DNA of 64,000 nt from positions 992,001-1,056,000 of the forward strand of contig NZ_CP077107.1 in assembly GCF_019263745.1 (NCBI RefSeq), in the 5' to 3' direction. Made by a program: the position numbers and the translations under genes. The notes under the pieces are model-generated. The model worked only from the letters and a program-made list of their open reading frames with translations, was not told the DNA's origin and ran no database searches. The stretch comes from Methanospirillum hungatei (GTDB lineage Archaea; Halobacteriota; Methanomicrobia; Methanomicrobiales; Methanospirillaceae). The stretch's first letter is position 1. Every line of letters starts with the position of its first letter. Below, one piece after another: positions 1 to 64,000 of this stretch.

Positions 1-762
1 ACAACGCTGGGAAAACTTCTCATTATGCTCATTCATCTCACCAGCGGGCATCTTTATTATAAAGGGACACAGGTGGACCCAAAACAAAAACAGGAATTGG
101 GTTTATTTCGAAAGAAGATGCAGATTATCCCTCAGCACCCTGAAGATGCTCTTAATCCCCGGTGGAAAGTGAGTTATTCTGTTCTTGAACCATTCAGAAT
201 TCATGATGATCTTGAGTTACATGGAACAAAAAAAGAACGATTAACAGAACTTCTGGATATGACCGGACTCAATCATGAGTATGCAAACAGGTATCCTCAT
301 CAATTATCCGGAGGGGAACTTCAGCGGGCAGTTATAGCAAGAACACTTGCTTTAAAACCTGAATTCATCGTCTGTGATGAGCCTACATCCATGCTTGATG
401 TATCAGTGCAGGCATCCATTATCCATCTTCTTCAAAGCATTCAGAAAAGAACACATGTTGCATTACTTTTTATAACTCATGACATCCGGATAGCATCTCT
501 TATTGGTGACCGGATTGGGGTGATGTATCAGGGGCAGATCGTTGAAGAAGGAGAACATATCATGACCAAACCCTTGCATCCATACACCCGGTCATTATGT
601 GGATGTGCATCTCCAAGACATCAGACCAATCCGAAAGCTGCTACGGGATGCCCATTTTATGCTGATTGTCCGGTTTCAGAAGAACGATGCAGAACACAGC
701 CGCCACTGGTTTCATGGGAGAACCGAAAAATCAGATGCCACTTTCCAGAAAAATTGACATGA
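1..762 (+). CDS. ABC importer ATPase, OppF/NikE-like (5' partial)
   Basis: ATP-binding subunit of a peptide/nickel-family importer. The frame is open to base 1: the first codons read TTLGKLL, the end of a Walker A motif, so the true start lies upstream of the window. Further on are the signature LSGGELQRA, a Walker B ending in CDEPTSMLD and a switch histidine in FITHD. The C-terminus has the cysteine-containing tail typical of OppD/OppF/DppF proteins (GCPFYADCP). It is followed by the binding protein and two permeases in one direction, which is the usual set for this family. The converging nikR gene suggests nickel as substrate; peptide transport remains possible. Confidence 0.9.
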   Translation, partial: TTLGKLLIMLIHLTSGHLYYKGTQVDPKQKQELGLFRKKMQIIPQHPEDALNPRWKVSYSVLEPFRIHDDLELHGTKKERLTELLDMTGLNHEYANRYPHQLSGGELQRAVIARTLALKPEFIVCDEPTSMLDVSVQASIIHLLQSIQKRTHVALLFITHDIRIASLIGDRIGVMYQGQIVEEGEHIMTKPLHPYTRSLCGCASPRHQTNPKAATGCPFYADCPVSEERCRTQPPLVSWENRKIRCHFPEKLT

Positions 763-819
763 AGTATTACTAAAATCAAATAAATATTATTATGTATGGC
801 TTGTTACATACTCAGTTTT

Positions 820-2349
820 ATGGGGAAAATAGGTAAGTCATTCTTATTTTTCATGGTTGTATTGTCTCTCTGTCTGATCAGTACCATTGGAACAGCGGAG
901 AACGTACTGACAGTTGCAGGACCCTGGGATCCAGCGGTAGATCCTCATGTTTCTGGGTATTCACTCCAGCGTCTTGGAGTTACAGAAACATTGGTAGATG
1001 TGGACCAGTCTGTTGGACTTATTCCAGGACTTGCTTCAAACTGGCAGGTTTCCGGGGATCAGTTAACATGGACATTTATCATTCGTGAGGGGGTTAAATT
1101 TCATGATGGTTCATTTGTAAATGCTCACACAGCGGAGAAATCTTTGGAAGATTCCTTGAAAAAGTCCAAGACATTTGCAAAAGTGCCGATCAAGGACATC
1201 ACTGCATTAAATGATAAAACCCTTGAAATTTCGTTAAATTCAGCATTTCCAGCACTTCCCGCTTATATGGCGAAAGGTGAAAGTGCAATACTCTCCGAAG
1301 CATGTCTTGCCCAGGGCGATATCACAAGCCCGGTAAGTACAGGACCATTCAAGTTTGTCTCTTTCTCGCCAAAAGAAGAGATGATAACCGCATCAAATCC
1401 AGATTACTGGGGGAAAAAGCCATCTGTTGATCAGGTCGTGTATATGACCGTCCCTGAAGCGGCAACCCGGTCATTGCTGCTCGAAAGTGGTGATGCAGAT
1501 ATTGTCCAGATTATGCCTGCCGATGTTACTGAATCATTTAAATCTAAATCTGGATTTACCGTTAAATCACAGCCCATTGCTCGTACCCGTGAAATTCTTT
1601 ATAATTGTGAGTCAGGCCCATTTGCAGACCAGACAGTCAGACAGGCAATAAATTATGCCATTGACCGACAGGCAATTGTGGATTATGTCATGGAAGGAGT
1701 AGGGTCACCTGCAGCAGGTATGTTCCCTCCAGATTTTTACTGGGCAAACAGTAATATTCAGCCATTTTCTTATGATCCGGAAAAGGCAAAAAGTATGCTA
1801 GAACAAGCAGGATGGAAAGATTCCGACGGTGATGGCATCCTTGATAAAAACCGCGAGAAGTTTTCAATCACCCTCGTCACATATCCGGAACGTGCTGAAC
1901 TACCACCGACTGCAGAGGTTATCCAGGATCAGCTGAAGGATATCGGTATTGAAGTTGAGATTGTCGTGGTGGACAATGATTCATCAACCGCTCTGCGAGA
2001 AAAAGGTGATTACGACATGTACCTGATGGGAAGAGGACTTCTCTTTGTTCCGGATCCAGATGAAGTGATGATGACCGATTATCACTCATCACGGAAGGAT
2101 AACGAATATGGTGGATATAAGTGGTCCAATGCCCGGGTTGATGAACTCATTGACCAGGCACGGAAGACGAATGATATGGCTGAGCGAAAAAAACTCTATG
2201 ATGAAGTCCAGCAGATAGTTGTTGACGAAGCTCCAGTATCGTACCTGAACTATTATGTTAACCAGGATATCACATCAGACAAGGTAAGTGGATACCGGAT
2301 GCATCCAACCGAAATGTCATATCATCTGGAAGATGTTACCCTCGGGTAA
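820..2349 (+). CDS. Family-5 solute-binding protein (NikA/OppA-like)
   Basis: Extracytoplasmic binding protein of the SBP_bac_5 family that delivers ligand to the permeases encoded next. I chose the ATG at 820 because it gives a compact signal peptide (MGKIGKSFLFF, then a hydrophobic run ending near TAEN). The ATG at 796 adds eight residues; neither has a clear ribosome binding site. The mature protein starts with the family pattern of a dipole-like PWDPAVDPH segment, then LIPGLASNW and a WTFIIREGVKFHDG block typical of the family. About 509 residues is the usual length. Nickel is inferred from the neighbouring nikR; the sequence alone cannot separate nickel from peptide binding. Confidence 0.88.
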   Translation: MGKIGKSFLFFMVVLSLCLISTIGTAENVLTVAGPWDPAVDPHVSGYSLQRLGVTETLVDVDQSVGLIPGLASNWQVSGDQLTWTFIIREGVKFHDGSFVNAHTAEKSLEDSLKKSKTFAKVPIKDITALNDKTLEISLNSAFPALPAYMAKGESAILSEACLAQGDITSPVSTGPFKFVSFSPKEEMITASNPDYWGKKPSVDQVVYMTVPEAATRSLLLESGDADIVQIMPADVTESFKSKSGFTVKSQPIARTREILYNCESGPFADQTVRQAINYAIDRQAIVDYVMEGVGSPAAGMFPPDFYWANSNIQPFSYDPEKAKSMLEQAGWKDSDGDGILDKNREKFSITLVTYPERAELPPTAEVIQDQLKDIGIEVEIVVVDNDSSTALREKGDYDMYLMGRGLLFVPDPDEVMMTDYHSSRKDNEYGGYKWSNARVDELIDQARKTNDMAERKKLYDEVQQIVVDEAPVSYLNYYVNQDITSDKVSGYRMHPTEMSYHLEDVTLG

Positions 2350-2377
2350 CCATTTTTTCTGTTTTTCTGGTTGCATT

Positions 2378-3322
2378 ATGCGAACATATATTTTCATCAG
2401 GCTTCTCCAGACGATACCGGTTCTTCTGGGGATTACATTCATTGCATTCATCCTGATGTATCTCTCTCCGGGTGATCCTGCAGAAATTACGCTTCGTGCA
2501 ATTATGAATACTGATAAACCTCCGGATGAAGCAGTCAGGGAACTTCAGGCTGAAATGAATCTTGACAAGCCCTGGTATATCCAGTATACGAGTTGGTTAT
2601 CACGGGCATTATCAGGTGATTTAGGATATTCATACCAAACACGAAGGTCAACGGTAGAAGAGATATCACGAGCGTTTCCAGTTACATTTTTACTCTCAAC
2701 CATAGCAATGGCTTTTTCATGCCTGATTGCAGTTCCTATAGGAATTCTCGCAGGCATCAAACAGAATGGAGTAATTGATCACCTGTCACGAGGGATATCA
2801 ATCCTTGGCCTTTCTATTCCGGATTTTTTCCTGGGGATTATCGGCATTTTGTTCTTCTCAATTTACCTGCATATCCTCCCGGTTGCCGGATATAAAGGGC
2901 CTGAGTATCTGATCATCCCGGCTTTTGCATTATCTGCATCACTGTTTGCTATTACTCTCAGACTTATGAGGACAAGTATGGCAGAAGTCCTGGAAGAGGA
3001 ATATATCAGAACCGCTGTTGCAAAAGGACTTTCAAAACCGGTTATCATCCGAAGACATGCGATAAAGAATGCAATTATCCCGGTCATTACCTATATGGGA
3101 ACCCAGTATGGGTGGCTGTTTGGAGGTGCTATGATCATTGAATCACTATTTGCTCTTCCCGGTCTTGGAAGGCTGTTTGTAGATGCTGCATCTACCCGGG
3201 ATATTATGGTGATGCAGGGGTGTGTTCTTGTTTTTGCCTTGATTTTTGTTATCATCAATTTGTGCATAGACTTTTCGTATTATTTCCTGGATCCGAGGGT
3301 TCGTGAAGATAATGCATTATAA
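2378..3322 (+). CDS. ABC importer permease, NikB/OppB-like
   Basis: First membrane subunit of the importer. The ATG at 2378 gives MRTYIFIRLLQTIPVLLGIT, the classic N-terminus of OppB/DppB/NikB proteins; the longer open frame from 2288 would run through the end of the binding-protein gene and is unlikely. Six hydrophobic spans are visible. The cytoplasmic EAA-type loop is seen around EEEYIRTAVAKGLSKPVI followed by RHAIKNAIIPV, the contact site for the ATPase. Length 314 residues, normal for the family. Its 3' end overlaps the start of the next permease gene, which points to translational coupling. Confidence 0.9.
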   Translation: MRTYIFIRLLQTIPVLLGITFIAFILMYLSPGDPAEITLRAIMNTDKPPDEAVRELQAEMNLDKPWYIQYTSWLSRALSGDLGYSYQTRRSTVEEISRAFPVTFLLSTIAMAFSCLIAVPIGILAGIKQNGVIDHLSRGISILGLSIPDFFLGIIGILFFSIYLHILPVAGYKGPEYLIIPAFALSASLFAITLRLMRTSMAEVLEEEYIRTAVAKGLSKPVIIRRHAIKNAIIPVITYMGTQYGWLFGGAMIIESLFALPGLGRLFVDAASTRDIMVMQGCVLVFALIFVIINLCIDFSYYFLDPRVREDNAL

Positions 3323-4190
3323 TATCAGTATAGTCCATCCTTTCTTTGAATGGATACAGGAATATACTGTAAAAATCAGGAAAAAACCTCTGTTAGTTGC
3401 AGGATTTGTTATCCTTATCCTCATGTGCCTTATTGCACTAACTGCTCCGGTTATTGCTCCTCACGATCCCAATAAGCAATCTTTGAAGGACCGGTTTATG
3501 GAACCATGTCCGGAATATCCTCTCGGGACTGATCAATTTGGAAGGTGCGTCTTAAGCCGGGTTATCTATGGATCCCAGACTTCTCTTTCAATTGCTCTTG
3601 TATCAACGGTCATTGTTGTTGCAATTGGTGTATTAATGGGTCTTTATTCAGGTTATTATCGAAGACTTGATGGAATATTAATGCGGTTTACTGATCTCAT
3701 GCTCGCCTTTCCCAGCATGGTAATAACGCTTGCACTTGTTGGGATTATGGGACCGAGTGTTTTTTCGATTATTCTTGCACTGACTATTCCGGGATGGGCA
3801 AAATATGCCCGTGTTGTAAGGGCAACTACTCTGACCATAAAAAACAGAGGATTTGTTGAGGGATCCAGGGCTCTTGGTGCAAGTAATACCCATATTTTGT
3901 ACAGGCATATTCTTCCAAACTCCCTGGCACCGATTATGGAGATTGCAACCCTCGGATTAGGGGGGAAAATCATTTCTATTGCAGGTCTTGGTTTTTTAGG
4001 CCTTGGTATCCAGCCGCCTACTCCGGAATGGGGGACTATCATGAACCAGGGACTTCCACTTCTGTCAAAAGCTCCTCTCATCGCATTGTCTGCAGGAGTG
4101 ATGGTCATGATCTTTGTCCTTGCAACAAATCTGATTGGAAGTGAAATCCGGGAGGTAATGGATCCGAAATCTGATTCGGTAATATTGTGA
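3312..4190 (+). CDS. ABC importer permease, NikC/OppC-like
   Basis: Second membrane subunit of the importer. It has the OppC/DppC/NikC layout: a cytoplasmic N-terminus, one span, a PHDPN motif, then LGTDQFGRCVLSRVIYG, a family hallmark (usually GTDxxGRDxLSR), and five more spans. The EAA loop is FVEGSRALGASNTHILYRH. The ATG at 3312 is used here; a GTG at 3303 is an alternative. Either start lies inside the 3' end of the upstream permease. The gene converges on nikR. A T-rich run follows the stop. Confidence 0.9.
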   Translation: MHYNISIVHPFFEWIQEYTVKIRKKPLLVAGFVILILMCLIALTAPVIAPHDPNKQSLKDRFMEPCPEYPLGTDQFGRCVLSRVIYGSQTSLSIALVSTVIVVAIGVLMGLYSGYYRRLDGILMRFTDLMLAFPSMVITLALVGIMGPSVFSIILALTIPGWAKYARVVRATTLTIKNRGFVEGSRALGASNTHILYRHILPNSLAPIMEIATLGLGGKIISIAGLGFLGLGIQPPTPEWGTIMNQGLPLLSKAPLIALSAGVMVMIFVLATNLIGSEIREVMDPKSDSVIL

Positions 4191-4193
4191 AAT

Positions 4194-4212
4194 ATTTTTT
4201 GATTCTTTTTTA
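4194..4212 (+). terminator. T-rich terminator-like run after permease operon
   Basis: Two runs of six T residues follow the stop of the second permease. Oligo-T runs on the coding strand are the known archaeal intrinsic termination signal. No stem is needed or seen. Confidence 0.4.
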
Positions 4213-4236
4213 CTATCAAATATGAGAACTGATTAT

Positions 4237-4692
4237 TTACCCCTCTAGAGGAATAGTTGTCAATTTTACGGTCTCAACACCTTTTTGTGCCATTAATCTT
4301 TCAGCAACTGTTTTTACATCCTGTGCCTCTCCTTTCACCAACAGGACTTCCACACACCGTGTATGTGATACATGTGAATGAAGAGATGCCTGGATCAATC
4401 CCATAAATTCATGTTCAATATCAGTAATCGCCGCTACAAGGCCTCGTTGATGGTGATCATAGACCAGGGTAATAACACCCTGACGCATACCGGTAACTTC
4501 AGCCATCCATTTGTGATATCGTATGTATGTTCGGATAGCATCCCTGATTCCTTCTGAACGAGATGAATACCCACGAGTATTCAGAATTTTGTCAAATTCG
4601 TTTAATAAATTTGATGGAAGTGACACACCAATACGTGATAGGTCGTTTTCCTGGAGATCATCAAGATCGGTATCTGCATACATTTGAGACAT
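4237..4692 (-). CDS. nikR: Nickel-responsive regulator NikR
   Basis: Ribbon-helix-helix metalloregulator that represses nickel-importer genes when nickel is bound. Residues 18-62 form the CopG-type DNA-binding part (SRIGVSLPSNLLNEFD, then RSEGIRDAIR). The C-terminal ACT-like domain carries H94, H105, H107 and C113, which align with the four nickel ligands known from E. coli NikR (H76, H87, H89, C95); the spacing matches exactly when counted back from H105. Length 151 residues against about 133-140 for the family; the extra is an acidic N-terminal tail. It converges on the family-5 importer, supporting nickel as that importer's substrate. A second ATG lies three codons in. Confidence 0.92.
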   Translation of the reverse strand: MSQMYADTDLDDLQENDLSRIGVSLPSNLLNEFDKILNTRGYSSRSEGIRDAIRTYIRYHKWMAEVTGMRQGVITLVYDHHQRGLVAAITDIEHEFMGLIQASLHSHVSHTRCVEVLLVKGEAQDVKTVAERLMAQKGVETVKLTTIPLEG

Positions 4693-4725
4693 AATAGTAT
4701 AATTTAAGTTAAAATATTAATTACT

Positions 4726-4739
4726 TATCATATTTGATA
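4726..4739. promoter_or_regulatory. Candidate NikR operator upstream of nikR
   Basis: TATCA-TATT-TGATA is a perfect 5-bp inverted repeat with a 4-bp centre, 34 bp upstream of the nikR start. The 11-mer ATCAAATATGA at 4215-4225, just past the other end of nikR, is the reverse complement of bases 4728-4738 in this site. A dyad beside a ribbon-helix-helix regulator gene suggests autoregulation; the assignment is inference. Confidence 0.35.
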
Positions 4740-4884
4740 TGAAAAAAAAAATTTGCGAGAATTTACTGGAAAAAATTATCGATGAAGACAAAATTTATAA
4801 TATTTCTATTTTGAGAAAATAAAAGAAAATGAAATCACCCGAATGAGAGAAGTATACGAAGGATGTAACATGTTTCATGAAGAA

Positions 4885-4906
4885 TTGGGAGATAATATTC
4901 TCCCAA
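4885..4906. repeat. Perfect 8-bp inverted repeat (hairpin)
   Basis: TTGGGAGA, six bases (TAATAT), TCTCCCAA: a perfect stem-loop in otherwise AT-rich intergenic DNA. It could be an operator, an RNA stem or part of a decayed element. No T-run follows on either strand close enough to make it a bacterial-type terminator. Confidence 0.5.
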
Positions 4907-5283
4907 ATGTGTGTACAAGTGGATTATATGACGAAGAGGACCTATAATCATTAACCTCTCCCATATTTTGGAGTCTCTCTCATCCATCTGGAAGATAATT
5001 TTGAATATTTTCAAAATCTCTATCCATGCTTCTTTGTTTTTCTCTCCTAACTTTGGACGCTCATGATGATAGGGGGACAATTAGGATTCGGAGTGTAACA
5101 GTGCTTCATTTATCCTCGTTATCTTGGCTGATTTCCCCCTTATCTGCTACATTGAAAACCTACTCAACATGTGAGATGTAATATCAATTTGAGACTACTC
5201 TCACACATACTTGTTTTACTTACGCATACAAAAATATTACTAAATGATATTTATCCTGACATTATCCAAATAGTTAAGATTCA

Positions 5284-6045
5284 TTACCTTACCGTTCCCC
5301 AGATAATATTCACTTCGCAATGTTCACCATTCTCTTTTTTATCGCGGAGAACCTGTTTCTGGTATTCAGAGATATCAGGGATATAACGGTGCATAACTTC
5401 GGATAATCCATTGGTGGTAAAAAATGATGCCAGGAAATCCATGGTGAGATCTTTTCCAAAGGGCAAATGTTTTGTAATTTCCGGAGAATACATCTGTTTC
5501 CAAAGTTTTTGCCGTTCATCCATAGATGATTCATCCATATCATCACTATGACCAAAACAATTCCTCGGGGTCAGATGACCATCGATTGCAATAATTATAC
5601 CACCCGGCCGACAAACCCTTGACCATTCCAGGATAGCTTTGTCTGGATGGGGAAGAGTCCAGAGAAGATGACGACAGATTACCACATCAAACATCTGGTC
5701 TGAAAATTCAGGATTTTCTGCATCTCCCTGAAGAAACCTGATTGGAAGATCTCTTGTTTTTGCTTTTTCTTTCGCTAATTCAAGCATCTCCTCACACAGG
5801 TCAATTCCGGTTACGGTGTGTCCAAGTTCTGCAAGGTTAATTGCTATCATGCCGGTTCCGGTGCCGACATCCAAAATATTTTTTGGTTTCTCCCCAATGA
5901 TATCAGAAAGGTGTTTTTTCCATAACCGGCATTCATACTCATCAGCACCATGACCAACGTCCTGGTCAAATGTTTTGCTCCGTTCATTCCAATACATTCG
6001 AATGTTATTCTTTACCTGATCCTGAATTTGTGCACAATTGTCCAT
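5284..6045 (-). CDS. Class I SAM-dependent methyltransferase (type A)
   Basis: Predicted small-molecule methyltransferase of the Methyltransf_11/25 group. Motif I is LDVGTGTG (residues 58-65), the acidic loop is GIDLCEEM (80-87), then GDAENPEF and a conserved RHLLWTLPHPDKAILEW block followed by a RPGG turn. The N-terminus has a YW...F pattern shared with three other methyltransferases in this window (10056, 16736, 22207). It is the last gene of a minus-strand set: FecCD permease, dockerin-tagged binding protein, methyltransferase, with 60 bp to the binding-protein gene. The substrate is unknown; its place beside a metal-chelate importer suggests it acts on the imported ligand or on a chelator. 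Confidence 0.88.
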   Translation of the reverse strand: MDNCAQIQDQVKNNIRMYWNERSKTFDQDVGHGADEYECRLWKKHLSDIIGEKPKNILDVGTGTGMIAINLAELGHTVTGIDLCEEMLELAKEKAKTRDLPIRFLQGDAENPEFSDQMFDVVICRHLLWTLPHPDKAILEWSRVCRPGGIIIAIDGHLTPRNCFGHSDDMDESSMDERQKLWKQMYSPEITKHLPFGKDLTMDFLASFFTTNGLSEVMHRYIPDISEYQKQVLRDKKENGEHCEVNIIWGTVR

Positions 6046-6105
6046 ATTATACCCTCTATCATCTTGATCGATCTGTTTTCTGGTTTTTTCTCATTTTCAA
6101 AAATA

Positions 6106-7359
6106 TTACGTGGAAACCGGATATCCAAACACTCCATGATTATTCAGATCAAAGTAGAGATTCTGCCAGTTTGTCATATATTCATCCTGTACAATCTTCA
6201 CATCCAGATCCCCAAATTGCTCCGGATATAACCACTTTGCAAATTGAACAAGTCCGATATGGTATCCTGGACCAAGAACATTGATATATGGAGTAATGTA
6301 TACCCGATTGTTTTTCACAGCATCAATTGAGCTGAATCCAGGCTTTGCAACAACTTCATCATACCGTTTCTTCAGAACATCGATATCATCAGTTTCATGG
6401 CCTCCGTCCCAGGATAATCCGATAATGACCTCAGGGTTTTCTTTTACAACCCATTCGCTATCAACTGCTGGAAGAACACTCTGAAATCCACCTGCCAGAT
6501 TTTTTGCAATGTTTTTGCCACCTGCAAACTCCACTGATTCAGAATATCCGCTTCCTTTCGACGTTGTGGTATCACCAGGACGATCTATGAACACACGAAG
6601 TCGTTTTTCTTCAGGAATCTGGGCAACCCTTTCTTTTATCGTGTTCAGGTATTTTTCCTGGTACGTGACGTATTGCTTTGCCCGGTCTACTTTGTCAAGC
6701 ATATATGCCATGAGCATTAATGAGGGGACAGCCGTGTGTGATTCCCAGGTACCAAGACGAACTACATCAATCCCCTTATCTTTTAATTTTTCTTCAAGAT
6801 CAGGGCAGCCACTTTCACTTTTTGCATGAATAAATACAGCATCCGGATCGAGTTCCAGGATTTTTTCCACATTGCAATCTTTTCGTTCCCCGATTGAGGG
6901 TAACTGACTCAATTCAGGGAAGTACTTGGATTTTTCAAGGATCATGCTGTCAACACCAACGACTTTATCCTGGGCTCCGAGAATCCGGATGATTTCAGCG
7001 GTGTTATCATAGACGACAATGATGTTATTGAGCGGGTGTTTCACGGATTCAACTTCATCATTTAAATTGACATAGAAGATAGTATCCTCTGTTCCGGAAA
7101 TAATCTTGTTAATCTGTTCAATATCCGCCTGATCAATAATACCATCATTATTTGCATCAGCAAGTTTTGTTTTTTCTTTTGTTCCTCCAATAATCTCCTG
7201 GATGAATACAATATCCTGCTGATCAACAACCTGGTCCAGATTAGCATTACCCATAATTTGAACAGTAAACGGTTCACCTATCTGAACATCATCTGCAAAA
7301 ACAGACCCCATTCCAATTATACTGACGAAACAACAGAATAACCATATGAGAGATTTCAT
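6106..7359 (-). CDS. FecB/BtuF-type binding protein with N-terminal dockerin-like repeats
   Basis: Extracytoplasmic binding protein for a FecCD-type importer (TroA/BtuF fold). Residues 1-22 are a signal peptide ending FADD. Next come two dockerin type I-like calcium loops: a degenerate one at 37-57 (GNANLDQVVDQQDI) and a canonical one at 68-88 (DANNDGIIDQADI). The binding domain starts near residue 105 (IIRILGAQDKVVGVD) and runs to the end, with RVFIDRPGDT and a closing NHGVFGYP. There is no C-terminal membrane segment. It sits between the FecCD permease and a methyltransferase on the same strand. It is a close paralogue of the protein at 8764 and a more distant one of that at 25666. The ligand is unknown: siderophore, corrinoid or another chelate. 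Confidence 0.88.
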   Translation of the reverse strand: MKSLIWLFCCFVSIIGMGSVFADDVQIGEPFTVQIMGNANLDQVVDQQDIVFIQEIIGGTKEKTKLADANNDGIIDQADIEQINKIISGTEDTIFYVNLNDEVESVKHPLNNIIVVYDNTAEIIRILGAQDKVVGVDSMILEKSKYFPELSQLPSIGERKDCNVEKILELDPDAVFIHAKSESGCPDLEEKLKDKGIDVVRLGTWESHTAVPSLMLMAYMLDKVDRAKQYVTYQEKYLNTIKERVAQIPEEKRLRVFIDRPGDTTTSKGSGYSESVEFAGGKNIAKNLAGGFQSVLPAVDSEWVVKENPEVIIGLSWDGGHETDDIDVLKKRYDEVVAKPGFSSIDAVKNNRVYITPYINVLGPGYHIGLVQFAKWLYPEQFGDLDVKIVQDEYMTNWQNLYFDLNNHGVFGYPVST

Positions 7360-7473
7360 GAATATACCACGAAAAGATCACAATATCTTTTCAGTAATGA
7401 AGAAGACAGATGATCATAAAAAATTTGTTATTTGTGTGAAAATGATATACAATTAAAAAATTAATGTGACAAT

Positions 7474-7498
7474 ATTATGAAATTTATACCTTCATAAT
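7474..7498. promoter_or_regulatory. Inverted repeat upstream of dockerin-binding-protein gene
   Basis: ATTATGAA, nine bases, TTCATAAT is a perfect 8-bp dyad. It lies between the FecCD permease stop and the binding-protein start (7359), so it may be an operator or carry an internal promoter: read on the minus strand it contains TATAAATT. The 12-mer ATGAAATTTATA inside it recurs at 22139-22150 between the exporter genes and another methyltransferase. Confidence 0.35.
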
Positions 7499-7555
7499 AA
7501 TGGTAATTTTTACTACACGGAATAAAAAAAGACAGACACAGAGAGTTATTCTGAA

Positions 7556-8656
7556 TTACCACATCTTCTTTTTGCCTTTTAAGAAAAGAAAGAGGAAAAA
7601 CGGGACACCAAGAACTGCAGTCATAACTCCGACAGGAAGAATTACCGGAGAAACAATTGTCCTTCCAAGAGTATCAGCACCGAGCAGGATAATTGATCCA
7701 ACAAGAGCTGAGCCGGGTATCACATACCGATTATCTCCTCCGATGATCATCCGTGTGACATGCGGAGCAATAAGCCCTACAAAACCGATTATTCCGATAA
7801 ATGCAGTATATCCTGCGGTAATAAGACCTGATAAAATCATGCAGATGATTCTTGAACGTTCAACATTGATCCCAAGACTCTTTGCCGTCTCATCTCCTGA
7901 TCCGATGATATTGATGTCATTTGCCTTGTAGATGAGAATCGGCACTACGACCATAAACAGGATTGATGTCGAAGCTATCGTCGTCCAGGTTGATTTTCCT
8001 AAATTTCCCATCATCCAGAATACAACTGCTTCAACCTGGTCCGGAGTTCCAATATACTGAACAATTGATGTAATTGCGTTCAGAAAAAACATGATGGCTA
8101 TTCCGGCTAGAATCATCGATTCCGGTGTCATTCCCCGGTATTGAGCGAGTAGATATACCACAATTGTGGCACCCATTGCAAAAACAAATGCATTCCCGAT
8201 AATCAGGTAATGTCCACCAATAATTCCTGCTCCGGTGACAATTGCAATTGCTGCCCCGCTTGCTGCAGCTGAAGAAATACCAAGTGTGAAAGGTTCAGCG
8301 AGAGGATTCTGAAGCACTCCCTGCATCACTGCTCCAGTAAGGGCAAGAGCTGCTCCGGCCATAATTGCCATTACAATACGTGGGAGTCTGATTTCCCAAA
8401 TAATGGCATTATACAGAGAACTTGTGGATTCAAATCCCGGAACAAATTTTGCAAAAATTGTCTGATAAACCTCCAATATCGATAAATTTGCTGATCCAAG
8501 CACTGCGGCATATCCAACCAGGAAGATGATGATAAAGAGAGAACCTAAAATAAAATAACTGCGTTTTACTAATTTTTGTAGAAATTGATTCCTGATATCA
8601 GATGCAACAGGAGAATTTGTTTTATCTGTTTTGTGTAGATGAGCTATTGATTTCAT
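7556..8656 (-). CDS. FecCD-family ABC importer permease
   Basis: Membrane subunit of a type II (BtuC-like) importer for iron-siderophores, corrinoids or similar chelates. 366 residues with about ten spans. Family landmarks are visible: IIWEIRLPRIVMAIMAGA, GAVMQGVLQNPLAEPFTLG, and the cytoplasmic ATPase-contact helix with GDETAKSLGINVERSR, then GFVGLIAPHVTRM. It is closely similar to the permease at 27102. It begins a minus-strand operon continuing into a dockerin-tagged binding protein and a methyltransferase, but no ATPase gene belongs to this operon. It probably borrows the ATPase encoded at 28184, whose permease partner is its closest relative here. It diverges from the gene at 8764. Confidence 0.92.
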   Translation of the reverse strand: MKSIAHLHKTDKTNSPVASDIRNQFLQKLVKRSYFILGSLFIIIFLVGYAAVLGSANLSILEVYQTIFAKFVPGFESTSSLYNAIIWEIRLPRIVMAIMAGAALALTGAVMQGVLQNPLAEPFTLGISSAAASGAAIAIVTGAGIIGGHYLIIGNAFVFAMGATIVVYLLAQYRGMTPESMILAGIAIMFFLNAITSIVQYIGTPDQVEAVVFWMMGNLGKSTWTTIASTSILFMVVVPILIYKANDINIIGSGDETAKSLGINVERSRIICMILSGLITAGYTAFIGIIGFVGLIAPHVTRMIIGGDNRYVIPGSALVGSIILLGADTLGRTIVSPVILPVGVMTAVLGVPFFLFLFLKGKKKMW

Positions 8657-8712
8657 GGTTACGAATTTTTATTTTATCGACTTTATTAACACAATTATAA
8701 AATTATTTATTA

Positions 8713-8720
8713 TTATATAC
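8713..8720 (+). promoter_or_regulatory. TATA-box candidate for binding-protein gene at 8764
   Basis: TTATATAC lies 44-51 bp ahead of the ATG at 8764 in a 107-bp divergent intergenic region. The spacing would give a short leader of roughly 20 bases. Confidence 0.35.
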
Positions 8721-8763
8721 TAAACTACCTTTGCAGATATATTTCTGCTGAAATGGTGTGTTC

Positions 8764-10008
8764 ATGAAAACAAAGATTCTCTTGTTATTGCTAATGATTT
8801 CGGCTGTTATTTGTTGTACATCCGGAGAAGAGGTCATCATTGGTGAACCAATTGTTGTGCAGATCATGGGTAATGCAAATATGGACCAATATGTAGATGA
8901 TCAGGATATTGCTTTCATCCAGGATTTAATCTCGGGTTCAAAAGAGAAAACAAAACTTGCTGATGCTAACAACGATGGTTCGATAGATCAGGAGGACATT
9001 ACACAAATTGAAAAGATACTAGACCGGACTGCAACAGAAATCTATTATCTTGATGCGAATGAAGAGGTGTCTAAAGTCCGTCACCCTTTGAATACGGCCA
9101 TCGTTGTCTATGATAATGCAGGAGAAATTATCAGAATTTTAGGGGCACAGGATAAAATTATTGGAACCGATAATATGATCGTTGCTCTTCCGACATATTT
9201 TCCCGAGTTTAGCAAACTTCCATCAATTGGGAATAGGAAGGATATGAATGTTGAAGCGGTGCTTGATATAGGTCCTGAAGCAGTAATTGTCCCAAAATTG
9301 TCCAATATTGGTCCGGAATTTAAGGAAAAGATAACAAATAATGGAATAGACTATGTGATGCTCCGGATGTGGGAGTCACATACGGCAGTTCCGTCTTTGA
9401 TGACATTAGGATATATTCTTGATGAGACGGAAAATGCCAACCGTTACATCACATACCAGGAAAAAATACTAAACGAGATTAAATCCCGTGTTGCCACTAT
9501 TCCTGAAGAAAAACGAAAACGGGTCTTTATGGATCGGCCTGGTGATACGACGGTTGCAAAAGGAAGCGGGTATTCAGAAGCTATTGAATTTGTTGGTGGA
9601 ATAAATATCGCGAAAGACATTTCAAAAGATACCGGTACTCAGCTTCCGGAGGTTGATGCTGAATGGGTTGTAAAGGAAAACCCGGATGTTATCATTGGCC
9701 TTTCATGGGAAGGTGGGTATGAAACAGATGATATCAATACCCTGAAAAAGAGATATGACGAAATCATCGCAAAACCTGGGTTTAGTTCAATGGATGCAGT
9801 AAAAAACAACCAGGTCTGGGTAACAACGTATATTGATCTACTTGGTCCCGGGTATCACATCGGACTTGTAAAACTGGCAAAAATGTTATATCCGGAGCTC
9901 TTTGCCGATATGGATGTTAAACAATTACAGAATGAGTATCTGACGAACTGGCAGCATATTAACTATGATCTGGATAATCATGGAGTGTTCCAGTATCCTA
10001 AAAATTAA
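8764..10008 (+). CDS. FecB/BtuF-type binding protein with N-terminal dockerin-like repeats
   Basis: Second copy of the dockerin-tagged binding protein. ATG at 8764 gives MKTKILLLLLMISAVICCTSGEE, a good signal peptide; the GTG two codons earlier is less likely. Dockerin-like loops lie at 36-56 (degenerate) and 67-87 (DANNDGSIDQEDI). The binding domain begins about residue 103 and shares WESHTAVPSLM, DRPGDTT and KGSGYSEA with the 6106 protein. It ends in NHGVFQYP. It is transcribed alone, away from the permease at 7556, and converges on a methyltransferase gene. The paired cysteines after the hydrophobic run could be a lipid-attachment site, but the context is not a clear lipobox. Confidence 0.88.
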   Translation: MKTKILLLLLMISAVICCTSGEEVIIGEPIVVQIMGNANMDQYVDDQDIAFIQDLISGSKEKTKLADANNDGSIDQEDITQIEKILDRTATEIYYLDANEEVSKVRHPLNTAIVVYDNAGEIIRILGAQDKIIGTDNMIVALPTYFPEFSKLPSIGNRKDMNVEAVLDIGPEAVIVPKLSNIGPEFKEKITNNGIDYVMLRMWESHTAVPSLMTLGYILDETENANRYITYQEKILNEIKSRVATIPEEKRKRVFMDRPGDTTVAKGSGYSEAIEFVGGINIAKDISKDTGTQLPEVDAEWVVKENPDVIIGLSWEGGYETDDINTLKKRYDEIIAKPGFSSMDAVKNNQVWVTTYIDLLGPGYHIGLVKLAKMLYPELFADMDVKQLQNEYLTNWQHINYDLDNHGVFQYPKN

Positions 10009-10055
10009 TTTTTCTTTGGTGTTAGTTAGATTATACTAATTCTTGAATGTAAATT

Positions 10056-10826
10056 TTAGTTTTGTTTTTTCACCGTACCATATACTGCATATGTGTCATG
10101 GTGAAATGAGAATTTGAGGAACCAAGGAAGATTTTTTGACTGAATATCTCTGATATGATTAAGATCCTTTATCCGAATATTTTCCAGGCCACATTTCGTG
10201 AGATATGTAGTGAGATTCTCTTTACTTACGCCCGAATGATTTGGGAGTGCATTATTCAGTTCCTTAGAATATGATTTTCCATTAAAACTGGCATTCAGGC
10301 AGGCGAACCTGTATATTTTTAACATTCTCCCACCGATTTTCCTTTTTAATCCTGTATTTTCCCAGTTTCCATCAATTATACAGATTTTCCCCCCCGGTTT
10401 TGTAATTCTCACCCATTCAGATATCGCTTTTTCAGGATTTGGAAGAGTCCAGAGAAGATATCTGCAAACTGAGACATCAAAAGTATTATCTCCAAATTCC
10501 GGGTTTTCTGCATCTCCAGTGACAAATTCATAATTGATATTTTTCCTGGCAACTTTCTCCCGTGCAAAATCCATCATCTTCTGACTGAAATCTAGACCAG
10601 TCACATCATGCCCCATTTCTGCAAGAAGGATACCAATAAAACCTGTTCCGGTTCCAATATCAAGAATCTGCATCTTTTCGTATCCCAACATTTCCCGGAA
10701 ATCTGACTTCCATTGCGCACATTCATCATCAGAACCAAGTTTACACTGTTCATAGAGTCTGCTGTTATAATCCCAGTAATCCTTAACTTCTTGTTTTAAT
10801 TTTATTTCTTCTACAATTGGCACCAT
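10056..10826 (-). CDS. Class I SAM-dependent methyltransferase (type A)
   Basis: Paralogue of the methyltransferase at 5284. Motif I is LDIGTGTG (55-62), followed by TGLDFSQKM, GDAENPEFGDNTFDV and RYLLWTLPNPEKAISEW, then a TKPGGK turn. The N-terminal YWDYNSRLYEQ segment matches the family pattern in this window. It converges on the binding-protein gene at 8764 and diverges from the binding-protein gene at 10898 with a 71-bp shared promoter region. Its methyl acceptor cannot be told from the sequence. Confidence 0.88.
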   Translation of the reverse strand: MVPIVEEIKLKQEVKDYWDYNSRLYEQCKLGSDDECAQWKSDFREMLGYEKMQILDIGTGTGFIGILLAEMGHDVTGLDFSQKMMDFAREKVARKNINYEFVTGDAENPEFGDNTFDVSVCRYLLWTLPNPEKAISEWVRITKPGGKICIIDGNWENTGLKRKIGGRMLKIYRFACLNASFNGKSYSKELNNALPNHSGVSKENLTTYLTKCGLENIRIKDLNHIRDIQSKNLPWFLKFSFHHDTYAVYGTVKKQN

Positions 10827-10850
10827 AATAATATTTTACAAATTATCCAC

Positions 10851-10860
10851 TATATATTTA
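10851..10860. promoter_or_regulatory. TATA-box candidate in divergent promoter
   Basis: TATATATTTA sits between the methyltransferase start (10826, minus) and the binding-protein start (10898, plus), 24 bp and 37 bp from them. It could serve either direction; read on the minus strand it is TAAATATATA, a good archaeal TATA box. Confidence 0.35.
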
Positions 10861-10897
10861 ATAATAATTTTTTTATCACACTAAGTAAACTAAATAT

Positions 10898-12025
10898 ATG
10901 CATCGTAAGATGTCACTGCTACTTTGTTCCTGTTTATTCTGTTTAATTCTGGTTTTTTCTCCAGTATTAGCAGAAAAAACTGAAGTATCGCTTACAGATA
11001 TTCTGGGTCGTGAAGTCAAGGTTGATGTCCCTGTAGATAATATGGCGCTGCAGTGGAGTGCTTCAGGCGGTCCGTTTTTTACACTTTTTGCTATCGAAGG
11101 GAAAGATGCAGCCTCAAAAATTGCTGCAATCGACAGAGAGAACCTGAAAGAAAACCGATATGATATCTGGGAAGCATTTTCAACAGCAGTTCCAGAACTT
11201 ACATCACTACCTAACATTGAAAGTGGAAAAGACCTTAATCCGGAAACTTTGATTGCACTTCACCCTTCTGTTGTGGTTGCACCAAAGGACTGCTATAATG
11301 AAGGCATTGATATCTATAAGAAAATTGAAGATGCCGGAATTCCGGTTATAACCATTGATTTCCACGAAGAAAAACTTGAAAATCATAAAAAAAGCATCGA
11401 ATTGATGGGTCAGCTTCTTGGGAAAGAAGAAAAGGCAGTTGAGGTTTTTGATTACTATAAGGCTCAACAGGAAAAAGTAACCTCAAAATTGGATAAAATT
11501 ACTACTCCAGAGCCCCGTGTTTATCATGAGAATGCAATGGATCCAAATGAGATGAGCACGTCCCATAGTAGTGCATATATGTGGGGATCTATGCTTAACC
11601 AGATGCGTGGAGATGTCATTGCTGATGGGGTTATTGAAAAAACTGCAGTAATGAGTGAAGAATATCTTCTGAAAAGTAATCCGGAAGTAATTCTTTTTAC
11701 CGGATCATACTGGGCAAATAAACCTGATTCATTACGACTTGGATTCCTTTCTGATGAAAAGACCGCAAAAGAAACACTTGAACCTTTTAAACATCGTGAA
11801 GGGTGGGAAAACCTTGATGCGATTAAGAATAATCGTGTCTATGGAGCAAACATTGGAATTGGTAGAGACATAACTGATTTTGCCGGTTTCCAGATGGCTG
11901 CAAAAGCTCTGTATCCTGATGTATTTTCTGATGTTGATCCGGAAGCAAACCTTCGGGATTTCTATGATAAGTATATGCCAGTCAAATTATATGGGAAATG
12001 GTTTGTTGAACCTTCAGAAAATTAA
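10898..12025 (+). CDS. FecB/BtuF-type binding protein (no dockerin)
   Basis: First gene of a seven-gene plus-strand cluster. The signal peptide covers about residues 1-26 (ending VLAEKTE), and the binding domain follows directly: VSLTDILGREVKVDVPVDN is the usual opening of this fold. Later landmarks are DLNPETLIALHPSVVVAPKD and ENLDAIKNNRVYG near the C-terminus. It ends in VKLYGKWF with no membrane anchor. It is a tandem duplicate of the next gene (shared HKKSIEL, ILFTGSYW-type and YDxYMPVKL segments). A GGPFFTLFA motif near residue 57 is common to both copies. The ligand is unknown. Confidence 0.88.
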   Translation: MHRKMSLLLCSCLFCLILVFSPVLAEKTEVSLTDILGREVKVDVPVDNMALQWSASGGPFFTLFAIEGKDAASKIAAIDRENLKENRYDIWEAFSTAVPELTSLPNIESGKDLNPETLIALHPSVVVAPKDCYNEGIDIYKKIEDAGIPVITIDFHEEKLENHKKSIELMGQLLGKEEKAVEVFDYYKAQQEKVTSKLDKITTPEPRVYHENAMDPNEMSTSHSSAYMWGSMLNQMRGDVIADGVIEKTAVMSEEYLLKSNPEVILFTGSYWANKPDSLRLGFLSDEKTAKETLEPFKHREGWENLDAIKNNRVYGANIGIGRDITDFAGFQMAAKALYPDVFSDVDPEANLRDFYDKYMPVKLYGKWFVEPSEN

Positions 12026-12052
12026 TTTTTTCTACTCTTTTTTAAATTTTTT
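12026..12052 (+). terminator. Three T-runs after first binding-protein gene
   Basis: Three separate runs of six T residues lie just past the stop at 12025, followed by an AT-rich stretch that could hold a new promoter. This may make the next gene partly independent of the first. Confidence 0.35.
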
Positions 12053-12117
12053 AATATCATATTCTTAAATATTAAAATCATAAATTTTTTATTACTATAA
12101 TTATACAAAATATATTG

Positions 12118-13248
12118 ATGTTAAAAAAAGTAATAATTTTATTATTATTATTGTTACTAGTAGGAGTTCTATTTACTCCAGTAATCGCTGAAAAAACAGA
12201 AACAATCCTCACAGATGTTCTGGGTAGGGAAATTACAGTAAAAACCCCTGTAGACTCAATAGTTATCCAGGGAAGTGGTGGTGGTGGCCCGTTCTTCACT
12301 CTTCTGGCCCTTGGAGGAACTGAAGTTCTCAATAAGATTGTTGCGATGGATAGCACTCTTGAGGATAATCGAAATGATGTCTGGCAAACCTATGTAAATG
12401 CTATTCCTGAACTTGAAAAAATACAGAAAACAGGCTCTCACACGGCTGATTTAAATCTTGAAACAGTAATTTCACTCAATCCTGATGTTGTGATTGTTCC
12501 AAAAAATGATTACAACGGAGCAGTAGAACTCTATAATAAATTCGAAGAGGCCGGAATTCCTGTAGTTGTCATGGATTACCATGAAGAAACACTGGAGAAC
12601 CATAAAAAGAGTATAGAACTTGCCGGCCAGTTAATTGGAGAAGAGGAAAAAGCGGCTGATCTCTATAACTTTTACAAAAATCAGATGGAAATCGTTACTT
12701 CTCGTCTTGAGAATTATTCCGGCGAAAAACCCCGTGTCTATGTTGAATGTGCAAATTCCGGAGCTGACGAATTAGGGAACTCATATGGCAATTACATGTG
12801 GGGAGCACTCATCAAAAAGTGTAACGGAGATAATATCGGTGAAGGTGCTGTTGAAACCTATGGAATAATGAATGAAGAGGCAATTCTGAAAAAGGATCCT
12901 GAAGTAATTATTTTCACCGGATCTTACTGGCCAAAAAATCCTGATTCATTCAGGTTAGGATTTTTAGCTGATGAAGAAACAGCAAAAGGGACTCTGAAAC
13001 CATTTTTGAGCAGAGAAGGATGGGACACCATGAGTGCAATGAAAAATAACCGGGTGTATGGTATCAATCATGGTATGAGCAGAGAGATATTCGACTTCGC
13101 TGCATTTCAGTTTATAGCAAAGTCTCTATATCCGGATCTATTTGCTGACATTGACCCTGAAGCAAATCTCAAAAAATTCTATGATATTTATATGCCAGTG
13201 AAACTGACAGGTAAATGGATGATAGATGCCGGGCAGATAAATGAATGA
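12118..13248 (+). CDS. FecB/BtuF-type binding protein (tandem paralogue)
   Basis: Second of two tandem binding proteins. ATG at 12118 gives MLKKVIILLLLLLLVGVLFT, a signal peptide ending near VIAEKTE. The opening ILTDVLGREITVKTPVDS and the GGGGPFFTLLA motif match the copy at 10898. It shares DYHEETLENHKKSIEL and the IIFTGSYW segment with it. 377 residues, no dockerin, no C-terminal span. It overlaps the permease gene by 8 bp, so this copy is the one most tightly tied to that transporter. Two binding proteins for one permease suggests two ligands or two forms of one. Confidence 0.88.
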   Translation: MLKKVIILLLLLLLVGVLFTPVIAEKTETILTDVLGREITVKTPVDSIVIQGSGGGGPFFTLLALGGTEVLNKIVAMDSTLEDNRNDVWQTYVNAIPELEKIQKTGSHTADLNLETVISLNPDVVIVPKNDYNGAVELYNKFEEAGIPVVVMDYHEETLENHKKSIELAGQLIGEEEKAADLYNFYKNQMEIVTSRLENYSGEKPRVYVECANSGADELGNSYGNYMWGALIKKCNGDNIGEGAVETYGIMNEEAILKKDPEVIIFTGSYWPKNPDSFRLGFLADEETAKGTLKPFLSREGWDTMSAMKNNRVYGINHGMSREIFDFAAFQFIAKSLYPDLFADIDPEANLKKFYDIYMPVKLTGKWMIDAGQINE

Positions 13249-14299
13249 AATTAAAAAACCGGTTTCCAGTGAAGCAGTATGGCTCTATAATGAGATTACT
13301 GCTCACAAATTTTTAATTATTCTTGCTCTTATTTTTGCGGTTATAATTTCTTTTCTGATTGATGTCTTAAGTGGACCAGCCTGGCTGACAGTGCCAGAGA
13401 TCATTACTGCATTGATATCTCCTGAAAAGGATACCAATTATTTCATTGTTTGGGTAATCAGACTTCCGATGGCCATTATGGCAGTATTTGTAGGAGCAGC
13501 ACTTGGAGTTGCAGGAGCTCAAATGCAAACAATACTTGACAATCCACTTGCAAGTCCCTATACACTCGGAGTATCAGCTGCAGCAGGATTTGGAGCAGCT
13601 CTTGCGATTGTTTTGGGTGTAGGTGTTTTGCCCCTTGGAATTGAATTTTTAGTTCCAATAAATGCGTTCTTTTTTTCCATGGTTTGTTGTGTTTCAATAT
13701 ATCTGATAGCATGGAGAAAAAAAGGGACAACAGAAACACTAGTTCTTGCTGGGATTGCTCTATTATTTTTATTCAATGCGTTGACGACAATGCTTGAATA
13801 TGTCTCATCACAGGAGGATCTTCAGGCAGTAGTGTTTTGGTTATTTGGCAGTATGGCAAAAGCTACATGGTCGAAAGCTGCAATTGTTGGAATAGTCATA
13901 CTCATTGTCCTTCCCTTCTTTTTGAAAGATGCATGGAAATTAACTGCAATTCGTCTTGGAGACACAAAAGCTAAAAGCCTTGGCATTCATGTGGAAAAAC
14001 TCCGGATAAAAACCCTCATCCTTGTATCATTTCTAACATCAATTGCAGTATGTTTTGTCGGAATTATCGGATTTATTGGATTAGTTGCTCCTCATATTTC
14101 ACGAATGCTTGTTGGAGAAGATCAGAGATACTATCTTCCTGCATCTCTTCTTTCCGGGGCACTTCTATTATCAGCTTCTTCAATCGTGAGTAAACTAGTA
14201 ATTCCTGGGGCAATATTCCCGATTGGTATTGCTACCTCCTGTATTGGAGTTCCCTTTTTCCTGTACTTAATATTACGAAGAAGGAGTGAATTCTGGTGA
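13241..14299 (+). CDS. FecCD-family ABC importer permease
   Basis: BtuC/FecCD-like membrane subunit, 352 residues, about ten spans. Landmarks: VWVIRLPMAIMAVFVGAALG, GAQMQTILDNPLASPYTLG, then GDTKAKSLGIHVEKLR and GFIGLVAPHISRM. It uses ASPYTLG where the other two permeases of the window have AEPFTLG, so it belongs to a different subgroup, in line with its dockerin-less binding proteins. Its stop overlaps the GTG start of the ATPase gene (GTGA). Confidence 0.92.
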   Translation: MNEIKKPVSSEAVWLYNEITAHKFLIILALIFAVIISFLIDVLSGPAWLTVPEIITALISPEKDTNYFIVWVIRLPMAIMAVFVGAALGVAGAQMQTILDNPLASPYTLGVSAAAGFGAALAIVLGVGVLPLGIEFLVPINAFFFSMVCCVSIYLIAWRKKGTTETLVLAGIALLFLFNALTTMLEYVSSQEDLQAVVFWLFGSMAKATWSKAAIVGIVILIVLPFFLKDAWKLTAIRLGDTKAKSLGIHVEKLRIKTLILVSFLTSIAVCFVGIIGFIGLVAPHISRMLVGEDQRYYLPASLLSGALLLSASSIVSKLVIPGAIFPIGIATSCIGVPFFLYLILRRRSEFW

Positions 14300-15099
14300 A
14301 ACTGGAAGTTTTAGATCTGAATTTTGCATATAATGGAACACCAGTTTTAAAGGATGTTTCATTTTCTGTAAACGAAAAAATAACTGCAGTCATTGGGCCT
14401 AATGGAGCAGGAAAATCAACTCTTATGAGTTGCATTGCAGGTATTCAAAAACCTTCAGGCAGGGTATTTCTAGATGATACAGACGTATCTTTGATGAATG
14501 AAGAGATTATTGCCACTTCTATCAGTTACCTACCACAAGATGCACCTTCAAAAGCGGTAATATCTGTCCTTGAAGCTGTTCTTTTGGGTCGTCTTCACAC
14601 ACTTCGATGGAAGGCTTATCATGAAGACCTCGAAATTGCATACAAAACTTTGACTGATTTGGGTATTGAAACTCTGGCAAAAAGATCTCTGAATCAACTT
14701 TCAGGCGGGCAACGACAGATGGTATCTATTGCTCAGGCAATAGTTAAAGAACCTGATATCCTGCTCATGGATGAGCCAACTAATTCATTGGATCTTCAGC
14801 ATCAACTTGAACTATTTGATCTGATTGAGGAGATTTCTGATGAGCGGAACATTACTACACTTGTTGCCCTCCATGATTTGAATCTGGCAGCACGGTATGC
14901 AGATAATATTGTTGTATTAAACTCCGGGATGGTCTGTTCCAGTGGACCTCCGGATGAGGTGCTCAACTGTGAAATGATTGAATCCGTATACGGAGTGCAT
15001 GCAGATGTTTCCTCTGATCCGGATGGATACATCCATGTATGTCCAAAATGCTCGGTAAAGGGTAGAGAAAGAAAAATAAACCGACGTGAAAACACATGA
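14296..15099 (+). CDS. FepC/BtuD-like ABC importer ATPase
   Basis: ATP-binding subunit driving the permease encoded upstream. Walker A GPNGAGKST (34-42), signature LSGGQRQM, Walker B LLMDEPTNSLD and a switch histidine in ALHDLNLAARY are all present. 267 residues. The C-terminal tail carries an unusual CPKC pair, possibly a metal or redox site. The GTG start overlaps the permease stop and the stop overlaps the next methyltransferase start (ATGA), so the transporter and methyltransferases are translationally coupled. Confidence 0.92.
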   Translation: MKLEVLDLNFAYNGTPVLKDVSFSVNEKITAVIGPNGAGKSTLMSCIAGIQKPSGRVFLDDTDVSLMNEEIIATSISYLPQDAPSKAVISVLEAVLLGRLHTLRWKAYHEDLEIAYKTLTDLGIETLAKRSLNQLSGGQRQMVSIAQAIVKEPDILLMDEPTNSLDLQHQLELFDLIEEISDERNITTLVALHDLNLAARYADNIVVLNSGMVCSSGPPDEVLNCEMIESVYGVHADVSSDPDGYIHVCPKCSVKGRERKINRRENT

Positions 15100-15902
15100 A
15101 TTTTTTAACAGATTATGAACAGGATTGGGCTGAACTGTGTACGAATGAAAGTAAACGATGCAGCCCGGAATACTGGAACAGTCGTGCAGAAGATTATGCT
15201 GATTTTATTGTGAATAGTGATTTTGATCATGGAAGAAAAATTCTCGAACTCTTCAAAAAAGAGGGACTAATAAATCAGGATATGCATATAATGGATATTG
15301 GTTCCGGGCCAGGTGCTATTTCCATACCTTTTGCTGAAGAGGTCCGGGCAATAACCGCTGTCGAACCTGCAGATGAGATGGCAAACCAACTGCTCAAGCA
15401 GGCAGCATTAAAATCACTATTAAATATATCAGTGATTCCACACATCTGGCAGGAAGTAAATACTGGAGACCTTGAGAAAAAAATTGACATGACAATCTGT
15501 TGTCATTCAGTATGGCATTTTCCAGACCTATTTACCCAGATAGAACGAATGCAGCAGGTGAGCAGAGGATATTGTGTTCTTTCCCATGGTGTACATACTC
15601 CGGATGATTCTTCACAACTCATTGAAAAACTTGGCATGCCCCAGGATGATGAAGACCGATTTATCCTGGTAAAGAGAATTCTGGAAAATAGAGGGATTTT
15701 TCCAGAGTCGAGTATTCTTCCGGTTAAAATGCGAAGAACAATAGGTTCCGCACGATCCATGTTAATTCTTGGTCTGAAAAAATACCGTGAGCCTGAAATA
15801 CAAGATCTGAATCTTATCGAAGAACATCTTATGATGAATGTAAAAAATGGCATGTATGAGCGGGAAGGAAAAATGGGTGTTCTCTGGTGGAGGGTTTCAT
15901 GA
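15096..15902 (+). CDS. Class I SAM-dependent methyltransferase (type B)
   Basis: Methyltransferase of a second type found only in this operon. Motif I is MDIGSGPG (66-73), with TAVEPADEMA as the acidic loop, then PHIWQEVN and a CCHSVWHFPDLFTQIERM block in place of the LLWTLP block of type A. The next gene is a close relative. Overlaps of 4 bp at both ends tie it to the FecCD/FepC transporter. It lacks the PGG turn of type A and has a longer C-terminal part with basic residues. The substrate is unknown. Confidence 0.85.
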   Translation: MNFLTDYEQDWAELCTNESKRCSPEYWNSRAEDYADFIVNSDFDHGRKILELFKKEGLINQDMHIMDIGSGPGAISIPFAEEVRAITAVEPADEMANQLLKQAALKSLLNISVIPHIWQEVNTGDLEKKIDMTICCHSVWHFPDLFTQIERMQQVSRGYCVLSHGVHTPDDSSQLIEKLGMPQDDEDRFILVKRILENRGIFPESSILPVKMRRTIGSARSMLILGLKKYREPEIQDLNLIEEHLMMNVKNGMYEREGKMGVLWWRVS

Positions 15903-16726
15903 ACCGATCTGCTGTTTTGAAATGGGAGGAGATGTATGATGCCCGTCTCTCCATGATGAACCGGGATTACATGGTTGATGACTGGTCAAAACGATCAGAT
16001 GATTATTCTGAATCCAGAAAAACTGATAATTACCGGTATGGAAGAAGTGTTCATGAAATCCTGTTTAAAAATGGCGTTGTATCTCCCAAGACCCGGATGA
16101 TAGAAGTCGGGTCCGGTCCCGGAACTTTTGTCATTCCATTTGCAGACAAAATTTCGCACGTAACGGCAGTTGAGCCTGCTGATGGGATGAAAGAGAGAAT
16201 TCGCGAAAATGCAAAAGAGGCCGGACTTTCAAATTTTGATATCCTCTCTTCAATCTGGCAGGAAGTGGATGTTGACGGACTGTCCAAATCATATAATCTG
16301 ACGATTTCTTCCACGGTTATCTGGATGTTCCGAGACATTGTGGAACAAATAAGACGAATGGAAAAAGTCTCATCAGGATACTGCTGTCTTTGTGCCGGAA
16401 TTGATTCGAAAACTCATACCGGGGATGAACTATGGAATGCATTATTAGGAGATAAACCACGACCTACATTTCCGGAGTATCCGCTGACTTATGATATTCT
16501 CTATGAAGAAGGCATCCACCCGGAGGTCAGGATAATTGAGCATGAAAGCAGGAGATCTCCGGAGAATATCATGAAAATGCACCAGGTATTTTACAATCTT
16601 TTCACTGACATGAATCCGGATAAAGAGGAGATAATCAGAGATCATGTGATGAACCATCTTGAAAATGGTCAGTATGTAATGCGATTTAAGACGGCTGTAA
16701 TCTGGTGGAAAGCCAGGGATATGTAA
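15899..16726 (+). CDS. Class I SAM-dependent methyltransferase (type B)
   Basis: Sister of the preceding gene. I chose ATG 15899 (ATGA overlap with the upstream stop) over the in-frame codon at 15887. Motif I is IEVGSGPG (68-75), then TAVEPADGM, SSIWQEVD and VIWMFRDIVEQIRRMEKVS, each matching the upstream copy. 275 residues, ending VIWWKARDM, compared with VLWWRVS in the sister, so the two are homologous along their length. A tandem pair may act as a heterodimer or on successive positions of one substrate; that is inference. Confidence 0.85.
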   Translation: MNRSAVLKWEEMYDARLSMMNRDYMVDDWSKRSDDYSESRKTDNYRYGRSVHEILFKNGVVSPKTRMIEVGSGPGTFVIPFADKISHVTAVEPADGMKERIRENAKEAGLSNFDILSSIWQEVDVDGLSKSYNLTISSTVIWMFRDIVEQIRRMEKVSSGYCCLCAGIDSKTHTGDELWNALLGDKPRPTFPEYPLTYDILYEEGIHPEVRIIEHESRRSPENIMKMHQVFYNLFTDMNPDKEEIIRDHVMNHLENGQYVMRFKTAVIWWKARDM

Positions 16727-16735
16727 AGTGATATC

Positions 16736-17542
16736 ATGGAAAATATTTCACAGGACCAAGTTATCCGGAATTACAAACAGGAGATCGAAGAATACTGGAC
16801 AAAAGATTGTTCATTTTATGATAATTATCCGGAGCATGGCCTTACAAAAAAAGAAGAGGAGTTGTGGGAGGAGTTTCTCCATACAGAAATTGGGAACAAA
16901 CCACTTAAAATTCTGGATGTAGGGACAGGAACCGGTTCTATCTCACTAATTCTTTCTAAATTAGGTCATGATGTAACAGGTATTGATCTTTCTCCGGGAA
17001 TGCTTTCAGTTTGTGAAAGAAAAGCAGGGGAGAGGGGTCTTACCCTGGATCTTCATGTGGGAGATGCTGAAGCATTACCATTTCCGGACAATAATTTTGA
17101 TATGATAACCAGCAGATGGGTACTCTGGACTCTTCTGCAACCTGAAATTGCTATCAACGAGTGGAAACGGGTGATTAAACCCGGAGGAAAAATCCTTGCT
17201 TTTGATGTTAAAACTCATGATTATGGCAACATCACCATGATGAATAAATTCAGACAATTTATTTCCAAAAAGTTAATATCCATTCAGGACGGGCGAAAGC
17301 CTGATAGTTACTCATATAAACAGGAGATTACTGATTCTCTGCCCCTTTCTTACCGGACTCCTGATTGTTTTGATAAACAGGTATTATTATTCAAGAATGC
17401 TGATCTCCGGGAAATTTTAGTAAAGATGGTCAAACCATTGACCGTAATGCAGCATGAAAAACTCGATAAACCTTGGAGATATAAGATCGGAAGGAGAAAA
17501 TATGGCGACTGGCATTGTATTTCCGGGAAGAAAACAGAGTGA
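16736..17542 (+). CDS. Class I SAM-dependent methyltransferase (type A)
   Basis: Last gene of the 10898-17542 cluster, 9 bp after the preceding stop. Motif I is LDVGTGTG (60-67), then TGIDLSPGM, GDAEALPFPDNNFDM and RWVLWTLLQPEIAINEW with a KPGGK turn. The N-terminus has YWTKDCSFYDN, matching the type A pattern. With it the operon encodes three methyltransferases behind one chelate importer, which is an unusual load. Confidence 0.88.
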   Translation: MENISQDQVIRNYKQEIEEYWTKDCSFYDNYPEHGLTKKEEELWEEFLHTEIGNKPLKILDVGTGTGSISLILSKLGHDVTGIDLSPGMLSVCERKAGERGLTLDLHVGDAEALPFPDNNFDMITSRWVLWTLLQPEIAINEWKRVIKPGGKILAFDVKTHDYGNITMMNKFRQFISKKLISIQDGRKPDSYSYKQEITDSLPLSYRTPDCFDKQVLLFKNADLREILVKMVKPLTVMQHEKLDKPWRYKIGRRKYGDWHCISGKKTE

Positions 17543-17581
17543 GATAGAAAAATTTGAGATCTGATAAATTACAGATTTTGC

Positions 17582-17684
17582 CTCCTCGGTGTTTTGTGTG
17601 GGTAACCTGAAGAAAATAATCCCATCCCACGAGCCTGCCCATAAAGGAGGGAGGGTTCGAGATGGGGAACGAAGTCCCCCTCCT
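17582..17684. repeat. GC-rich, hairpin-prone intergenic block
   Basis: A G+C-rich block in the gap after the methyltransferase operon. It holds GGGGA (17664-17668), six bases, TCCCC (17675-17679), and two longer possible pairings: CCTCC at the left end with the GGAGGGAGGG stretch, and that stretch with CCCCCTCC at 17676-17683. Composition is unlike the surrounding AT-rich intergenic DNA. It could be a structured RNA, or a trace of a small inserted element; no target-site duplication was found by eye. Confidence 0.35.
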
Positions 17685-17773
17685 GGATACATACGAATCC
17701 ATCATTATTCATTATTATCGACATTAAACTCTTTGAAATGGGCAATAAAAAAAATTTTTCCGAATCTTCACCA

Positions 17774-18166
17774 TTATTTGCTGTTTAACATACCCTTTGC
17801 CCAATTCACAACAGAATCTGCAAGATGATACGCCTCAAGATACTCTTCTCTATTGACGGGTTCATAGGTACCCGGATACCGGGTGGTTACTGCGTAATCT
17901 GTGAGTCGGGCTGAAACAAACAACTCATCAGGGACATCTACACCGGAGGAGACAAGACCATCCAGAAGATAACCAATATTATGAGAACGGGGAGGAGATA
18001 TCCTTTTCAGAATCATAACTCCCTTTATTGCCTTTTCTGCCGCTTGTTGACAATCAAAACAGAGATCTTCATAATAGACAAGATCATCACTATCAATGCC
18101 TTTTGCATGAGCGAGAGAACTTATTGCCCGTTTTATCCATGATTCAGCCAGTAGTACTTCTCTCAT
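17774..18166 (-). CDS. HEPN-domain protein (toxin-like)
   Basis: Small HEPN protein paired with an MNT nucleotidyltransferase. ATG at 18166 (MREVLLAESW) is preferred over a TTG at 18205. The fold's marks are CFDCQQAAEKAIKGVMI in the central helix, PRSHNIGYLLDGL, and ARLTDYAVTTRYPG, a common HEPN end motif. 130 residues. It overlaps the MNT gene by 23 bp and follows it. HEPN/MNT pairs are known as toxin-antitoxin modules in which the MNT enzyme modifies the HEPN RNase; whether this one is active is not known. The usual Rx4-6H motif is not obvious. Confidence 0.8.
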   Translation of the reverse strand: MREVLLAESWIKRAISSLAHAKGIDSDDLVYYEDLCFDCQQAAEKAIKGVMILKRISPPRSHNIGYLLDGLVSSGVDVPDELFVSARLTDYAVTTRYPGTYEPVNREEYLEAYHLADSVVNWAKGMLNSK

Positions 18167-18464
18167 AGATAACTTTCCCGGTCTTCTCAATCTCAGAATA
18201 AACAAGGTATGGGTTCTGTTTCAGTTCTTCAAATCCTTCCGGGGTTTCTACAATTATATCAACCGGAACACCCACATGAGTAAGGGCCTCATATAATTTC
18301 ATTGCACATCTTCTGCGATGAGAAATTCCGGATTTTAGAACACATATATCATAATCACTGTCTTCTCTGGCATCATCTGTAACTCTGGATCCAAAAAGGA
18401 TGATCTTTTCCGGATTTAGAGCACGAACAATAACTGCTATGATTGAATCAACCGGAGAACTCAT
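18144..18464 (-). CDS. MNT-type minimal nucleotidyltransferase (antitoxin-like)
   Basis: 106-residue nucleotidyltransferase of the MNT family. It shows the catalytic pattern GSRVTDDAREDSDYDI: G25-S26, then D37 and D39, with a third acidic position probable in VDIIVET. Known partners are HEPN proteins, and one overlaps its 3' end. In characterised pairs the enzyme AMPylates the HEPN tyrosine and so neutralises it. Confidence 0.85.
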   Translation of the reverse strand: MSSPVDSIIAVIVRALNPEKIILFGSRVTDDAREDSDYDICVLKSGISHRRRCAMKLYEALTHVGVPVDIIVETPEGFEELKQNPYLVYSEIEKTGKVIYERSTTG

Positions 18465-18504
18465 TCATATGTAATATGATTGTAAGGGTAATTTAGTTGT
18501 TGAC

Positions 18505-20244
18505 TTAGATCTCCTGTGCGGCAATGAGCGAAGCGTACATCCCATCCAGGGCCATCAGTTCCCGGTGTGTCCCCTGCTCAATTATCTCTCCCTGATTGAG
18601 TACTAGGATCTTATCTGCATGAACCACCGTGCTGAGCCGATGTGCTATCATAAACACAGTTCTCCCTTTCATCAATTCCTGAATGGTGTCCCGGATCATC
18701 AGTTCTGTCCCGGTATCGAGGTTACTGGTCGCTTCATCCATGATAAGGACCGGAGCATTTTTGAGAATTGCCCGTGCAATTGCTACTCTCTGACGTTCTC
18801 CGCCGGAAAGGCGAATACCCCGCTCGCCTACAAGCGTTTCGTACCCCTCCGGAAGTCCTCGTATGAAATCATGAATCCTGGCAAACTTTGCTGCCTGCTC
18901 TACCTCCTGATCGGTTGCATCAGCTTTTCCCACCCGGATATTTTCCCGGATAGATGTATTGAACAGAAAGATATCCTGGGTAACAATGGAAATGGTTTTC
19001 CGCAGATCTGAAAGACGGAGATCCCGGATATCATGCCCATCAAGCCTGACAATCCCATTTTCTGGATCCCAAAACCGCATGAGAAGATGGGTCAGAGTTG
19101 TCTTTCCCGCTCCTGTCATTCCAACAATTGCAGCCGTCGTACCTGAAGGGATCGAGAATGAAACTCCTTTCAGTACATAGGGGTCCGTTTCCCCATACCT
19201 AAACCAGATATCCGAGACCTCAAGGGTTGGAGCAGTTGAAATCGTAACCGATGGAGTCCCATTCTCACTAACCACGGGAGTATCATCCATAACAGTGAAA
19301 AATCGTTTTGCCCCGGCAATTGTCATGCTGAGTTGTTTTGAAACATCGACAACTTCCCTCATTGCTGTGAATGCACCGGCGGATAAAATTACAGTAATTG
19401 GAAGATAGAAGGAATTAATCTCACCCATTTGAGCTAGGATAGTTGATACCACGAGAACAATTACAATACCACCAGATACAAGAACAGCATACGAAGCAGA
19501 TGCACAGGCATTTACACGGACATACGCCCTTTGCTCCTTTCGATATTCAAGGACCATACAGATAATTGCGTCAAGCCTGTCTTTTCCTCTTCCAAATGCA
19601 AGAATCTCCCAGATACCCTGTACACTATCAATCAGAAAACTTCCCATATTCGCAAGGTACTGCCTGAGATGATCTCCTTTCTTTTCATTCATTCTGATAG
19701 CAAGAGTGGGAATTAAAGCTGTCAGAATAAGGAACACGAGAAGAATTACTGCAAGAAGCGAGTGGATGTATGCAAGACCACAGAGTATAATTAATGGCAC
19801 CAGAATCGCTACTAAAATCTGTGTAAGGGTATGAGCAAAGAAAAGCTCTAAAATTTCGATATTATTTATTGCAACAGAAACAAGATCACCAGTTCTTCGG
19901 GAGATGAAAATCGCTGGAGCGAGGGGGTCAACTTTGCGGTAAAATTGGTTCCTGAGATCTGAGAGAACATGAAATGCAGCAATGTGGTTTAAGTATGGTC
20001 CGAAATACCCACATACACCCCGTGCAAGAGCAAAAATAAGAATTGCTGTTCCTATCAGAAGCAGAGCAGATGGATTGCTTTGTTCTTTTGCGGTATAAAT
20101 TAATAAAACTCCAAGAAGGCCAATTCCGACAGTTACCAATTGTTTTGTCGCATCACAAATCATACCGGCTGCAAGAAGCCATATATGTGATTTTACCAGA
20201 CCAGTAAGGCGCAATAGTTGTTGGAATGGTGCCATATCAGTCAT
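18505..20244 (-). CDS. Exporter-fold ABC transporter, subunit B
   Basis: Half-transporter with six N-terminal spans and a C-terminal ATPase. ATPase motifs: GMTGAGKTT, signature LSGGERQR, Walker B VLIMDEATSNLD and AHRLSTV. 579 residues. It overlaps the upstream partner by 4 bp (ATGA). The pair resembles heterodimeric exporters and also the exporter-fold siderophore importers YbtPQ and IrtAB. Which direction it works in cannot be read from sequence. The FecBCD genes on both sides favour a role in chelate traffic. Close paralogues lie at 29009-32571. Confidence 0.9.
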   Translation of the reverse strand: MTDMAPFQQLLRLTGLVKSHIWLLAAGMICDATKQLVTVGIGLLGVLLIYTAKEQSNPSALLLIGTAILIFALARGVCGYFGPYLNHIAAFHVLSDLRNQFYRKVDPLAPAIFISRRTGDLVSVAINNIEILELFFAHTLTQILVAILVPLIILCGLAYIHSLLAVILLVFLILTALIPTLAIRMNEKKGDHLRQYLANMGSFLIDSVQGIWEILAFGRGKDRLDAIICMVLEYRKEQRAYVRVNACASASYAVLVSGGIVIVLVVSTILAQMGEINSFYLPITVILSAGAFTAMREVVDVSKQLSMTIAGAKRFFTVMDDTPVVSENGTPSVTISTAPTLEVSDIWFRYGETDPYVLKGVSFSIPSGTTAAIVGMTGAGKTTLTHLLMRFWDPENGIVRLDGHDIRDLRLSDLRKTISIVTQDIFLFNTSIRENIRVGKADATDQEVEQAAKFARIHDFIRGLPEGYETLVGERGIRLSGGERQRVAIARAILKNAPVLIMDEATSNLDTGTELMIRDTIQELMKGRTVFMIAHRLSTVVHADKILVLNQGEIIEQGTHRELMALDGMYASLIAAQEI

Positions 20245-22070
20245 ACTGCATCTCCTGAAATGTGACTACACTCAGTGGGAGTCGTCCCGAGCATTCGTAC
20301 CTGTGCCTGTACCAGTCTGGCATAATGACCCCCTGTTTTTAGGAGCTCTTCATGAGTTCCTGTCTCAACAATTCGTCCTTCATCCATCACCATGATCCGG
20401 TGTGCCCTTCTTATGGTCGACAAACGATGAGCAATAACAAGAACGGTCCTGTCTTTACAGAGTTCATTCAGGGCAGCCTGGATAAGTTTCTCACTCCCTG
20501 CATCAATACTTGAAGTGGGTTCATCAAGGAGAAGAACCGAGGAATTCTTCAGAATTGCCCTGGCTATTGCAATCCGTTGCTTTTCACCGCCTGAAAGCCG
20601 GGTTCCCCGCTCACCGGTAATCGTATCATATCCTTCCGGCAGTCCGGTTATCCATTCATGAATATTGGCTGCAGTTGCAGCGGCAATAATTTCTGTTTCT
20701 TTGGAAGCAGGATTTCCAATAAGGAGATTATTCCGGATAGTATCGTAAAAGAGGTATGTCTCCTGTGAAACCAGGGAAAACTGCTCCCTGAGTTGATCAA
20801 GCGGAAAAGAATGAATCGGAGTCTCTTCAAGGTAGATAGTCCCTTTCTGTGGATCATGAAACCGGTAGAGAAGATCAATAACCGTACTTTTCCCGACACC
20901 TGATGCTCCGACAAGAGCCACGGTTTCACCGGATTTCACTTCAAAAGTCAGATTTTTTAAAACCTCTCGTCCGGTTTCATATGAGAACGAAACGTCATTA
21001 AATCTGACGCCAGGAGGTGGGGTCCGATGAACAGAAACCGGGATATCCGGAGCCGATACCATTGGTTTTTCCTGCATGATTTTCTCCAGGGTATCTAAAG
21101 CCCGTTTTCCATACAGGCTGTTATGGAAATGTTGGCTGAGTGCAATCACATGCTCATAAAAGATAGGACCGACAAGGAGAACGGTCATTACTCCTTCAAT
21201 GCCAAATTTTCCATATGAATACTGAATACAGGCATACAAAAGAGCAAGCCCATACCCAAGGTACGGAACAACATCACAAACATAATGTACCCCGAAAAAA
21301 ATTTTCAAGGCTTTGATATAGGTTTCTTTGAGTTTTTCTGCTTTTTTATGTAATAATCCTGCACGGTGAGCACTCATACCAAACATTTTCAGGGTAGTAA
21401 GACCCTGTAGACTTTCTGTATAATATGAACTTAAATCATGATAATCTCGCCAGATATCAAGTTTCTCGTTCCATGAGAGTTTGTATGAAAGGGCTACAGA
21501 AAATGGGACCAGCGGAACAAATACAAGCAGAATAAGAGCTACCGGGAGATCCAGCAGGATGGTAAAAGCCACGAAAAGAACCGAAGGCACAACAAAACAA
21601 AGAACCAGGCAAGGGATGAAAAATCCGACATACTGCTCAAGTGTGTCGACGCCATCTGCAATGGTTGCAGCGACAGAACCTGAACTTTTATGCTCAGTGT
21701 ATGCTGGTCCGAGCCTGAGAAGATGTTCATAGACTCTTTTTCGAACCGAGAGTTTCATCAAATCTGATGTACGTTGGGCAGAAATATCCCGAAGGGCTTC
21801 TGCTCCGCCACGTATCATGAAAAGGAGGACCATTCCACCAATAACAGGGGCAAGACTGGAAAATGTATTTCCATTAATTACTCCTGCAATGAGCAGACTT
21901 ACCAGAAAAAGCATGCCAATATTTGTTCCAGAACTGATGAGTCCGGCACAGGTAGTTACTGCCATACTTCTGCTCATCCCTTCAGCAAGATTGAAAATCC
22001 TCTGGTCAAAAAGGGCAGTGGTAAGCCATGAGATTAATGAAATATTATCTTCTTTTAGTAATTCAACCAT
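20241..22070 (-). CDS. Exporter-fold ABC transporter, subunit A
   Basis: Partner half-transporter, 609 residues, translated first. It has six spans in the first 310 residues, Walker A GASGVGKST (388-396), signature LSGGEKQR, Walker B LLLDEPTSSID and AHRLSTI. Landmarks shared with the paralogue at 29009 include VYEHLLRLGPAYTE, GSVAATIADG and YYTESLQGLTTLK. It diverges from a methyltransferase gene with a 136-bp promoter region. The role is as for its partner: efflux or exporter-fold import of a small molecule. Confidence 0.9.
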   Translation of the reverse strand: MVELLKEDNISLISWLTTALFDQRIFNLAEGMSRSMAVTTCAGLISSGTNIGMLFLVSLLIAGVINGNTFSSLAPVIGGMVLLFMIRGGAEALRDISAQRTSDLMKLSVRKRVYEHLLRLGPAYTEHKSSGSVAATIADGVDTLEQYVGFFIPCLVLCFVVPSVLFVAFTILLDLPVALILLVFVPLVPFSVALSYKLSWNEKLDIWRDYHDLSSYYTESLQGLTTLKMFGMSAHRAGLLHKKAEKLKETYIKALKIFFGVHYVCDVVPYLGYGLALLYACIQYSYGKFGIEGVMTVLLVGPIFYEHVIALSQHFHNSLYGKRALDTLEKIMQEKPMVSAPDIPVSVHRTPPPGVRFNDVSFSYETGREVLKNLTFEVKSGETVALVGASGVGKSTVIDLLYRFHDPQKGTIYLEETPIHSFPLDQLREQFSLVSQETYLFYDTIRNNLLIGNPASKETEIIAAATAANIHEWITGLPEGYDTITGERGTRLSGGEKQRIAIARAILKNSSVLLLDEPTSSIDAGSEKLIQAALNELCKDRTVLVIAHRLSTIRRAHRIMVMDEGRIVETGTHEELLKTGGHYARLVQAQVRMLGTTPTECSHISGDAV

Positions 22071-22138
22071 GAATGAAATCCTGTATGTGGTAATTTTGAT
22101 GATAACCAGTTTTTGAATGTAAAAATTTCACAATGATA

Positions 22139-22153
22139 ATGAAATTTATAAAA
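22139..22153 (+). promoter_or_regulatory. TATA-box candidate for methyltransferase at 22207
   Basis: ATGAAATTTATAAAA includes an archaeal-like TATA box 54-68 bp ahead of the ATG. The first 12 bases are identical to 7477-7488, and the flanking ACAAT is also shared, so a common operator is possible. Confidence 0.35.
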
Positions 22154-22206
22154 TTGTTAGATGAGTATAGTATTTAATCATATGATTTTCATACTTGTAA
22201 TACTAA

Positions 22207-22974
22207 ATGAGATCTATCATGAAAGACTGCATCATACAGTATTGGAATTCCGGTGCAAACGGATATAACAAAGGTGTACAGCGGTTATTGCACTCACATA
22301 AGGAAAATTCCGGGTGGAAATCAGTATTTTCAGAGTACCTCAATGAAAAACCTCTGAAAGTATTGGATGTCGGGACCGGTCCAGGTTCTATGTCTATACT
22401 CCTCGCTGAAATGGGTCATTTTGTTTCCGCTGTTGATTTGTCAGAACAGATGCTTCATTGTGCCAGAGAAAATGCAAAAGAATGTAATGTGACGGTGGAT
22501 TTTAAAGTAGGAGATGCTGAAAATCTCCCTTTTGAGGATAATTCGTTCGACGCCGTGGTAAACCGCTGGGTACTCTGGACTGTTCCAAATCCAAAAGCAG
22601 CACTCTCTGAATGGACCCGGGTCTTAAAACCAGGAGGACGCCTTTTAATTTTTGACGGAAACTGGTATAGTGGTGAAAAGACTTGTGTCCAGAAGGCATG
22701 GAAACATGGCTCACGATTTTACACGCTTCTTTCCGAACGAAGGAATATGTGGAAACGGGATATGGATAATACCTTCGTTGATGGATTATGGTCAACTCAT
22801 GCAAAACGTCCGGAAGATGACTGTACTCTTTTTCGGAACGCAGGACTTATTAATGTAGAATCATCGCTTGACTTGAATAAAAAAGTCTATACACTGAGTG
22901 ATTATCTCAGGCAGGGTCACTGGGGAGATACGTTCATTGTTACCGGAGTAAAACCAGACGGAACTGAAAAATAA
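22207..22974 (+). CDS. Class I SAM-dependent methyltransferase (type A)
   Basis: Sixth methyltransferase of the island. Motif I is LDVGTGPG (53-60), then SAVDLSEQM, GDAENLPFEDNSFDA and RWVLWTVPNPKAALSEW with a KPGGR turn. The N-terminal QYWNSGANGYN matches the type A pattern. A second ATG four codons in (22219) is possible. It is transcribed away from the exporter-fold ABC pair and is not followed by a co-directional gene. Confidence 0.88.
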   Translation: MRSIMKDCIIQYWNSGANGYNKGVQRLLHSHKENSGWKSVFSEYLNEKPLKVLDVGTGPGSMSILLAEMGHFVSAVDLSEQMLHCARENAKECNVTVDFKVGDAENLPFEDNSFDAVVNRWVLWTVPNPKAALSEWTRVLKPGGRLLIFDGNWYSGEKTCVQKAWKHGSRFYTLLSERRNMWKRDMDNTFVDGLWSTHAKRPEDDCTLFRNAGLINVESSLDLNKKVYTLSDYLRQGHWGDTFIVTGVKPDGTEK

Positions 22975-23031
22975 TAATAATTCGTTTGGATATTACAGAG
23001 TATTTTCCAGGTTTTTTGTGCATTAATAACA

Positions 23032-23154
23032 ATGCCATCAGTACCAGATACTGAAGATTTCCTGCTATCAAGCTGGTGTTATTTCATTATAGAGACAATC
23101 AGAAAGAATAAAAAATATATCGGATTGAAATGGAAAAAAACGGAATCAATTTAA
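23032..23154 (+). CDS. Possible 40-residue small protein
   Basis: A short frame in the 200-bp gap after the methyltransferase: starts MPSVPDTEDFLLSSW and ends in a lysine-rich tail (KKTESI). It is coding-like in composition but has no clear ribosome binding site and no recognised family. It may be chance. Confidence 0.18.
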   Translation: MPSVPDTEDFLLSSWCYFIIETIRKNKKYIGLKWKKTESI

Positions 23155-23177
23155 ATAAAATAGAATGGATAAAATAA

Positions 23178-24308
23178 TTATTCGCTTACTACTACATCCC
23201 AGGACTTTTCGTCCAGAATGGTAGTATAATTATCTTTATCCCTCAATTGGACCGTAACGGTGTATCTATCCGGATTATAATAATTATATGTAAAGGTCGG
23301 CTCTCCGGTCCATGCTACCGGTTGTCCATCAAAGAAGGCTTCTCCCATGTCCCAGGAATAAGAGGGATTTGCCGGAGGATTATTTGTGTTTACCGTAAAG
23401 GTAACATCCTGTCCGGTAACTGGTGATGATGGAAGATAAGAGAGCCCGGTCAGAATCCCACCTCCGCTTGAAGGTGCAGATATCGTAAACGGTTGGGAAT
23501 ACAAAAACTTTCCATTTATGTATATATTGGATGTCCAGGTACCTGGATTCTGGGCTGGATCCCATCCGGCGATGTTAATATATGAATAGAGTGTGTATGT
23601 CTCCCAAAATTCCAAATTCTGTTCTGACGGATCTGAAATGACATAATTTGATGTGTAATACTCTTTTCCACTAGGATCTTTCCAGATAATCTGTACCTGC
23701 TCACCACCATAAACCGGTCCTAATTCGGTCCAGGTATATACGTTGTTATCAGTTATTGAAAAGGCTGACTTCCTATCTGAATTGAGATAATTATCATCAA
23801 CTAAAGATGTAGTGGTATAATCAAGAATTGGTACTGGAAATGCTGCCGGGGGAGTATATACCTGTCCGGTCGGTCCAAAATCGTATGTCCAGCCTGAAGG
23901 AAGTGGTGCTGCTCCGGTTCGAAGGAGTTGTACCGTACTTCCATCATAGGAGATAGTAAATGTTCCCTGTTGGGGATACCCGTCTGCAATGGTAAGCTGT
24001 GTACCACATACAGAATCACCTCCGGTCCAGGTTCCGGAAATTGTTCCTGACCCTTCCCATGACCCCCCGGCAAGTACTCCGTTAAGAGTAAGGGTAGTAC
24101 TGGTAAGCCGGATGTTACTCTCACAAACACCGGGTTTTGATAACGTTCCGGTCACAGCGGTTCCGGTTATCGCAAGATTCAGAGTAGCCGGCTGTTCATC
24201 ATACGTGGCAACTCCTGAGTAGGCAAAATTAGCATCTGCTGCATAAACGACATTTGCTGAGATAATTACCATTATGCTGCAAATCAGGATGAATAACCAT
24301 CTGTTCAC
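23178..24308 (-). CDS. Secreted protein with PKD-like domain
   Basis: Predicted surface or secreted protein of unknown role. I chose GTG 24308 (MNRWLFILICS) because a GGTGA ribosome binding site lies five bases ahead; GTG 24317 is the alternative. A signal peptide ends near VYAADA. The middle has a threonine- and glycine-rich beta region (GSWEGSGTISGTWTGG). The C-terminal ~85 residues look like a PKD/Ig-like domain: LPSSPVTGQDVTFTVN, SYSWDMG, then YNPDRYTVTVQLRD. No C-terminal anchor or sorting signal is visible. It stands between the two transporter blocks and may be unrelated to them. Confidence 0.75.
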   Translation of the reverse strand: MNRWLFILICSIMVIISANVVYAADANFAYSGVATYDEQPATLNLAITGTAVTGTLSKPGVCESNIRLTSTTLTLNGVLAGGSWEGSGTISGTWTGGDSVCGTQLTIADGYPQQGTFTISYDGSTVQLLRTGAAPLPSGWTYDFGPTGQVYTPPAAFPVPILDYTTTSLVDDNYLNSDRKSAFSITDNNVYTWTELGPVYGGEQVQIIWKDPSGKEYYTSNYVISDPSEQNLEFWETYTLYSYINIAGWDPAQNPGTWTSNIYINGKFLYSQPFTISAPSSGGGILTGLSYLPSSPVTGQDVTFTVNTNNPPANPSYSWDMGEAFFDGQPVAWTGEPTFTYNYYNPDRYTVTVQLRDKDNYTTILDEKSWDVVVSE

Positions 24309-24434
24309 TGCTCTCACCTCATATTGATACCTGAAAATGAAGTTATTAATATATAAAGCTAGTGCTCAAAAAAATTCTACCAATGAAAAGAGAAACAGTT
24401 ATTTTTAGGTTCAAAAAATAGGATTTTTAGTATA

Positions 24435-25628
24435 TTATGATTCATTCTTCCGGATTCTTTCATTTCCCGGATACTTAATGAAAACTGCAAGAATCGGACA
24501 TATTATCGTTGGAATAACCATCAGAAACATAGCATCCGGGAGCGAACCCATAGCATCAGCAGCCCATCCGATTATTGCAGCACCTATTCCTCCGACTCCG
24601 ACACAAAGCCCAAGTGTAAGTCCGGATGCAAAACCAACACTTCCGGGGAGAAGTTCCTGCATCATGGTAACTGATGTGACATAACAGAAACATGCAAAAA
24701 ATGAGTACATGAAAATCCCGACATACATAAGCCATCCCTGTGTCAGAAATATGAGACAGAAAAATGGAACCGCAGATGCAAATCCAAATACCAGCATGTT
24801 TTTCCTGCCAAACCGATCAGAAAGATACCCTCCTGTAATCTGACCACTCACGCCGATAAAGAGCATAATCGTCACAATAAGCGATGTGGTGATAGTATCC
24901 ATTCCCTGCTGGCCAAGAATCAGGAGAGCAGGCAGATACGTTATGATTCCTACATAAGTCCAGGCTCGAAGAGAACAGAGTGAGACCACAAGTCCTGCCG
25001 GTACCCACCAGTATTTTTCCCGATCTACCTGTTGAACTGGTTTTTTTCTCTCATACAAAGCAGCATGAGAAGAACGAAATCTTTTATCAACTAAGTAAAT
25101 CCAGAATGCCCCGATAATCCCGGGAATTGCGAGCCAGGCAATACTTGATAATCCATAGAATGTTATCATGATGCCTGCAATAAGTGGTCCTATTGAGTAA
25201 CTGACACTTCCGCTCGTGGTAAAAATCGAATTAAAAACTCCACGTTTTTCCGGAGGGCTCAGCCTGAATACTGTTTCCATTGCCGCGGGATGAAATAATG
25301 CACTACCAAGTGCTGCACAGGAAACCAGGACAAGCATGAGAAGATAATTGTGAGTCAGAACGGCAAGAGAAATACCTACACTGGAGAATAATACACAAAT
25401 CCAGATACGTGCTTTTTTTCCAGTCCTGTCACTATATAAACCGGCAAAAGGTTGAACAACAGAAGATGTTACATTAAATGCAGTTACTATTAGGCCTGCA
25501 AGAAAAAAAGAGAGGTTCATGTTAATGATAAGTGTCGGCAGAATAATGGGGAGTATGGGAGAGTAGAGATCAACTAAAAAATGACCACCAATTGAAGAAT
25601 AAATTTTATCTTTAATTTCTTTGTCCAT
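24435..25628 (-). CDS. MFS transporter, fosmidomycin-resistance (Fsr)-like
   Basis: Twelve-span major facilitator. ATG at 25628 (MDKEIKDKIYSS) is preferred over a TTG nine bases earlier. The opening GGHFLVDLYSPILPIILP and the first-loop motif GLYSDRTGKKARIW resemble the Fsr family of drug efflux carriers; a second loop motif DRFGRKN is present after span 8. It follows the dockerin-tagged binding protein at 25666 on the same strand, 37 bp downstream, so the two are probably co-transcribed. Export of a small molecule is likely; a chelator is an attractive guess from context only. Confidence 0.85.
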   Translation of the reverse strand: MDKEIKDKIYSSIGGHFLVDLYSPILPIILPTLIINMNLSFFLAGLIVTAFNVTSSVVQPFAGLYSDRTGKKARIWICVLFSSVGISLAVLTHNYLLMLVLVSCAALGSALFHPAAMETVFRLSPPEKRGVFNSIFTTSGSVSYSIGPLIAGIMITFYGLSSIAWLAIPGIIGAFWIYLVDKRFRSSHAALYERKKPVQQVDREKYWWVPAGLVVSLCSLRAWTYVGIITYLPALLILGQQGMDTITTSLIVTIMLFIGVSGQITGGYLSDRFGRKNMLVFGFASAVPFFCLIFLTQGWLMYVGIFMYSFFACFCYVTSVTMMQELLPGSVGFASGLTLGLCVGVGGIGAAIIGWAADAMGSLPDAMFLMVIPTIICPILAVFIKYPGNERIRKNES

Positions 25629-25665
25629 GAGTTTCAACTATAAAAAAAGAGTGGAAATTTGTTCA

Positions 25666-26955
25666 TCAATTAGATAAATCAGGATAGATAAAAATCCCAT
25701 CCTTCTTTACGTCAAGACCTGGAACTTTCAGGAATTTGTCAACATATTCCTGATGGATCGTATATGGATCAACATCGCTGAGTTGGTCAGGATACAGAGC
25801 TTTAGCCATATACAAAGCCCCTAGACAATTGCTGTGAGAAACAATATTTACATCAAGCAGATAGACCTTGTCGTTCTTTACCGCATCTATCTTATCAAAG
25901 CCTGGTCTCGATTTCACCCGGTCAAGAACCATCTGTGCTGCTGCCTTATCTGTGAAACCATATCCAAGAGCTTCATCAAAATCTTCCATCACAATTGCTT
26001 CCGGGTTCTTTGCAATCACAACTTCCGGATCAATTTCAAAGTAAGACGCGGTATCCATTACTTTACCTGCCGTATCCTTGGTATCTGTGGTCATGGTATT
26101 AGCACCAAGGAACTGAAGAGTCTTGATGGTCGGACAATCATTTCCACCACTTCCAAGAGCGGTCCCCTTCCGTGGATATAGATAGATGACCTTTGTTTTC
26201 TCTTCTTCCGATAATCCGGATAGTTTATCATGGATACTACCAAGTGTCCCACCCATCCAGTCAACATATTCATTCGCACTTTGCGGAGATCCTGCGAGGT
26301 ATCCAAGAAGCTTTGAATACCCAAGGCTGTTCTGGATATCTCCATGATAAATCATACTCAAAGGAGTAAGACCCGCGGTTCTCAGTTTACTCATGAGCGC
26401 TTCATCAAAGTATTGATTGTGGGCCACAAGATCCGGTTTTAATCCAATAATTTGTTCAATATCTGGTTCATCTGCAGAACCGACATTGGTCATTTTGCTA
26501 ATCTCCGGCAGAATTACCCCACGGGTTACTGTATTCTCATCGATACCAACAATCTTCTTGCCTATCCCAATTGTCTGGGCGTTTTCGGCAATCATCCGAT
26601 CAAGGGAAACAATACGGTTAACCGGAGTTTTTACTTTCACTGGTTGTTCATATGAATCCTGAACCCATATCTCTGTGGCGCTGCCATCCATGATCTTTTT
26701 GACCTGATCTGCATCAGCACTATCAACTTTTCCATCCTGATTCGCATCTACAAGATGGGTTGTATCTGTTTTCCCTGCCGCAATCTCATTTATAAGGTCA
26801 ATATCCTGCTGATCTAAATTCATGTCACTATTCGCATTACCAAATATGAAGAGGGTATATTCCATTCCTGACGCTGATACAAAACCACAAAAACAACTAA
26901 GAGTGAGTAGCGTTATGATAATGCCGCTCAAAAAAATATCTTTTTTCATACACAT
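25666..26955 (-). CDS. FecB/BtuF-type binding protein with N-terminal dockerin-like repeats
   Basis: Third dockerin-tagged binding protein, 429 residues. The signal peptide ends near SASGME. Dockerin-like loops lie at 39-60 (GNANSDMNLDQQDI) and 70-91 (DANQDGKVDSADA). The binding domain starts about residue 110 (VNRIVSLDRMIAENAQTIG), and the protein ends DGIFIYP, the same closing pattern as the other two tagged proteins. It diverges from the FecCD-FepC operon starting at 27102 and precedes the MFS gene. It is less similar to the 6106 and 8764 copies than those are to each other. An in-frame ATG at 26949 is equally plausible as start. Confidence 0.88.
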   Translation of the reverse strand: MCMKKDIFLSGIIITLLTLSCFCGFVSASGMEYTLFIFGNANSDMNLDQQDIDLINEIAAGKTDTTHLVDANQDGKVDSADADQVKKIMDGSATEIWVQDSYEQPVKVKTPVNRIVSLDRMIAENAQTIGIGKKIVGIDENTVTRGVILPEISKMTNVGSADEPDIEQIIGLKPDLVAHNQYFDEALMSKLRTAGLTPLSMIYHGDIQNSLGYSKLLGYLAGSPQSANEYVDWMGGTLGSIHDKLSGLSEEEKTKVIYLYPRKGTALGSGGNDCPTIKTLQFLGANTMTTDTKDTAGKVMDTASYFEIDPEVVIAKNPEAIVMEDFDEALGYGFTDKAAAQMVLDRVKSRPGFDKIDAVKNDKVYLLDVNIVSHSNCLGALYMAKALYPDQLSDVDPYTIHQEYVDKFLKVPGLDVKKDGIFIYPDLSN

Positions 26956-27101
26956 TTCTATCTAGACAGTATAAGTTAGAATGAGATTTAAAAGATACAT
27001 ACTGAGTGTCAATAATTTCAAAATAGTAATAACATATCCCACCCATTCTTAGTTATCAAGATCACCAGGAATAGAAGAACATCCTGAGGCATCGAGTAGT
27101 C

Positions 27102-28190
27102 ATGAGTCAACATAATTCAGAAACAATTGCTCATAATTCTTCAATTCAGGGGATTCGGGAATCGTTTCATCATTATCATTCGAGAAAGATTCTGTTTTTA
27201 TTCACCGTTTGTGTTGGTATTTTATTATTGATCGGTATTGCCGCCACTTTTGGTTCATATGATCTGACCCTGACCGATGTGTATACCACCATCCTGGCAG
27301 GGATTTTTCCAGGAATGGGACTATCTGAATCAGTAGCAAGTACCATCATCTGGGAAATTCGCCTCCCCCGTATTGCCATGGCTATTGTGTCAGGTGCAAG
27401 CCTTGGTGTTGCCGGGGCTATTATGCAGGGGGTTTTACGAAACCCTCTTGCTGAACCATTTACGCTCGGTATTTCATCAGCTGCGGCAATGGGCGCATCT
27501 CTGGCGATTATTGGAGGCTTTCGAATCTTTGGATCTTACAGTGTGGTTCTGAACGCTTTTTTGAGTGCATTTGTTGCGACCATGGTCATTTACTCAATTG
27601 CAAAAAGTAAAGGAATGACTCCGGAAGCAATTATTCTTGCAGGTATTGCCATCATGTTCCTCCTTGATGCAGTCACATCCTTTACTCAGTACCTCGGAAC
27701 AGCAGAACAGGTACAAGCAGTTGTATTCTGGATGATGGGAAGTGTCTCTGTAGCAAGCTGGGAAACTGTCTTTATCGTTTTTATAATTGCAGCCCTTTCC
27801 ATCCCCTACCTGATTTACAGGGCTTCTGACATCACCATAATCGGGGCCGGTGACGAGACTGCTCATAGCCTGGGGATTAATGTTGAACGAGTCAGAATGA
27901 GAACTCTCGTTTTCGGAGCTCTCCTGACTGCATCGGTAACCGCATTTTGTGGAATTATTGGATTTGTAGGACTTGTTTCTCCTCATATTACCAGGATGAT
28001 AATTGGAGGAGACAACCGGTATGTCATCCCGGGATCTGCACTGGTTGGCGGAATACTCCTATTGGGAGCTGATACTATTGCACGGACAGTTCTTGCACCA
28101 ATGATTCTCCCGGTAGGAATTATGACTGCTTTTGTCGGAGTTCCGTTCTTTATGTACCTGTTTATGAAAAAGAGGAAAGAATTATGGTAA
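27102..28190 (+). CDS. FecCD-family ABC importer permease
   Basis: BtuC/FecCD-like membrane subunit, 362 residues, about ten spans. It is very similar to the permease at 7556: IIWEIRLPRIAMAIVSGA, AIMQGVLRNPLAEPFTLG, GDETAHSLGINVERVR and GFVGLVSPHITRM. It heads the operon permease, ATPase, exporter-fold pair. Its 3' end overlaps the ATPase start by 7 bp. The dockerin-tagged binding protein at 25666 is divergent and is the likely ligand donor. Confidence 0.92.
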   Translation: MSQHNSETIAHNSSIQGIRESFHHYHSRKILFLFTVCVGILLLIGIAATFGSYDLTLTDVYTTILAGIFPGMGLSESVASTIIWEIRLPRIAMAIVSGASLGVAGAIMQGVLRNPLAEPFTLGISSAAAMGASLAIIGGFRIFGSYSVVLNAFLSAFVATMVIYSIAKSKGMTPEAIILAGIAIMFLLDAVTSFTQYLGTAEQVQAVVFWMMGSVSVASWETVFIVFIIAALSIPYLIYRASDITIIGAGDETAHSLGINVERVRMRTLVFGALLTASVTAFCGIIGFVGLVSPHITRMIIGGDNRYVIPGSALVGGILLLGADTIARTVLAPMILPVGIMTAFVGVPFFMYLFMKKRKELW

Positions 28191-29008
28191 ATGTAGAAAT
28201 TGAAAGAGTATGTTTCAGTTATCCGGGAGCAGATATCCTGCATGATGTAACGTTTTGTATCGGACCTGGAGAGATGACCGGGCTTATCGGTCCGAACGGT
28301 TCCGGTAAAAGCACTCTGATAAAATGTATTGACACCATCTTAAAACCAAAGGGTTCAATCTTGCTCAATGGTAAAGATGTCCTGAAAATGGACCAGGTTG
28401 ATCTCGCAAAAAATATCGGCCTTGTGCCTCAGCATGGGACAAGTGCCATGGATTCAACAGTCTTTGAAACAGTACTTATGGGAAGACGTCCCCATTCAGC
28501 CTGGCGAATTCGCGATGAAGACATTGATAAGGTTGCTGACACTCTGGACCGGCTCAATATTGGGGATCTGGCAATGCGGGATTTCGCAAGTTTGTCCGGC
28601 GGCCAAAAACAGATGGTTCTCCTCGCTCGGGCAATCTGTCAGGAACCTCAGGTGCTGCTTTTAGATGAACCGACTTCAGCCCTCGATATCAGGCATCAGC
28701 TGGAAGTGCTGGATATCGTAAATAACCTGGTGAAAGAACGACATATGTCGGCAATTATTGCCCTTCATGATCTGAACCTGGGTGCCCGATATACAGATTC
28801 AATGGTCATATTAAGAAATGGCAAGATTTTTTCTGCAGGAAAACCAGATGACCTCTATACTCCTGATATGATTGAAGAGGTATATGGAGTAAAGTCAGTG
28901 GTTCTGACAGTATTAGGTAAACCTCACGTTGTGCCGGTAAGTCCGGTAAAAAATGAAACCTTTATTCCAGCACTTATGGAAACTGGTTTTAAGGAGATAC
29001 CTGCCTGA
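28184..29008 (+). CDS. FepC/BtuD-like ABC importer ATPase
   Basis: ATPase subunit, 274 residues. Walker A GPNGSGKST (36-44), signature LSGGQKQM, Walker B LLLDEPTSALD, switch histidine in ALHDLNLGARY. It overlaps the permease and is directly abutted by the next ABC gene (stop 29008, start 29009). It is the only ATPase among the AEPFTLG-type permeases and so may serve both this permease and the one at 7556. Confidence 0.92.
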   Translation: MVNVEIERVCFSYPGADILHDVTFCIGPGEMTGLIGPNGSGKSTLIKCIDTILKPKGSILLNGKDVLKMDQVDLAKNIGLVPQHGTSAMDSTVFETVLMGRRPHSAWRIRDEDIDKVADTLDRLNIGDLAMRDFASLSGGQKQMVLLARAICQEPQVLLLDEPTSALDIRHQLEVLDIVNNLVKERHMSAIIALHDLNLGARYTDSMVILRNGKIFSAGKPDDLYTPDMIEEVYGVKSVVLTVLGKPHVVPVSPVKNETFIPALMETGFKEIPA

Positions 29009-30844
29009 ATGGCACATGAAGAATCACCGGAATATACATCCGGCTATGATGGATCTTTTTTTCACCGTCTCATCTCCCTTTGTATTGACCTCAGACTTGT
29101 TCGTCTGATCCCCGGACTAGGTCGTCATGTAACCAGGACATTTTTTGCTGCTCTTTTGAGTTCATTGGCATCTATCCTGCTTCTCTTTTTAGTGAGTACA
29201 TTTATTTCCGGCCTGATTGACGGAAAAGATCTCATAGTCATGTTTCCTGTTCTTACGGGAATGATCGGGATACTAACCATACGGATCGCAGCAGAGGTCT
29301 TTCGAGAGCGATCTGCACATACAACTGCCGGAGTGATGAAACGGGCGATACGATCACGGATGTATGAACATCTCCTCCAGCTCGGACCCGGATATACCGA
29401 TAGGAATGATTCAGGCTCGATTGCTGCAACTTTTGTAGACGGGACAGAGCAACTTGAGCAGTACGTGGCATACTACATACCCTACATCCTCCTGTGCATG
29501 ATCGTTCCGGCAACACTTTTTGTCGGATTTTCTGTGTTTGTAGATCCTATCACTGCCCTGATTCTCCTGATTTTTGTTCCCCTCGTTCCCGTCATGATCA
29601 TGATCTCTAACCGGAAGAGAAGAATCGGGAGAGGAGATGTTTGGAGGGAATACAAAAACCTGAGTGCATATTATTCTGAAAGCCTGCAGGGACTTCCTAC
29701 CTTAAAACTCTTTAATCAGCATAAAGCACGTGCCGGGGAGATTCGGATACGGGCTGACAGACTCAGTCTTACCTGGATTCGGAGGCTTCGAATTGGACTT
29801 TTAGTAAGTTTTGCTGCTGAAATGGTTCCTTATCTTGGATATGGATCAGCATTACTGTATGTCTGTATCCAGATGAGTGTTGGAGTCATGTCTACCGGAC
29901 AGGTGATGCTAGTTCTTTTACTCGGGCCTGTTTTTTATGAGCATGTCATTCATCTTGGTCAGTACTATCATAACAGTATCAATGCAAAAACCACAATAAA
30001 TGCTATTTTACATCTTATTGAATTAGAACCTACCATCACCGATGGAAAAAAACCATATACAATAACTCCCCCATTGAAACAGACAATCCAATTTTCCCAT
30101 GTTTCTTTTTCATATGAACCGGATCGTCCGGTTCTGAATGACTGCTCCTTTTTTGTAAATGAAGGTGAAATGGTAGCACTCGTTGGAGCTTCCGGAGTTG
30201 GAAAGAGTACAGTGGTTGATCTGCTCTTTCGGTATTATGATCCAGATAACGGCAATATAAAGGTGTGTGGCCTTCCAATCAGGGATATTCCTCTTGATCT
30301 TTTGAGGCAGCAATTATCTCTAGTTTCCCAGGATACGTACCTTTTCTATGATACCATCCGGAATAACCTCCTCTTTGGGAGACCTGATGCATCTGAAGAA
30401 GAGATAATGGAGGCTCTTTCTATCTCATGTCTTGATAAATTCATCCTCTCTCTCCCTAATGGAACAGATACGATGACCGGTGAGCGAGGTCTTCGACTGT
30501 CAGGTGGAGAACGACAGCGTATCGCTATTGCACGAGCAATCTTAAAAGATGCTCCCATCCTCATTCTTGACGAACCTACTGCAAGTGTTGATGCAGAAAG
30601 TGAGCGTCATATCAGACTGGCTCTGAAAACACTTCTGAAGGGGCGGACGGTTCTGGTGATTGCACACCGGCTTTCGACAATTCGTGATGCCTCGCAGATA
30701 CTGGTTATGGAAGAAGGATATATCGTTGAATCCGGAACCCATGAAGAACTGATGAGTATGAACGGAAGATTCGCCTCTCTTGTTCATGCTCAGGAACTTG
30801 CAGGTGGAAAAGAGTATACAGGTTCTTCCGGGGGTATTCTATGA
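29009..30844 (+). CDS. Exporter-fold ABC transporter, subunit A
   Basis: Half-transporter of 611 residues: six spans, then an ATPase with GASGVGKST, LSGGERQR and LILDEPTASVD. It is the paralogue of the gene at 20241 (shared MYEHLLQLGPGYTD, GSIAATFVDG, YYSESLQGLPTLK). It begins one base after the FepC-like gene stops, so a chelate-type importer and an exporter-fold pair are made from one message. That arrangement is reminiscent of siderophore systems using YbtPQ/IrtAB-type transporters. Confidence 0.9.
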   Translation: MAHEESPEYTSGYDGSFFHRLISLCIDLRLVRLIPGLGRHVTRTFFAALLSSLASILLLFLVSTFISGLIDGKDLIVMFPVLTGMIGILTIRIAAEVFRERSAHTTAGVMKRAIRSRMYEHLLQLGPGYTDRNDSGSIAATFVDGTEQLEQYVAYYIPYILLCMIVPATLFVGFSVFVDPITALILLIFVPLVPVMIMISNRKRRIGRGDVWREYKNLSAYYSESLQGLPTLKLFNQHKARAGEIRIRADRLSLTWIRRLRIGLLVSFAAEMVPYLGYGSALLYVCIQMSVGVMSTGQVMLVLLLGPVFYEHVIHLGQYYHNSINAKTTINAILHLIELEPTITDGKKPYTITPPLKQTIQFSHVSFSYEPDRPVLNDCSFFVNEGEMVALVGASGVGKSTVVDLLFRYYDPDNGNIKVCGLPIRDIPLDLLRQQLSLVSQDTYLFYDTIRNNLLFGRPDASEEEIMEALSISCLDKFILSLPNGTDTMTGERGLRLSGGERQRIAIARAILKDAPILILDEPTASVDAESERHIRLALKTLLKGRTVLVIAHRLSTIRDASQILVMEEGYIVESGTHEELMSMNGRFASLVHAQELAGGKEYTGSSGGIL

Positions 30845-32571
30845 AAAAGAACTCACCTTATATCCGCCTTTTTAGTGTATTAGGGCCACAGATCCCTATT
30901 CTTTCTACTGGGATTCTTGCAGAGATTGGTAAGTATGTTTTTACCCTGGGTATTGGTCTTCTTGGAGTAGATCTTCTCCGGATGGCTCGGGCTGGAGAAC
31001 CAGCATCTTTGTTAATTCCAGTAGGATTATTCATCCTTTGTCTTGCCATATTACGGGGAATTTCCGGATATTTAAGCCCATATCTCTGTCATGTGGGAGC
31101 ATACCGGCTCCTGGCAGATCTTCGGGATCAGTTTTATAGGACTATTGAACCTCTGGCTCCCGCAATTCTTATGCAAAAAAGAACCGGAGATATTGTTTCT
31201 ATCGCAGGAAATAATGTTGAGACTTTGGAACTCTTCTTTGCTCACACCATAGCGCCCCTGGTCACGGCTATTGTCATACCAGTTATCGTATTTATTTCCC
31301 TATTTTTCATCCATCCAGAAGTTGCAGGAGTATATGCTCTCCTTACTCTATGCATTGCTTTTCTTCCAAAACTTGCTCTTTCACTCAACGATGAACGGGG
31401 GAACCAGCTCAGGGAACTTATCGGAGGAATCAATTCATTTCTTATTGATAGTGTTCAGGGTATCCGGGAGATACTTGCTTTTTCCCGTTCAGAATCACGG
31501 TTTAAACAGGTAATGTCCATGAGTGATCAATATCAGGATGAATACGGCATCTATGTCCGGAAAAATTCAATTATTACTGCATCCTTTATCCTGATTCTCT
31601 CTGGAGGTGTTATTGTTATGTTGACAATATCCTCCATCCTTGCTACAAGAGGAGAGATAGATCCCCTGAACCTGCCGATTATCATCCTCTTCACTTCGGC
31701 AGGATTTGCATCAATGGCTAATATCGTCGAGATTTCAAAGCAATTCAGCCTCACGTTTGCCGGGGCGAAGCGATTGTATGAACTGATGGATCTTACCCCG
31801 TCTGTCCAGGAACCCGACAAACCTGTTCATCCAGTATCTCTTGAACCATCTCTTTTAGTGGAAAACGTCAGTTTTCGGTATAATCCACAGGAATCATTGG
31901 TTCTTCAGGATATTTCTTTTCGTGTTCCTGCCGGGAAAACAGTTGCAATTGTAGGAATGACGGGAGCTGGAAAAACTACCATATCTCACCTGATCATGCG
32001 ATTTTGGGATCCAGTCTCCGGAAGAATCATGATTGGTGGTCATGAAATCAGTTCGCTTCAGCTTTCTCTCCTTCGCGATACCATAGCGATAGTAACTCAG
32101 GATATTTTTCTTCTTAATACCTCAATCATGGAAAATATCAGGCTAGGAAGAGCAGATGCAACCGATGAAGATGTTATAGAAGCAGCTCAGGTTGCCCGGA
32201 TTCATTCTTTTATATCTGCCCTACCAAAAGGTTACCAGACTCTTGTCGGAGAGAGAGGCGTCCGGCTCTCTGGTGGGGAGAGACAGAGAATTGCAATAGC
32301 ACGTGCTGTACTTAAAAATGCCCCGATTCTCATTCTTGATGAGGCTACATCAGCTCTTGATACCTGTACTGAACTTGAGATACGTGAAGCACTAAAAGAT
32401 CTCAGTTCCGGACGGACGGTGCTGATTATTGCTCACCGTCTTTCAACGATAAAACATGCAGACCAGATCCTGGTACTCCGGGAAGGAACGATTGTTGAAC
32501 GAGGAAACCATGATGAATTGGTCAGGTTGAATGGTGTCTATTCATCTCTTATAAAAGCCCAGGAGATATAA
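30841..32571 (+). CDS. Exporter-fold ABC transporter, subunit B
   Basis: Partner half-transporter of 576 residues, overlapping subunit A by 4 bp. ATPase motifs: GMTGAGKTT, LSGGERQR, LILDEATSALD, AHRLSTI. It parallels the 18505 gene (DLRDQFYRTIEPLAPAIL in the first cytoplasmic loop against DLRNQFYRKVDPLAPAIF). Last gene of the 27102-32571 operon. Direction of transport is unresolved. Confidence 0.9.
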   Translation: MKKNSPYIRLFSVLGPQIPILSTGILAEIGKYVFTLGIGLLGVDLLRMARAGEPASLLIPVGLFILCLAILRGISGYLSPYLCHVGAYRLLADLRDQFYRTIEPLAPAILMQKRTGDIVSIAGNNVETLELFFAHTIAPLVTAIVIPVIVFISLFFIHPEVAGVYALLTLCIAFLPKLALSLNDERGNQLRELIGGINSFLIDSVQGIREILAFSRSESRFKQVMSMSDQYQDEYGIYVRKNSIITASFILILSGGVIVMLTISSILATRGEIDPLNLPIIILFTSAGFASMANIVEISKQFSLTFAGAKRLYELMDLTPSVQEPDKPVHPVSLEPSLLVENVSFRYNPQESLVLQDISFRVPAGKTVAIVGMTGAGKTTISHLIMRFWDPVSGRIMIGGHEISSLQLSLLRDTIAIVTQDIFLLNTSIMENIRLGRADATDEDVIEAAQVARIHSFISALPKGYQTLVGERGVRLSGGERQRIAIARAVLKNAPILILDEATSALDTCTELEIREALKDLSSGRTVLIIAHRLSTIKHADQILVLREGTIVERGNHDELVRLNGVYSSLIKAQEI

Positions 32572-32632
32572 TATCATTCCATGTGGGTTCCTCATGGTGA
32601 CAACCTCATATCACACATGATATCCCCACCGA

Positions 32633-33118
32633 TTAATGAAAAGAATATTCTACCCTGTCCCTGAGTGCTTCATTCATTTGAAAAAACCCCTCACCAGTGC
32701 TTTTCATCATAATTTTTTCCATAAGAGGAAGAATTAAACCAGAAAAAAACTCTTTTTGAATAAAAAGACAGGTGCCATCACCTTTGGCCCTGATCTCTAA
32801 GACATGCTCTCCATCAAGAAGCCCCGGAAATAGGAGGTGACCAAGCCATCTCATTTCATTAAACGGATTCACCTTGAGAAGGACCGGTTTTATATTCATT
32901 CCAAAACTTCCTGGTGGCTGCAAGGAGATTTTAAGATTTGAACCTTCACATATTTCTCCCTGGATTTTTTTGATAAACGGATTCCATTGAGGATATTTGT
33001 CAAAATCAGTCAGAACGGCCCAGATATCTTCAGGAGAGGCATGAATTGTTATCTGGCTGAACAATTCACCAGATCTTCCAGACTTTGTATAATGAGTTGA
33101 ACCATGCTCTCTCTCCAT
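32633..33118 (-). CDS. SRPBCC (START-like) domain protein
   Basis: 161-residue single-domain protein of the polyketide-cyclase/dehydrase SRPBCC group, which binds hydrophobic ligands in a deep pocket. Visible landmarks are ITIHASPEDIWAVLTDFDKYPQWNPFI, split here as ASPEDIWAVL and YPQWNPF, then EMRWLGHLL and a C-terminal helix. No partner gene is in the same transcript. It converges on the exporter-fold pair. The ligand is unknown. Confidence 0.78.
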   Translation of the reverse strand: MEREHGSTHYTKSGRSGELFSQITIHASPEDIWAVLTDFDKYPQWNPFIKKIQGEICEGSNLKISLQPPGSFGMNIKPVLLKVNPFNEMRWLGHLLFPGLLDGEHVLEIRAKGDGTCLFIQKEFFSGLILPLMEKIMMKSTGEGFFQMNEALRDRVEYSFH

Positions 33119-33285
33119 GATAACGTCATATGTTTTCCGGGTAAAAGATGATTATCATTCACAAATATTTCCCAGATAACGAATCTCCAATTCATGTCCA
33201 AAAATCAATCATCGTTTGGTAGATATGGAATGTGTAAGAATTAGCATTAAGTATTTGTACACAAAATAAGGGTTTGGTGGTACCT

Positions 33286-33567
33286 GTGATCGATATCGGA
33301 TCCTATGCGAAATACCCCAAAACCGGAACCTTTGGAACAGTCGTCAGGTTCCAGGAGCAGCATGGGCAGACCTTTGTAGAACTTGACAGCACCCACCTGT
33401 TGTACCGAATTGACCAGTTAATTCCAGCATCTTTCGAAGAGCAAGCCACCATTGACAGCAAGGATAAAGAGATCAAAAAGATAGTGTATGAACGGGAAGA
33501 TCTCGGTGAATCAGCATTCAATGATGCGGCATTTCAACAGGACGGAGCATGTCATGGAGGGGGATAA
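33286..33567 (+). CDS. DUF2098-like protein
   Basis: Short protein of a family I associate with methanogens (DUF2098). The core reads GSYAKYPKTGTFGTVVRFQ, then LDSTHLLYRIDQLIP. Function is unknown; the beta-rich core looks like a small nucleic-acid- or protein-binding barrel, which is a guess. I prefer GTG 33286 with GGTGG five bases ahead; GTG 33277 and TTG 33274 are in-frame alternatives. The C-terminal end is glycine- and histidine-containing (CHGGG). Confidence 0.65.
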   Translation: MIDIGSYAKYPKTGTFGTVVRFQEQHGQTFVELDSTHLLYRIDQLIPASFEEQATIDSKDKEIKKIVYEREDLGESAFNDAAFQQDGACHGGG

Positions 33568-33666
33568 CCCTCCATTTTTATTTTTCGCAGGAATTATTCA
33601 ATATTATTGAGAATTTATCCATATATCCGCATATGGAAACAACATACATGGCAGGAATGAATACCC

Positions 33667-34344
33667 CTAGTTCTCAACATTCTTCCCGTCAAATATCTGA
33701 ATCACCCGGTCAAAATACTCAATATCTTCATCTTCATGTGATATCATCACAATGGTCTGTCCGTTTTCCTGGTTTAGTTGTTTGAAAAGATCAAGAATTC
33801 GTTTGGAGTTGACACTATCCAGATTTGCACATGGTTCATCAGCAAAGATTATATCCGGTTGATTTACCATGGCCCTGGCAATAGCAACCCGCTGCTGCTC
33901 CCCACCAGATAACTCCCGTGGTAAATGAGACAATCTTTCTTTCAGACCCACAACATCCAGGATATCAACACTCATTTCATGGCATTCTTCATCAGATTTT
34001 CCAAGTGCCATTGGGAGGAGTGAAACATTCTCTTCAGTTGTCAGCTCGGGCACAAGAGCATAATCCTGAAACACATATCCAAAATGTTTCAGTCTGAACT
34101 TTGTCCGCTGCCGGTCAGATAATCTTCCAACATCTGTTCCCTGGACCGAGATAAACCCGGATGATGGTCTATCAAGCAGACTGATCTGATACAGAAGCGT
34201 TGATTTTCCACTCCCAGATGGCCCCATGATCCCGACAAATTCCCCTTTCTCGATGTCAATTGAAAGACCATTCAGTGCATGAACATCGACCGTGCCAAGG
34301 CGATAAACCCGGAATAAATCCCGAACTGAGATAACATTCATCAT
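33667..34344 (-). CDS. LolD/MacB-type ABC ATPase
   Basis: 225-residue ATPase of the LolD/MacB/FtsE group. Walker A GPSGSGKST, signature LSGGEQQR, Walker B ending FADEPCANLDS (cysteine where threonine is usual), and SHEDED. It follows an FtsX-like permease gene by one base, which in turn abuts a surface-protein gene. Such ABC sets act by mechanotransmission on extracytoplasmic partners rather than by classical transport in the cases studied. A second, independent set lies at 52536-55784. Confidence 0.9.
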   Translation of the reverse strand: MMNVISVRDLFRVYRLGTVDVHALNGLSIDIEKGEFVGIMGPSGSGKSTLLYQISLLDRPSSGFISVQGTDVGRLSDRQRTKFRLKHFGYVFQDYALVPELTTEENVSLLPMALGKSDEECHEMSVDILDVVGLKERLSHLPRELSGGEQQRVAIARAMVNQPDIIFADEPCANLDSVNSKRILDLFKQLNQENGQTIVMISHEDEDIEYFDRVIQIFDGKNVEN

Positions 34345-34345
34345 T

Positions 34346-35551
34346 TCAGCCCCTCATAGCCGTCAGGATGTCTTCCTTCGCAATCCTCATCGCAGGGAAA
34401 TAACCTGCAATTACAGATGCAATCAGGAGTAATATGGCACTTTCAATCATAATTCCTGACTCTACATAAAGAGAAACATTTCCATCAGGAAATTCTATCG
34501 GGTATACTGAAAAATAAAGAATCAGGGTCTGTATGATACAAAATCCAATTACTATTCCGATAATACCAATAATGAGTGTTTGAAGCACATAACTTTGAAT
34601 AATAATATCCTCATCAATTCCGATTGCCTTTAAAACCCCAATCTCTCTCCGGTTATGCAGGGTTTTAATCATTATCACGATGAACAAAACAACAATTGCA
34701 ATAATAAGACTGACTAACAGAGTAATATTATTGATTATCTGAAAACTCTCAATAGACTCATCAAAAAGACCTCCAGCCTGTTCTTTCCATGTCTTAACAT
34801 CCTCTTTGATTCCGAATGACATCATGGTTTTTTTCACACGATCTTCACGTGTTCCAGGTTCAGTTTTGACCAGGATCTCAACCGATTTGTCAAGAGGATA
34901 TCCAAGGACATCTTCAATCTCATTCCAAGAGACAAAGACCATGTAATCTGTCTGATAGGATTTTGTCTGAAATATTCCCTTTATCCGGTAATCTCTGCTT
35001 ACCCCGTTCACATAATTGACTTTGATAGAATCTCCGGTCTTTACCCCTCCTAAAGACTCAAAAAAATCCTTACTCTCATCCTTATTTCCGGCAACATAAT
35101 TCCCGATTAAGATCTGCCCCCGGTCTTCTCTTGTCAGGAACTGACCCTCTTTCATCATCTCATGGATTTTCGTCACCATCCGTTCATCATCTGGATTAAA
35201 AACACTAACAGGAAGAGCAATCTCATTTGATTTATGAACGAGCGAGGCTCCCATTTCATACCTGGCAGAAGCATGGTATACTCCGGGAATACGGTTCACC
35301 TTTGATACAAGCCCTAAACTGTTATCGATAAACCGGTTATCATCCTTTGGTTTGATGATGATATTGGAGATATAGTAATCCACAGTCTGCTGGTTCATCA
35401 GTTCGATTGATCCTCCAATCACAGAGGAGAGGAATATCATATTGGTGAAGACCAGGGCAATGATGAAGATGGTGAGGAGTGTTCCAGCCTTACTTGACCG
35501 TTTCAGTATCCGGGTTGCGAGAAAAAATGAGATTTTTACGTCGGTAAGCAT
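34346..35551 (-). CDS. FtsX/MacB-type ABC permease
   Basis: 401-residue permease with the MacB_PCD plus FtsX layout: one N-terminal span, a large extracytoplasmic region (about residues 45-270), and three C-terminal spans. The final part, REIGVLKAIGIDEDIIIQSY and a closing PAMRIAKEDILTAMRG, is typical of the family. The start abuts the stop of the upstream surface-protein gene (stop 35552). Confidence 0.88.
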   Translation of the reverse strand: MLTDVKISFFLATRILKRSSKAGTLLTIFIIALVFTNMIFLSSVIGGSIELMNQQTVDYYISNIIIKPKDDNRFIDNSLGLVSKVNRIPGVYHASARYEMGASLVHKSNEIALPVSVFNPDDERMVTKIHEMMKEGQFLTREDRGQILIGNYVAGNKDESKDFFESLGGVKTGDSIKVNYVNGVSRDYRIKGIFQTKSYQTDYMVFVSWNEIEDVLGYPLDKSVEILVKTEPGTREDRVKKTMMSFGIKEDVKTWKEQAGGLFDESIESFQIINNITLLVSLIIAIVVLFIVIMIKTLHNRREIGVLKAIGIDEDIIIQSYVLQTLIIGIIGIVIGFCIIQTLILYFSVYPIEFPDGNVSLYVESGIMIESAILLLIASVIAGYFPAMRIAKEDILTAMRG

Positions 35552-36781
35552 TCACACGTCCCCTCTCCGTGTCCACATCCGGTATCCGAGAAATCCACCT
35601 ATCAGGAGCAGGATTCCTAAGATTATTGAAGATGTATTATCCGGAGGACTTTGAACAGTGAGCGTGAGATTTTCCGTTCGTTCATGTTCACCCCAGTCAT
35701 CTTTGTAAGAGACATGCAGCGTATATGGATATTCACCTGATTCCCCTGAATCCAGGATAAATACTGCCGGTGCATCGTTATGAGGTTCGATTCTTCCAAT
35801 AAATGCCTCTTTATTTCCCAAAAATGGAAGCGTGATCCAAGCCCTGACTGCTTCTGCATCACCAGTTCCTGAATTATCAAGCCGGATTACCAGATCAAAA
35901 GGAGTATTTTTCATAATGCGGGAAGGATCTGTCTCGATAGACATGAGTGATACATCGGCTTCACCTCTGATATCAAGAGAGAGGGTCTCTGATGTGCCTA
36001 TTTCGCCTTTGTCAGGAGTTGTATAGAGTATCTCAATCGGGATCTTGTGAATTCCAGGATTGACATTTGTATCAGTGTTAAAGGTGATTTCTCCAGATGA
36101 CTCCTCACCCTGTTTCAGTTTTTCAATATGAAATGCATTTGTCTGGAGTGGAGCTATGGATGTTCCAGTCTCTTTTACCCGAACGGTGATGTCTTTTGCC
36201 TGACTGACACCGCGGTTTGTCAAAGATATCCTGACAGGAAATGATTCTCCCGGGCGTATCGGGCCAGATGACGACTGCGAGAGTATGAGGGCTGGCTGTC
36301 GTACGGCAGAGATCGGAGTATTCACATTTACCGCAATCGGGTATTTGATACTCTCCTGGTTGCGAAGCCTGATAAGAAGTTCAGCAAAGTAAATTCCATT
36401 TGCAGGCGGAGCCTTGATAACAAAAGAGATCTGAACAGACTGACCTGGTCCAATCTGCCCTTCAAACTGCCCGTTCCCGGCGAAAACATCTATATCCTTT
36501 TTCCCATTCAGGAATACGCTGTCAATGACCGGTGAAGGAAAAACTCCTGTTGATTCAGAGATCTCGTCATTCGTACCAGTCTCAAGCGATGCAGGGATGG
36601 TATCTCCAGAGGTTTTTGTATTTGACAGAGTAACGGTCACAATTCCTTTTTCTTCAGGCATAAGAACTGATGGTGTTATCTGGTAATCGGTCACTGCAAT
36701 GTGAGAATATGCTGCCTGTACTGATCCGCCGGATATCAGGATGCACAAGATGAAGATAAGAGTGTAGACATGTTTTTTCAT
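35552..36781 (-). CDS. COG1361-like surface protein with NEW3-type repeats
   Basis: 409-residue extracytoplasmic protein, anchored by one C-terminal span (SIILGILLLIGGFLGYRMW) with a basic tail. A signal peptide ends near VQAAYS. Inside are at least three Ig-like units recognisable as NEW3/COG1361 modules: TPSVLMPEEKGIVTVTLSN, PIRPGESFPVRISLTNRG and DPSRIMKNTPFDLVIRLDNSG. The gene heads the operon with the LolD/FtsX-like pair and diverges from the HTH_10 regulator at 36943. A role in handling surface material is plausible; there is no direct evidence. Confidence 0.82.
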   Translation of the reverse strand: MKKHVYTLIFILCILISGGSVQAAYSHIAVTDYQITPSVLMPEEKGIVTVTLSNTKTSGDTIPASLETGTNDEISESTGVFPSPVIDSVFLNGKKDIDVFAGNGQFEGQIGPGQSVQISFVIKAPPANGIYFAELLIRLRNQESIKYPIAVNVNTPISAVRQPALILSQSSSGPIRPGESFPVRISLTNRGVSQAKDITVRVKETGTSIAPLQTNAFHIEKLKQGEESSGEITFNTDTNVNPGIHKIPIEILYTTPDKGEIGTSETLSLDIRGEADVSLMSIETDPSRIMKNTPFDLVIRLDNSGTGDAEAVRAWITLPFLGNKEAFIGRIEPHNDAPAVFILDSGESGEYPYTLHVSYKDDWGEHERTENLTLTVQSPPDNTSSIILGILLLIGGFLGYRMWTRRGDV

Positions 36782-36942
36782 AATTGTCCTTCTATATGTG
36801 TAGTTCTATCCCGCAGCATGTGAACTATTGGTGACAGGATACATGTAAGTATGCTTTATAATCAAAACCTGTTTGTGCCATACATGTATGGGTATTATAT
36901 TGAGTAAACAGCATTGAGAATATATAGAGTGTGGGTTATGCC

Positions 36943-37599
36943 ATGAGAAAAATGACCATAACATGCCAGATTTCAGATTTATTCCGGACATTTTATACTG
37001 CACGGTTTTTTGAGGCAGTAAAGTCGATAGAGCTGCTTCGGATGATCCGATTGGATTTTAAAGAAGGGACAAAACTGGGTATTGCAAAAATCACATGTAA
37101 TCCTGGATTTTCAGTAAAAGATATCGAATTTCCAAAAGGGGGAGAGATTATTGCAATATTTCAGGAAACCGGTGATGAATCTATACTATTATTCAAAGGA
37201 ACTGCACCTCCTTCCATTATGCATATCAGTAAATTATTTGCGAGAGATGTTATCTGGTCAACACCTACTATCCTGTATAAGGATAAAATTACGTACAGTA
37301 TCATTGGTGAAGAAAAAGAACTCAAATACATGCTTCGTCTAATAAAGTTAATCCTTGGGCCGATAGAGGATATCGCATATGAAAAAGCGACATTTGGTCC
37401 ATATGACCTGATCCAGTCATTAACAAAGAAACAACAGGAAATACTGGTCCTCGCGAAAAAAGCAGGATATTATCACAATCCCCGGAAAATTACATTGGAC
37501 GATCTCTCTGAACTATCCGGGCTTTCAAAAGCTACTGTCGGTGAACACCTCAGAAAAGCAGAAAATCAGGTTATGAATTCAGTATTAGCCGGATACTGA
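36943..37599 (+). CDS. HTH_10 (Bat-like) transcriptional regulator
   Basis: 219-residue archaeal regulator. ATG 36943 is preferred to a GTG at 36931. The C-terminal ~55 residues are the HTH_10 domain (LTKKQQEILVLAKKAGYY, then DLSELSGLSKATVGEHLRKAE). The N-terminal part resembles the sensor region of Bat-type regulators but no ligand is recognisable. It is divergent from the COG1361/FtsX/LolD operon and so is its likely local regulator. Its 3' end overlaps the converging EamA gene by 15 bp. Confidence 0.82.
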   Translation: MRKMTITCQISDLFRTFYTARFFEAVKSIELLRMIRLDFKEGTKLGIAKITCNPGFSVKDIEFPKGGEIIAIFQETGDESILLFKGTAPPSIMHISKLFARDVIWSTPTILYKDKITYSIIGEEKELKYMLRLIKLILGPIEDIAYEKATFGPYDLIQSLTKKQQEILVLAKKAGYYHNPRKITLDDLSELSGLSKATVGEHLRKAENQVMNSVLAGY

Positions 37600-38505
37600 T
37601 TTTTCATCCGGACTGGTGCTTGTTGAACCAAGATATATTGCTCCAAGGGTAAGCACCACCCCGAGAAGAGTAACACTGGTAAATGGGAGCCTGAAGATGA
37701 GAATATCCCAGATGAACGCTCCGGCAGGTTGGAGAAGTAATATCAATCCGACTTTAATCGGGACGGTGTACGGAAGCCCTGCCGATATGAGCACCCATGC
37801 AATAACCTGACAAATTACGGCATAACCGATGAGATACAACCATGAATCAACTCCGGGGACATCAAAACTATCTCCTGATCCGATGACCACAAGTCCGGTA
37901 ATGATGGTTGTAAGAATTGAAATCATGCAAAGATTTGCAATTTTTCCTTCCAAGTCAAATGAGGTCTGTAATAGCCGGAGTAATAATACATAGCCACCAT
38001 ACCAGAATGCAGTGGTAAGGGCAAGCAGGACTCCTAATTGAAATCCATCAGCAGCAGTACTCCATTGCACCCCGCAGATAAGGTACAGACCTATGATAGA
38101 GACAGGGATCGCAAGAATCAGCCGGAGTGTGACTCTGGTGTGAAGAACCAGCACACTAAACGCTGCCAGAACAAATACCTGAAAATTTCCCAGGATCGTT
38201 GCAAGGCCAGGACCGATGAGAAGAATACTCTGGTGCCAGAAGCTCAGATCAAGGCTGTAGAATATACTGGCAAGCAGAGCAATTCCACAGTTTCGGAGTC
38301 CAAGCCATATCCTTCCCCTGGTATACATGAGAAGCAGAAGAAGGGGCGGAAGAGATAATGCCATCCGGTAAAATGCAGATGCACTCGCACTTACTCCTGA
38401 AAGAACGACAAAAACCGGGGATAAACTAATAAGTGCGGCTCCGATAACAACCAATAACTGACCATACACCGGCCCCGGGTTACGAATAATATTCATAGAG
38501 GACAA
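37585..38505 (-). CDS. EamA/DMT-family transporter
   Basis: 306-residue carrier with about ten spans in two EamA repeats. Typical pieces are SASAFYRMALSLPPLLLL in the first repeat and YTVPIKVGLILLLQPAGAFIWD in the second. Substrate unknown; the family exports metabolites such as amino acids or nucleosides. It is a single-gene transcript converging on the HTH_10 regulator. Confidence 0.85.
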   Translation of the reverse strand: MSSMNIIRNPGPVYGQLLVVIGAALISLSPVFVVLSGVSASASAFYRMALSLPPLLLLLMYTRGRIWLGLRNCGIALLASIFYSLDLSFWHQSILLIGPGLATILGNFQVFVLAAFSVLVLHTRVTLRLILAIPVSIIGLYLICGVQWSTAADGFQLGVLLALTTAFWYGGYVLLLRLLQTSFDLEGKIANLCMISILTTIITGLVVIGSGDSFDVPGVDSWLYLIGYAVICQVIAWVLISAGLPYTVPIKVGLILLLQPAGAFIWDILIFRLPFTSVTLLGVVLTLGAIYLGSTSTSPDEKSVSG

Positions 38506-38553
38506 AAGAAAGAGGTAATTTTGAAAGCATGTGAATTTAAGAGAAATAATTTT

Positions 38554-38961
38554 TTAACGAATCGAAATTACCTTCAATTCAGGAATTTTTTTAAAATCTT
38601 TAAAGTTATCTGTTAGAATGCCATCAGATTTGGTATCTAATGCATGTTGTCCAATAATCGCGTCATTTGTCATTACATTCAACCGATTTGAAAGATCTAT
38701 TGCGCGAATTATTGTTGAATAATCGATTGGTACGTAAGTGATATATGATGAATTAAGGATCTTATTCATTCTTAACACAGATTCATCAGAACCGAGTAAT
38801 TTTCGTAATTTATAATGAACTTCAGATACAATGATAGAATCAATAAAAAACTGATGATTTTTCTGGATGTAATCATGAATTAAATCCCTGACTATAGGGT
38901 ATTCTGGTGTATCACCAAGATTTGCGAAAATCAGAATATTCGAATCAATGAAGTAATTCAT
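38554..38961 (-). CDS. PIN-domain RNase (VapC-like toxin)
   Basis: 135-residue PIN protein. Acidic site residues visible: D6 (YFIDSNI), E47 (SEVHYKL), D100 (TNDAIIGQHA) and D118 (LTDNF). ATG 38961 overlaps the antitoxin stop by one base (TAATG); an upstream TTG at 38970 is unlikely. PIN toxins cleave tRNA or other RNA in characterised VapBC pairs. All four acidic residues are intact, so the enzyme may be active. Confidence 0.85.
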   Translation of the reverse strand: MNYFIDSNILIFANLGDTPEYPIVRDLIHDYIQKNHQFFIDSIIVSEVHYKLRKLLGSDESVLRMNKILNSSYITYVPIDYSTIIRAIDLSNRLNVMTNDAIIGQHALDTKSDGILTDNFKDFKKIPELKVISIR

Positions 38962-39200
38962 TATCCCCAAATCTCATCATCGATTTTTCTGAGTTCTTGC
39001 GATGTAACAGGCCGGCCTAGTATAGCAGGGTGATCGATGAGATCAATGAGTGAATCCTCTTGTGATACCCGTTTGAGTTGAATGGTAGAATCATTTATAA
39101 TTTCTAGTTTAAATGAATCATGAGGTTTAATATCCAGAATTTCCTTTAATTCTTTTAAAGGAAGAGAAATATCTTCTGTTACTTCAATAATTGTTGACAT
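38961..39200 (-). CDS. Antitoxin-like partner of PIN protein (VapB-like)
   Basis: 79-residue protein directly before the PIN gene. The N-terminal part (VTEDISLPLKELKEIL, then HDSFKLEIINDSTIQLKRV) resembles a short AbrB/SpoVT-type swapped-hairpin DNA-binding domain. The acidic C-terminal tail is suited to wrapping the PIN site. Assigned mainly by position and architecture. Confidence 0.7.
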   Translation of the reverse strand: MSTIIEVTEDISLPLKELKEILDIKPHDSFKLEIINDSTIQLKRVSQEDSLIDLIDHPAILGRPVTSQELRKIDDEIWG

Positions 39201-39331
39201 AACACGTCCTTATTGATTTTTCGCTATGTATGTAATTGGTGAGGAGATTATTAGATTCTTTTTCATACTGGCAAAAAAGAATAATTACTGATACATAAAA
39301 CCGAAATTTTTGAAAGAAAGAAAATATGATA

Positions 39332-42049
39332 TTATTCAGTTTTCGCTACTTTGGGCCAAACAACCTTAAAGATCTCCATTATTACGACAATTATACATGC
39401 TGCAGCAAAGAGAACTCCCCACTGTGTCAGTGTAACCGGCTCGAGTCCCAGTACATCCTGTAAGACGGGGATATGCATAGCAATCTGGTGAATCGCCTGT
39501 GCTGCAATTACCGAACCAACCAGGAAGAGATTTCTCGATAAGGGCATCCGGAATGCAGAGACAAATTCAGACCGGCAATTAAACACATGTACATTTTCAA
39601 GCAGGACAAAGAGAAGAACTGCAAGATTTCGGGCAGTATTCTCTTCTACACCAGTTGAGATCATGTAATACCAGGCAATAAATCCAATTATTCCCATGAT
39701 TACCGATGATACCAGGATCTGACTGATCATCAGACGGTTAAATATCCCCTGAGATGGAGGACGGGGCGGACGGTTCATGGCTCCCTTCTCCCCTGGTTCA
39801 AAGGCTAGACCTACATGCTGAATTCCATTGGTTACCAGGTTTAACCAGAGCAACTGAACAGCAAGAAGTGGCAGAGGCAGATGAGCGATGAGTGAGCAGG
39901 TAAAGAGTATCACCTCTGCTGCTCCGGTTGAGACAAGCAGATAGGTTACTTTTCTGATATTATCATAGGCATATCTCCCTTCTTCGATACCAGCAACAAT
40001 GGAAGAGAACCGGTCATCGGTAATGATCATCGAGGCGTTATCCTTGGCAATATCTGTCCCTGAACCCATCGCAACCCCGATATGAGCTCGTCGAAGGGCA
40101 GGAGCATCATTCACCCCGTCTCCGGTTACCGCAACAAAATGACCCATCCTGATAAGAGCATCAACAATGGAAAGTTTCTGGACCGGTGTGACCCGGGCAA
40201 AAACCCGTGCTTTCTGGACAAGATCGAAGAACTTAGGAATTTCAACAGACCCGAGAGCATCTATCTCCATTCCAGTAAGAACCTGATCCTGGGTATGGGC
40301 GATACCAAGGGTTTTTGCAATGGCAAGAGCGGTAGCCGGATGATCTCCAGTAACCATTACAACAGTAACCCCGGCTTTTTGACATGATTCAACAGATGAC
40401 CGTGCATCAGGTCTTACCGGATCAATAAATCCGATATACCCGAGGAGAACCAGTGAAGGAAGGCCTGATTTTATTGGATCATTAGGAATTCCCGGAGATA
40501 CCGCTTCAGCTACTGCAAGAACACGATACCCGTTTTCTGCCAGTTCCTCTGCTTTTGCAAGGAAACGTACCTGATCAACATCCACATCTCCTGTTGGTGT
40601 CCGCATTCGGGTACAATAGGGTAAAACTGCTTCTGCTGCACCCTTTATACCAAACCGTTCCCCTTCAGAGTCAATAAATCCGGCTGCCGAGTACCGTCGC
40701 TCAGCTTCAAAGGGAATAAATAACGGTCTTTCAACAGATTTTTGAATGAGAGTAGTATCCAGGCCTGATTTTCTAGCAAGTGCGAGAAATGCCACATCAA
40801 TGGGATCACCGGAGTGATGCCATCCGTTCTGATTTTTGTCAAGATGGGCTTCGCTACAGAGTGTTGCAATGTGACAAAGCCGTTGTACCTGAGAACGTGC
40901 TGATTCAGGTAATATTTCTCCGGAGGTGGTCTGGATTGTTCCCTCTCCGGTATATCCGGTGCCGGTAACCTCGTAGGATTCACGTTCTGGAAGCAGGACG
41001 ATATGAGCCGTCTGCTCATTCATGGTCAGGGTTCCGGTTTTATCACTGGCAATAAGAGTACAGGAACCCAGACTTTCAACAGCGGTCATTTTTCTGACAA
41101 TCACATTCCGTCCTGCCATCCGATGAGCGGCGATGGAGAGTACAACAGTCAAAGCAACCGGCAAACCTTCGGGAATTGCTGACACTGCAAGAGCAACAGC
41201 AAAGAAGAAAACATCAATAATTCCCATACCCTGGTAAACGGCTATTACACCCAGAATCGCTGTTGCAATCAGAACAGCAACTGCAATATGCTGGGAGAAT
41301 TTTTCCATTCTGATGATCAGGGGTGGTTTTGACAGCGTGGTATCCGCAACAGCTACAGCAATTTTCCCTACTTCGGTACAAATCCCGGTATTAACAATAT
41401 ACCCCCGGCAGATACCACGGACAACCGTCGTTCCGGCAAAGGCCATGTTCTCCTGATCACTGATTGGAATTTCTTCAGGGAGCACAGTAACCTGTTTGGT
41501 CACCGGGACCGATTCTCCGGTCAGGACAGATTCATCAATTGAACAATCTGCAACCTGTGTTATTCGAAGGTCGGCTGGTACCCTTGTCCCGGCCTCAAGA
41601 AAGACATAATCTCCGGGGACGAGTTCTTCGGCTGGAATCCTAACTTCCTGGCCGTCACGAGTAACTACTGCAGTAATCCGGAAGAGCTGCTGGAGAGCTT
41701 TTGCACTCTGTTCTGCTTTCCATTCCTGTATCGTCCCGATAATTGCATTAATAAGAATTACAACCGTAATAAATGCAGTATCGGTCAGGTGATCCAAAAA
41801 CCAGGATAAGAGAGCAGCAGCTATTAAGACATAGATAAGCGGGCTCTTGAATTGACTCAAAAATATTGTAAATACAGAGACCTTCTTTGCTTCAGGCAGT
41901 TCATTCTTTCCAAACTCCTGAATTCGTGTTACAGCTTCCTTGGAACTCAGGCCATTTGGGCCGGTAGCAAGTTTTTCTCGTACCACCGGTTCAGAAAGGG
42001 ACTGCCAGGAGATTCCCTTCCTGCAATGGGATGATGAATCCGGGACCAT
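39332..42049 (-). CDS. P2-type cation-transporting P-type ATPase
   Basis: 905-residue P-type ATPase with the complete set: N-terminal cation-ATPase domain, LTGES (177-181), PEGLP (293-297) in span 4, the phosphorylation loop DKTGTLT with D336, a KGAAEAVL nucleotide-site segment, TGDGVNDAPAL, and six C-terminal helices. Span 6 reads NLVTNGIQHVGLAFEPGE, so it is of the P2A-related bacterial/archaeal type; calcium, sodium or another cation are all possible. Single gene, divergent from the chemoreceptor at 42187. Confidence 0.9.
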   Translation of the reverse strand: MVPDSSSHCRKGISWQSLSEPVVREKLATGPNGLSSKEAVTRIQEFGKNELPEAKKVSVFTIFLSQFKSPLIYVLIAAALLSWFLDHLTDTAFITVVILINAIIGTIQEWKAEQSAKALQQLFRITAVVTRDGQEVRIPAEELVPGDYVFLEAGTRVPADLRITQVADCSIDESVLTGESVPVTKQVTVLPEEIPISDQENMAFAGTTVVRGICRGYIVNTGICTEVGKIAVAVADTTLSKPPLIIRMEKFSQHIAVAVLIATAILGVIAVYQGMGIIDVFFFAVALAVSAIPEGLPVALTVVLSIAAHRMAGRNVIVRKMTAVESLGSCTLIASDKTGTLTMNEQTAHIVLLPERESYEVTGTGYTGEGTIQTTSGEILPESARSQVQRLCHIATLCSEAHLDKNQNGWHHSGDPIDVAFLALARKSGLDTTLIQKSVERPLFIPFEAERRYSAAGFIDSEGERFGIKGAAEAVLPYCTRMRTPTGDVDVDQVRFLAKAEELAENGYRVLAVAEAVSPGIPNDPIKSGLPSLVLLGYIGFIDPVRPDARSSVESCQKAGVTVVMVTGDHPATALAIAKTLGIAHTQDQVLTGMEIDALGSVEIPKFFDLVQKARVFARVTPVQKLSIVDALIRMGHFVAVTGDGVNDAPALRRAHIGVAMGSGTDIAKDNASMIITDDRFSSIVAGIEEGRYAYDNIRKVTYLLVSTGAAEVILFTCSLIAHLPLPLLAVQLLWLNLVTNGIQHVGLAFEPGEKGAMNRPPRPPSQGIFNRLMISQILVSSVIMGIIGFIAWYYMISTGVEENTARNLAVLLFVLLENVHVFNCRSEFVSAFRMPLSRNLFLVGSVIAAQAIHQIAMHIPVLQDVLGLEPVTLTQWGVLFAAACIIVVIMEIFKVVWPKVAKTE

Positions 42050-42141
42050 AACTCACCATCTATCTCTCAATTATTAAAGCACTTCCTTATATCGTCCAAT
42101 TTTTTTATCGCCCAATAATCGCTCATTTAGGCCACCATATG

Positions 42142-42150
42142 TTATATAAA
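42142..42150 (+). promoter_or_regulatory. TATA box and ribosome binding site for chemoreceptor
   Basis: TTATATAAA at 42142-42150 lies 36 bp before the ATG at 42187. A GGTGAGG ribosome binding site at 42177-42183 is in good position. The pair decides against the earlier in-frame start at 42139, which would put the TATA box inside the gene. Confidence 0.6.
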
Positions 42151-42186
42151 CAAGTGTGCTCAAGTGAACAACATCAGGTGAGGATT

Positions 42187-44292
42187 ATGCTGGAAAATGT
42201 AAAAATAGGTAAAAAATTGATTGGTGGGTTTCTCCTTACTATCATAATTATGCTCATAATCGCCGGAACCGGGTTTGTATTCATTAGTGATCTGGCGGTG
42301 AAAAGTGAGGGGATGTATAATGACAGGTTGATACCCATTCAACAAATGGGAACTGTGGTTGAAGCATTTACACAATTTAGAGGGGATGTGTATAAAGCAA
42401 TGCTGGTCCCTACAGAGAGAGATGTAAGTCTTGCATCTGCTGAAGCCGTTTTAATGGGAATAGATGAAAAAATTGAGAGCATTGATAAATTAAACCTGGA
42501 TCCTGAAGAGAGAAAGGTTTTAGAATCATTTAAAACCGCATTTGTAGGATATAAATCAGAATCTGAAATACTCATTGATCTCATTAAACAAAACAAAGTT
42601 GAAGAAGGAATTGCCCATCTTGCTGCCGGAACACCTCTGGCAAATTACCGGACACAATGCATAACTGCTCTCTCAACCCTCATGGAAACGAACATGAAGG
42701 TAGCTGAGCAGATAAAAACTGACAACGATAATAACGCGAATGCTGCCAAGACCACCATGATCATTGTCACTCTCATTGGTGCCATTATAGGAATCGGGTT
42801 TGCATATGCTCTTACGAAAAGCATCACTGGGCCTCTTGGTAAAACCGTGGAGATGTTAGATGAGATGACTCATGGTCACCTTGGTACACGACTTTCTATG
42901 CACCGGAAAGATGAAATCGGAATCCTTGCCGGAACAATGGATACATTTGCAAATAACCTGCAGCATGAGGTCATCGGCATCATGAAAAAGATTGCTGCAG
43001 GAGAAAAAGTAGCATCTGTACCCATTATGGATGATAGAGATGAGATTGGACCGGCCCTCAAAGAAACGGTTGATACCCTCAATGACCTCATTGAAGAGAC
43101 AAAAGTCCTTGCCGATGCAGCAGCGGAGGGAGATCTCAATATTCGTGGAAATGCTGAAAAGTTCAAGGGCGGGTACAGGGAAATCATCGCAGGAATCAAT
43201 GCAACTCTTGAAAATATCATCGGTCCTGTGAATGAGGCTATGAATCTTGCCGGAGCGTATGCTCTTGGAGACTTTTCTGCACGATTTAGTCCGAAGGTTG
43301 TAGTGAAGGGAGATTTCATACCATTCCGGGATTCGCTCAATAAAATAGGAGTAGAAACAGGTCTTGCAGTTGGACAGGTGAAAAAGGAAGTTGACTCTCT
43401 TCTCGCTGGTATGGAGGAGACCAGTGCCAGTGTTGAAGAAGTGACTGCCGGAGCCCAGAACCTTGCACACAATGCCGGGGTGGTCAGTGATCTGTCAGAA
43501 AAGAGCGGAGCAGGAGTCGGTCAGGTATTACAGGCGATGAATGACCTTTCCGTTACGGTTGCAGCTGTTGCAGGGCAGGCAAATGAAGTCGCAAACCTTA
43601 CCCAGGAGACAGACGATCTTTCCAAACAGGGTTCTTCACTGGTTCAGAGAACCGATAAGGGGATGCAGAAGATTTCAACCTCCTTTAATGAGACCGATCA
43701 GGTAATAGGAGAGATAGGCAAACAGATGGAGGATATCGGAACCATTGTGAATGTTATAAGTTCTATTGCCGACCAGACAAACCTCCTTGCCTTAAACGCT
43801 GCCATTGAAGCTGCCCGTGCAGGAGATGCCGGACTTGGCTTTGCAGTGGTTGCTGACGAAGTAAAAGCCCTGGCTCTTGAATCACAACAATCTGCTGAAA
43901 AGATTGCCAATTTAATCACAGACCTGCAGAAAAAATCCAAGGCAGTTACAGAATCCATGAAGAATTCCCTGAATGATGTTGAAGAAGGGAATACTGCAGT
44001 CAGAGAGACGCTTTCAGTCTTTAACAAGATTGCAGAAGCAATTGCCAATGTTTCTATCCGGGTTGGTGAAGTTGCCGGAGCAAGTCAGGAACAGGCTGCC
44101 TCTGTTGAGGAGATTAGTGCAAGTGTTCATGAACTGGGCAGTCTCATCGAACAGGCGGCAAAGGAAGCAGTTGATTCATCCGCTGCAACAGAAGAAGCAT
44201 CTGCAGCTCTTGACCAGATCACCCGGGTGATTACTGATGCAACCGCTTCTGTAGATCGGATATCACAATCCATGGGCAGATTTAGCACCTAA
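42187..44292 (+). CDS. Methyl-accepting chemotaxis protein with several HAMP units
   Basis: 701-residue chemoreceptor. Span 1 is at about 12-33, a ~160-residue four-helix-bundle sensor follows, span 2 is at about 190-212 ([19 protein letters not shown]). Next are up to four HAMP-like units in a row: after span 2 ([16 protein letters not shown]), then [29 protein letters not shown] and [16 protein letters not shown]. The signalling tip is [20 protein letters not shown], preceded and followed by methylation helices. It feeds a CheA/CheW system not present here. The small sensor suggests an envelope or small-ligand signal. Confidence 0.92.
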
Positions 44293-44294
44293 CT

Positions 44295-44302
44295 CTTTTT
44301 TT
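44295..44302 (+). terminator. T-run after chemoreceptor gene
   Basis: A run of seven T residues directly after the stop, with two more T-rich runs within 50 bp. Consistent with archaeal oligo-T termination. Confidence 0.4.
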
Positions 44303-44377
44303 CAAATCCACACCATATTTTATCCCTTTTTGGATATTTTTCATGATTATCTTTTTTTAGATTATGAAAAGGGATAA

Positions 44378-44974
44378 TCAGATCTTTGGTGCAAGACGTT
44401 CTTCAGCCTTGCTTAGAAGAATGTCTGCCCCGAGTGCAATAATCATGGCAGGGATAATTCCGATAAGAATGCTTGTAGTATGATATCTGACCAGTCCTTC
44501 AAGAACAACAGCTCCAAGCCCTCCGCTTCCGATGAACACCGTCACAATGGCTACAGAATTTGCAACAATTGACGAAAGACGCAATCCTGCAAATATTGGT
44601 CGAATCGCAAGAGGAAACCGGGTATATCTCATCGTCTGGAAAAATGTAAAACCCATACCCTCTGATGCATCAATATAGACCGGACTGATAGTAGAGAGAC
44701 CAATACTGGTATTTCGAAGAACTGGAAGAAGTGTGGTTACTATTACCACGACAACTGCCGGGACAAACCCTATTCCAAGAAATGGTACGACAAGAGCAAC
44801 GATGGTGAAGGCTGGTATGGATTGGAGCAGGCTGGAGCCTGAAAGGAGAAGAGTTTTCAGGATATGCCATCTGACGGTGAGAACACCTCCGATTATTCCA
44901 ATTCCGGCAGAAATAAAAAATCCGGAGTATACCAGGACAAGATGCTGCCAGATTGCAAGCTCCAGCGGTATCAT
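44378..44974 (-). CDS. Osmoprotectant ABC permease (OpuBD/ProW-like)
   Basis: 198-residue permease, five to six spans. Landmarks: PAFTIVALVVPFLGIGFVPA, split as in OpuB/OpuC permeases, and the EAA-type loop YIDASEGMGFTFFQTMRY. It overlaps the upstream permease by 4 bp. Together with the sister permease, the ATPase and the binding protein it forms an Opu-type importer for glycine betaine, choline or a related solute. Confidence 0.88.
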   Translation of the reverse strand: MIPLELAIWQHLVLVYSGFFISAGIGIIGGVLTVRWHILKTLLLSGSSLLQSIPAFTIVALVVPFLGIGFVPAVVVVIVTTLLPVLRNTSIGLSTISPVYIDASEGMGFTFFQTMRYTRFPLAIRPIFAGLRLSSIVANSVAIVTVFIGSGGLGAVVLEGLVRYHTTSILIGIIPAMIIALGADILLSKAEERLAPKI

Positions 44975-45618
44975 GACTGGTCTCCATATCGGTTAGTCAG
45001 GAATCGTTCACAAAGTCCGGCACATGCATCCATAAAAACTGCCAATAGTCCAATCCATAAACCAGTAACCAAAATTAGCGTCATATTATTCCGGGTTATC
45101 CCGGCCTGTAAAGCTGCACCAAGTCCCCTGGCTCCAATTATACCGCCTAGCGTTACTATACCCATACTGTATACAACCGCTGTCCGAACACCCCCGGCAA
45201 TAAGAGGGAGGCTGAGTGGAAGCCGGATATGTCGTAAAATCTCAATACTCGTCATCCCAAGTGAGCTTCCCACCTCCAGGAGTTCAGGCCTTATGATGGT
45301 AAGACCTGTCATCGTATTGCGGACAATGGGGAGGAGAGAGTAAAGCACTGCTGCTGCAATGGTTGGCGTTGCACCAATACCGGTGAGAGGTATCAAAAGG
45401 AGCAGAAGGGCGATGTCAGGGATCATCTCAATGATATTGAGTATCTGGATGATAATCGAAAACCGGGGGGATAGGGCAGCAATGATACCAAGAGGCAGTC
45501 CGATTACTAGAATAAGGATAAGAGCAGTTCCAAAGAGACTGAGATGAATGAGAGTAAGACCAGTAAGATTGAACTGAGTCCAGACAGAACTGACCATAGA
45601 AAACATGTTTTGTATCAT
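44971..45618 (-). CDS. Osmoprotectant ABC permease (OpuBB/ProW-like)
   Basis: 215-residue permease, sister of the next gene downstream. Landmarks: GIIAALSPRFSIIIQILN, the IPDIALLLLLIPLTGIGATP span, and the EAA-type loop LLEVGSSLGMTSIEILRHIRLP. It overlaps the ATPase gene by 4 bp. Second membrane half of the importer. Confidence 0.88.
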   Translation of the reverse strand: MIQNMFSMVSSVWTQFNLTGLTLIHLSLFGTALILILVIGLPLGIIAALSPRFSIIIQILNIIEMIPDIALLLLLIPLTGIGATPTIAAAVLYSLLPIVRNTMTGLTIIRPELLEVGSSLGMTSIEILRHIRLPLSLPLIAGGVRTAVVYSMGIVTLGGIIGARGLGAALQAGITRNNMTLILVTGLWIGLLAVFMDACAGLCERFLTNRYGDQS

Positions 45619-46748
45619 TCAGGTGAACCAAAAAGGAACTGCAGGATATCATCCAGGAGAATTATCCTGATTTGAGAATCACTCATTTCCTGTGAGTTTA
45701 CCGAAGTATGCATGACTGCAACGTGTGATCTGGCATTCGTGTATGCTGTAACGACATCCTGAACCGTTGCATCCTCATCTACCAATGAAACCGGAGAAAG
45801 AGTATGCATTGATCCAGGAGTGGATGCATGATAAATGCCCTCTTCACCTTTGTACAGGATAACCTTCGTTCCATAATCAGACTGGTTTATTTGTGAGTAT
45901 TCTGCCAGGGGGAACAGTATGAATGATCCAGAGCGGAGTGCAAAAGAAATTGCAGGAAGGCTGGTTCTATACGAGAGATGGTCATCTCCAATAAAATAAG
46001 AAAGAACCGGATCAGAACGGGCAGATCCGATGAGATCCTGTGGTGTTCCCACCGTATGGAGCCGTCCCTCATGGAAGAGGGCTATTCGATCACCGAGAAG
46101 AAATGCCTCATGGATATCATGAGTAACAAAAATAATGGTAATTCCAAGATTTTTTTTAATTTCAAGAAACTCTTTTTGTAGTTTTCGTCTCAGGAGCGGG
46201 TCAAGTGCTCCGAATGGCTCATCCATGAGAAGGAGTGGTGGGTTTGTAGCAAGTGCCCGTGCCAGGCCGACCCGCTGTTGTTCACCCCCGGAGAGTTCTG
46301 CAGGCTTTCTGTTCTGAAACATTTCAGGATCCAACCTGACCAGGGAGAGCAAATTTTTAATTTTCTGTGATATCTCATCCTCTTGTGCTCCAGAAATACG
46401 TAAAGGCAGTCCGATATTAGCGGATACCGATAGATGAGGGAGGAGACCAATTTGTTGTATTACATATCCGATTGACCGGCGCAATGAGAGGGGATGAAGA
46501 GAAGAAACCGGAATATCATTGATGTATATAACACCATTATCTGGTTCGATGAGCCGGTTTATCATTCGGATAGTTGTTGTTTTTCCTGACCCACTCCCTC
46601 CCATAAGAACAAGAAGTTCTCCGCCCTGGATAGTAAGTGAGATATCCTGGACAGCTGGGACTCCATTATAGGATTTACTCACAGAATCGAGTTTTATAGT
46701 GGTGATGTATTCCCAGGGAACTGATGACTTTTCTGGTCTTTGCAACAT
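45615..46748 (-). CDS. Osmoprotectant ABC ATPase (OpuCA/ProV-like)
   Basis: 377-residue ATPase. Walker A GGSGSGKTT (50-58), signature LSGGEQQR, Walker B LLMDEPFGALD, switch histidine in VTHDIHEAF. Beyond the ATPase core, a C-terminal region of ~110 residues holds one CBS-like unit (SLVDEDATVQDVVTAY), the regulatory domain that senses ionic strength in OpuA-type importers; here only one clear repeat is seen. It is the second gene of the operon. Confidence 0.88.
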   Translation of the reverse strand: MLQRPEKSSVPWEYITTIKLDSVSKSYNGVPAVQDISLTIQGGELLVLMGGSGSGKTTTIRMINRLIEPDNGVIYINDIPVSSLHPLSLRRSIGYVIQQIGLLPHLSVSANIGLPLRISGAQEDEISQKIKNLLSLVRLDPEMFQNRKPAELSGGEQQRVGLARALATNPPLLLMDEPFGALDPLLRRKLQKEFLEIKKNLGITIIFVTHDIHEAFLLGDRIALFHEGRLHTVGTPQDLIGSARSDPVLSYFIGDDHLSYRTSLPAISFALRSGSFILFPLAEYSQINQSDYGTKVILYKGEEGIYHASTPGSMHTLSPVSLVDEDATVQDVVTAYTNARSHVAVMHTSVNSQEMSDSQIRIILLDDILQFLFGSPE

Positions 46749-46754
46749 AAAAAA

Positions 46755-47654
46755 TCAGAGTAGTCCCTGACTTATCAGGAATTCCTCTGCTATCGCTCCG
46801 GTGTCCATTTTATCCACATCAAATTTGCGGTTTAGTGAACGCATTGTTTCAGTATCAATCAGTCCCATAACCTGCTCAAGTGTGGACATAAAGACAGGGT
46901 CAGTACCTCGTCCAGATGTAACAAGCAGAATACTGTCATATGGGGCAAGGGCAGCCTTATCATCTGAAAGTGTCGTAAGATTGAAGAGATCTATTCGTGC
47001 ATCAGTAGAACTTGCCGGAATGATATCAACCTGCCCCATATCAACCGCCTGATACAGAAGAGTGGGTTCCATTGGCACGACATCCTGAAAAGAGTATCCA
47101 TAGACTTTTTCAAGATTAGGAAGCCCATAGAGTTCATCCAGATGGAAAACAAGATCAGAACCTAACACCATCTCTGATGTGTAAGGTGCCAGATCACTTA
47201 TTGTTCCTACCGGATATTCAGATGCAAATTCTTCAGATACTGCCATCTGGTAATCATTTCGAAATCCGACTTTTCCACCCCATACAACATCATCTTCGGT
47301 TACCATCTTTTTCACTGCAGTGGTCACCACATCAGGATCAAGACTTTCAAATGCTGGCGCTTCTTCAAAATATGTCGGAATTGCACTGGTATAGTCAACA
47401 TACAGATCTATCTGTCCGTTTTTGACTCCCTGATATAGCATGACATTATTTAAACCTGAGTTTATCTCATACGTATACCCGTTTTTTTCCAGGAGCTTAC
47501 CAAACATTTCTGCAAGGATATACTGCTCATTAAAGGGCATTGCTCCGATAACAACGGTTTTTTCTGAAGGAGAACTCGTCTGTCCCATGACCGGAATTAT
47601 GCACCCGCTCAGAAACAGGATAACCAAAATCCCCAATACCATCTTTCGTATCAT
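46755..47654 (-). CDS. Osmoprotectant-binding protein (OpuBC/ProX-like)
   Basis: 299-residue binding protein of the OpuAC family. The signal peptide contains LSGCIIPVMG, a plausible lipobox with C18, so the protein is probably lipid-anchored. Landmarks: KTVVIGAMPFNEQYILAEMF (first strand and helix), VDYTSAIPTYFE, and QVDIIPASSTDARID. First gene of a minus-strand operon with ATPase and two permeases. Glycine betaine, choline or ectoine-like solutes are the usual ligands. Confidence 0.88.
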   Translation of the reverse strand: MIRKMVLGILVILFLSGCIIPVMGQTSSPSEKTVVIGAMPFNEQYILAEMFGKLLEKNGYTYEINSGLNNVMLYQGVKNGQIDLYVDYTSAIPTYFEEAPAFESLDPDVVTTAVKKMVTEDDVVWGGKVGFRNDYQMAVSEEFASEYPVGTISDLAPYTSEMVLGSDLVFHLDELYGLPNLEKVYGYSFQDVVPMEPTLLYQAVDMGQVDIIPASSTDARIDLFNLTTLSDDKAALAPYDSILLVTSGRGTDPVFMSTLEQVMGLIDTETMRSLNRKFDVDKMDTGAIAEEFLISQGLL

Positions 47655-47742
47655 CGTAAAAGGGGAATATGATGAAGAATAAGATTAACCTTTTGATGAA
47701 GAAAAATTATCCAGATGAAGATAAATCTAAAAATTACAGGTA

Positions 47743-48783
47743 TTAATCAATAAACCGGTATGCCCCGTTGGGAACAAATATTTCAAACCGTGCTCCCTGA
47801 CCAAACTGACCGGACTCTCTCATTGAGAGACCAGTAATTGCCAGGATCTCCCGACTTAAAAAGAGACCCATACCAGTATTTTTTCCATATCCCCGCTCGA
47901 AAATTTTTTCTTTTTCATCAATGGGAATTCCATTTCCATTATCTTCATATACCAGGATAAGCGAATCACCCTCCTCATAAGAGGACAGCGTAATACTCGT
48001 GACCTTCTCTCCGTGACGGATTGAATTATCTATCAGATTTGGAAAAATGAGTGGAAAGAGAGGATCTGCAAATATCTCAAGGGAAGATACTGACTCTGAA
48101 ATTATTATCGAATGATTCGGATAGGAAGGTGTAAGCTCATGAAAGTATCCTTTAATATTGTACCAGACCGGTTCTTTCACCCCGATATCCTCGTAATTCC
48201 TCGTAAACTCAATCTGTTTCTGAATGGTGTTCATGATCCTTTGTTCTTTGTGAATTATCTCAAGATGTGCAGGATCATGTGTTAATTCTTCAGATAAATC
48301 CATATATCCAAGGAGCGGGGTTAACTGATTGAGAATATCGTGACGAGTAATACTTGAAAGCAGGTTGAGTTTTTTATTGGCAGTCTTAAATGCTTCTTTT
48401 GTCCTCTCAAGCTCTCCGTTCTGTATTGCCACTTCATCTCTGAAATGAGTCATACATGCAACAATGGATCCGGCAATATACGCAATCATACAAAGCATGA
48501 GTGCACGGAAAACTGGTTCATAGGCAAGATGCCCTGAATTAAAATAATACACCACAATATGGAGAAGACCAAAAAACAGGGCAAGATAAACGGCATCACG
48601 CTTGTACCAGATCGCTGCAAGGAGTATGAGCAGATAAAAAATATGCGTATAAACGTATGGAATTTTGAGTGAATAATGGACGACATATTCAAGAAGAACA
48701 CCGATTAAAATAAAGATCAGAAGTGATAGGACTTTTGATTGAACAATAAAGACCTGACAAAAGTCATCCGGTTTAATTGGCAT
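47743..48783 (-). CDS. Membrane sensor histidine kinase
   Basis: 346-residue kinase. Four to five spans in the first ~110 residues, a short coiled linker, the phosphoacceptor in RHDILNQL (H148), and an HATPase domain with N-box FPNLIDNSIRHG (247-258), G1 DNGNGIP (281-287) and G2 GYGKNTGMGL (298-307). The RHD type of H-box is common in methanogen kinases. No response regulator is adjacent, so its partner is elsewhere. Confidence 0.88.
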   Translation of the reverse strand: MPIKPDDFCQVFIVQSKVLSLLIFILIGVLLEYVVHYSLKIPYVYTHIFYLLILLAAIWYKRDAVYLALFFGLLHIVVYYFNSGHLAYEPVFRALMLCMIAYIAGSIVACMTHFRDEVAIQNGELERTKEAFKTANKKLNLLSSITRHDILNQLTPLLGYMDLSEELTHDPAHLEIIHKEQRIMNTIQKQIEFTRNYEDIGVKEPVWYNIKGYFHELTPSYPNHSIIISESVSSLEIFADPLFPLIFPNLIDNSIRHGEKVTSITLSSYEEGDSLILVYEDNGNGIPIDEKEKIFERGYGKNTGMGLFLSREILAITGLSMRESGQFGQGARFEIFVPNGAYRFID

Positions 48784-48832
48784 CCCTTAGTATATAATTA
48801 CGAACCTGATGGTACTCAATAGTATCGCTCCA

Positions 48833-49495
48833 TCACTTTGTGATATCCCGGATCATCAGGGAAATCTCCCCATCCATACCTGAAAAAAATGATGATCCGT
48901 TTGGTTTGAATGAGTCATAGGGTATTGTTCCAGCCATGTGAAATCCACATGATCCAAACGCCTGGGTTGAAGCATCACTCGTACAGTCCGCAATTACATA
49001 TGAATATCCTAAACCTGCACCATGAGCCATGATTTTTTCAATGCATGCCCGTGCAATTCCGCATCTCCGGTACCGCCGGTCAGTTCCTATCTGAAATACA
49101 TGCAATACAGAACCTTTCCTAATTTCAGAGACGGTTAAAAATCTCCTCTCAAGCTCATCAATTAACAAAACAGTATCCTGAAAAGATGATAAAAACCGCA
49201 CCATCTCTTCACCTTCATTCCTGATATCATCTGTCAAATCCAGACAGAAAATAAATCCTATAACCTCACCAGTCCTGGTATCAAGGCTTACAAAACTCAA
49301 ATTTTTAGAGATTAATGATCTCACATAATACTCAGCATAGGGAAGAAATTGTGTGGGATTTGGGGCATGGCGATGGGTGGTCGGTTCATCAGAGATAAAA
49401 ACATGAGAGTAGAGTCTTGCAGCCTCCCGGTACGTGTCATGTGAAAGAGGTTGCATATGAATGTGTTCCGAAGAAAAGGGGAATATAGTCGTCAT
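48833..49495 (-). CDS. GNAT-family N-acetyltransferase
   Basis: 220-residue acetyltransferase. Acetyl-CoA-binding motif A is seen in RRYRRCGIARACIEKIM (the R/QxxGxG/A pattern), with strand VIADCTSDASTQAFGSCGF after it. The N-terminal part is divergent and sets the substrate, which is unknown. Single gene, minus strand, opposite the CooS-like operon. Confidence 0.8.
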   Translation of the reverse strand: MTTIFPFSSEHIHMQPLSHDTYREAARLYSHVFISDEPTTHRHAPNPTQFLPYAEYYVRSLISKNLSFVSLDTRTGEVIGFIFCLDLTDDIRNEGEEMVRFLSSFQDTVLLIDELERRFLTVSEIRKGSVLHVFQIGTDRRYRRCGIARACIEKIMAHGAGLGYSYVIADCTSDASTQAFGSCGFHMAGTIPYDSFKPNGSSFFSGMDGEISLMIRDITK

Positions 49496-49706
49496 AGAAT
49501 CATTTTATATTCATCTGATTCTGAATATTTTATGTCCATCGATGAGATAATTCCCGAACCAATCTGTTTTTACGTGTTCATTGATGGATCATGAATGCGT
49601 TTACACCCGTTATTCGATCAACCTGATTTGTCAACACGAATTATAGCATATTCTGACACCAGAACTCATCATCAGATCATCGTTTCTTTTTGGATACCCT
49701 CATCTC

Positions 49707-49740
49707 TTTATATTCTGGCGATGAGATCACTCTCCGGAGG
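49707..49740 (+). promoter_or_regulatory. TATA box and ribosome binding site for CooS-like gene
   Basis: TTTATATT at 49707-49714 lies 33 bp before the ATG, and GGAGG at 49736-49740 six bases before it. Transcription from this box would leave a very short leader. The site fixes the start at 49747 rather than the open frame from 49690. Confidence 0.5.
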
Positions 49741-49746
49741 AGAACA

Positions 49747-51648
49747 ATGGAGGACAACCGCATTTCCTACCACACCTCAGTGAAAACCGCCTACAAGCGG
49801 ATCAAGGAAGATGGACTTACGAACATCTGGGACCGGTTTGAGGCACAAGGTCTGGGCGACCCTGATAAACGATGTGCCTTCTGCATGGGGGGAGTCAGAT
49901 GTGACTTCTGCTCAAATGGTCCCTGCAGGGCTGATGCATCAAAAGATAAACGGGGTGTCTGCGGTATTACCGCCGATGGGATGGCAATGCGGATGATGCT
50001 CCTTCGAAATGTCATGGGGGCATCGACCTACCAGTATCATGCAGCAGCAACAATCAGGACGCTTCGAAAAACGGCTGAAGGAAAGACGCCATATTCTATC
50101 AAAGAACCTGGAAAACTGAAAGGGTTTGCAGAACGTCTGAAGGTGGATACTTCAGGATCAGAACAGGACCTTGTATTCAGGTTATGTGATTTTCTTGAAA
50201 AACAATGGCATCTTCCCGGATATGAAGAATCTGCGATCGTAAAAGCATTAGCTCCGGAAGAGAGACAAAAAGTCTGGAAATCATTGGATATTTTCCCCGG
50301 AGGGATATATTCAGAAATGATGATGGCGACCTCGTCATCGCTTACCAATGTAGACGGATATTATGTCAGTCTTGCGAAAAAAGCGATGAGAATGTCAATC
50401 GCCATGGCATATCAGACCCAGATAGTCCTCGAATACCTACAGGATGTACTATTCGGAATTCCCAGGCCACATGTGTTCCGGACCGATCTTGGGGTGCTGG
50501 ATCCTGATTATGTGAATATCCTGCCAAATGGTCATGAACCCTTTATGGGATTTGCCCTTGTTGAAATTGCACGAAAACCTGAATGGCAGGAGAAAGCACG
50601 GAAAGCAGGTGCAAAAGGAATTCACATCATTGCAAACATTGAAACCGGACAGGAGATGATCCAACGGTGGGAGATGGATGATGTCTTTTATGGGTATACC
50701 GGTAACTGGATCATGCAGGAAGCGGTATTTGCAACCGGTGCGGTCGATGTCTTTGTAGCAGATATGAACTGCTCCATGCCGATTGATCCGATGTATGCAC
50801 AAAAATACCAGTTTAAACTACTTCCGGTGAGTGATCTGGTTGCCTTCGAAGGGATTGATGAGCGGCTGAATTATATCCCTGAGGATGTAAAAATTCAGGC
50901 AGAAAAAATCCTTGATATGGGAATTGAAAACTTCCCAAAACGGAAGAGCCAGGTAAAACCATTAACCGGTCTGCCAGTTCAGGAGGCAATTGTCGGCTTT
51001 TCTCCGGAGAGTATTCTCGGAGCTCTTGGTGGAACACTCGATCCCCTGCTTGATGCAATTAAAAACGGCTCCATTAAGGGGATCGCCGGACTTGTGAGCT
51101 GTACATCTCTTCGTGATAACGGACAGGACGTTCACAGCGTTGCAATCGCAAAAGAACTTATCAAACGGGACATCCTAATCCTCGCTATGGGATGTGGCAG
51201 TGCTGCTATGGAGGTATCTGGTCTATGTGATCCAAAAGCAGCAGAACTCGCAGGTCCAGGTCTGAAAGTAGTATGTCAGGCACTGAAAGTGCCCCCGGTC
51301 CTGGCATTTGGAACCTGTACAGATACCGGAAGATGTGCAGACCTGGTTGCCGCAGTATCGGCAGCACTTGGTGGTGTTCCGATTCCTGATCTGCCTGTAG
51401 TCGCAGCGGCTCCTGAATATATGGAACAAAAAGCAACCATTGATGCTATATTTGCCCTGGCATTTGGTCTGTATACGTATGTAAATCCAGTGCCATTTGT
51501 TACCGGAGCACCATCACTGGTAAAATTACTGACTGAAGATCTCCCGGGAGTGACCGGAGGAATTCTCCATGTGGAGCAGGATGCAGTACAGGCAGCAGAT
51601 GCCATGCTTGCTCATATTATGACAAACCGAAAAAAACTTGGAATATAA
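49747..51648 (+). CDS. cooS: Divergent CooS-like Ni-CO dehydrogenase
   Basis: 634-residue homologue of anaerobic CO dehydrogenase. Cluster-B-type cysteines are C52, C55, C60 and one near GVCGI. Cluster D has C43 and C46 (CX2C, as in the Desulfovibrio vulgaris enzyme, rather than CX7C). Cluster C ligands are mostly kept: H263 (GHEP), C342, C452, C483 and C524, with K562. But the conserved ICCTGNE segment reads NIETGQE here, so the Cys pair is I298-E299, removing the ligand equivalent to Cys295 of C. hydrogenoformans CODH-II. The catalytic His93 position is Y95 and the next ladder histidine is A101. CO oxidation is doubtful; a changed active site is likely. Co-transcribed with a cupin and a CxxC protein; no cooC or cooF is nearby. 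Confidence 0.88.
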   Translation: MEDNRISYHTSVKTAYKRIKEDGLTNIWDRFEAQGLGDPDKRCAFCMGGVRCDFCSNGPCRADASKDKRGVCGITADGMAMRMMLLRNVMGASTYQYHAAATIRTLRKTAEGKTPYSIKEPGKLKGFAERLKVDTSGSEQDLVFRLCDFLEKQWHLPGYEESAIVKALAPEERQKVWKSLDIFPGGIYSEMMMATSSSLTNVDGYYVSLAKKAMRMSIAMAYQTQIVLEYLQDVLFGIPRPHVFRTDLGVLDPDYVNILPNGHEPFMGFALVEIARKPEWQEKARKAGAKGIHIIANIETGQEMIQRWEMDDVFYGYTGNWIMQEAVFATGAVDVFVADMNCSMPIDPMYAQKYQFKLLPVSDLVAFEGIDERLNYIPEDVKIQAEKILDMGIENFPKRKSQVKPLTGLPVQEAIVGFSPESILGALGGTLDPLLDAIKNGSIKGIAGLVSCTSLRDNGQDVHSVAIAKELIKRDILILAMGCGSAAMEVSGLCDPKAAELAGPGLKVVCQALKVPPVLAFGTCTDTGRCADLVAAVSAALGGVPIPDLPVVAAAPEYMEQKATIDAIFALAFGLYTYVNPVPFVTGAPSLVKLLTEDLPGVTGGILHVEQDAVQAADAMLAHIMTNRKKLGI

Positions 51649-51664
51649 CGTTGGAGTGAAGTAA

Positions 51665-52012
51665 GTGGCAGAAAAAAACAGAGAAGAATTACTTGGAAAA
51701 GTATTGAATCTGAAAGACCTGATTGCGTACCAGGACGGAACCATTGCAAGCCGGATGATAATTAATCAAAAGACAGGATCAATCACCCTTTTTTCGTTTG
51801 ATGAAGATGAAGGACTTTCAGAACATACGGCACCGTTTGATGCCGTGGTAACAATCCTTGATGGCGAGTGTGAAGTCTGGATTGATGGTGTTACTTCACC
51901 TATGAAAGAAGGTGAGACGATAATTTTTCCGGCAAATGTCCCTCATGCTCTGAGTGCGACTACCCGGTTTAAGATGATGCTTACGATGATTCGGGAGAAG
52001 GCAGATGAGTGA
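51665..52012 (+). CDS. Cupin-domain protein
   Basis: 115-residue single cupin, GTG start at 51665 with GGAG eight bases ahead. Cupin motif 1 is EHTAPFDAVVTILDGECEVW and motif 2 is FPANVPHALSA, with H in each as possible metal ligands. It begins 16 bp after the CooS-like stop and overlaps the next gene by 8 bp, so all three belong to one message. Cupins of this size bind metals or small ligands and can be enzymes or sensors; no closer assignment is possible. Confidence 0.82.
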   Translation: MAEKNREELLGKVLNLKDLIAYQDGTIASRMIINQKTGSITLFSFDEDEGLSEHTAPFDAVVTILDGECEVWIDGVTSPMKEGETIIFPANVPHALSATTRFKMMLTMIREKADE

Positions 52013-52271
52013 TGACAAAGATGGTGTGTATTGTAAAGTCTGTGGGGGAATAGTTCCAGAATCTATACAGATCAAGCAAATCCTGGTAGATGGGAAAGCA
52101 ACCGGGATTAATCAACTTGATTTTATCATTGCTGAAGTGAAAAAACTAGGGTTCCTGAGCAATGCTGAAATTAAATCAGAACTGTTAAAACGAGCAAAGG
52201 TTCTCAACTATATCCCAACAAAAAAAGAAGAAGCGTATGCCCAGGGGTTACTGGAAGCCTATTTAAGATGA
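52005..52271 (+). CDS. Small CxxC protein, unrecognised
   Basis: 88-residue protein with one CKVC pair near the N-terminus (VYCKVCGGIVPES) followed by a compact domain: QILVDGKATGINQLDFIIAE, then an ELLKRAKVLNYIPTKKEE segment and a C-terminal helix. I do not place it in a named family, though the VDGK...GI pattern feels conserved. A redox or metal role next to a CODH-like enzyme is attractive. The start overlaps the cupin gene. Confidence 0.7.
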   Translation: MSDDKDGVYCKVCGGIVPESIQIKQILVDGKATGINQLDFIIAEVKKLGFLSNAEIKSELLKRAKVLNYIPTKKEEAYAQGLLEAYLR

Positions 52272-52383
52272 AAAGGTACGGTATGTATCAGAGAGATCAG
52301 ACATTGTGATTTTCGTTCATCTCATGAATATGTGCGGGTGGATTCGTTCTGCTGGTTATAGAAATCCAGGCCCCTGCATACCA

Positions 52384-52415
52384 TATTCCGGATAACCATT
52401 ACTCTATCCGGAATA
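52384..52415. repeat. Perfect 11-bp inverted repeat after CooS operon
   Basis: TATTCCGGATA, ten bases, TATCCGGAATA. It lies in the gap between the CooS operon and the converging ABC genes. A second, shorter dyad (TGTACC, seven bases, GGTACA) is at 52435-52453. The length and symmetry suggest a transcript-end stem or a protein site; neither is proven. Confidence 0.7.
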
Positions 52416-52434
52416 CGCTGGATGTATACGTATG

Positions 52435-52453
52435 TGTACCAAAAACAGGTACA
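52435..52453. repeat. Second inverted repeat in CooS/ABC gap
   Basis: TGTACC, seven bases (AAAAACA), GGTACA. It follows the 11-bp dyad at 52384-52415 by 19 bp, in the same convergent gap. Confidence 0.5.
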
Positions 52454-52535
52454 TCTTCATGATATTTCAAATCTGATATATCAAAAAAGGTGATGCCCAT
52501 GGTAGGATCTTACAACTATCCGGTTGGTACTATTT

Positions 52536-53717
52536 TTATTCTGCACGGAGAGCTTCTATTGGATCCATCTGGGCACCCCGCCATGCCGGATATAAACCGG
52601 ATAGGATACAGATTATCAGGCCAACACCCATGGCATATGGAAGATGGATGAGACTGTCATAGGTAAAGAAATGTTTCGTATTTCCCACCATTATCAGGAT
52701 AAAAAAATACCCCATGATAATACTTAAGATCATACCCAGGATTGCTCCAAGAAGCCCAATCAGGGTTGCCTCATAGACAAACATACGAAGAATTTCTTTC
52801 TTTTGAGTCCCGATACTCCGCAGAACACCAATCTCCCTGATACGTTCAGTAACCGACATCATCATAATATTAAATATTGAGACTGCAGCGACTAGTAAAG
52901 AGATACTTGCAATCAGTGTTGCAAAACTGGTGATCGTGCTGACCGAGGAGGAGATCATAGATACCATTCTACTGGAGTCCTGAACACGTACGGTCTCCTC
53001 TCTCCGGTTCATCTGCGATTCTATCTCATTGGAAACCGTCGTAGCATCATTGATATCATTGAGAACGATATTGACCTGGTTATATTCATCCTTCGCCCCA
53101 TAGAGTGATTCATACATATTTTTTGTCATAATAACGGCATTATCTGTACTTAAATCCATTGACATTCCTCTGGACTCGATAATGCCGGATACCTTGACAC
53201 CAGAATTTGATATTGAAAAACGGCTCCCAACCTTAAACTCATTATCCTCTGCAAATCCTGAACCGATAAGGACCGAGTTATCACTACTCGGATACCCTCC
53301 TGCAGAGAGGTTATCCAGAATAGTTTTCATGGTACTCACTTCTAGACCATAAATTTGGGTATTCCATTCATCTTTTCCTTTCTTTACCTTCCCCCGAATG
53401 GAATGAACGCCATATACATACCCATATTTACTGGCAATCTTCACTATCGACTTATATTCATTCTTTGTAAGATTGTCTGATCCAGACGATGCACCAGGTG
53501 GTCCGCCTCCTCCGCCTTTTCCGGAATATGGACTGACGGAGAGTTTATCTGCCATTTCAGACAGAGAGTCGGTAACAGATGCAGTCATGTTTGTTCCGAG
53601 CATACCCATGCATGCAATCGATATAATCCCGATAGTTATTCCCACTGCAGCTAAAATCGACCGAAGGAGGTTGATTTTTACATTACGGACAGCCATTGCA
53701 AAAATAATATCCTTCAT
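52536..53717 (-). CDS. FtsX/MacB-type ABC permease
   Basis: 393-residue MacB-type permease: N-terminal span, extracytoplasmic domain with a glycine-proline-serine loop (GKGGGGGPPGASSGS), and three C-terminal spans closing with PAWRGAQMDPIEALRAE. It is the last gene of an operon preceded by an ATPase and a COG1361-type surface protein. It parallels the 34346 gene but is not a close copy. Confidence 0.88.
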   Translation of the reverse strand: MKDIIFAMAVRNVKINLLRSILAAVGITIGIISIACMGMLGTNMTASVTDSLSEMADKLSVSPYSGKGGGGGPPGASSGSDNLTKNEYKSIVKIASKYGYVYGVHSIRGKVKKGKDEWNTQIYGLEVSTMKTILDNLSAGGYPSSDNSVLIGSGFAEDNEFKVGSRFSISNSGVKVSGIIESRGMSMDLSTDNAVIMTKNMYESLYGAKDEYNQVNIVLNDINDATTVSNEIESQMNRREETVRVQDSSRMVSMISSSVSTITSFATLIASISLLVAAVSIFNIMMMSVTERIREIGVLRSIGTQKKEILRMFVYEATLIGLLGAILGMILSIIMGYFFILIMVGNTKHFFTYDSLIHLPYAMGVGLIICILSGLYPAWRGAQMDPIEALRAE

Positions 53718-53720
53718 GAG

Positions 53721-54404
53721 TTACCATCCGTCTTCTACAATTTTTCCATCCCTGATTGTGATGGTGCGGTCTGCCTGGGCTGCAATTTCCGGATCATGTG
53801 TCACGATAATCAGGGTCTTTCCTTTTTCGTTTAATTTTCTCAGAATTTTCATCACCAGAACACCGGTTTTTGAATCCAGGTTTCCGGTGGGTTCATCACA
53901 CAGGAGTATTTTTGGATTGTTGACAAGTGCACGTGCTATTGCTACCCGTTGCTGTTGTCCGCCTGACAACTCACTTGGTTTATGCTTTGCGAGGTCTTCA
54001 TTGATCCCAACCATTGAGAGGAGTTTTGATACCCTGCCAGTTGTGTCCTTTTTCCGGTATTTCAGGGTGTAGGGGTATTCCACGTTCTCATACGCAGAAA
54101 GAAGGGGGAGAAGGTTAAATTTTTGAAAGATAAACCCGATCGTCATCAACCGGAGTTGGGTCAGTTCAAAATCATTCATCTGGGTAATACTTCGCCCCCC
54201 AATCAGCAGGTCTCCATGGGTAGGTACATCAAGGCATCCAAGCTGATTGAGAAGGGTTGATTTACCAGACCCGGAAGGTCCAATAATTGCAACAAACTCG
54301 CCTTTCTCTATGGTAAGAGAGATATTATCGAGAGCAACAACATCTCCTGAAAGAAGGGGATATATTTTTGAAATATTTTCCAGGCGAACTACTTCATCAG
54401 CCAT
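53721..54404 (-). CDS. LolD/MacB-type ABC ATPase
   Basis: 227-residue ATPase with GPSGSGKST, LSGGQQQR, LLCDEPTGNLDS and THDPE. It is followed after 3 bp by the permease gene. The usual MacB/LolD residues are all kept, unlike the cysteine variant at 33667. Confidence 0.9.
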   Translation of the reverse strand: MADEVVRLENISKIYPLLSGDVVALDNISLTIEKGEFVAIIGPSGSGKSTLLNQLGCLDVPTHGDLLIGGRSITQMNDFELTQLRLMTIGFIFQKFNLLPLLSAYENVEYPYTLKYRKKDTTGRVSKLLSMVGINEDLAKHKPSELSGGQQQRVAIARALVNNPKILLCDEPTGNLDSKTGVLVMKILRKLNEKGKTLIIVTHDPEIAAQADRTITIRDGKIVEDGW

Positions 54405-54416
54405 GTATGTCTCCGG

Positions 54417-55784
54417 TTATTTAAAGGTGATACGGATTTTACGTCCATTCCCCTTCCGTTTCCAGAGTCGCCATGCAACAAGAGCCACAACCAGAATCCC
54501 AATCCCGATGAGGATCTCAGTTATTGGAAGATTGTTCATGCCAGACCCCATTCCTGATAGTGGATTCATCGGATTTACTCTATTCGAACCTTGGGATGAT
54601 GAACCGGTTGGCGCTCCGGATGGGGGAGATCCTCCTTCAGAAAATCCGGCTGGAGGTCCATTATGGCTCAGGTCCATCCCGCCGTTCGCCTGATTGGTAT
54701 CAACAGAGATATTTTTCGTGAACTGGTTGCCGGATGAGTCTTTATATTGGATAACGAGGGGGACTGTTTTCAGATTTCCTGGAACGGTAATCTCAAAACT
54801 TGAAAAGTCTCCGGTTGTGATCGTTCCGATGACATACTTCTGGTTCGGGTTTCCACCTTCGCCTGCTGCACTCTCAAGAGCAACAACGACACCATACGCA
54901 TCCGAAAGCCCTGCATTTGAGACGTCGCCTGCAATGGTATTACCACCAGAGCCAGATGTGACTTCAATGTTGTTAATTATTGGATCTGCTGCAAGTTTAT
55001 CGGTTCCTAGCGGAATATGAATGGTATATGCGGTCTGATGTGCATTCATTCCGCATGTATAACTGATATTAAAATTTAGATCGGTTTCTTTCGATGGAGT
55101 AATCTCAAATAGGATTGCTTTTTCTGAATGAGGGGCCAGATTTCCGATAAATGCTGATGTCCGGTTGCATTGGATACCATCTCCGGTTGGGAGAATCGTA
55201 ATCCCGGTCATGTTGACGCTTTTTGCATTTCCAAGCATCAGAGAGAGTTTTGTTTTCACCCCACTAGAAAAGACCTGGGGGATTCCAGACACTGAAACAG
55301 CCAGATGAGGCTCTTCAACCCGGATTGGAACATTGTACCGAAGACTCCCTGCATCCTTATAATTAATGTAAAAAGCCGGATAGTAGATGTTTTCAGGCTG
55401 ATTTGCAAGAATAGTAAACGTAAACTCTGTTTCAGTCCCGGCTCCGATAGTCCGGCTTGTCTTGTATACATCACTATTCAGGACGACAATATCTTTGGAG
55501 ATCAGTTGTGCATCGGTGATAGCTACATTAGATGTTCCTGTATTTTCTACCCTAAAGGTGATAAGACCGACATCGCCGGTCATGAGCACTGCAGGATCGA
55601 TATCCACATCAGTTACAGTGACCCTTCCGGCTGCATCAATGGTCTCATTTGTCGCTGCAGATGCTGATTGAATCAGAAGGAAAACCAGAACAAGAGCTCC
55701 GAATACGGATAAAAATGCTCTCACGAATCCGTTATCTTTTTTACGTACCGGGTTACAACTCTTTTTTATTCCAGGTATATTCAT
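54417..55784 (-). CDS. COG1361-like surface protein with C-terminal anchor
   Basis: 455-residue extracytoplasmic protein. ATG 55784 (MNIPGIKKSC) is preferred over a TTG at 55796. After a long basic N-terminus the signal segment is VRAFLSVFGALVLVFLLIQ, ending near ASAATN. COG1361-like units follow (VDIDPAVLMTGDVGLITFRV and similar). The C-terminal part has a flexible Gly/Pro/Ser region, and one span (ILIGIGILVVALVAWRLW) with a basic tail. It heads the operon with LolD/FtsX-like proteins, the same order as at 33667-36781. Confidence 0.82.
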   Translation of the reverse strand: MNIPGIKKSCNPVRKKDNGFVRAFLSVFGALVLVFLLIQSASAATNETIDAAGRVTVTDVDIDPAVLMTGDVGLITFRVENTGTSNVAITDAQLISKDIVVLNSDVYKTSRTIGAGTETEFTFTILANQPENIYYPAFYINYKDAGSLRYNVPIRVEEPHLAVSVSGIPQVFSSGVKTKLSLMLGNAKSVNMTGITILPTGDGIQCNRTSAFIGNLAPHSEKAILFEITPSKETDLNFNISYTCGMNAHQTAYTIHIPLGTDKLAADPIINNIEVTSGSGGNTIAGDVSNAGLSDAYGVVVALESAAGEGGNPNQKYVIGTITTGDFSSFEITVPGNLKTVPLVIQYKDSSGNQFTKNISVDTNQANGGMDLSHNGPPAGFSEGGSPPSGAPTGSSSQGSNRVNPMNPLSGMGSGMNNLPITEILIGIGILVVALVAWRLWKRKGNGRKIRITFK

Positions 55785-55951
55785 TATTATCCCCAATTAA
55801 ATACAAAATTCAATATCATCATATCCAAAAACAATCTTAATTAGTAAACCCGGAATGGGATAAATTACTCGAAACCAGCAGGTATAATATCCAACCATCA
55901 GGTTCACAATTCATTATCATTTCTTACGTTCGAACCACTAGAGAGAATAGT

Positions 55952-56524
55952 ATGAATAATCCAGAAATACCCCCTGATCCCCGTATCCAATCTGGTAACT
56001 TTTCCACTCGTTTGATTTTTCTCATTATGTGCATATCCAGTTGCCTCATGGTATGGACCGGTGTGCTTGCTGAGACAAATGATGGAGAGCAGACTCCCCA
56101 GGTGATCACATTTCAACTGACCGATTTAGGAGACGATGATATACTTCGCGTATCCCTGATGAAAGAGGGAGAATCCTCGAAAAATGGTATGGTCAGGCAG
56201 GAACAGAATATTGAATTGAACCGGGAAACGAACTCCGTTGAATGGAATCCATGCAATGATAATGCCTGTATGGTTGCCTCACTCCCGACAGCAGGAGGAA
56301 CAACCGGACGGGACCAGCTCATCCTTGAACTAACCTTTCAAAATCCTGCAGTAGATACCAGTTCCTGCCATGGAAATCCAACCTGTGAACGACTCAAAGG
56401 AGGAACATATACGAAAAGTGGCATGCTTGATGGAATGTTTTACACCGGAAAGGTCTATGCAGTATCTGTGCAAAGTCTGAAAGCAGGTATCGGGGAAGCG
56501 TTCACCATTACTCAGGTATCATAA
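55952..56524 (+). CDS. Secreted or membrane-anchored protein, unrecognised
   Basis: 190-residue protein with an N-terminal hydrophobic segment (LIFLIMCISSCLMVWTGV) after a 19-residue polar start, so a signal peptide or signal anchor. The rest is hydrophilic and beta-like, with four cysteines (CNDNAC and CHGNPTC) that may form disulphides. No family recognised. It converges on the membrane kinase gene at 56539, with only 14 bp between. Confidence 0.65.
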   Translation: MNNPEIPPDPRIQSGNFSTRLIFLIMCISSCLMVWTGVLAETNDGEQTPQVITFQLTDLGDDDILRVSLMKEGESSKNGMVRQEQNIELNRETNSVEWNPCNDNACMVASLPTAGGTTGRDQLILELTFQNPAVDTSSCHGNPTCERLKGGTYTKSGMLDGMFYTGKVYAVSVQSLKAGIGEAFTITQVS

Positions 56525-56538
56525 CATTTTTTCTTTTT
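56525..56538 (+). terminator. T-runs between convergent genes
   Basis: Two runs of six T residues directly after the plus-strand stop at 56524, filling the gap to the convergent kinase gene. Plausible archaeal terminator. Confidence 0.4.
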
Positions 56539-58173
56539 TCAGGTCTCGGCTAACTGATTCAACGTTGTCATGAAATCAGAGATATTCTGATACCGCTCGT
56601 TTGGATCTGCTTGTAATGAGCGTTTTATTATCTCATCAAAGGGCTTGAGATTACTGTTCACTTCTGAAGGAAGAATGTACTGGTTTTTCTGAATCCGGGA
56701 AAATAGTTCCCCGATATTTTGCGTTCCGTATGGGGGAGCCCCGCATAAAAGTTCATAGAGCAATACACCAAGCTGATAAATATCGGTTCGTTGATCACCA
56801 TTCCCATACTTTTCCGGGGCAAGTTGTTCCGGACTTGCATAAAAGAGTGAAAAACTCGTATTTCTGGTATCATCAGCCCGTTCAATGAACCGCGAAAGGC
56901 CCCAGTCAGTAAGTTTTACCGTCCCGTCATCTGCAATAAGTACATTTCCCGGTTTTATATCCCGATGGATAACCCCGTTCTCATGGGCATAGGAGAGTGC
57001 TGATCCAATCTGCACTGTTATTGAGACGGCTCTTTTTGGAGGAACCGGGAGGGTTATGTCTTTGAGTGATCGGGGAATATACTCAAGTTCAACATACGGA
57101 ACCGGAAAGATATTCTGATCTGTTATTTGAGCAATGTGTGGGTGGGATAAGTCCCGCCATACAGACATCTCATTTAAAAATGTCTTTCCACTGGTCTCAT
57201 CAGCAGAGAATGGGATTTTCAGGGCAACCACCATATTGTCAGAATTTTTATTGGCCCGATAGACAACTGCCATTCCCCCACTCCCAATAACAGATATATC
57301 ATGATATTTTGTTGTCAGTTTTTCCGGAAATGAGGGAGGGAGGTCCTGGTTCACCAGAGGAAGGGATCGGGTAATAGTATGATCTGAATTTTCTCTTAGT
57401 TTCGAGAAATCTCCTTTCTGCACAAAATGACTTGTGATTAATGAGAAAGCTGCTCCGGGAGTGATGATAGTAAGTGCTGTTACAATACTTATCTGAAGAG
57501 AAAATGCCACAGGAAACCGGACGGATAATAGGAGAATGATGGCAATTACCGCAAAGAGAATGTGAGCCTGATGTATTGGGACCATCGGACGGTTTTTAAT
57601 GAGTGATACTGCCTGGATTAGCGATGAGAGAATAAGATAGATGATAATCCCGAATGTGGCATAGATAGTGCTCACAAATGGATCCATCCCATTGTTTGAA
57701 GACCGAATCTCATAAAGAGTGAAAATAAACACCCCAATCAGGAATGCACTCAGCAGATGGCACCCGGCAAGCATGATACCAGCCCGGTGAGAACAGGTAT
57801 ACCGGAACTGTGATCCAATCACAATCCCGGCTATACTCATGATAAGAAGAATGATGAGGCTTACACCGATTGATATCAATGGTAACTGCCAGTTTTCAAT
57901 TGGGAGAATCATATCCGGAGGTATCGCATCCCGGGGAAACATTCCCCCCTGACCCTCTGGTGTGAAACGTGATTCTGACTCAGCAGATTGATTAAGATTT
58001 CTGGCATTCAGGTAAAAAGGAATACGATTACTATCATTTGGACCTGGAAATGAGTCAGGCTTAACTTTTGGACTGGAATTATCAATAGTCTGATCTGCCT
58101 GAACAGGGATACATGAGAATATGAGTGCCAGTATGAGGCATATACCTATACAGAGGGTTTTTTGATGAACCAT
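56539..58173 (-). CDS. Membrane Ser/Thr protein kinase (Hanks type)
   Basis: 544-residue protein. A signal peptide ends near residue 26, then ~70 extracytoplasmic residues, then about five spans (98-250), then a cytoplasmic Hanks-type kinase (about 285-540). Kinase motifs: GSGGMAVVYRA, K319 in VVALK, catalytic HRDIKPGN (D405, N410), and DWG (423-425) where DFG is normal, followed by SPE. Sensor membrane part fused to a kinase is the reverse of the common bacterial PknB order. It follows the HTH-FHA gene by 26 bp, so the FHA protein is the likely substrate or reader of phosphorylation. The membrane part may sense an envelope signal. Confidence 0.88.
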   Translation of the reverse strand: MVHQKTLCIGICLILALIFSCIPVQADQTIDNSSPKVKPDSFPGPNDSNRIPFYLNARNLNQSAESESRFTPEGQGGMFPRDAIPPDMILPIENWQLPLISIGVSLIILLIMSIAGIVIGSQFRYTCSHRAGIMLAGCHLLSAFLIGVFIFTLYEIRSSNNGMDPFVSTIYATFGIIIYLILSSLIQAVSLIKNRPMVPIHQAHILFAVIAIILLLSVRFPVAFSLQISIVTALTIITPGAAFSLITSHFVQKGDFSKLRENSDHTITRSLPLVNQDLPPSFPEKLTTKYHDISVIGSGGMAVVYRANKNSDNMVVALKIPFSADETSGKTFLNEMSVWRDLSHPHIAQITDQNIFPVPYVELEYIPRSLKDITLPVPPKRAVSITVQIGSALSYAHENGVIHRDIKPGNVLIADDGTVKLTDWGLSRFIERADDTRNTSFSLFYASPEQLAPEKYGNGDQRTDIYQLGVLLYELLCGAPPYGTQNIGELFSRIQKNQYILPSEVNSNLKPFDEIIKRSLQADPNERYQNISDFMTTLNQLAET

Positions 58174-58199
58174 TCTTTATCCAGGTCACAAAGAGAGAA

Positions 58200-58964
58200 T
58201 TATTCTGCAATAAAAAGGAACCGTGCTGACATGTTCCCAGTTCCAAGAATGACAATATCGCCGTCCACCAGTTCCCGACGGGTCTGAGGTGGTATTGGTT
58301 CAGTATTAATGAACGTCCCTGAAGTACTGCCACAATCCTCAATCTCCCAGGTTTTTCCCTGATACATTCGGGCATGGGGACGACTAATTCGTGAGACTGA
58401 TTTATATTCCTGGGAAAGCATCACGATACCTTTCCCCATTTTTGAGAAACTCATGTCGGTTGGATCAATTCTGCCCAAGGGGATCTTCTCGCCATGAAGA
58501 GAAAAAATCTTACCTTCTTCAGGACCGGATGTCAGATACAGACAGGGAGACGTTACTCCAAACTGTGTGCTGATGTCTTTTCGTATTGTGCTCAATTGGT
58601 TTGCAAGATCTGCATGAGTGATAGTCAACGGAACTTTTGAGAACATAGAAAGATTCGTTATTATCTGCTCCATACCGCCAGGGGCAAGTGAATATTTCCA
58701 TACCGGATGGATTCCGGTCATGGTCTCTGAACTCATCCCTGCATCTTTTCTGACAAGACCGGCAAGAAGAAGTTTATCGATATGTTTCCTGATATTTTCA
58801 TAACTGGTCCGGGTGATCGCCGCGATCTCTTTGAGTTCCATCGGCCTTGTCTCAAGAGAGGAGAGGATCTGCAGCCGGACAGGATTTGCAAGGGCATTTA
58901 GATATTCTGACATCTCTACGAGATACTCAGGGTCTCTTTTGCCCTGAATGGTATTGTCTGTCAT
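58200..58964 (-). CDS. HTH-FHA transcription regulator
   Basis: 254-residue two-domain protein. ATG 58964 (MTDNTIQG) is preferred over GTG 58991. Residues 15-95 form an ArsR-like winged helix (LNALANPVRLQILSSLE, then IAAITRTSYENIRKHIDKL). Residues 140-254 are an FHA domain, which binds phosphothreonine: LGR at 163-165, SRPHA at 194-198, DCGSTSGTF at 210-218, then a DGDIVILG strand. It is transcribed just before the membrane kinase. The coupling of a DNA-binding domain to an FHA domain beside a kinase makes a direct kinase-to-promoter path likely. Confidence 0.88.
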   Translation of the reverse strand: MTDNTIQGKRDPEYLVEMSEYLNALANPVRLQILSSLETRPMELKEIAAITRTSYENIRKHIDKLLLAGLVRKDAGMSSETMTGIHPVWKYSLAPGGMEQIITNLSMFSKVPLTITHADLANQLSTIRKDISTQFGVTSPCLYLTSGPEEGKIFSLHGEKIPLGRIDPTDMSFSKMGKGIVMLSQEYKSVSRISRPHARMYQGKTWEIEDCGSTSGTFINTEPIPPQTRRELVDGDIVILGTGNMSARFLFIAE

Positions 58965-58991
58965 TATCAGGTACCCAAATCTTATGCACAC

Positions 58992-59444
58992 TGGGAGATT
59001 ATGGCTTTTCCGTCTAATGAAATCCGGATCTTATATTTCTTGAAATTGATGCAGAATTTAAGGGCAATTTACAAAAAACATTTAATAACTGGCATTATCA
59101 GATTCAACTCCTTAAAAACGCGGAGAATAACTCTGCCATCCATTCCAGGTATAATTAGATTATGAGGAGTATCATCAACAATGAGAACCCGCTGCACCAT
59201 ATTATCAGGTTATTGTCGACCATAGAATACATTAGATTGGTAGATAATCATTTTCAAAAGAAGGAAAAAGAAATATCCTATGAGTTATAGATCTTTATGA
59301 AAGTTTATTTGTAAAAAATACAAAAAAATGTTTTTGTATGATTTCACCAAATATGAATTCCCATTTAATAATGGAGATGATCCATCAAACAACAGGATCC
59401 AACTGTAATGTAAGATATCCCAAGAGAAGAAATCCAACAAATCA
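58992..59444. other. Gap holding a response-regulator remnant
   Basis: 452-bp gap between divergent transcripts. Its only recognisable content is the 59069-59200 receiver remnant. The rest is AT-rich with no other clear gene, repeat or RNA. Confidence 0.5.
59069..59200 (-). pseudogene. Response-regulator receiver remnant with internal deletion
   Basis: A 43-codon minus-strand frame: MVQRVLIVDDTPHNL is the first strand and acidic pocket of a CheY-like receiver, and it joins directly to IPGMDGRVILRVFKEL, the stretch that normally follows the phospho-aspartate strand some 35-40 residues later. The phospho-acceptor region is missing and the frame stops early at KCFL. Both halves are in one frame, so a deletion in a former receiver gene is the simplest explanation. 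No partner kinase is adjacent. Confidence 0.6.
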
Positions 59445-62400
59445 ATGAGTGAAAATACTGAATCCATAGAAACCAGGTGCCATGTAACAATTGATGTACA
59501 GCACTCCATCTATCCTCTCCCTGATATTCCAGTTCAAGCCCGTATCTCACACACCCCATATGGACACAGATATGATCTCATGGAACCCTTACTAAATGAG
59601 TATGAACGGGATGTCTATACCTCACTCATTTCATCATTAAAAATCCATTTGCAGGACAAGGAAACATATCGTTCTTTTCAAAAAAAATATCATGAAAAAA
59701 TTCAATCTCTTATAAATGCCATCGCTCCTGAACTTTCAGAATCATCTCTAGCGGTATTAACATATTTTATTACCCGGGACATGAAGGGATTCGGTCCACT
59801 CCAACCTTTTCTTCAGGATCCTGACCTCTTTCACATTACTATTCCCGGATATAATCTCCCGGTTATTGTACGACATAGACATCACGGAATGATGACCACG
59901 GGATTAATTCCAAATGAGAATGAATGTCAGAAGATCATAAAAAAAATAGAAAACAGAACGAAAGTAAAAATAACCCCAGAGAAAATTCCTCTTATTCTTA
60001 ATTATAAAAATAACAATATCAAAATCAGTGCTTCATCAACACATGACAACGGCCCTTTTACTATTGAATTCCAAAAACAAAAACACACTGTTGAAAATCA
60101 AATTATTCATCAACAAGAGCTAAAAACACAAGAAAAATGCATCATAAAATCTGAATATCTGAATGGATATGCATGTGGAAGATTAATACCAGAACGAAAT
60201 GGAAATTATCACTTTATTATTGGCTATCCATCTTTATCAGACAATGAACAAGCCATCGTCCATGAGATGCGTATTTGGGTACACGAAGAAAAACCAGAAT
60301 TACGCAGGTTTCAAGATGCAAAAAACAAAATTCTTACTCATTTACAAAGAGAATACCCAAATATTTCAGTCAAATCCAGAGAAAAAATAGGAATTCGATT
60401 ACTCCTATCTCGAGATTGTACCCGGTGGATCAGACTCCTTTGCGCAGATCCTCTCGTCAAGGCTATCTATTGCATGGGTCCTGGCATCCCGGTTCAAATT
60501 CTGCATACACAGGTTCCTGGAAATATCAAAACAAACATCAAACCAACATCAAAGGATCTAGAAAATATATCCGTTTTTTTCTGCAAGGTCGGGGGGAGAA
60601 AACTACACAAAAAGTCCGGGACTATCTCTCTGCATTTCACTGGAGGAATAGACATTTCTATTGTCCGCGAGAAGGAAGGGCAATACCCTGAAATCAGGAT
60701 ACAAAAATCCGGGGCACTGAGTTCATCGTCACCGCAGTTTTCATCATCAGGAAATCCATCAGAACCTTTTTTAGGAGAAGAAAAAACTGAAGAGATATTA
60801 TCAAAAGTTTTTGATCTGACTGAGCAGAAGCAAAAACCAGTCCCAAGACTGGAAAAAAGTGAAATAGAGAATGAAAACATATCGACCAGAAAATCCTGGA
60901 AAGATAAATTCGGGAGAACATTATACTGGAAAATTCCCAGTGCAGGATTCAAAAGAAGGAAAAAACGTCCAGATCTAAATGTACAGACTCAAATCCCAGA
61001 AATACCCGAGGTACAATCAGTACTTGATGTTCAGGTTCAGGAAGGCCTCATTGTAGAAGAGGCATACTGGCTTATTAGTCCCCATGCGTACGCAGTCGTC
61101 CTTAAAGATCCGGCTGGTGACCGGATGTACCGGGTCATTGAACCAGACCTGACACCCCGTGAACGTATCGTGCTTGAAGAGACACATGAAACACTTCGTG
61201 ACGTGCTTATCTATGATAAACCAGTAAATAAAGGAGATCTCTTACTTGATTATGATGAAGCAGCGAAAGTTATCAGGGCGTATGATCCAAAGATTACCGA
61301 TGGCCGACTTTCAGTATTATACTACTACCTGAAACGAAATCTCAATGGGTATGGAAAGATTGACCCTCTAATGCATGATGAGATGCTGGAAGATATCTCA
61401 TGCAACGGTCATCATCTCCCCGTCTATGTCCACCACCGGTTTTACGCAAGTATGCCAACATCAGTAATCTTTGACCAGGAAGAACTTAACCGGTTTGTAT
61501 TAAAGCTCTCACAAAAAGCGGATAAACAGGTGTCTCTAACATCTCCGTTACTTGATGCTGCCCTGCCAAACGGGTCACGGGCACAGATCACGTATTCAGA
61601 TGTGGTATCAACAAAAGGAAGTTCATTTACAATCAGAAAATTTCGATCAGACCCGATGACGCCTATAACACTTCTGGGATTCGGGACATATGACCCTGAG
61701 CTCCTGGCATTTCTTTGGTTGGCACTTGAAAACCGGAAATCACTCATCGTTGTAGGAGGAACGGCAAGTGGAAAGACATCTGCGATGAATGCACTCTCTT
61801 TTTTTATTCCCCATAATTCTAAGATCGTATCTCTGGAAGATACTCGTGAGCTCCAAATCCCACACCAAAACTGGCTGCCAGTTCAGACAAGGGAGAGTGC
61901 TACACTCAATGAGCGGGGGAATATTGATCTTTTTGACCTGCTGAAGGCATCACTCAGACAACGACCAGAATATATCATTGTTGGAGAAGTCAGAGGGAGT
62001 GAAGCACAAACACTTTTTCAGGCGATGAACAGCGGTCACACAACAATCTCCACCCTCCATGCCGGAACAATTGAGGAGGCGTTAAACCGTCTCACCAATG
62101 AACCAATAAACGTCCCTCCAGCCATGTTTGGTGCATTGAATCTTATGGTAATTCAGACATTCCATTATCGAAAGGGGCAAATGATTCGCCGATGTGATGC
62201 CGTTCATGAGATCATCTTGAAGGAAGGGGATAAACTTGGTTGGAATACCCTCTATGAATATAATCCCAGCACAGATGGCTTTGACCGGAAGTATGCAGAG
62301 TCAAAAACTCTTGAGAATATCAGATACATGCATAACTGGACCAGATATGAACTTGAATATCAGCTAAAGATACGCAAGGAATTTTTGAATCGTATCAATA

Positions 62401-62465
62401 ATCAATCAAAATATGATCCTACCCATTTGATGCAGTTAATAACCCGTCTCCGGAGAATGGCATGA
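59445..62465 (+). CDS. TadA/FlaI-type secretion ATPase with repeated N-terminal domain
   Basis: 1006-residue ATPase of the type II/IV secretion superfamily (archaellum/pilus motors), about twice the usual length. The C-terminal part is complete: N-domain about 535-735, Walker A GGTASGKT with K777, VGEVRGSE region, and the His box SGHTTISTLHAG. Two earlier stretches look like degenerate copies of the N-domain: about 25-210 (LTYFITRDMKGFGPLQPF, matching LYYYLKRNLNGYGKIDPL) and about 255-420 (IRLLLSRDCTRWIRLLCADP). A charged, lysine-rich linker follows (430-530). It overlaps the FlaJ-like gene by 4 bp. It probably powers a surface filament or secretion system. Confidence 0.88.
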   Translation: MSENTESIETRCHVTIDVQHSIYPLPDIPVQARISHTPYGHRYDLMEPLLNEYERDVYTSLISSLKIHLQDKETYRSFQKKYHEKIQSLINAIAPELSESSLAVLTYFITRDMKGFGPLQPFLQDPDLFHITIPGYNLPVIVRHRHHGMMTTGLIPNENECQKIIKKIENRTKVKITPEKIPLILNYKNNNIKISASSTHDNGPFTIEFQKQKHTVENQIIHQQELKTQEKCIIKSEYLNGYACGRLIPERNGNYHFIIGYPSLSDNEQAIVHEMRIWVHEEKPELRRFQDAKNKILTHLQREYPNISVKSREKIGIRLLLSRDCTRWIRLLCADPLVKAIYCMGPGIPVQILHTQVPGNIKTNIKPTSKDLENISVFFCKVGGRKLHKKSGTISLHFTGGIDISIVREKEGQYPEIRIQKSGALSSSSPQFSSSGNPSEPFLGEEKTEEILSKVFDLTEQKQKPVPRLEKSEIENENISTRKSWKDKFGRTLYWKIPSAGFKRRKKRPDLNVQTQIPEIPEVQSVLDVQVQEGLIVEEAYWLISPHAYAVVLKDPAGDRMYRVIEPDLTPRERIVLEETHETLRDVLIYDKPVNKGDLLLDYDEAAKVIRAYDPKITDGRLSVLYYYLKRNLNGYGKIDPLMHDEMLEDISCNGHHLPVYVHHRFYASMPTSVIFDQEELNRFVLKLSQKADKQVSLTSPLLDAALPNGSRAQITYSDVVSTKGSSFTIRKFRSDPMTPITLLGFGTYDPELLAFLWLALENRKSLIVVGGTASGKTSAMNALSFFIPHNSKIVSLEDTRELQIPHQNWLPVQTRESATLNERGNIDLFDLLKASLRQRPEYIIVGEVRGSEAQTLFQAMNSGHTTISTLHAGTIEEALNRLTNEPINVPPAMFGALNLMVIQTFHYRKGQMIRRCDAVHEIILKEGDKLGWNTLYEYNPSTDGFDRKYAESKTLENIRYMHNWTRYELEYQLKIRKEFLNRINNQSKYDPTHLMQLITRLRRMA

Positions 62466-64000
62466 GTATTTTCAGACCTGAGCAGGTTGATGAGTGGCTT
62501 GAAGGAACGACCATCAGGAAATCCCTTAGGGCTGCCCATCTCCCTTATTCCCAATATTCCTTTTTTCTTCTCATGGTTAGAGCATCCCTTATTTCTACCA
62601 GCATTTTTGTTGTTCTCGCCTGTTATCTTTTCATCACCGAAACATCCTTTATCCCAAATTTCGAACCCTGGATAAATATTCTTCTCCTCTTTATTTTTCT
62701 AATTCCGGGAGTAATTTTGGGGATATATACCTACCCTGCAAGTATTGCAAACGGACGGAAAACATCAATCGACCTTGAGCTGCCATATACGATAACCTAC
62801 ATGCAGGCCTTGTCTACAACAATGACGCTCTACAATGTCATCCGTCGTGTGTATGAAGCAGAAGATCTATTCGGGGAAGTTTCACGGGAGTTTGGGCTTA
62901 TTGTCCGCGATGTTGAGGTCTTTGGTGATGACCTTTATTCCGCAATTGGGAACCTCCAAAAGGTAACCCCCTCTCATAACCTAGAGGATTTTCTCAACGA
63001 TCTGCTTCTTCTTTCAGGAAGCGGTGGTGATGTGACGAACTTTCTTTCATCACGATCGGCTTATTTTAGGGAAGCTGCAGCCAGGGAATTGGATCAGATT
63101 CTTAAAACGATTGAGGTCATGGCTGAGGTATATGTTACTGCTTTTGTTGCAGGCCCTATTACGATGATCATCATCATTGTCGCCCAGAACCTGGGAGGAA
63201 AATCTGAACTTTCGGGATATATTCCGATGATCATCTTTGGCCTGATAGCTGGATCGCTTGGGATGATCTATATCCTGTACCTCATGCTCCCGAAGATTAA
63301 GATGGATATCACCCGAAAACCAATAGGGGATTCTGAATTTATCGGAATAGAAATTTCCAAGGATGAATTTTCCAGAGTGGACCAGAAATTTCTCAAAGAG
63401 GTCGAGGCCAAACGAAAACGATACAAACTTGAGAACCTTATTAAAAATCCATTCCGAACATTTATCTCTGATTTTAACATAGGATTTGGGATCGGGATTG
63501 TTGCTACACTGCTTGTAACTCTGCTGTACCTGAATGGAAATCTGGGCATTTGGTTTCCGATTAATACATTTGAGATATTTATCTGCCTCTCGGTCATCGC
63601 CTGTATGATCCCAATTACTCTAGCATATGAGGGTCGGAACTGGTTTGTCAATAATGTAGAGAAACATACTCCGGAGTTTCTACGCCAGCTTGTTGATATG
63701 AAAGACATTGGCGTTACTTTGCAGGCGGCAATCGGCCTTATCTCAAACTCAAAACTAGGAGTATTATCTCAGGAGCTGGTGATAACCACCGAAGAAATAA
63801 AACGGGGAGAGACTACCGTGAACGCCCTGGTCCGGATGGAAGAGCGGATAGGGCTTGTATCTGTAAAACGAGCCATGTCCCTCCTTGTTAAAGCGAGTCA
63901 AGTGACCGATTCAATCAAGGACGTTCTTATCATTGCTATTAATGACTTCGAACACTACCTAAAATTGAAAAAAGACCGGTTTAATATCTCAATTACCTAT
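62462..64000 (+). CDS. FlaJ/TadC-like membrane protein (3' partial)
   Basis: Membrane platform protein of the same filament or secretion system. The ATG overlaps the ATPase stop (ATGA), and the frame is open to the end of the window (513 codons), so the gene continues beyond. It has T2SF (type II secretion F-domain)-like repeats: ELPYTITYMQALSTTMTLYN, then FLSSRSAYFREAAARELDQI, two spans (VTAFVAGPITMIIIIV and following), then the second half starting near HTPEFLRQLVDMKDIGVTLQ. FlaJ/TadC proteins sit under the motor ATPase in the membrane. Confidence 0.85.
   Translation, partial: MSIFRPEQVDEWLEGTTIRKSLRAAHLPYSQYSFFLLMVRASLISTSIFVVLACYLFITETSFIPNFEPWINILLLFIFLIPGVILGIYTYPASIANGRKTSIDLELPYTITYMQALSTTMTLYNVIRRVYEAEDLFGEVSREFGLIVRDVEVFGDDLYSAIGNLQKVTPSHNLEDFLNDLLLLSGSGGDVTNFLSSRSAYFREAAARELDQILKTIEVMAEVYVTAFVAGPITMIIIIVAQNLGGKSELSGYIPMIIFGLIAGSLGMIYILYLMLPKIKMDITRKPIGDSEFIGIEISKDEFSRVDQKFLKEVEAKRKRYKLENLIKNPFRTFISDFNIGFGIGIVATLLVTLLYLNGNLGIWFPINTFEIFICLSVIACMIPITLAYEGRNWFVNNVEKHTPEFLRQLVDMKDIGVTLQAAIGLISNSKLGVLSQELVITTEEIKRGETTVNALVRMEERIGLVSVKRAMSLLVKASQVTDSIKDVLIIAINDFEHYLKLKKDRFNISITY

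Follow-up and report, generated by a model that had tools for sequence, protein, structure and literature searches.

A CooS-V-Type Protein of Methanospirillum hungatei Is Encoded beside a Gene Pair That Follows hcp in Congeners

Introduction

What is the function of a gene that encodes the scaffold of an anaerobic carbon monoxide dehydrogenase (CODH) without the cysteine pair of cluster C? This question is raised by a locus within a 64,000-nt stretch of the M. hungatei genome (contig NZ_CP077107.1, positions 992,001–1,056,000), hereafter called the window, whose numbering we use unless another locus is named. An earlier note on its sequence had recorded the missing active-site residues and guessed at an enzyme with a different cluster or reaction. 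Here, we compare the encoded protein with its homologs and describe its genomic context, which links a CooS-V-type gene to the hcp cassette and is the new element of this work.

Results

An Intact Gene with a Conserved Noncanonical Active Site

The open reading frame is intact. It starts with an ATG at position 49747, downstream of a GGAGGAG ribosome-binding site, and its translation of 633 aa is of the annotation type anaerobic CODH catalytic subunit, with the cluster C cysteine pair absent. The protein scores 736 bits against TIGR01702 (anaerobic CODH catalytic subunit; cut-off 478). We aligned it with 92 D-1 homologs from archaea and bacteria and with 25 canonical CooS. The following features were identified:

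49747..51648, + strand: group D-1 CooS (CooS-V type), 633 aa (TIGR01702, match to 7b7q, D-1 clade)
49873..49902, + strand: C43-x2-C46-x5-C52, type III D-cluster motif (cysteine positions; 92/92 D-1 homologs)
50029..50031, + strand: Tyr95 where CODHs have the acid-base histidine (tyrosine in 92/92 D-1 homologs, histidine in 25/25 canonical CooS)
50635..50655, + strand: NIETGQE (residues 297–303), with I298-E299 for Cys294-Cys295 in CODH-II numbering (alignment)
51424..51432, + strand: E560-Q-K562, the hybrid-cluster glutamate (Glu556 of CooS-V) and the retained lysine (alignment)

The canonical motif xCCTGNE is replaced by NIETGQE, as the earlier note had read it, and I298 and E299 align with its two cysteines, both of which are present in all 25 canonical CooS. 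The tyrosine that it had placed at the position of CODH-II His93 is likewise Y95. The full ligand set of a Ni,Fe-CODH, five cysteines and one histidine on cluster C, is thus lacking, as the C295 position is occupied by E299, and the catalytic His93 is absent as well. H263, C342, C452, C483, C524, and K562 are all kept at the positions previously given. C52 corresponds to the first cysteine of the B-cluster, and H98 aligns with the second histidine of the canonical HSDHG motif. A101, which had been taken for a further missing ladder step, carries no weight, since this column is variable (E/D/S) in canonical CooS too. Candidate cysteines or histidines relocated to the vacant positions were sought in the alignment, the check that could have overturned the earlier observation, and none was found. 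The comparison adds E299 as a substitute ligand, E560, C46, and the existence of a crystal structure for the group.

Y95, I298, E299, N341, E560, and K562 are each conserved in 92/92 D-1 homologs, whereas the same columns hold H, C, C, Q, S, and K, respectively, in the canonical CooS (n = 25); E560 is thus glutamate throughout D-1 and serine in 25/25 canonical proteins, and the lysine is common to all. As these residues are invariant in 92 homologs and, the lysine apart, differ from those of 25 canonical CooS, the active site is, on the evidence of the alignment, fixed and selected. The same invariance rules out a sequencing error, a degraded gene, or chance.

Assignment to Group D-1 and Relationship to CooS-V

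Structural group D-1 was defined by a type III D-cluster, a Cys to Glu and a His to Tyr replacement, the retained lysine, and a glutamate two residues before it (Inoue et al. 2019, PMC6344411). The window protein has C43/C46/C52, E299, Y95 with K562, and E560, and it branches with CooS-V of Carboxydothermus hydrogenoformans (CooS-V_Ch). In a tree built without targeted sampling of CODH clades B, C, D-2 to D-4, and F, the window protein, its homologs, and CooS-V_Ch form one clade apart from canonical CooS (SH-aLRT 100). The best PDB match is CooS-V_Ch itself (7b7q, E = 9e-202), which shows the same substitutions. The AlphaFold2 model (pLDDT 86, pTM 0.89) retrieves 7b9a and 7b7q first with Foldseek (TM 0.96, rmsd 1.7–1.8 Å, 51% identity), followed by canonical CODHs at 36% identity or less. 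Among solved proteins, CooS-V is therefore the closest in both sequence and predicted fold; comparison with characterized CODHs and structural models was the check that the earlier note had proposed. Its remark that divergent CODH relatives with altered active sites exist also stands: the group has been in the literature since 2019, and the enzyme since 2022. By its sequence, the window protein is a member of this described kind in a new organism.

CooS-V contains an Fe/S/O hybrid cluster, of which Glu295, the equivalent of E299, is a ligand, and gives no Ni signal (Jeoung et al. 2022, PMC9311411). Neither CO oxidation nor CO2 reduction was detectable. The enzyme reduces NH2OH slowly, and NO reduction did not exceed the background. 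Its substrate channel is open solely in the reduced state, and the cluster restructures reversibly with the redox state. In the same study, the C295E variant of CODH-II was Ni-deficient and inactive with CO (PMC9311411). By analogy with CooS-V, we infer for the window protein a hybrid cluster, the lack of CO activity, an electron path through D- and B-clusters, and a channel gated by reduction. Homology, with the full set of D-1 residues and CooS-V as the nearest solved relative, thus supports the different cluster or reaction that had been guessed.

The Locus and Its Equivalent in Congeners

Two small genes lie directly downstream of the CooS-V-type gene in the same orientation, as in an hcp cassette, and the group is bordered by genes of the opposite strand:

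51665..52012, + strand: single-domain cupin, GTG start 17 nt past the CooS stop (Pfam Cupin_2)
52005..52271, + strand: 88-aa protein with a CxxC motif and three helices, overlapping the cupin stop (60–69% identical to the proteins that follow the hcp-linked cupin in congeners)
48833..49495, − strand: GNAT acetyltransferase, divergent, left border (Pfam; synteny in congeners G002 and G010)
52536..53717, − strand: MacB/LolC-like ABC permease, convergent, right border (NCBIfam; synteny)

The cupin is 77–83% identical to those encoded behind hcp in congeners. The 88-aa protein yields a confident model (pLDDT 87.5) with no PDB match below E 0.9 and no known fold or family, and a PHROGs search with both proteins returned nothing convincing. 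Among the neighbors scanned, we found no gene for CooC, CooF, or ACS, the maturation factors and partners of Ni,Fe-CODH.

A D-1 match was obtained in only 1 of the 12 genomes of the genus, the present one, several of the 12 being incomplete. In the closest congener, G002, whose permease is 90% identical, the GNAT and permease genes are separated by 694 nt containing none of the three genes. At the equivalent site, G010 and G009 carry a cupin gene with neither CooS-V nor the small gene. The region upstream of the CooS-V-type gene has no similarity to the equivalent region of G010.

Elsewhere in the window, a Ser/Thr protein kinase gene adjoins a gene encoding an FHA domain and an ArsR-type helix-turn-helix (56539–58991), a pair kept beside the same transporter in some congeners. 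Genes for a glycine-betaine-type ABC transporter lie beside a sensor histidine kinase gene at 44971–48783.

The Same Gene Pair Follows hcp or cooS-V within the Genus

The gene order hcp-cupin-small-rubredoxin is found in G002, G007, G009, and G010, and hcp-cupin-small in G003. The hcp gene of M. hungatei itself (C1:1597245-1598861) is followed after 18 nt by a rubredoxin gene (distance to the longest rubredoxin ORF), with no cupin-small pair. Within the genus, the pair is therefore found behind either hcp or cooS-V, and in this genome it is present behind the latter and missing behind the former. The pair was either relocated, or lost at one site and gained anew at the other, and the cupin tree leaves room for both histories. 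In this tree, the D-1-linked cupins of M. hungatei and of genomes G030 and G051 occupy separate places among the hcp-linked cupins, and the starred branches require the D-1 label to change at least six times, the relevant fork being poorly resolved. At the M. hungatei hcp locus (L232:9006-11307, corresponding to G000:C1:1597005-1599306), an HxlR-type regulator gene (L232:10861-11307) lies directly next to the start of hcp and diverges from it.

A study of methanogens called the hcp genes of classes I and III isolated (PMC10210160). Contrary to this statement, the shared cassette shows that in Methanomicrobia hcp does not stand alone.

hcp-Type Markers at D-1 Loci in Other Lineages

We searched for markers within 1.5 kb of D-1, hcp, and canonical cooS loci, namely the cupin, an FrdX-like ferredoxin (about 260–290 aa), an Rrf2 regulator, and a zinc-ribbon protein, all enriched at D-1 loci, together with the window small protein. 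At least one was present at 40/91 D-1 loci, 50/72 hcp loci (24/30 in Methanomicrobia and 22/29 in Desulfobacterota), and 1/25 canonical cooS loci. The difference between hcp and canonical loci (Fisher P = 6e-9) is independent of the marker choice; that between D-1 and canonical loci (P = 1e-4) is partly circular, as the markers were chosen on D-1, and both values are optimistic given the relatedness of the loci. No hcp-type marker was found at the remaining 51/91 D-1 loci. D-1-linked cupins occur in Methanomicrobiales, Loki-, Frey-, and Jordarchaea, Actinomycetota, and two unplaced bacteria.

In the Desulfobacterota hcp loci (L203–L231), the zinc-ribbon protein is commonly encoded behind hcp (19/29), followed by the FrdX-like ferredoxin (16/29); in its full form, the former carries an HD phosphohydrolase domain (L217:3113-3892). 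With the cupin model used, no cupin was found beside hcp in these 29 loci. A cupin gene is nevertheless known beside hcp in Desulfovibrio desulfuricans, where NO induces it (log2 4.4; hcp 3.2) (PMC5701242), and the negative result suggests that this cupin may belong to another subfamily than the window cupin. In delta-proteobacteria and clostridia, frdX shares operons with hcp (PMC1274295), and its knock-down makes Clostridioides difficile NO-sensitive (PMC12915319). We equated our families with the D. desulfuricans cupin, and named FrdX, by position and domain rather than by alignment.

The idea that hcp and D-1 CooS exclude each other was considered but is unsupported, since both are present here as well as in other Methanomicrobia. 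Among the 43 D-1 genomes reached through their loci, many of them incomplete metagenome-assembled genomes, 33 have no hcp above the cut-off. One D-1-bearing genome contains only hcp fragments (G039:C1:485563-485843), as if the gene were decaying.

Other loci differ in their neighbors. A Lokiarchaeal CooS-V locus contains a desulfoferrodoxin gene (L043:8370-8744), and at L061, also Lokiarchaeal, a divergent gene upstream of CooS-V encodes a 450-aa FAD oxidoreductase with a rubredoxin-like domain at its end; both point to oxygen or nitrosative stress. In Methanoculleus (L044:8328-12220), the cupin-small pair belongs to another cluster, 3.7 kb from CooS-V, with genes for a DUF2115 protein, a second cupin, and a NapH-like Fe-S membrane protein.

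Discussion

A Probable Hybrid-Cluster Reductase in a Stress-Defense Module

As the same two small genes follow hcp in close relatives, the gene context suggests a role in stress defense and not in CO metabolism. The reading that we consider probable is a CooS-V-type hybrid-cluster reductase acting in an Hcp-type stress-defense module with the cupin and the 88-aa protein. The homodimeric CODH scaffold would hold a [2Fe-2S] D-cluster and [4Fe-4S] B-clusters, and an Fe/S/O hybrid cluster, coordinated by H263, E299, C342, C452, C483, C524, and E560, would replace the Ni,Fe cluster C. Electrons would most likely come from a low-potential carrier, such as an FrdX-type ferredoxin or a rubredoxin. The substrate channel would open upon reduction of the enzyme, and a small nitrogen oxide or related oxidant would then be reduced. 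The module, directed at nitrosative or mixed stress, would be common with the Hcp of relatives, the cupin and the 88-aa protein serving as accessories. The physiological role, the electron donor, and cotranscription with the cupin are all proposed from the genomic context. Several points stand against this explanation. CooS-V shows no NO reductase activity above background and turns over NH2OH slowly (PMC9311411); this suggests that the right substrate or an assay partner was missing. More than half of the D-1 loci (51/91) have no hcp-type marker, and the coexistence of D-1 and hcp in some genomes, including this one, argues against a simple replacement of Hcp. A gene neighborhood is, moreover, indirect evidence.

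Very slow turnover, together with a cluster that restructures reversibly, could instead indicate a redox or gas sensor acting without turnover, in which the hybrid cluster would rearrange with the potential and signal through the cupin or the small protein. Redox sensing was suggested for clade D by a 2026 context study, which observed no neighborhood pattern for this clade and set it aside (PMC13056359); the cupin is a possible signaling partner, and a redox-gated channel fits switching. We consider a sensor unlikely, as Hcp, whose place in the cassette CooS-V shares, is reported to be an NO reductase, a substrate channel opening on reduction points to a reductase, and there is neither a fused DNA-binding or kinase domain nor a codirectional regulator in the window.

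The undetected NO reduction is also consistent with a hybrid-cluster enzyme acting on a nonnitrosative substrate, for example peroxide, a sulfur or arsenic species, or an organic oxidant, in a neighborhood devoted to general oxidative stress. Hcp also has peroxidase activity (PMC9311411), and the Lokiarchaeal desulfoferrodoxin and rubredoxin-tailed oxidoreductase fit oxygen or superoxide stress. Against this, NO and nitrite induce those cupin- or FrdX-containing hcp cassettes that have been studied best (PMC5701242, PMC1274295, PMC12915319), and in C. difficile HcpR responds specifically to reactive nitrogen species; such a substrate is quite unlikely.

The adjacency itself could have arisen by insertion of CooS-V beside a resident cupin gene, because G009 and G010 have a cupin at the equivalent site without CooS-V; the closest congener has neither gene. 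That the link with the hcp cassette is a coincidence, the two genes being functionally unrelated, is very unlikely given four observations: the window cupin is closer to the hcp-linked cupins than to the resident G010 cupin (71% identical), it is accompanied by the small gene absent from the resident copies, the hcp locus of this genome lacks exactly the cupin-small pair, and the association is seen again in Asgard archaea, Actinomycetota, Methanomicrobiales, and other bacteria.

A retained Ni,Fe cluster or a role in CO or C1 metabolism, to which the TIGR01702 score, K562, five of the six cluster C ligands, and a reading of Methanosarcina acetivorans genetics as a possible part of D-1 CooS in CO oxidation (as cited in PMC6344411) might be adduced, is highly improbable in view of the replacement of Cys294/295 and His93, the properties of C295E CODH-II and CooS-V, the absence of CooC, CooF, and ACS genes among the neighbors scanned, and the canonical CooS encoded elsewhere in the genome.

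Broader Reading

The proposed reductase in an Hcp-type module also allows a broader reading, possible but tentative. CooS-V-type proteins may be a further line of hybrid-cluster enzymes, interchangeable with Hcp in the cell, with a shared accessory unit serving either and the pair having changed partner, from hcp to cooS-V, inside a single methanogen genus. The unit would consist of the cupin and the 88-aa protein here and, in other lineages, of the FrdX-like ferredoxin and the zinc-ribbon/HD protein. If interchangeability were true, it would give clade D a testable role in nitrosative stress in both bacteria and archaea, including the Asgards; many of these organisms carry D-1 with no detectable hcp. 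Clade D proteins are annotated, and counted in surveys, as CO dehydrogenases, yet the one characterized D-1 enzyme has no CO activity. The shared hcp-type cassette provides a concrete, checkable role with named partner genes, and it supplies candidate partners for an enzyme lacking an assigned electron donor. The word cupin is absent from PMC13056359 and PMC6344411, and in the literature searched we found no paper joining hcp, CODH, and cupin as partners.

Comparison with Known Systems

The window protein has the sequence signature, the clade position, and the predicted fold of its group. It resembles CooS-V of C. hydrogenoformans (7b7q, 7b9a) in fold, in 51% of its residues, in those at the C295, H93, G41, and E556 positions, and in the D- and B-cluster motifs, but the two are separated by a deep split in the tree. 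Every signature residue listed for structural group D-1 of the clade D Ni-CODHs is present; the survey that defined the group tied it to COG1063 and HypA/HypB (PMC6344411), whereas we tie it to hcp-type partners, that is, the cupin, the FrdX-like ferredoxin, the zinc-ribbon protein, and Rrf2. The canonical CooS of the same genome (C1:3062375-3064195) shares the scaffold and 35% identity but keeps CCTGNE and HSDHG, and canonical CooS loci generally have no hcp-type neighbors (24/25). Hcp (TIGR01703) has an equivalent set of hybrid-cluster ligands (PMC6344411), and hcp and cooS-V have the downstream cupin-small pair in common within the genus. Unlike Hcp, which belongs to a different subfamily (28.4 bits for the window protein against a cut-off of 360.8) and is encoded by a separate gene of the same genome, the window protein has B- and D-clusters of the CODH type.
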